DNA of 18,940 nucleotides from Thermoplasmata archaeon (GTDB lineage Archaea > Thermoplasmatota > Thermoplasmata > Thermoplasmatales > Thermoplasmataceae): positions 2,649 through 21,588 of the forward strand of contig JAJZWN010000020.1 of NCBI GenBank assembly GCA_021846695.1, given 5' to 3'. Below the pieces are notes generated by a model. That model was given only the letters and a program-made list of their open reading frames with translations, ran no database searches and had not been told where the DNA came from. The translations under genes were made by a program, and so were the position numbers. Each line of letters begins with the position of its first letter. Position 1 is the first letter of the stretch. Shown one piece after another: positions 1-18,940 of the stretch.

Positions 1-357
1 GAATACCCAGACCTGGCAGGATCCATTAAAAAGGGTGATATAATCGTTGCAGGAAAAAACTTCGGATCTGGATCAAGCAGGGAACATGCGGTAATCACCA
101 TAAAGGGGCTTGGTATTTCATGCATTATTGCTGAAAGTTTTGCAAGAATATTCTTCAGAAATGCCATAAATACTGGGATACCGGTTATAGAGGCAAAGGT
201 AAGTGCAAACAACCTTGAAAAAATTACAGTGGATTTCAGGAATAGCAGGATATTCTGCGGGGGAAAAGAAATTGAATTTAGGGAATACCCGGAATTTTTA
301 AAGAATATAATAGAAAGCAACGGCCTTGTTAACTATGTGAGGTCAGGCAAATGGTAG
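1..357 (+). CDS. leuD: 3-isopropylmalate dehydratase or homoaconitase, small subunit (C-terminal part)
   Basis: Partial gene entering from the left edge; the visible 118 codons end at TAG 355-357. The product is the swivel domain of an aconitase-family hydro-lyase, which with a LeuC-type large subunit isomerises 2-isopropylmalate (leucine path) or homocitrate (lysine path). What shows this is the signature NFGSGSSREHA near the start of the visible part, followed by the family block AESFARIFFRNAINTGIPVIEA. The substrate-loop motif that separates LeuD from HacB (YLVY-like versus YLRT in methanogens) lies upstream of the window, so leucine versus lysine cannot be decided here. The last 7 bases overlap the ATG of the following dehydrogenase, so the two are translated from one operon and act in consecutive steps of one pathway. 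Confidence 0.85.
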   Translation, partial: EYPDLAGSIKKGDIIVAGKNFGSGSSREHAVITIKGLGISCIIAESFARIFFRNAINTGIPVIEAKVSANNLEKITVDFRNSRIFCGGKEIEFREYPEFLKNIIESNGLVNYVRSGKW

Positions 358-1421
358 ATATAGCAGTCATACCCGGTGATGGCATAGGCAAGGAAATAAT
401 TCCCCAGGTATGCAGAATGCTGTATTCAGTTGATCAGTCGCTTAATTTTATTTATTATGACATATCATCTGAACGTTATATTAACAATGGTATAACAGTG
501 ACAGATAAGGAGATCGGGGAATTAAAGAGCTATAAATCCATATTTTTCGGGGCTATCGGGGATTTTCGTGTTAAGCCAGGAATAATGGAGCAGAATGTTA
601 TATTAAAACTGAGAAAAGACCTTGACCTGTATATGAATATAAGGCCAGCCATTTCATTCAAACGAATTACCGGGAATGAAATCAATATTACCATACTGAG
701 GGAAAATACTGAGGATTTTTATTCCGGAATTTCAGGAACATTACCGGGTAAACAAACCTTTGAAATGAAGAAAGGCATATATAATTATAACGTTGATATT
801 TCTGGAAATTCTGATAACCAAATATATTATACAATGGGAATACTTTCCGAAAGAAATTTAAACAGATTTTTTAAAAAAGCATACGAAATTGCCGGTTCTG
901 ATAATATCACTGTTACAGATAAGGCCAATGCCGTAGAAATGTATTCAATATGGAGGGATATTGCAAGCAAGCAGTCAAATATACACAAAAAGAAAATAAA
1001 ATTCGAATATGCAGATTCCCTTGCATACAACATTGTAAAAAATCCATTAAAATATGAATATATAATTGCACCAAACCTTTATGGAGACATTATATCAGAT
1101 ATGACCAGTTCACTGGCCGGTGGACTCGGTTATGCCCCAAGTGGGAATGTTGGGGATAAAAATTCTATGTTCGAACCGGTACACGGGAGCGCGCCAGATA
1201 TAGCAGGCCAGAATATTGCCAATCCGGTAGCCTCAATACAATCGTCTATAATGATGCTGAAGCATATAGGAATGAATGAAACGGCTTCTATTATAGAAAA
1301 ATCATTGAAAAATATAATAAATAACGGTATAATACCTATAGAATCAGGTGGTTCATATACCACATCCCGATTTATAGAAGAGGTTATGAAAACATCACAA
1401 CTTCCGAAAAATAAAATATAA
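351..1421 (+). CDS. leuB: 3-isopropylmalate dehydrogenase-like decarboxylating dehydrogenase
   Basis: A 356-residue member of the isocitrate/isopropylmalate dehydrogenase family, about the usual length. It oxidatively decarboxylates a 2-hydroxyacid (3-isopropylmalate or homoisocitrate) with NAD(P)+ and a divalent metal. Visible motifs in order: IPGDGIG at the N-terminus, the substrate-Arg segment LDLYMNIRPA near residues 91-100, RENTEDFYSG around 118, DKANAVEM with the conserved Lys near 190, the metal-binding signature YGDIISDMTSSLAGGLG, and the nucleotide loop EPVHGSAPDIAGQNIANP. RENTED is shared by archaeal IPMDH and homoisocitrate dehydrogenases, so the exact substrate is inferred. The start ATG lies inside the end of the upstream isomerase gene (7-bp overlap), pointing to translational coupling. 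LeuB is the default reading; HicDH is the main alternative. Confidence 0.82.
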   Translation: MVDIAVIPGDGIGKEIIPQVCRMLYSVDQSLNFIYYDISSERYINNGITVTDKEIGELKSYKSIFFGAIGDFRVKPGIMEQNVILKLRKDLDLYMNIRPAISFKRITGNEINITILRENTEDFYSGISGTLPGKQTFEMKKGIYNYNVDISGNSDNQIYYTMGILSERNLNRFFKKAYEIAGSDNITVTDKANAVEMYSIWRDIASKQSNIHKKKIKFEYADSLAYNIVKNPLKYEYIIAPNLYGDIISDMTSSLAGGLGYAPSGNVGDKNSMFEPVHGSAPDIAGQNIANPVASIQSSIMMLKHIGMNETASIIEKSLKNIINNGIIPIESGGSYTTSRFIEEVMKTSQLPKNKI

Positions 1422-2842
<1,421 letters not shown>

Positions 2843-2848
2843 TTAATC

Positions 2849-3496
2849 ATGATGTCAGAAGATGAACAGTTAGAAAAATTGATGAAACCGGAATATATTT
2901 CCAGTTTAACCAGGGCAGTGGAGCTTATTAAAAAGCTCGATAACCTTGGATTTCTGGATGTAATATCCGGTATATTGAGTGACGATGAAACCCTAAAGAC
3001 AGTCTTTAGCCTACTAACAAGCGATGACGTACTCTCTCTTACAACAAAGACTGATTCCGTCATGGTGTTATTGAAAATAATGTCAGAGGAAAAGAATGTA
3101 AAGGCACTGAGCAACCTGCTTGAAATGGTCACTGTAATACAGAATAAAGGCCTTCTGGATCCTGTAATGGGAATACTTAACGACGATGGTGCAATGGGTA
3201 TGGTTATGGGGTTGTTATCCAACGACTTTACCATGAACCTGATCATGAACGAGAAGCCCATTCTTGATTCCCTTGGAAAGCTGGATCTGAGCGTTGCCCC
3301 ACACTATGTTAACATGGTAAAGGCTGTAGAAAATGCCATCAAGAATGATACAGTTACGCCTGTAGGCGGAATGATGGGCACACTTCACGCAATGAAGGAT
3401 GAAGACGCACAGAAAGGCCTTGGTATTGTTTTCTCAATACTGAGAAGCCTAGGCAAAACATGCAGTGATGAATTCAACTGCTCCGCCAAAAAATAA
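2849..3496 (+). CDS. DUF1641 family protein, SQR partner
   Basis: A 215-residue, largely helical protein. Recognisable is the C-terminal DUF1641 block GGMMGTLHAMKDEDAQKGLG (about residues 172-191) followed by a leucine-rich helix. Upstream are repeated helices with GILSDDE, SLLTSDD, GILNDDG and GLLSNDF, suggesting an internal tandem repeat of Leu-Leu-x-(S/N)-D-D type. It ends with two cysteines (CSDEFNC). In archaea and bacteria DUF1641 genes sit beside SQR or formate-dehydrogenase-like genes; their biochemical role is not established, and docking or anchoring of SQR at the membrane is inference. It starts 6 nt after the SQR stop with GGTGA (2838-2842) as Shine-Dalgarno overlapping that stop. 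A second ATG follows immediately, so the true start may be 2852. Confidence 0.8.
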   Translation: MMSEDEQLEKLMKPEYISSLTRAVELIKKLDNLGFLDVISGILSDDETLKTVFSLLTSDDVLSLTTKTDSVMVLLKIMSEEKNVKALSNLLEMVTVIQNKGLLDPVMGILNDDGAMGMVMGLLSNDFTMNLIMNEKPILDSLGKLDLSVAPHYVNMVKAVENAIKNDTVTPVGGMMGTLHAMKDEDAQKGLGIVFSILRSLGKTCSDEFNCSAKK

Positions 3497-3532
3497 TTTT
3501 ATTTTTATTATATAAGACGCATTCTCAACACA

Positions 3533-3540
3533 TTTTAATA
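3533..3540 (+). promoter_or_regulatory. TATA-like element of the tRNA-Gln/sulfur-carrier unit
   Basis: TTTTAATA is centred about 29 nt before the first base of the tRNA, the right place for an archaeal TATA box starting at or just before the tRNA. The preceding 3497-3532 is T/A-rich and probably also ends the SQR-DUF1641 message. Confidence 0.45.
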
Positions 3541-3565
3541 TCCATTTATTATTATGATTAATTAT

Positions 3566-3638
3566 AGCTCCGTGGTGTAGTGGACAAGCATTCCGGACTT
3601 TGGATCCGATGACGGCAGTTCGAATCTGCCCGGAGCTG
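3566..3638 (+). tRNA. tRNA-Gln (anticodon TTG)
   Basis: The cloverleaf folds by eye. The acceptor AGCTCCG (3566-3572) pairs fully with CGGAGCT (3631-3637), with discriminator G3638. The D arm is at about 3575-3591. The anticodon stem CCGGA/TCCGA carries loop CTTTGGA (3598-3604), giving anticodon TTG, and the T arm is GGCAG-TTCGAAT-CTGCC (3614-3630). No CCA is encoded, so the CCA-adding enzyme is needed. The A1-U72 pair is the feature archaeal GatDE uses to recognise mischarged Glu-tRNA-Gln. One irregularity is a C-A mismatch at the top of the anticodon stem (27-43). There is no intron. The U34 of this tRNA class is a known target of 2-thiolation. Confidence 0.95.
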
Positions 3639-3640
3639 TT

Positions 3641-3835
3641 ATGATAGAAGTAGTAGGAAGGAAAAAAGAAAAAATTAGCATAGAAAAGCCTGTGAGGCTA
3701 TCGGAACTATACGATTCTATAGGGGTCAATGAAGATGGATTTGTAGCCATACTTAACGGCGTACCTGCAACATCAGATCATATAATAAATCCGGACGATA
3801 ACCTTGTTCTCCTGGAGATATTTTCTGGTGGATAG
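3641..3835 (+). CDS. Ubiquitin-like sulfur carrier (MoaD/ThiS/Urm1/TtuB type)
   Basis: A 64-residue beta-grasp protein ending in the diglycine FSGG, the tail that is adenylated by an E1-like enzyme and then carries sulfur as a thiocarboxylate or is conjugated to proteins. The central VAILNGVPA and the closing NPDDNLVLLEIFSGG match the ThiS/TtuB pattern, and the length is that of ThiS or TtuB (about 65) rather than MoaD (about 80). It may serve thiamine, molybdopterin or tRNA thiolation; sequence alone does not decide. Its position, 2 nt after tRNA-Gln(TTG), favours tRNA thiolation. There is no Shine-Dalgarno possible outside the tRNA, so after 3' processing of the tRNA the message would begin UUAUG and be essentially leaderless. 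Confidence 0.82.
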   Translation: MIEVVGRKKEKISIEKPVRLSELYDSIGVNEDGFVAILNGVPATSDHIINPDDNLVLLEIFSGG

Positions 3836-3880
3836 GTCAGGTGACATCCTCCCTAGATAATGCAAGGGGCTTCCCGCTTA
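3836..3880 (-). mobile_element. Probable right-end scar of an IS200/IS605-TnpB type element
   Basis: Read on the minus strand this is a short GC-richer patch with GGGAAGCCCC, then CCCTTG-loop-CTAGGG, then GGAGGATGTCACCTGA. From memory this layout (GAAGCCCC, a hairpin, GGGGAGGATGTCAC) is the conserved 3' end, and the omega-RNA scaffold, of archaeal IS200/IS605 and TnpB-only elements. Here the hairpin has decayed (one mismatch in the stem) and there is no transposase or tnpB nearby. It fills the gap between two convergent genes and may supply the last codon or two of the CCA-adding enzyme. The alternative is a bidirectional terminator. No comparison could be run. Confidence 0.45.
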
Positions 3881-5161
3881 GGAGTTGAAAAGATACTTTG
3901 AAAAGAACTTTCTTACAACTTCAAGGTCTGTATCTTCCCCATTTATAATTTTAATTTCATCCTTTAACTCATTTAGATTTTTTCCTATGTCAGAGTTTTT
4001 CAGTTCCTTCCTGATAATCCCCTCCATATCTCTCTGTTCGGTTCTTACATCCACATAAACCCTGTTTTTCAGGATGTACGGGCCGCGCATTAACCTTGCA
4101 TTACTGTTCCATACATCTATGAATTTTATACTTTCATTTGATTCAACAGGTGGGCCCATATGAACCTTTGTTCCTGGGAGCATTCCAAGTTCGCATTCAA
4201 TTAAAATTTCTATATCGCTACCCACATATATTTCTGAGGCAACAGGCATGAAACCATTGTTATGAAGTATATCCCATATCCTGTTTTTTAATCTTACCGC
4301 CTGCGGATATATGATATCATCTATAATATCCGGTTTTTTTACAACAAAAACCATTATATGCGTTCCCCTATTCTTATTTATCCTCGGTGTGTGATTGAGG
4401 ATATCCTCCCTTCCGGCCATATATAGTTTAGATGCAAGTTTGAGCCTTGAGAGATTCTCCTCGCTGACTGCAGCACCAGCATTTCTGGAAGGGTCTACAG
4501 GATCTATTATTATCACAGGCTCAGAGAATTTATCCTCCGTATTTTCAGGAACGATCAGCTTACCTCTCAGGTTTGCCATATATCCCATTAGCCTGTCAAA
4601 ATTTTTAAAATGTATTATAAGAAGTTCACAGAGATACCCTGAAAATCCAGATCTGGATATCTCGGAACCGTATACGTTGATGCTCTTCATGAATACCTTT
4701 AAAAGCCTAATATCATGAACCATTGCTTCATCCGTATTACTGTTGACATAAAGTGTATGCAGCGGCGTTCTGTCCACCGTGGAAACTATTTTTTCTCCCT
4801 CACTGATTTTAAATGCAGGAACAACATCTACTTTTATTCCCATGACGTAGCCTGAAACATAGGGGTGCTCCGCGTATTTTTCTGTTCCATTCTCCAGTAC
4901 CCGGTGCCCTATTTCAAGGCCTTTCTTCTCTATATAATCTACAGAATATGATTTATCAAATGTGACAAATATATCTATATCGCTTGATTTTAAATTTGTA
5001 TTCTTTGATACAGACCCCACCTCTGTGCAGGATGCATTTATATTGTCTGCCTTGCATATATCATTTATTTTCTGGATAATTGTTGAGGAAATTTCACCTA
5101 GCTTTTTTGTTTCTTCACTGGTGGGGATCTGTTCAGCAAGAAGGTTTTCTAGATAATTCAT
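3878..5161 (-). CDS. cca: CCA-adding enzyme (archaeal class I tRNA nucleotidyltransferase)
   Basis: A 427-residue enzyme that builds or repairs the CCA end of tRNAs without a nucleic-acid template. The class I nucleotidyltransferase signature GSVSKNTNLKSSDIDIFV places the two catalytic Asp in DID, and the third carboxylate is in VDVVPAF. An RNTHIM-like region and a C-terminal tail domain follow, and the total length fits the archaeal family (430-450). I chose ATG 5161 (MNYLENLL): the longer reading to 5245 would run through the NAC gene and adds 28 residues unlike the family N-terminus. It begins 1 nt after the NAC stop, so it is co-transcribed. Its 3' end faces tRNA-Gln, which lacks an encoded CCA. 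The last residues (NS, stop) touch the element scar. Confidence 0.92.
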   Translation of the reverse strand: MNYLENLLAEQIPTSEETKKLGEISSTIIQKINDICKADNINASCTEVGSVSKNTNLKSSDIDIFVTFDKSYSVDYIEKKGLEIGHRVLENGTEKYAEHPYVSGYVMGIKVDVVPAFKISEGEKIVSTVDRTPLHTLYVNSNTDEAMVHDIRLLKVFMKSINVYGSEISRSGFSGYLCELLIIHFKNFDRLMGYMANLRGKLIVPENTEDKFSEPVIIIDPVDPSRNAGAAVSEENLSRLKLASKLYMAGREDILNHTPRINKNRGTHIMVFVVKKPDIIDDIIYPQAVRLKNRIWDILHNNGFMPVASEIYVGSDIEILIECELGMLPGTKVHMGPPVESNESIKFIDVWNSNARLMRGPYILKNRVYVDVRTEQRDMEGIIRKELKNSDIGKNLNELKDEIKIINGEDTDLEVVRKFFSKYLFNS

Positions 5162-5162
5162 T

Positions 5163-5495
5163 TTAATTTCCGAGGTCCAGAATTGCCTGTGCCGGTTCTC
5201 CACCTGCCTTTTTAAGTGCCTCCATGGCCTTTTCCCTGGAAACATTGCACTGTTCCATTACAAGTTTTATATCCTCCTCATTAAACCCTTCATCCTGCTG
5301 TACCTTTGCCTTCTCCTTGAATGTGCCCATTACCTGGAATGTTTTCTGGCCCTGGGCTTCAATCATGGTAACTGAGGCATTTTCTATTACGTAATCTTTG
5401 TCTTTACCCTTCAGTATAACCTCTTTAACATCAGGCATTTCTGTGGATTTTATTCCCATCTGGTTCATCATTCTTCTTACATCTCTCGGATTCAT
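5163..5495 (-). CDS. nac: Nascent polypeptide-associated complex protein (archaeal NAC)
   Basis: A 110-residue homodimeric ribosome-associated chaperone that meets nascent chains at the exit tunnel. The N-terminus (MNPRDVRRMMNQMGI) is the basic ribosome-contact segment. The NAC barrel follows (VKEVILKGKDKDYVIENASVT through QVMGTF, about residues 23-62), and a C-terminal UBA domain is visible (FNEEDIKLVMEQCNVSREKAMEAL, about 72-95). The length is typical. A TATA-like AATAAAAG on the minus strand lies near 5514-5524, overlapping the stop of the upstream membrane-protein gene and centred about 24 nt before the ATG, which fits an internal promoter giving a leaderless message. The CCA-adding enzyme follows after 1 nt. 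Confidence 0.93.
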   Translation of the reverse strand: MNPRDVRRMMNQMGIKSTEMPDVKEVILKGKDKDYVIENASVTMIEAQGQKTFQVMGTFKEKAKVQQDEGFNEEDIKLVMEQCNVSREKAMEALKKAGGEPAQAILDLGN

Positions 5496-5519
5496 AAGGA
5501 TTAATCATTACTTCTTTTA

Positions 5520-6641
5520 TTAATTTTTATGTTTTTTTGTCCATATTATTTCTGGATAGTTTGTGAATTTAAGTACCATTATTAAACCCGCCATGGAAGC
5601 TATTAATTCTATAATGACGGTATACACCGGTATATGGAGGAATTCCAGTAATATAAAAGGCATCGGAAGTATAAATACCCATGAAAAAAAATTTGCAAAT
5701 TTATTTGCATAATAAATCTCACTCCCGGGGAATTTCCTTGTAAAATATTTCCTGTATCCGGGAAAGAATAATGCAACTGCAGGGAACATTAAAAAGCCTG
5801 TGGTAAGATTAAATTCTGTATTTTTTATAGAAATGAGGAAACCCATGACGAGCAAAAATGGAAACACTGCTACGAAAGATATGCCGCTAAACACTCTTGA
5901 ATTTATTGCGCTTCCCAGTGAAATCGCCAGGAATGATAAGGACGCGATTCCCAGAAATATATAGATTGTTGTAATTCCTCCATTACTCAATGCAAGCACT
6001 GGAACAGTTAAAAGTACAATGGCTATTGATATGAATAGGACCACGTTTATCATTATGGCATACAGCAAAGTCCATCCATTTCTAATTCTTTTAATGTCGC
6101 TTAATGAAATTATATATCTCTTCAGCTTTTTAATCAGTGTTGTTTTTCTGTAATTTATTTCCATATGGCCAGAAAGATAGAATGCCAGTGAAAAAGCTAT
6201 TATTAAAACTGCCATGATATAAAATACATATATAATTCTGAGTGCAATATAATGCTCAGCAAGGAAAACGAGCCCGATTATAGAGCCCGAATACAGATAG
6301 GATCTGGTTTCGTTTACTCCATGCCCGCTTCTACTATAATCTATGATGGCGCTGCCCAAGGACAGCATTGCAGTCAGTGTAAGGAATATATACAAATCCT
6401 TTGTGTAAAAAATCATAATTATGGCAGGCGCAAGAAATATGCCTGCCAGAAGAACAGACGCATTCCCAAGTAATTGGAGAATGGCTCCGGACATAATATA
6501 AGATATAAAATACACAACCCCGAAACAGATAAGAAGTACCGGATAAATAAAAATTTTCATAGATTCTAGATTAATATGCAAAGGAAGTAAAAATAACAGC
6601 ACAAGCAATACGGAATTCTTCAGTGAGTTGATTATATCCAT
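5520..6641 (-). CDS. Polytopic membrane protein of unknown function
   Basis: I do not recognise this gene. The product (373 residues from ATG 6641) is almost entirely hydrophobic, with roughly 10 to 12 predicted membrane spans. A basic cytoplasmic loop lies mid-protein (HMEINYRKTTLIKKLKRY and on to DIKRIRNG) and a second basic loop near residue 300 (YRKYFTRKFPG). There are very few charged residues inside the spans and no ATPase, transporter or enzyme motif. A nine-residue extension beginning at TTG 6668 is open. A TATA-like element at about 6692-6704 is about 31 nt from that TTG and about 58 from ATG 6641, so the start is unsettled. It precedes NAC by 24 nt in the same direction; a link to protein biogenesis would be speculation. 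Confidence 0.7.
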   Translation of the reverse strand: MDIINSLKNSVLLVLLFLLPLHINLESMKIFIYPVLLICFGVVYFISYIMSGAILQLLGNASVLLAGIFLAPAIIMIFYTKDLYIFLTLTAMLSLGSAIIDYSRSGHGVNETRSYLYSGSIIGLVFLAEHYIALRIIYVFYIMAVLIIAFSLAFYLSGHMEINYRKTTLIKKLKRYIISLSDIKRIRNGWTLLYAIMINVVLFISIAIVLLTVPVLALSNGGITTIYIFLGIASLSFLAISLGSAINSRVFSGISFVAVFPFLLVMGFLISIKNTEFNLTTGFLMFPAVALFFPGYRKYFTRKFPGSEIYYANKFANFFSWVFILPMPFILLEFLHIPVYTVIIELIASMAGLIMVLKFTNYPEIIWTKKHKN

Positions 6642-6835
6642 TAAAGTATTTCTTTCTAAAACTCTCAATGTAAGTGATTATCATAGTTCCATATTAAATA
6701 TTTCCGGATATTAATGACATTTTAATATGTTCCATAATTATACACCCATCAGTGACACGGTTGATCAAAGTAAAATAATTCAAATATCTCTTTTATTACT
6801 ATAAAAGTTTTTATTACTCGCTTGTATTATGTTAT
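6642..6835. promoter_or_regulatory. Divergent promoter region (membrane protein / glnA)
   Basis: On the plus strand CTATAAAAG at 6799-6807 is centred about 33 nt before the glnA ATG, so that message has a leader of only a few bases. On the minus strand an ATTTAATAT element near 6692-6704 serves the membrane-protein gene. I see no strong inverted repeat that would mark a nitrogen-responsive operator. Confidence 0.5.
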
Positions 6836-8161
6836 ATGCAGGATGAAGAATCCTATATTGAAAAATTAAAGGAAGATAAAGTAGAGTTTTTGCAATTACA
6901 GTTTACAGATATTATTGGCTCTGTAAAATCATTGACAATCCCACACAACAGGTTTGAGGATGTAATTTACAACGGGGTTATGTTCGATGGGAGCTCAATT
7001 GTCGGATATAAACAGATTGAGAACTCCGATATGAAAGCGGTACCGGAATTATCATCCTATACAATACTCACAAACGAAAATTATGCGGGAAAAACAGTGA
7101 GATTTATCTGTAAAATATTCAATCCTGACGGAACTCGATTTGAGGGAGATCCCAGATACATTCTAGAAAAGCAGGTAGAAAGGCTCTCAAAGGAAAATAA
7201 GAGAATTAACATAGGACCCGAGCTTGAATATTTTATTTTCAATCAGGATGAGGAGGGGGAACCAACCATTGAGCCAAGCGATTATGGAGGATATTTTGAT
7301 AAGGAGCCACTGGACAGGTCATTTACAGTAAAGCAGGAAATAATAAGAAAGCTTGAGGGGTTAAATTATTTCCCAGAGGCATCACATCATGAAGTGGCAT
7401 ACGGGCAGCACGAAATAGATGTGAAATATTCAGATGCCATAACAATGGCTGATAGAATCATTATGATAAAGAGCGTTGTAAAGGAAACCGCCAATGAATA
7501 TGGCTATTATGCAACTTTTATGCCAAAGCCGATAAAGGGTGTTAACGGCAATGGGATGCATGTACACCAGAGCATATTCTCAGGAGACGAAAATCTATTT
7601 TACAAGGAATCAACAAAACACGGACTGAGCGACTATGCAATGCACTATCTGGGAGGATTACTTAAGAATGTCAAATCTTCCTCCCTTGTTCTTGCTTCCA
7701 CTGTTAATTCATATAAAAGACTGATTCCTGGATATGAGGCCCCTGTATACATTGCATGGGCGAACAGGAATAGAAGTGCACTGGTAAGAATTCCATCGGC
7801 TGCACCAAAGGGAAAGAGGCTTGAACTTAGGTATCCTGATTCTGCCGGAAATCAGTATCTCCAGTTTGCGGCAATAATTGGCATGGGCCTGGATGGCATT
7901 GAGAATAAAATAGACCCACCAGATTCTATTGAGAAAAATATATTCGAAATGAATGAGGAAGAAAGGAAAAAATATGGAATAGAATCGATGCCAGCATCCC
8001 TGGGACAGGCCATAACAGCCTTCAAGGAAAGCAGCCTTATGAAAGAAATATTTGGGGATTATATTTACAATAATCTTATCAGGATCAAGGAAAACGAATG
8101 GGCCGATTTCAGGCAGTATGTAACGGACTGGGAGATTAATAGATATCTGGATATCTATTAA
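6836..8161 (+). CDS. glnA: Glutamine synthetase, type I (alpha-like)
   Basis: A 441-residue dodecameric-type GS, making glutamine from glutamate, ammonia and ATP in the cytoplasm. Motifs seen: FDGSSI (50-55), the metal-binding Glu block GPELEYFIF (128-135), the nucleotide/ammonia segment NGNGMHVHQS (237-246), NRNRSALVRIPS (310-321) and ELRYPDSAGNQYL (330-342). The residue aligned with the adenylylated Tyr of enterobacterial GS is Phe370 (in NIFEMNEEE), and the length is that of the GSI-alpha group, so covalent control by GlnE is not expected. The start is supported by a TATA box about 33 nt upstream. The stop codon overlaps that of convergent valS by 4 bp. Confidence 0.96.
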   Translation: MQDEESYIEKLKEDKVEFLQLQFTDIIGSVKSLTIPHNRFEDVIYNGVMFDGSSIVGYKQIENSDMKAVPELSSYTILTNENYAGKTVRFICKIFNPDGTRFEGDPRYILEKQVERLSKENKRINIGPELEYFIFNQDEEGEPTIEPSDYGGYFDKEPLDRSFTVKQEIIRKLEGLNYFPEASHHEVAYGQHEIDVKYSDAITMADRIIMIKSVVKETANEYGYYATFMPKPIKGVNGNGMHVHQSIFSGDENLFYKESTKHGLSDYAMHYLGGLLKNVKSSSLVLASTVNSYKRLIPGYEAPVYIAWANRNRSALVRIPSAAPKGKRLELRYPDSAGNQYLQFAAIIGMGLDGIENKIDPPDSIEKNIFEMNEEERKKYGIESMPASLGQAITAFKESSLMKEIFGDYIYNNLIRIKENEWADFRQYVTDWEINRYLDIY

Positions 8162-10470
8162 TTATCTATAAAATCTTCAGCAGAATTTACTATTTCCATT
8201 TTTCCTATGTGCATTATACCGCTGAGCAGATAGCCATATTTTTCTATTAAATCCGCATTTCCATGTATCTTTATGCTTTCCAGCGGTGCTGCCATTGAGA
8301 GTTTTTTCTGGCTTTTCAGGTTCCTTACCCTGTCTATTATCCCTATGATGTAATCTATGTCCTCTTCTCCATACAGCTGGTTTGGATCAAATTCTGGATA
8401 TCTCTCCAGAGCAATGCTGGTTACCTCCGGATTCATCTGGTGAAATAGCTCTTCAGTTATAAATGGCATTATAGGTGAGTACATTTTCAGTACATTTTCC
8501 ATAATATAAAAGGCCGTGTACAGTGTTTCATTTCTTCTATCCTCCTTTGATGCCTCACTTTTTATTATTTCGAGATAATTATCGCAGTAAAGATTCCAGA
8601 AAAATTTATCCAGGGCTATCCTTGCCTTCATAACCTCACTGTTTTCCATGTACTCTGTTACCTCTTTCACTGTATGCTGCATTTTGGATATTATCCATTT
8701 ATTCACTGGAAACTGTACATCAACCTTTGCAGGTTTTTTACCATCCGCCAGGAGCATTATGAGTTTTAAAGAATTTTCCAGTTTTATGACAGTTTTCCTG
8801 CCTCGCATAAGGTCCTGTTCCCTCAGTTTTATGTTTTCCCCCTGCATTGTTGTTGATGCCCAGTATCTCAGGGCATCTGCACCGTAGTTATCTATTATTA
8901 CCTTAGGCTCAACTATGTTGCCCTTGCTCTTGCTCATTTTCTGCCCGAAAGGATCATAAACATTGCCACTTATTATTATTTTTTTCCATGGTATTTCTCC
9001 ATAATGCAGGTATGACCTGAGTATTGTTGTAAATGCCCATGACGTTATTATATCATGGCCCTGAAATCTTGCATCCATGGGATACATGTCCATTTCACCT
9101 ATATGTGACAGATACAGTGTTGGGCTGAGAGACGATGTCGCCCATGTATCCATGACATCCGTTTCAGGTGATAAATCAGAGGACCCGCATTTCGTGCATT
9201 TTCTGTTTTTATCGTCAATTCTGGGGTCCACCGGCAAATCCTTTCTGTCAGCAAAAATTATTTCACCACACTGATTGCAGTACCATACAGGGAACGGGAC
9301 ACCAAAATACCTCTGCCGGGATATGCACCAGTCCCATTTTAGCCCGGTTACCCAGTTGTTATATCTTGTTTTCATATGTTCCGGAATCCATTCTATTTTA
9401 TTTCCGAATTCTATAAGTTCATCCTTTATATCAAGATCCTTTATATACCACTGTTTGCTGATGCCTATTTCTATTGGTGTACCACATCTTTCATGAGTAT
9501 TTACTGAATGTTTTATTTTTTCTATTTTTATAATATACCCATTATCTTTCAGCATGTCAATAATGGTTTTCCTGGCGTCCTTAATTGAAAGATTATTTAT
9601 TATGCTACCGTCATTTATTCTGTTATTTTTAAGGATTATGCGGGCTTTAAGGCCATATTTCTTCCACAGCGAAAGGTCATTCTGATCCCCGAATGTGCAT
9701 AACATTTCAGCTCCAGTACCGAATTCTTTATCTATGGATTCATCTGCCAAGATCTCTACCTTATATCCGTACAGTGGAACCTCAACTTTCTTTCCTATCA
9801 TACTGCTATACCTTTCATCCTGGGGATTTACGAATATGGCAATACATGCACCCAGCATTTCCGGTCTTGTTGTCGCTATTTCAATTCCATTAAAATTCAG
9901 GTAAACCAGGTCTGTGTTGATTATGGCATCCTTCATCTCTATCTGGGAAATTGCTGTACGGCATGTGGGGCATGTTATATATGGCGCCTCATCCCTGTAT
10001 GCCCTCTTTTTTTCCGCCAGATCCATGAACAGTTCCTGTGATAATTTTATAGAAAAGTCCGACGACGTGTCTATATAATTTTTGAAATCAGCACTTAATC
10101 CCGTATCATACCAAGCTTGGTACAGATCCTTCTCTGCCTCTCTGCTTACCTCCCTGCATATTTCTATATATTCCTTCAGCGGTGTGTTATCTATTGTTAC
10201 CTTCCTTTCCTTTTCCACAAACCTCTCAGTTGGTAGGCCATTATCATCAAATCCCCAGGGATAAAATACATTAAATCCCTTCATCCTCTTGTATCTTGCA
10301 ATAAAATCCTGCTGTGGATATGAAAATGCATGACCTACATGCATTTTTCCGGATACTGTGGGAGGTGGGGTATCAATAGTATAATTTTTCTTTCCCTTTT
10401 TGAATTTAAAAATATCATTGCTGTACCAGTACTCCTTCCACTTTTTTTCCATGGCCCCTGTATCAATCAT
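8158..10470 (-). CDS. valS: Valyl-tRNA synthetase
   Basis: A 770-residue class Ia synthetase charging tRNA-Val. Seen in order: PPPTVSGKMHVGHA with the HIGH-type motif HVGH (44-47); a zinc-type CPTC (167-170); the CP1 editing domain with TTRPEML (200-206) and GTGAEMLCTFGD (251-262, the archaeal TFGD form); a second zinc ribbon CNQC/CTKC (398-401, 425-428); KMSKSKGN (511-518); and an anticodon-binding helical domain. It is shorter than bacterial ValRS and lacks the long C-terminal coiled coil. The ATG at 10470 is supported by an AATATATAAT TATA element about 30 nt upstream. It lies downstream of argH but has its own promoter, so it is probably not part of the arg operon. Confidence 0.96.
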   Translation of the reverse strand: MIDTGAMEKKWKEYWYSNDIFKFKKGKKNYTIDTPPPTVSGKMHVGHAFSYPQQDFIARYKRMKGFNVFYPWGFDDNGLPTERFVEKERKVTIDNTPLKEYIEICREVSREAEKDLYQAWYDTGLSADFKNYIDTSSDFSIKLSQELFMDLAEKKRAYRDEAPYITCPTCRTAISQIEMKDAIINTDLVYLNFNGIEIATTRPEMLGACIAIFVNPQDERYSSMIGKKVEVPLYGYKVEILADESIDKEFGTGAEMLCTFGDQNDLSLWKKYGLKARIILKNNRINDGSIINNLSIKDARKTIIDMLKDNGYIIKIEKIKHSVNTHERCGTPIEIGISKQWYIKDLDIKDELIEFGNKIEWIPEHMKTRYNNWVTGLKWDWCISRQRYFGVPFPVWYCNQCGEIIFADRKDLPVDPRIDDKNRKCTKCGSSDLSPETDVMDTWATSSLSPTLYLSHIGEMDMYPMDARFQGHDIITSWAFTTILRSYLHYGEIPWKKIIISGNVYDPFGQKMSKSKGNIVEPKVIIDNYGADALRYWASTTMQGENIKLREQDLMRGRKTVIKLENSLKLIMLLADGKKPAKVDVQFPVNKWIISKMQHTVKEVTEYMENSEVMKARIALDKFFWNLYCDNYLEIIKSEASKEDRRNETLYTAFYIMENVLKMYSPIMPFITEELFHQMNPEVTSIALERYPEFDPNQLYGEEDIDYIIGIIDRVRNLKSQKKLSMAAPLESIKIHGNADLIEKYGYLLSGIMHIGKMEIVNSAEDFIDN

Positions 10471-10626
10471 GTATTATCTTAATGTGTCATCCAATTATAT
10501 ATTTTTTTATGCTGATAGCACTTTTACAATGCAGATTATATAATGGCTATACACTGTATCTTCCTCCCCCATATTATTAGGCCTAAAACGTATTTATTAA
10601 TGCCGTTTTATTAATTTATAATATTT
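10471..10626 (-). promoter_or_regulatory. argH-valS intergenic region: possible terminator and valS promoter
   Basis: An inverted repeat TAAAACG/CGTTTTA (10584-10590 and 10604-10610, 13-nt spacer) and a perfect decamer TTAGGCCTAA (10577-10586) lie just past the argH stop and could form the end of that transcript. The valS TATA element (AAAATATATAATT on the minus strand) is at about 10495-10509. No coding sequence is evident. Confidence 0.4.
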
Positions 10627-11946
10627 TTATGCGGTGTTCCTGATAATGTCCTTTATCGTATCCAGGAACCTGTTCCTGCTGTTTTCTAAATATGAAGTAT
10701 TTTCATCAACAACCTGTTTAATAAAATTGAAATCATTATACGTTATTACATCTGCCGGAGTATAAGGTTTCAACCCTTTTCCAGATTTTATCATATCACC
10801 CACCATTCTGTACGATTCTTTCCAGTTTGCGGTGGAATTGAAATTTAATTTTGAATTGTAGGTTGCATATATAGAATTTCCAAGTATTTTTTCTGATGCC
10901 CCACTATTAAATTTTATTCCGGAAAACAGTTCTGGAAACCCGCCCAGTATTGACTTTAACTCTACCATAAATGGAATAATTTCATCCTTCAGGACCTGAA
11001 AATCCCTGTGATACCCGGTGGTTTTGTTTATAATGCCTGAATAAAGAAGATTCATTATGGATATTGATTTTGCCGCATAGCCCTGGAAGATTTCCATAAA
11101 ATCTGGATTTACCTTATTAGGCATTAATGAACTCCCGGTAACATAACCCGGTGGCAATTCCAGAATTTTCATTTCATCGCCGCTGAAAATTATCATATCC
11201 TGGAATATTCTTGATATGTCTATAAGAAAGGAATTTATGGCAGACATTACCATTATATAATTATCAGGGTACAGCATAAAAGAAAATAGTGGATTTTTAA
11301 TATTTTTATTCATACCAAGATATGATGCAACTTCTGTAAAATCAACATCTGACATTGAACCAAACCCTGAGCCATACCCAAGTGGCAGCTCCTTTAATTC
11401 ACCTATAGCATTATTGATTTTATCAAAATTATATACAAATATATTTTTTATAAAATCCAGATAGGTCTGAAAGGTAACGGGCATTCCCTGCCTGTAATGT
11501 GTATATCCCGGCATGATGCCATTTTGCTTGTTTTTATTTATTTCCTGGAGTGTACTGTAAATAATTTTTTCATAATCAATCAAGGTATCAGCAAGGAAAA
11601 AATTTACATCAGTGTGTACCTGTTCATTTCTTGATAGGAACATCCTCATATTTTTTGCCTTTCCATCTGTTTCTTCCATTGCCATATGTTCTATATTCCC
11701 GTGTACATCTTCCAGTTCTGGGTCGAGATTGAATTCCCTTCCATACAGGCTATACAGTTCTTTTAAAGTCTTCAAGGTATCCTCTTTCTTACCTATGCCA
11801 TTTCTGTATATATTAAGATTATATGCCATAAGTGAAAGTATCTCATAGGGTATCAGATACCTGTCAACCGCTATATCTTTTTTAAGCATTATCCTGTATG
11901 CTTCATTACCCGCCTCAGGGGATGCGCTTCCAGACCATATTTTCAT
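10627..11946 (-). CDS. argH: Argininosuccinate lyase
   Basis: A 439-residue member of the fumarase/aspartase superfamily. It splits argininosuccinate into arginine and fumarate, the last step of arginine synthesis. Family blocks: EDVHGNIEH (80-88), SRNEQVHTD (105-113, equivalent to the usual SRNDQVATD), PGYTHYRQGMP with the catalytic His150, and the mobile signature loop GSSLMPNKVNPD (271-282) carrying the catalytic Ser. The Asp-to-Glu change in SRNEQV and the general divergence are unusual but the active-site set is intact. The gene begins 21 nt after the argG stop with an AGGTAA Shine-Dalgarno-like stretch, so argG-argH form one operon. Confidence 0.93.
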   Translation of the reverse strand: MKIWSGSASPEAGNEAYRIMLKKDIAVDRYLIPYEILSLMAYNLNIYRNGIGKKEDTLKTLKELYSLYGREFNLDPELEDVHGNIEHMAMEETDGKAKNMRMFLSRNEQVHTDVNFFLADTLIDYEKIIYSTLQEINKNKQNGIMPGYTHYRQGMPVTFQTYLDFIKNIFVYNFDKINNAIGELKELPLGYGSGFGSMSDVDFTEVASYLGMNKNIKNPLFSFMLYPDNYIMVMSAINSFLIDISRIFQDMIIFSGDEMKILELPPGYVTGSSLMPNKVNPDFMEIFQGYAAKSISIMNLLYSGIINKTTGYHRDFQVLKDEIIPFMVELKSILGGFPELFSGIKFNSGASEKILGNSIYATYNSKLNFNSTANWKESYRMVGDMIKSGKGLKPYTPADVITYNDFNFIKQVVDENTSYLENSRNRFLDTIKDIIRNTA

Positions 11947-11960
11947 TTCAATTACCTGTA

Positions 11961-11976
11961 ATACAGTTTACTGTAT
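11961..11976 (-). other. Hairpin spanning the argG stop codon
   Basis: The arms ATACAG and CTGTAT pair perfectly around the loop TTTA, which contains the argG stop. A third copy of the arm, CTGTA (11956-11960), lies next to it on the argH side, so a competing but weaker pairing exists. The argH start is 15 nt beyond. It may affect coupling between the two genes; this is inference. Confidence 0.35.
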
Positions 11977-13158
11977 AACATCAATTTTTTGCTTCCTTGC
12001 ATTATTTGTATACACAGTGTTGTTCTTGTATATATCTATAAATCCCCTGGCAGAATCCTGGTTGAAATTGCTGTTATCATAACTGATTTTTTCATAGTTA
12101 TATATGGAATTATCGCTTTCTATGGACTTCAGTATCATATTGCCCTTATACAGCTTAAATTTAATTTTCCCGTTGACGTATTTATTTAAACTGTATTCAA
12201 AATTGTTTATATGCTCCATAACAGGATCATGCCATAATCCATTGTAGGTAAAATTGGACCACTGTGAATCCATATACTCCTTGAGGTCTATCTCATACTT
12301 ATTCAATGTAAGTGATTCAATCATTTTATGTGCATGCAGGATTGCCATAGCACCGGGCACCTCATATACTTCATGGCTCTTAATTCCTGTTACCCTGTCC
12401 TCCATATGATTTATCAGGCCTATGCCGTTCCTTCCGGCAATGATGTTCATTTTTTCCACTATCTCCTCTAAACTGTATTCAATACCGTTGATAGCATGTG
12501 GAATCCCGTTTTGAAATTCAATATCTACCGTTTCACCGTTTCCAGTTTCCTCCGGGGGCGATACCCATTCATAAACATCATCTTCAAGGGGATTTGCTAT
12601 GTTTTCTATGGTTGATCCTTCTGCAGACCTCCCCCAAATATTTTCATCAACTGAATATTTTCCATCCTTTGGTATTTTTATTCCGTTCTTCCTGGCATAA
12701 CTTATTTCATCAGGCCTGTTCATATTCCAGTCCCTTACAGGTGCGATAACGTTGATATTCTCATCTATTGCCTTCACAGTCACCTCAAACCTTACCTGGT
12801 CATTACCCTTTCCAGTGGACCCGTGGGCAATTGTATCACATCCGTATTCCCTGGCATAATACACTGCTTTTTCGGCCATGAGCGGCCTGGCGATTGCCGT
12901 GGAAAGCGGATACCCCTCATACATGCCATCGGCAAAAATTTCTTTTTTAATATAATTATCAGCAAATTCATTCTTTACATCCATGACTATTGCATCTGAA
13001 ACTCCGAGGGAAATAGCCTTTTCCTTGATTTCCTCAAGGTTGCTGTTTCCTATATTGAGTGTTAATGTCACAACTTCTTTGTTCATTTCTTTCTGAATCC
13101 ATTTAACCATAACAGAGGTATCAAGGCCTCCTGAATACAGTAATAATACCTTATCCAT
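11968..13158 (-). CDS. argG: Argininosuccinate synthase
   Basis: A 396-residue enzyme joining citrulline and aspartate with ATP to give argininosuccinate. The PP-loop SGGLDTS is at residues 9-15, followed by HGSTGKGNDQVRFE, the citrulline/aspartate-binding block, and DENIWGRSAEGSTIE, all diagnostic. I chose ATG 13158 (MDKVLLLYSGG): the open frame extends to 13227, but those 23 extra residues are unlike the family, and a TATA-like ATATATATAAA element at about 13173-13185 lies inside that extension, placing transcription start near the chosen ATG. It is the first gene of argG-argH and is divergent from an HTH/ACT gene. Confidence 0.95.
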   Translation of the reverse strand: MDKVLLLYSGGLDTSVMVKWIQKEMNKEVVTLTLNIGNSNLEEIKEKAISLGVSDAIVMDVKNEFADNYIKKEIFADGMYEGYPLSTAIARPLMAEKAVYYAREYGCDTIAHGSTGKGNDQVRFEVTVKAIDENINVIAPVRDWNMNRPDEISYARKNGIKIPKDGKYSVDENIWGRSAEGSTIENIANPLEDDVYEWVSPPEETGNGETVDIEFQNGIPHAINGIEYSLEEIVEKMNIIAGRNGIGLINHMEDRVTGIKSHEVYEVPGAMAILHAHKMIESLTLNKYEIDLKEYMDSQWSNFTYNGLWHDPVMEHINNFEYSLNKYVNGKIKFKLYKGNMILKSIESDNSIYNYEKISYDNSNFNQDSARGFIDIYKNNTVYTNNARKQKIDVIQ

Positions 13159-13172
13159 GAACGAATTATCTT

Positions 13173-13185
13173 TTTTATATATATG
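13173..13185 (-). promoter_or_regulatory. TATA box of the argGH operon
   Basis: The minus strand reads ATATATATAAAA, centred 20-25 nt before the argG ATG. The message is predicted to be leaderless or nearly so. Confidence 0.5.
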
Positions 13186-13240
13186 ATATTTTTTGTGAAT
13201 ATTTACTATATTAGTGGAATTAATCACATAAAATATGTAT

Positions 13241-13260
13241 TAATATAAAATTTTATATTA
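13241..13260. promoter_or_regulatory. 20-bp perfect palindrome, candidate operator/TATA for the HTH-ACT gene
   Basis: Each half reads TAATATAAAA followed by its exact complement, with no mismatch and no spacer. The plus-strand half is itself a good TATA box centred about 33 nt before the HTH-ACT start at 13280. A protein bound here would block that promoter and could influence argG, whose start is 83 nt away. The sequence is A/T only, which raises the chance of a random palindrome. Confidence 0.5.
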
Positions 13261-13279
13261 GAATTACATATATCATATT

Positions 13280-13870
13280 ATGGAAAGAATAGCCAGGGGA
13301 AATGTTGAGACTATGGTCAGGGATTATATCAAAAAAAATCCAGAGCTCATAATCTCAATGAGGATGGGAATATTGAATGTCAGTAAGCTATCACGAAGAA
13401 TAGCAATGGAAGAGAAAGGATATAACATAATTTCCATAAGATCTGCACTGAATAAAATTTTCATGGAAAATTCTGCCGCAGATACAACACATATTGATAA
13501 GCTCCTGTCAGAGAGCAAAATTACGCTTCAGGATAAAATAATGGTAATAACCGTGGATAAAAGAATAGACGCTCTAAATTTTCTATCAGCCACATATTTG
13601 ACAGATTCCATTGTTTACATTGTAGATGAAACGAAAAATAAAAAATTTGATTTGCCAAAAAGTGCTGTTGTGGAGAGAAATGTTAGCTCCTTGCATATCT
13701 TTTCTTCCATGGAAATAGTCAAGACACCCGGTTTTGTAATGAAAATAAATGAAAGGCTTTTTTCTTATGAAATCAATGTGCTGCAACTTATTTCCTGTTC
13801 AAATGAAACAATAATAATTATAAACAGAAAAGATGCAATCAGGGCATATGAAGCCCTCATGAATCAATAA
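13280..13870 (+). CDS. Predicted regulator with N-terminal HTH and C-terminal ACT domain
   Basis: A 196-residue protein I cannot name. Residues 1-60 are basic and helical (MERIARGNVETMVRDYIKK, then NVSKLSRRIAMEEKGYNIISIRSALNKI) and look like a winged-helix DNA-binding domain. The C-terminal 70 residues read as an ACT domain of the aspartokinase type: GFVMKINERLFSYEINVLQLI, a short turn SCSNETIIIIN, then a helix with KDAIRAYEALM. A further beta-rich stretch (DKIMVITVDKRIDALNFL) may be a second, degenerate ACT unit. ACT domains bind amino acids, so a regulator sensing an amino acid is likely. Its divergent placement against argG makes arginine or aspartate candidates, which is inference. The start is supported by a TATA element about 33 nt upstream. 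Confidence 0.68.
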   Translation: MERIARGNVETMVRDYIKKNPELIISMRMGILNVSKLSRRIAMEEKGYNIISIRSALNKIFMENSAADTTHIDKLLSESKITLQDKIMVITVDKRIDALNFLSATYLTDSIVYIVDETKNKKFDLPKSAVVERNVSSLHIFSSMEIVKTPGFVMKINERLFSYEINVLQLISCSNETIIIINRKDAIRAYEALMNQ

Positions 13871-13882
13871 AAATTAATTTGT

Positions 13883-14317
13883 TTATTCGTTGTTAACTTT
13901 TATTACACTCCACGGGCAGGCTGTAACACATGCCATGCAGAATATGCACTCAGTTTCCCTTACAGGATTTGATTTATCCGTTCTGTATTTTTCCCATTCA
14001 GGAGTTCCCTTCTCTACCTTCTTATCATTTCCAGTTCCAGAGTTTCCAGGGTTAAGTTTCCACTCGAACAGGTCAACAGGGCAGACATCCATGCATGCTC
14101 CATCGGCAATGCACCCGTCCCAATCAATAGCAACAGTTGTTCCATGTATACCTAATTTTGTAGGATAGGGTTTTCCATTATCATCCATTCTCTGCATCCC
14201 ACCGGCCCTTACCTTAAGTCCATCCTCTTCACCGGTTACCGGGTAATTCTTCTCGTCGCTAAGGAAATTCTCATCTATATGCTTTGGATCAAAATCCACG
14301 TCTTCTCTCTGTACCAT
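13883..14317 (-). CDS. zfx: Dicluster ferredoxin of the Zfx family, lacking most zinc ligands
   Basis: A 144-residue soluble ferredoxin, likely electron acceptor of 2-oxoacid:ferredoxin oxidoreductases. Cluster I motif CIADGACMDVCP (Cys69, 75, 79, with Asp72 at the second Cys position) suits a 3Fe-4S cluster or an Asp-ligated 4Fe-4S. Cluster II CIFCMACVTACP (Cys124, 127, 130, 134) is a full 4Fe-4S. The 40-residue N-terminal extension and the insert KLNPGNSGTGNDKK between the clusters are as in Thermoplasma. By alignment from memory with Sulfolobus Zfx, zinc ligands His16, His19 and Asp76 correspond to Glu31, Leu34 and Asn117 here, and only His58 remains. I chose ATG 14317: an AGGTGA Shine-Dalgarno lies 7 nt upstream and contains the alternative GTG at 14326. 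Confidence 0.93.
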   Translation of the reverse strand: MVQREDVDFDPKHIDENFLSDEKNYPVTGEEDGLKVRAGGMQRMDDNGKPYPTKLGIHGTTVAIDWDGCIADGACMDVCPVDLFEWKLNPGNSGTGNDKKVEKGTPEWEKYRTDKSNPVRETECIFCMACVTACPWSVIKVNNE

Positions 14318-14344
14318 TAATGTCACCTTTAAAGAGTAATGCTT

Positions 14345-14362
14345 TATCTCTTTAAAAGATTT
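14345..14362 (-). promoter_or_regulatory. Ferredoxin promoter
   Basis: On the minus strand TCTTTTAAAG is centred near 14355, about 38 nt before the ferredoxin ATG, leaving a leader of about 10-15 nt that carries the AGGTGA ribosome-binding site. This is a rare monocistronic gene here with both a TATA box and a Shine-Dalgarno. Confidence 0.4.
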
Positions 14363-14393
14363 TTCATTTTCTATTAAGTCATAATGTGTTTAA

Positions 14394-14747
14394 ACTTTCA
14401 TAATTTGTTCGACAATTATATATGATTACATTTTTGAGAATACACATGCTATGTCTATTATAGATACAAATAGAATAAGGGGAATTGGTGAAAATAAATT
14501 AACTTATAACAGGAAACTGGGAATAGGAATAAGGAAGAAGCAATATTCAAGGTATAAATTGAGGTAGAAGATAGAAAGGACATTCTCAGTTTTTAAGGAA
14601 ATATTTGGACTGGAACATATATGGTATGTGGGAAACAGGAATTAAGGCATAGCCATAGGAGAAATAATAGTTACATACAACTGCATTGCAATGGCAAATA
14701 AAATTACAGGAGTTTTAGGAAGGAAAATAATGCACATCGTGATCTAA
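14394..14747 (+). pseudogene. DDE transposase remnant (IS4/IS5-like), C-terminal part
   Basis: One frame reads as the C-terminal third of a DDE transposase: YDYIFENTHAMSIIDTNRIRG, then SRYKLR-stop-KIERTFSVFKEIFGL (the conserved Arg-Tyr and Glu region), EHIWYVGNRN-stop-GIAIGEIIVTYNCIAMANKITG, ending at TAA 14745-14747. Two in-frame stops, TAG at 14565 and TAA at 14643, interrupt it with no frameshift, so decay is by point mutation. The N-terminal catalytic half is missing; the ferredoxin promoter lies where it should be. No terminal inverted repeats were found. The exact IS family is uncertain. Confidence 0.72.
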
Positions 14748-14813
14748 CGTAAGTTTGGATACTCTGTATTAAGTCAATTAAAAATCTCAGAGCACATCAT
14801 ATCAAATTTAATA

Positions 14814-14828
14814 TAAAAATATATAAAC
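14814..14828 (+). promoter_or_regulatory. purM TATA box
   Basis: The run ATAAAAATATATAAAC, with TATATAAAC at 14819-14827, is centred about 32 nt before the purM ATG at 14856, giving a leader of at most a few bases. It supports ATG 14856 over the in-frame TTG at 14847. Confidence 0.5.
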
Positions 14829-14855
14829 TTTTAATTAATAATGTAATTGTTATAC

Positions 14856-15863
14856 ATGGAAAGGAAGATTATTGACAGAAAGTCGCAGGGAGAATTCGTT
14901 TCCACTTTTTTGAGGCAGATAAAATTCAGAAGGTCTGAATTCAAAACAATCAATCCACTTGGTGGATTCACTTCTCTAATTGATCTGGGGAACTTCGCAG
15001 TTTCTTTTAATAATGATGGTGTAGGAACAAAAACAATAATAGCTGAAGAGGCAAATAAATACAATACAATAGGGATAGACTGTGTTGCCATGAATGTAAA
15101 CGATGCCATTACAGTTGGTGCTGAACCCATTGCCATGCTTGATTATCTATCCTTAAAGGATATGGATAATGAGGTTGCCCGCCAGCTTGGCATAGGCTTT
15201 AATGTAGGGGCCCAGATAGCAAATGTCAATATAGTTGGAGGGGAAACTGCCATAGTTCCAGATCTGGTTAAAAATATAGATATTTCGGCAACTTCCTTGG
15301 GTATCATACAGAAAGATCAGATAATTACCGGAGAAAAAATCTCCGAGGGGGACCTTATTTTTGCCCTGAAAAGCAGTGGACTGCATTCCAATGGTTTCAC
15401 CACTGTCAGGCAGATAATAAAGGATAATAATATAAATTACGAGGACACTTTTCCAGGGGAAAATAAAACGGTAGCTGATGTGCTCCTGGAGCCGACAAGG
15501 ATATATGTAAGGGAAATTCTTGATGCAATGAGCATTGTTCCACTTAAGGGGCTTGCAAACATCACCGGCGGTGGCATTAAAAATATCGCCAGAATGAAAG
15601 ATATGAAATATGTTATAGACAGTCCATTTGAACCTGAGAATGTTTTCTCACGCCTGATGGACATGGGCAATCTTTCATTCAGCGAGATGTTTGAAATTTT
15701 TAACATGGGGATGGGATTTATTGTTGTTATAGACCCAGAAAATAAAACAGATTTCCTCAATATAATTAGAAACAGGGTGCCTGTAAAGGAAGTTGGCCAT
15801 GTTGAAAACGGTAGCGGGATCATTATACCGGAATACTCAGTAGAAATGCACGGGTATTACTAA
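14856..15863 (+). CDS. purM: Phosphoribosylformylglycinamidine cyclo-ligase (AIR synthetase)
   Basis: A 335-residue ATP-dependent enzyme closing the imidazole ring of purines (FGAM to AIR). Recognisable are NDGVGTKTIIAEEANKYNTIG with the phosphate/ATP loop, the dimer-core segment IDCVAMNVNDAITVGAEPI, GGETAIVPD, the signature ALKSSGLHSNGFTTVR and the late glycine-rich ITGGGIKNIAR. The length is normal. An extension to TTG 14847 (three codons) is open but the ATG is better placed from the TATA box. A T-run directly after the stop (15864-15870) is a likely terminator, so the next gene is probably transcribed separately. Confidence 0.95.
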   Translation: MERKIIDRKSQGEFVSTFLRQIKFRRSEFKTINPLGGFTSLIDLGNFAVSFNNDGVGTKTIIAEEANKYNTIGIDCVAMNVNDAITVGAEPIAMLDYLSLKDMDNEVARQLGIGFNVGAQIANVNIVGGETAIVPDLVKNIDISATSLGIIQKDQIITGEKISEGDLIFALKSSGLHSNGFTTVRQIIKDNNINYEDTFPGENKTVADVLLEPTRIYVREILDAMSIVPLKGLANITGGGIKNIARMKDMKYVIDSPFEPENVFSRLMDMGNLSFSEMFEIFNMGMGFIVVIDPENKTDFLNIIRNRVPVKEVGHVENGSGIIIPEYSVEMHGYY

Positions 15864-15870
15864 TTTTTTT
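15861..15870 (+). terminator. Oligo-T terminator after purM
   Basis: TAATTTTTTT includes the purM stop and seven T, the usual archaeal intrinsic signal. A TATA-like TTAAATTTTTA follows at 15893-15903, about 26 nt before the next ATG. Confidence 0.45.
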
Positions 15871-15921
15871 AGTTCTTTGTTATACAATTACCTTAAATTT
15901 TTAATTATCTTATACTATATT

Positions 15922-16275
15922 ATGAAAGTAGCATGTGTAGTAGATGAAGATAATATGTTGAGCCCTCTGGAATATGGCAATTCAATATTCCTGATAGATG
16001 ACGAGACAAATAAGATAGAGGAATATGAAAACCCGGGATTCGGGAGGACACATGGCGGAAGAGAGGTTGCAATGGCAGGTATTCTTTCATTGAAGCCCGA
16101 CATGTTTGTTGTGACTGAAAACTCTCTTTGCCCCGGTTCTTATAATATGTCCCTGGGAAGGGTAAAATATGTTGTAACCGAAGAAAAACCAGTTTCTGAT
16201 GTAATAAAAAATATAAAAGAACTTGAAAGCAAGGCAGTAGAAGAGCTGGAACCCATGCTTTACAGGGAACATTAA
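15922..16275 (+). CDS. NifX/NifB-type dinitrogenase-cofactor family protein (RNase H-like fold)
   Basis: A 117-residue protein starting MKVACVVDEDNMLSPLEYGNS. The order of a first beta strand, a phosphate-like turn, FLIDDETNKIEEYENP, a Gly-rich segment (THGGREVAMAGILSLKPDMFVV) and a C-terminal VSDVIKNIKELE matches the NifX/NifB C-terminal (Nitro_FeMo-Co) family. No nitrogenase genes are nearby, and archaea have many stand-alone members whose role (metal or Fe-S cluster handling) is not established. One Cys near residue 72 (SLCPG) could be a ligand. I chose ATG 15922, not the ORF opening at 15877, because a TATA-like element sits 26 nt before it and the family starts at MKVA. Family assignment is moderate. 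Confidence 0.6.
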   Translation: MKVACVVDEDNMLSPLEYGNSIFLIDDETNKIEEYENPGFGRTHGGREVAMAGILSLKPDMFVVTENSLCPGSYNMSLGRVKYVVTEEKPVSDVIKNIKELESKAVEELEPMLYREH

Positions 16276-16292
16276 TTTTTTATTTTTTATCA
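16276..16292. terminator. A/T-rich junction of convergent genes
   Basis: T-runs at 16276-16287 follow the NifX-like stop on the plus strand. The 4-bp gap to the AhpD-like stop means each gene terminates inside or beyond the other; the minus-strand terminator is not evident. Confidence 0.3.
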
Positions 16293-16618
16293 AATTTTTC
16301 TATGGCGTCAATCAGGCTGTTCATTTCCATGAGCGCCTGTGAGCCATACATGAGAACGGTTACATAACCGGTTTCCATTAATTCTTTTTTTGTTGCCCCG
16401 GCATCCAGGGCACTTTTTACGTGATATGAAATGCACCATTCACATCTTGCCGCCATACTCAACGCAAGTGCTATTAATTCCTTATTCTTTAAAGACAGAG
16501 AACCCGGCATCATTGTATTCTGCATCAGACTCATGAAAGATTTCATAAACTCTTTATTGTCTTTAGTTGCTTCCTGCATTACCCTGCTGATTTCTTCCAT
16601 TTTCTTTTCAGGGTCCAT
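16280..16618 (-). CDS. AhpD-like carboxymuconolactone decarboxylase family protein
   Basis: A 112-residue all-helical protein of the CMD/AhpD fold. The core motif is intact: Glu47 in KELIALAL, then ARCEWCISYH with Cys59, Cys62 and His66, the redox pair and proton relay of AhpD-type alkylhydroperoxidases. It should act in the cytoplasm as a peroxidase or as a dithiol reductant. Its ATG follows the peroxiredoxin stop TGA with no gap, and a GGTGA Shine-Dalgarno lies inside the end of that gene, so the two are translationally coupled. The upstream peroxiredoxin has only one cysteine, making this protein a plausible reductant for it (inference). Confidence 0.85.
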   Translation of the reverse strand: MDPEKKMEEISRVMQEATKDNKEFMKSFMSLMQNTMMPGSLSLKNKELIALALSMAARCEWCISYHVKSALDAGATKKELMETGYVTVLMYGSQALMEMNSLIDAIEKFDKK

Positions 16619-17233
16619 TCAATTCACCTGCTCGAACTTAAGATACCATGTTTTGTTTCCTGATTTCTCCCTGGCTATTGCCTCTTCCAGTGTTCCAGGT
16701 GCCGCAACAATGCCATCCTCCCCCGGTTTCCAGTTGACGGGTGTTGCGAGCTTCCTGTTCCAGTTCATCTGTAACGCCCTGACAGTACGTATTATTTCTT
16801 CTATGTTTCTTCCAGTTTCTGCCGGATAATAAATCATGAGCCTCACGATCTGGTTCGGGTCTATAATGAATACGCCACGCACTGTTGACCCGGTTTTTTC
16901 ATCCATCATGTTATATGCCCTTGCCACGTCCTTGTTTATATCCGCTATTACCGGGAATGGAATTTCTATGCCGAATTTATCTTTAATATCCTTCATCCAT
17001 TCTATATGGCTGTAAATACTATCAACACTTAACCCGACAAGCTCAACATTCAGTTTTTTGAATTCCTCATATTTCCCGGCGAATTCCATAAACTCTGTTG
17101 TACACACCGGTGTAAAATCTGCCGGATGTGAAAACAGAATTACCCATTTTCCCTTATAATCCTCGAGCGACACAGGACCTTTCGTTGTGTTCACAAAAAA
17201 TTCTGGTGCTTTCTGTCCTAAATACACTGACAT
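16619..17233 (-). CDS. Peroxiredoxin (Prx6/AhpC-TSA family) with a single cysteine
   Basis: A 204-residue thiol peroxidase reducing H2O2 and hydroperoxides. The active-site block HPADFTPVCTTEF places the peroxidatic Cys at 44 with the conserved Pro and Thr, and Arg is in STVRGVFIIDP. The C-terminal domain (NWKPGEDGI) is of the Prx6 type. I see no other cysteine, unlike the archaeal enzymes with two extra C-terminal cysteines, so resolution must use a partner thiol. I chose ATG 17233 (MSVYLGQKAPEF): the ORF extends to 17299 but those residues are unlike the family, and GGTGAGAGG lies just before the ATG. It follows a winged-helix gene by 66 nt and is coupled to the AhpD-like gene. Confidence 0.92.
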   Translation of the reverse strand: MSVYLGQKAPEFFVNTTKGPVSLEDYKGKWVILFSHPADFTPVCTTEFMEFAGKYEEFKKLNVELVGLSVDSIYSHIEWMKDIKDKFGIEIPFPVIADINKDVARAYNMMDEKTGSTVRGVFIIDPNQIVRLMIYYPAETGRNIEEIIRTVRALQMNWNRKLATPVNWKPGEDGIVAAPGTLEEAIAREKSGNKTWYLKFEQVN

Positions 17234-17299
17234 ATTATTCCCTCTCACCAAACATATAAAAATTCTATAATATTGTTGTTTAAGATGCAAATTTTGCAC

Positions 17300-17524
17300 C
17301 TATTCGTTTATTTTTACGCAGTAAAACCTCTGTCTGGTATCTGAAAGGCATATGTTGATTTCTATCAGGCCCATAGCGCTTAATTTTTTTACAGAATATA
17401 GAACCGATCTCTTTGATAGCCCTGTACTTTCAATCAGCTGGCACAGCCTTGCAACCTTGAACTGTTTCAATGTAATTAATACCAGTCTAGTAGAGGGGGT
17501 AAGTGTTTTGAGTTGCTGTTCCAT
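17300..17524 (-). CDS. Small winged-helix transcription regulator with three cysteines
   Basis: A 74-residue protein: an initial helix (TPSTRLVLITLKQF), then the HTH (KVARLCQLIESTGLSKRSVLYSVKKLSAMGLIEI) and a beta wing (NICLSDTRQRFYCVKINE), resembling a minimal MarR/ArsR-like or TrmB-like DNA-binding domain without any ligand domain. Three cysteines (28, 59, 69), two of them in the wing, are many for so small a protein and suggest thiol or metal sensing, which is inference. It is the first gene of a minus-strand unit with the peroxiredoxin and AhpD-like genes, and is divergent from the TusA-like gene. A 15-bp palindrome just upstream is a candidate for its own operator. Confidence 0.72.
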   Translation of the reverse strand: MEQQLKTLTPSTRLVLITLKQFKVARLCQLIESTGLSKRSVLYSVKKLSAMGLIEINICLSDTRQRFYCVKINE

Positions 17525-17535
17525 AAAGTTATAGC

Positions 17536-17550
17536 AATAACAGTGTTATT
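17536..17550. promoter_or_regulatory. 15-bp palindrome, candidate operator of the winged-helix/peroxiredoxin unit
   Basis: AATAACA-G-TGTTATT is a perfect inverted repeat with 7-bp arms. It lies 12-26 nt before the regulator ATG (17524), between that start and a TATA-like AATAATAAC element on the minus strand, so binding would block transcription. A second, smaller inverted repeat, GTTAT/ATAAC, overlaps it at 17528-17541. Confidence 0.5.
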
Positions 17551-17573
17551 ATTTTTTTGTTAGGTGCAAGTTT

Positions 17574-17610
17574 ACTTATAATTTAATTTACGTAAGATAA
17601 TGTAATCTTA
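17574..17610 (+). promoter_or_regulatory. Promoter of the TusA-like gene with inverted repeat at the start
   Basis: ACTTATAATTT (17574-17584) is centred about 30 nt before the ATG at 17610. TAAGAT-6 nt-ATCTTA (17593-17610) brackets the expected transcription start and ends on the first base of the ATG. The message is probably leaderless. Confidence 0.4.
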
Positions 17611-17855
17611 TGCTGGAAGAAGATTACAGAACCGTTAGCTGTGGTGGAGACCCATTTAATTTTCTCCTGTCCACAATGAAGTCTATTGGGATAACCATAG
17701 AAGAGAACAATATTGTTAAACTTATGGTAATGGATGATAAATTCAGATACTCTGACGAAATTTTTAAGAAAATGGCCAGATATTCAAAAATGGAAGTAGA
17801 AAGTATTGTAAGAGAGAATGGGGAGATATATTTATTTTTACGCAAAATTCAGTAA
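17610..17855 (+). CDS. TusA/SirA-like small protein, divergent
   Basis: An 81-residue protein. The layout YRTVSCGGDPFNFLLSTMKSI, a strand (NNIVKLMVMDD), a helix (RYSDEIFKKMARYSKMEV) and a final strand pair ending YLFLRKI follows the TusA fold, including the terminal FLxRK. The active-site Cys (residue 11) is present, but the canonical CPxP motif reads CGGDP, so sulfur transfer by the usual mechanism is uncertain. TusA proteins carry persulfide sulfur for tRNA thiolation, cofactor synthesis or sulfur oxidation. It is divergent from the winged-helix/peroxiredoxin unit and may share its control region. The family call rests on pattern recognition only. Confidence 0.55.
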   Translation: MLEEDYRTVSCGGDPFNFLLSTMKSIGITIEENNIVKLMVMDDKFRYSDEIFKKMARYSKMEVESIVRENGEIYLFLRKIQ

Positions 17856-18144
17856 CCCTGACTCAATGCCAATCTTTAGCTTCAAATTAAAATTATGCAG
17901 GAAGTTTCCATATATGCAACTTTTTGAATGTATTTATCAAATCCAATTTTTTATGAAAATTAAAATATAACTATTAAAATATTGAGTTATTATACTAACT
18001 AATAATATATTATATTTAGAATTTCTTGATTAGACAACATTTTTAATGGTTTCAGGGCAATTTTGATATTTTTATAATTTTACCGTTAAAAAACCGGTTA
18101 TTTTATTCGTATAATGCCATATTTTTCTAATGCCAGGCTATTAT
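17856..18144. other. A/T-rich non-coding stretch upstream of the 23S promoter
   Basis: About 290 bases of very A/T-rich sequence with no open frame that resembles a protein. Only short motifs stand out, such as the palindrome AACCGGTT near 18092. It may hold upstream elements of the rRNA promoter. I see no 16S or tRNA gene here. Confidence 0.35.
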
Positions 18145-18160
18145 CAAAACGTTTATATCA
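18145..18160 (+). promoter_or_regulatory. 23S rRNA promoter (BRE plus TATA box)
   Basis: The purine-rich AAAACG followed by TTTATAT (about 18147-18157) has the BRE-TATA layout of strong archaeal stable-RNA promoters. Transcription should begin near 18180, leaving a pre-rRNA leader of about 90 nt before the mature 23S end. That leader contains the hairpin GGTTA-GAAA-TAACC (18230-18243) with a GNRA tetraloop. Confidence 0.5.
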
Positions 18161-18272
18161 CAGTTTGTAATATCAATTATACCAATAAATGAATGCACTT
18201 ATTAATTCATAATTAATAAGGAAGGGCGAGGTTAGAAATAACCCATGATACCGGATAATAAATGAGATATAG

Positions 18273-18940
18273 ATTGTGTATCATACAAACTGCTTGGGGA
18301 ATGGTTTTGGTTTGAGAACCGATGAAGGACGTGCCAAGCTGCGATATGCTTTGGGGAGGTGCATGGAGCCGTTGATCCAAAGATCTCCGAATGGGACTTC
18401 CTGTTCATACACTCCGAAAGGAGAGGGAACCCCGGGAATTGAAACATCTTAGTACCGGGAGGAAGAGAAATCAATAGAGATACCGTGATTAAAGGCGATC
18501 GAAAGCGGTAGAGGGCAAACCGAATCTTTTCTGAAAAGAAATAGAGATGTGGAGTACGGATCTTTCTCAATGCCTCCTTTAGGAATTTTAAAAAGCTGGA
18601 AAGCTTTACCATAGAGGGTGATAGTCCCCTGAAAGTAACTAAAGTGGCTACGAGGAAAGATATCCTGAGTACCATGCGTCGTTATTCGCGTGGGAATATG
18701 GGTGGCATGAACATCCAACCCTAAATATTACTCAAGTCCGATAGCAAAGAAGTACCGTGAGGGAAAACTGAAAAGCAACCCGGAAGGGCTGTCAAAAGAG
18801 CCTGAAACCAAGCAGTGAAAACTTTATAGGGCACTAAAGGAATGATCTCGAAAGAGGGACCGGTGTTCTATTGTCCGTGTTGAAGAACGGGCCAGGGAGT
18901 TGTGATGGATGGCGAGGCTAATTCTAAAAGAAGCAGCCGT
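18273..18940 (+). rRNA. 23S ribosomal RNA (5' part, continues past the window)
   Basis: Conserved domain I and early domain II segments are readable: CGATGAAGGACGTGCCAAGCTGCGATA (18320-18345), CTCCGAATGGGACTTCC-like, GGGAATTGAAACATCTTAGTACC (18433-18456), GTACCGTGAGGGAAAACTGAAAAG and TCTGAAACCAAGC-type stretches to the end. The mature 5' end is estimated at about 18273 by counting from the E. coli and Haloarcula starts to the shared GGGGAATG/GATGAAGGACG region, with an error of several bases. No 16S or tRNA-Ala precedes it, as expected where rRNA genes are dispersed (Thermoplasmatales). Short ORFs on either strand here are not genes. Confidence 0.97.

Follow-up and report, generated by a model that had tools for sequence, protein, structure and literature searches.

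A gene for tRNA-Gln(UUG) ends two nucleotides before the start codon of a gene for a ubiquitin-like sulfur carrier in the 18,940-nucleotide stretch of archaeal DNA analyzed here (the window). On balance, we consider it probable that the tRNA and the carrier share one transcript with the tRNA as its first cistron, that cutting out of the tRNA leaves the mRNA for the carrier, and that the pair is not a dedicated feedback circuit.

The window was placed in genome G000 of genus g1, which also includes Ferroplasma acidarmanus Fer1 (G060; NC_021592.1) and belongs to family f1, the family of Ferroplasma, represented by 77 genomes. ARAGORN called only one tRNA gene in the whole window, a tRNA-Gln(TTG) at positions 3565–3639. 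Reading of the sequence with an acceptor pairing that keeps U8 (AGCTCCG at 3566–3572 with CGGAGCT at 3631–3637) places the gene at 3566–3638 of the forward strand, with G3638 as the discriminator base and no encoded CCA. A two-base spacer, TT (3639–3640), lies between the predicted tRNase Z cut and the carrier gene, which occupies 3641–3835 of the same strand including the stop codon; its ATG is at 3641–3643 and its stop codon at 3833–3835. The predicted product is a 64-residue ubiquitin-like (beta-grasp) protein of the SAMP2/ThiS type that ends in GG. An alternative in-frame start was not found between 30 nt before the tRNA end and the ATG in the G000 copy of the locus (L001, G000:C9). The original prediction, which described this order of tRNA, 2 nt, and carrier ATG from the sequence alone, was thus confirmed, including the tRNA ends at 3566 and 3638. 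The window and the G000 copy differ by at least one base near position 3519, on the 5' side of the tRNA; the window also extends 406 bases beyond the end of the G000 contig.

The arrangement is real, exceeds chance, and is not a local accident, given its recurrence across the family. A gene-order search over 117 genomes gave a carrier match in 84, of which 71 were among the 77 f1 genomes. All 71 f1 loci were fetched, and tRNA-Gln(UUG) was found upstream of the carrier on the same strand in 66 of them (65 identified by ARAGORN, together with L051, whose tRNA sequence is interrupted by N). Among 400 genomes sampled from the class, a pattern consisting of the 3' half of tRNA-Gln followed within 19 nt by ATGATH was present in 44 of 62 f1 genomes versus 2 of 338 others. 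The gap is 18 nt or less at 61 of the 66 linked loci. Counted from the discriminator base to the start codon, it is 1–3 nt at all 15 loci of g1, g2, and g13, 7–18 nt and often furnished with a Shine-Dalgarno (SD) sequence at 45, and 61–206 nt at 5. Gaps for L042, L051, and L087 were read by eye. A gap of 126 nt for L087 was rejected, because the carrier start at this locus is only 7 nt from the tRNA, with the reading frame interrupted by an N gap, and L087 was counted among the short gaps. Outside g1, g2, and g13, f1 gaps are at least 7 nt with the exception of that for L042, whose assembly is unreliable; this g14 locus, with a gap of ~3 nt, was not counted as a second case of gap collapse because its tRNA looks misassembled, and the rpoB match of the same genome is split into three pieces in two frames.

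The carrier is unlinked in five f1 genomes, all of them the members of genus g15 (5/5), where it lies behind a PAC2 gene (Pfam, one genome scanned). Genus g15 is probably Thermoplasma, given that this link agrees with that in two Thermoplasma genomes described in the accessible part of a survey of archaeal ubiquitin-like gene neighborhoods (Makarova and Koonin 2010, PMC2948915). The ThiS-family gene next to PAC2 reported there thus appears to encode a related carrier in a probable sister genus, but it is headed by the PAC2 gene, whereas the window carrier is headed by a tRNA; the term 'tRNA gene' is absent from the main text of the survey in the version available. The original prediction held that an unlinked arrangement in close relatives would count against it; such an arrangement was found in sister genus g15 but not in the other 18 genera of f1. 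A carrier match was absent from 6 of the 77 f1 genomes, and the tRNA-Gln locus read in all six was that for CUG, as expected if one missing contig bears both tRNA-Gln(UUG) and the carrier; weak partial second matches were present in G081 and G082. Outside f1, 14 carrier loci were retrieved from 13 genomes of two other families of the order, and none of them has an adjacent tRNA; one of these loci has a tRNA-Gln(CUG) ~900 nt away. A search for related loci returned two named loci, and a search for homologous proteins returned five close relatives. An account of the linkage between tRNA-Gln and the carrier was not found in the open-licence papers searched.

In an rpoB tree of 28 rows, the rows for g1, g2, and g13 formed one clade (SH-aLRT 99) that was sister to g15 (support of 82). 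This tree holds 7 of the 15 g1, g2, and g13 genomes; G092 (no rpoB match) and G055 (partial match) are absent, and G096 is a broken row. Given this topology, the linkage was most simply present in the ancestor of f1 and lost in g15, with the gap having shrunk once, in the ancestor of g1, g2, and g13. A convergent origin of the short gap was not supported.

The neighbors of the unit vary more than the pair itself. In the window, a gene for a DUF1641 protein (2849–3496, forward strand) is separated from the tRNA by 69 bases and lies back to back with a gene for an SQR-like FAD oxidoreductase (the two together spanning 1607–3496). Both genes are located upstream of the tRNA in g1 and g2; in g13, they are found together on the other side, downstream of and convergent with the carrier. 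A ferredoxin gene is situated just upstream of tRNA-Gln in g3, g4, g5, and g14. This ferredoxin, which is homologous to that encoded at 13883–14326 of the window, was observed at L008–L011, L024, L025, L027–L030, L042, L047, L057, L061, L064, and further g4 loci. Its stop codon is 8–10 nt before the tRNA at four g5 loci, so that the tRNA there is within what looks like an operon. On the other side, a gene for CCA-adding tRNA nucleotidyltransferase (3878–5245, reverse strand, outside the unit) is convergent with the carrier gene, an arrangement that recurs in most f1 genera; this gene was not seen in the fetched flanks of g7, g13, g14, L007, or two of the five g15 loci. The enzyme gene thus stands as a conserved neighbor beside a tRNA gene that does not encode its CCA end. 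Since it is also widely conserved, general conservation of gene order may account for part of the conservation of the tRNA-carrier pair.

Transcription of the tRNA and carrier as one unit is likely, judging from the sequence. A TATA-like element, TTTTAATAT, at 3533–3541 of the forward strand (positions –33 to –25 relative to the tRNA) is a candidate promoter element for the whole unit; among the g1 loci compared, which exclude L012 and L013, it is also present at this distance at six others (L002–L007), with L015 differing. A crude and weak TATA matrix built from 31 tRNA upstream regions of F. acidarmanus gave a higher score for the upstream region than for the tRNA interior at 56 of 58 loci, which are not independent in that this interior is both conserved and rich in G+C. 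The G000 copy scored low with this matrix (1.4 upstream and –0.8 inside the tRNA), and the scan revealed no site above –0.4 inside the tRNA in the g1, g2, and g13 clade. The single promoter upstream of the tRNA that had been predicted is therefore consistent with the TATA-like sequence found upstream and with the lack of a well-scoring site inside the tRNA according to this weak matrix, and the latter makes one transcript likely. Other traits of a tRNA-headed operon are also apparent: the two genes are on the same strand, the gap is short, and no terminator-like T run separates them. No run of more than two T residues was found downstream of tRNA-Gln(UUG), and the T content of this region was the lowest for 32 F. 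acidarmanus tRNAs examined, in part because the region is coding. That the carrier instead has a promoter of its own, with adjacency reflecting inherited gene order rather than cotranscription, appears rather unlikely to us. The five loci with gaps of 61–206 nt leave room for a separate promoter, and the gene block that includes the CCA enzyme is old; in the g1, g2, and g13 clade, however, such a promoter would sit inside the tRNA, where TATA-like scores remain at or below –0.4, and gaps of 7–18 nt, often with an SD sequence, are typical of operon-internal genes.

We thus favor a scheme in which a promoter just upstream of the tRNA would yield a two-gene transcript headed by tRNA-Gln(UUG). RNase P and tRNase Z, both established enzymes, would then excise the tRNA, with the downstream product of this excision being the mRNA for the sulfur carrier. 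In most of f1, this mRNA would carry a leader of 7–18 nt, often with an SD sequence, whereas in the clade of the window it would begin with UUAUG and be leaderless. A gene for tRNase Z scored above the cut-off in all eight genomes examined, in keeping with the predicted release of the mRNA by this enzyme, and at all 15 loci of g1, g2, and g13 the start codon follows the tRNA 3' end by no more than ~5 nt, as leaderless punctuation requires. In F. acidarmanus, SD-like tetramers were detected at 34 of 58 operon-internal starts versus 23 of 142 divergent first genes (background of 8.4%), as counted from crude gene calls for a 398-kb sample, and first genes show a peak in AT content near –30, consistent with leaderless starts. 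Leaderless mRNAs are in wide use in Thermoplasma according to the available part of PMC7531240, and the start sites for this genus given in the portion of PMC6877293 at hand are RNA-seq–based approximations only. An mRNA that starts with UUAUG would therefore be of a kind that is translatable in this lineage, given that first genes mostly have no SD sequence and that Thermoplasma makes use of leaderless messages. A point against the scheme is that mRNAs released by processing have a 5'-monophosphate and may be short-lived.

Such a unit would have known counterparts. Mitochondrial mRNAs are near-leaderless. Bacterial tRNA-protein operons, such as thrU-tyrU-glyT-thrT-tufB of Escherichia coli, have one or more tRNA genes leading a protein gene in one transcript, with an ordinary SD-containing leader between tRNA and protein gene. 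The unit in the window is also tRNA-first, but with a gap of 2 nt in place of the leader. In human mitochondria, RNase P and RNase Z release RNAs by tRNA punctuation (PMC10941002, in the part accessible), and the window shares with this system a tRNA that abuts an open reading frame. The tRNA would punctuate the operon as it does in mitochondria, with the 3' cut yielding a near-leaderless mRNA in both instances; the unit of the window differs in that it is a lone pair of genes, located on an archaeal chromosome, for which such processing is predicted.

The uncut precursor could in principle also be read. The sequence GGAG at 3632–3635 of the forward strand, in the 3' acceptor strand and 5 bases from the ATG, is a possible but unsupported SD sequence. 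The original prediction had stated that no SD sequence can exist outside the tRNA, which holds for the clade of the window, with the correction that this GGAG is present inside the acceptor strand. If the precursor were translated through this motif, tRNA maturation and carrier synthesis would be mutually exclusive, a scenario that we regard as unlikely. The distance from GGAG to the ATG, 5 nt in g1, is compatible with it, in that GGTG or GGAG precedes operon-internal genes of F. acidarmanus at a spacing of 5–8 nt in 27 of 31 instances, and so is the stem itself: the 3' acceptor strand is CGGAGCT at all 15 g1, g2, and g13 loci and the 5' strand is AGCTCCG in the 12 listed, with the acceptor stem elsewhere in f1 being mostly AGCCCCG/CGGGGCT. 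Yet tRNA-Gln(CUG) of G000, G060, and G041 has the same AGCTCCG/CGGAGCT stem and is not followed within 40 nt by an ATG-led gene, so that the change in the stem is not tied to the carrier, and tRNA-Glu(UUC) also has GGAG at this position with no open reading frame of at least 50 codons found to start in the next 60 nt. Moreover, the predicted pairing is approximately –5 kcal/mol with either stem, the GGAG strand lies within the acceptor helix of the predicted fold, and the rpoB tree is most simply explained by a single collapse of the gap, with the result that stem and gap did not change together repeatedly. Translation of the precursor ceased to be the favored reading after the rpoB tree indicated a single event and the tRNA-Gln(CUG) control was obtained. 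Folding of the 5' region of the transcript was of little help, yielding a minimum-energy structure that departs from a clean cloverleaf and does not stand out from shuffled sequences (z of –0.88). In G042, a second match to the pattern suggests an ATG 10 nt behind another stem of the AGCTCCG/CGGAGCT type.

To characterize the carrier, we compared it with profiles and structures. The protein passed the Pfam ThiS cut-off (26.3 versus 22.5 bits), fell just short of that for Pfam SAMP2 (26.6 versus 27), and scored far below that for NCBIfam SAMP2 (15.2 versus 70). An AlphaFold2 model based on 39 carrier sequences chosen from the 71 f1 loci predicted a beta-grasp domain (pLDDT of 88.9), for which the best solved matches identified by Foldseek were TtuB (5ztb, 5gha), a molybdopterin synthase chain (2q5w_D), and SAMP2 of Pyrococcus furiosus (5lda). 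The COOH-terminal di-glycine was invariant in all 39 aligned carriers, including that of the window. The carrier therefore shares the beta-grasp fold and GG end with SAMP2, Urm1, and TtuB, which act with NcsA-Ncs6 or TtuA and the E1 enzyme UbaA, but differs from SAMP2 in scoring below the curated SAMP2 cut-offs, and its function is predicted. Proteins matching PF01171 (Ncs6 superfamily) and PF00899 (E1 type) are encoded in all eight genomes examined, in keeping with the type of 2-thiouridine carrier originally proposed. The one F. acidarmanus PF01171 protein scanned scored higher for NcsA than for TtuA, with both scores below the curated cut-offs, and the one G000 E1 scanned matched ThiF best among NCBIfam profiles (202 of 275 bits, compared with 147 of 450 for UbaA), again below both cut-offs. 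The most likely role of the carrier is in 2-thiolation of tRNA by an Ncs6/NcsA-type enzyme, with tRNA-Gln being a probable substrate. A second PF02597 carrier, taken as MoaD-like, was found together with MoaE in six of the eight genomes and both were unseen in G048 and G069; the absence of the second carrier is a weak negative, in that the PF02597 profile failed to detect even the tRNA-linked carrier in G048 and G069 and could miss others. Retention of the tRNA-linked carrier in G048 and G069 nevertheless argues, if weakly, against a role in molybdopterin synthesis alone.

A homeostatic loop, in which carrier output would be tied to maturation of tRNA-Gln(UUG) as its own thiolation substrate, is chemically plausible given the presence of Ncs6-superfamily and E1 genes in all eight genomes, but it is weakened by controls, and we consider it quite improbable. 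According to the parts of the sources available, thiolation of tRNA-Lys(UUU) in Haloferax requires NcsA, SAMP2, and UbaA, with the same being proposed for tRNA-Gln(UUG) (PMC4048286), and one ubiquitin-like protein, UblA, is required for efficient 2-thiouridine formation in Thermococcus kodakarensis tRNA (PMC11323500). In F. acidarmanus, a gene lies within 18 nt behind two of the three tRNAs subject to U34 thiolation compared with no accepted case among the other 29 tRNAs sampled, a post-hoc comparison that covers 32 of 44 tRNAs. An open reading frame 6 nt behind tRNA-Ala(GGC) in this species was taken as spurious, with no Pfam match, and tight linkage of tRNA-Ala(TGC) to a kinase gene was not accepted because kinase homology begins ~38 codons into the reading frame.

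The other operon headed by a U34-thiolation tRNA, however, encodes RpoH. A gene for tRNA-Lys(UUU) heads the rpoH-like gene (Pfam assignment for the F. acidarmanus protein) in all six genomes examined, which represent five genera including g15; the distance from the ARAGORN tRNA end to the ATG is 11–16 nt in five of these genomes, with the start being ambiguous in G097, and an SD-like tetramer is visible in every gap. This second conserved tRNA-headed unit of f1 was observed at L146 and L197–L202. Genus g15 keeps tRNA-Gln(UUG) and carrier apart in all five genomes, and tRNA-Gln(UUG) there heads, at 11–15 nt, an open reading frame of 146–170 amino acids, for which the one protein scanned had no Pfam match. 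This reading frame is conserved and has a hydrophobic stretch (L169, L172–L175). A tRNA-Gln(CUG), which is not a U34 target, is followed at 21–115 nt by an open reading frame of 128–161 amino acids in six f1 genomes (L168, L170, L171, L176, L180, L182), with the one protein scanned matching DUF1940 (221 bits). The 14 carrier loci from the other families of the order, with no tRNA beside them, also argue against the loop. Given that tRNA-headed units recur in f1 with unrelated partners, the tRNA-carrier pair would seem to be one of several tRNA-headed operons of the family rather than a dedicated feedback circuit. The regulatory loop put forward in the original prediction was thus not supported, with the tRNA-first layout also heading genes unrelated to thiolation and five genomes keeping the carrier unlinked. 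In its fullest form, a self-adjusting tRNA-modification circuit in which maturation of tRNA-Gln(UUG) sets the supply of the carrier for its own wobble base through a leaderless mRNA generated at the tRNase Z cut, we consider it highly improbable; were it true, cells with spare or slow tRNA processing would change carrier output.

Several further tRNA loci were noted. At L090 of F. acidarmanus, an Ncs6/NcsA-like gene (1330–2286) is followed 36 nt later on the same strand by tRNA-Ile(GAU) (2323–2397), and a tRNA-Ile is also downstream of the Ncs6/NcsA-like gene in G000, G068, and G073. Similar DNA lies behind tRNA-Thr(CGT) (L138, after 2432) and tRNA-Thr(GGT) (L147, after 9277) of F. acidarmanus; at L147 it leads into a 411–amino acid reading frame that is recombinase-like by eye, and these regions are perhaps elements integrated at tRNA genes.

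The tRNA-Gln(UUG)-carrier unit, with 1–3 nt between the tRNA 3' end and the start codon, constitutes a compact archaeal case in which processing and initiation can be tested on one molecule. It poses the question of whether translation occurs on a leaderless mRNA whose 5' end arises by processing, and it connects a tRNA gene to that for a ubiquitin-like sulfur carrier through a conserved genomic association.
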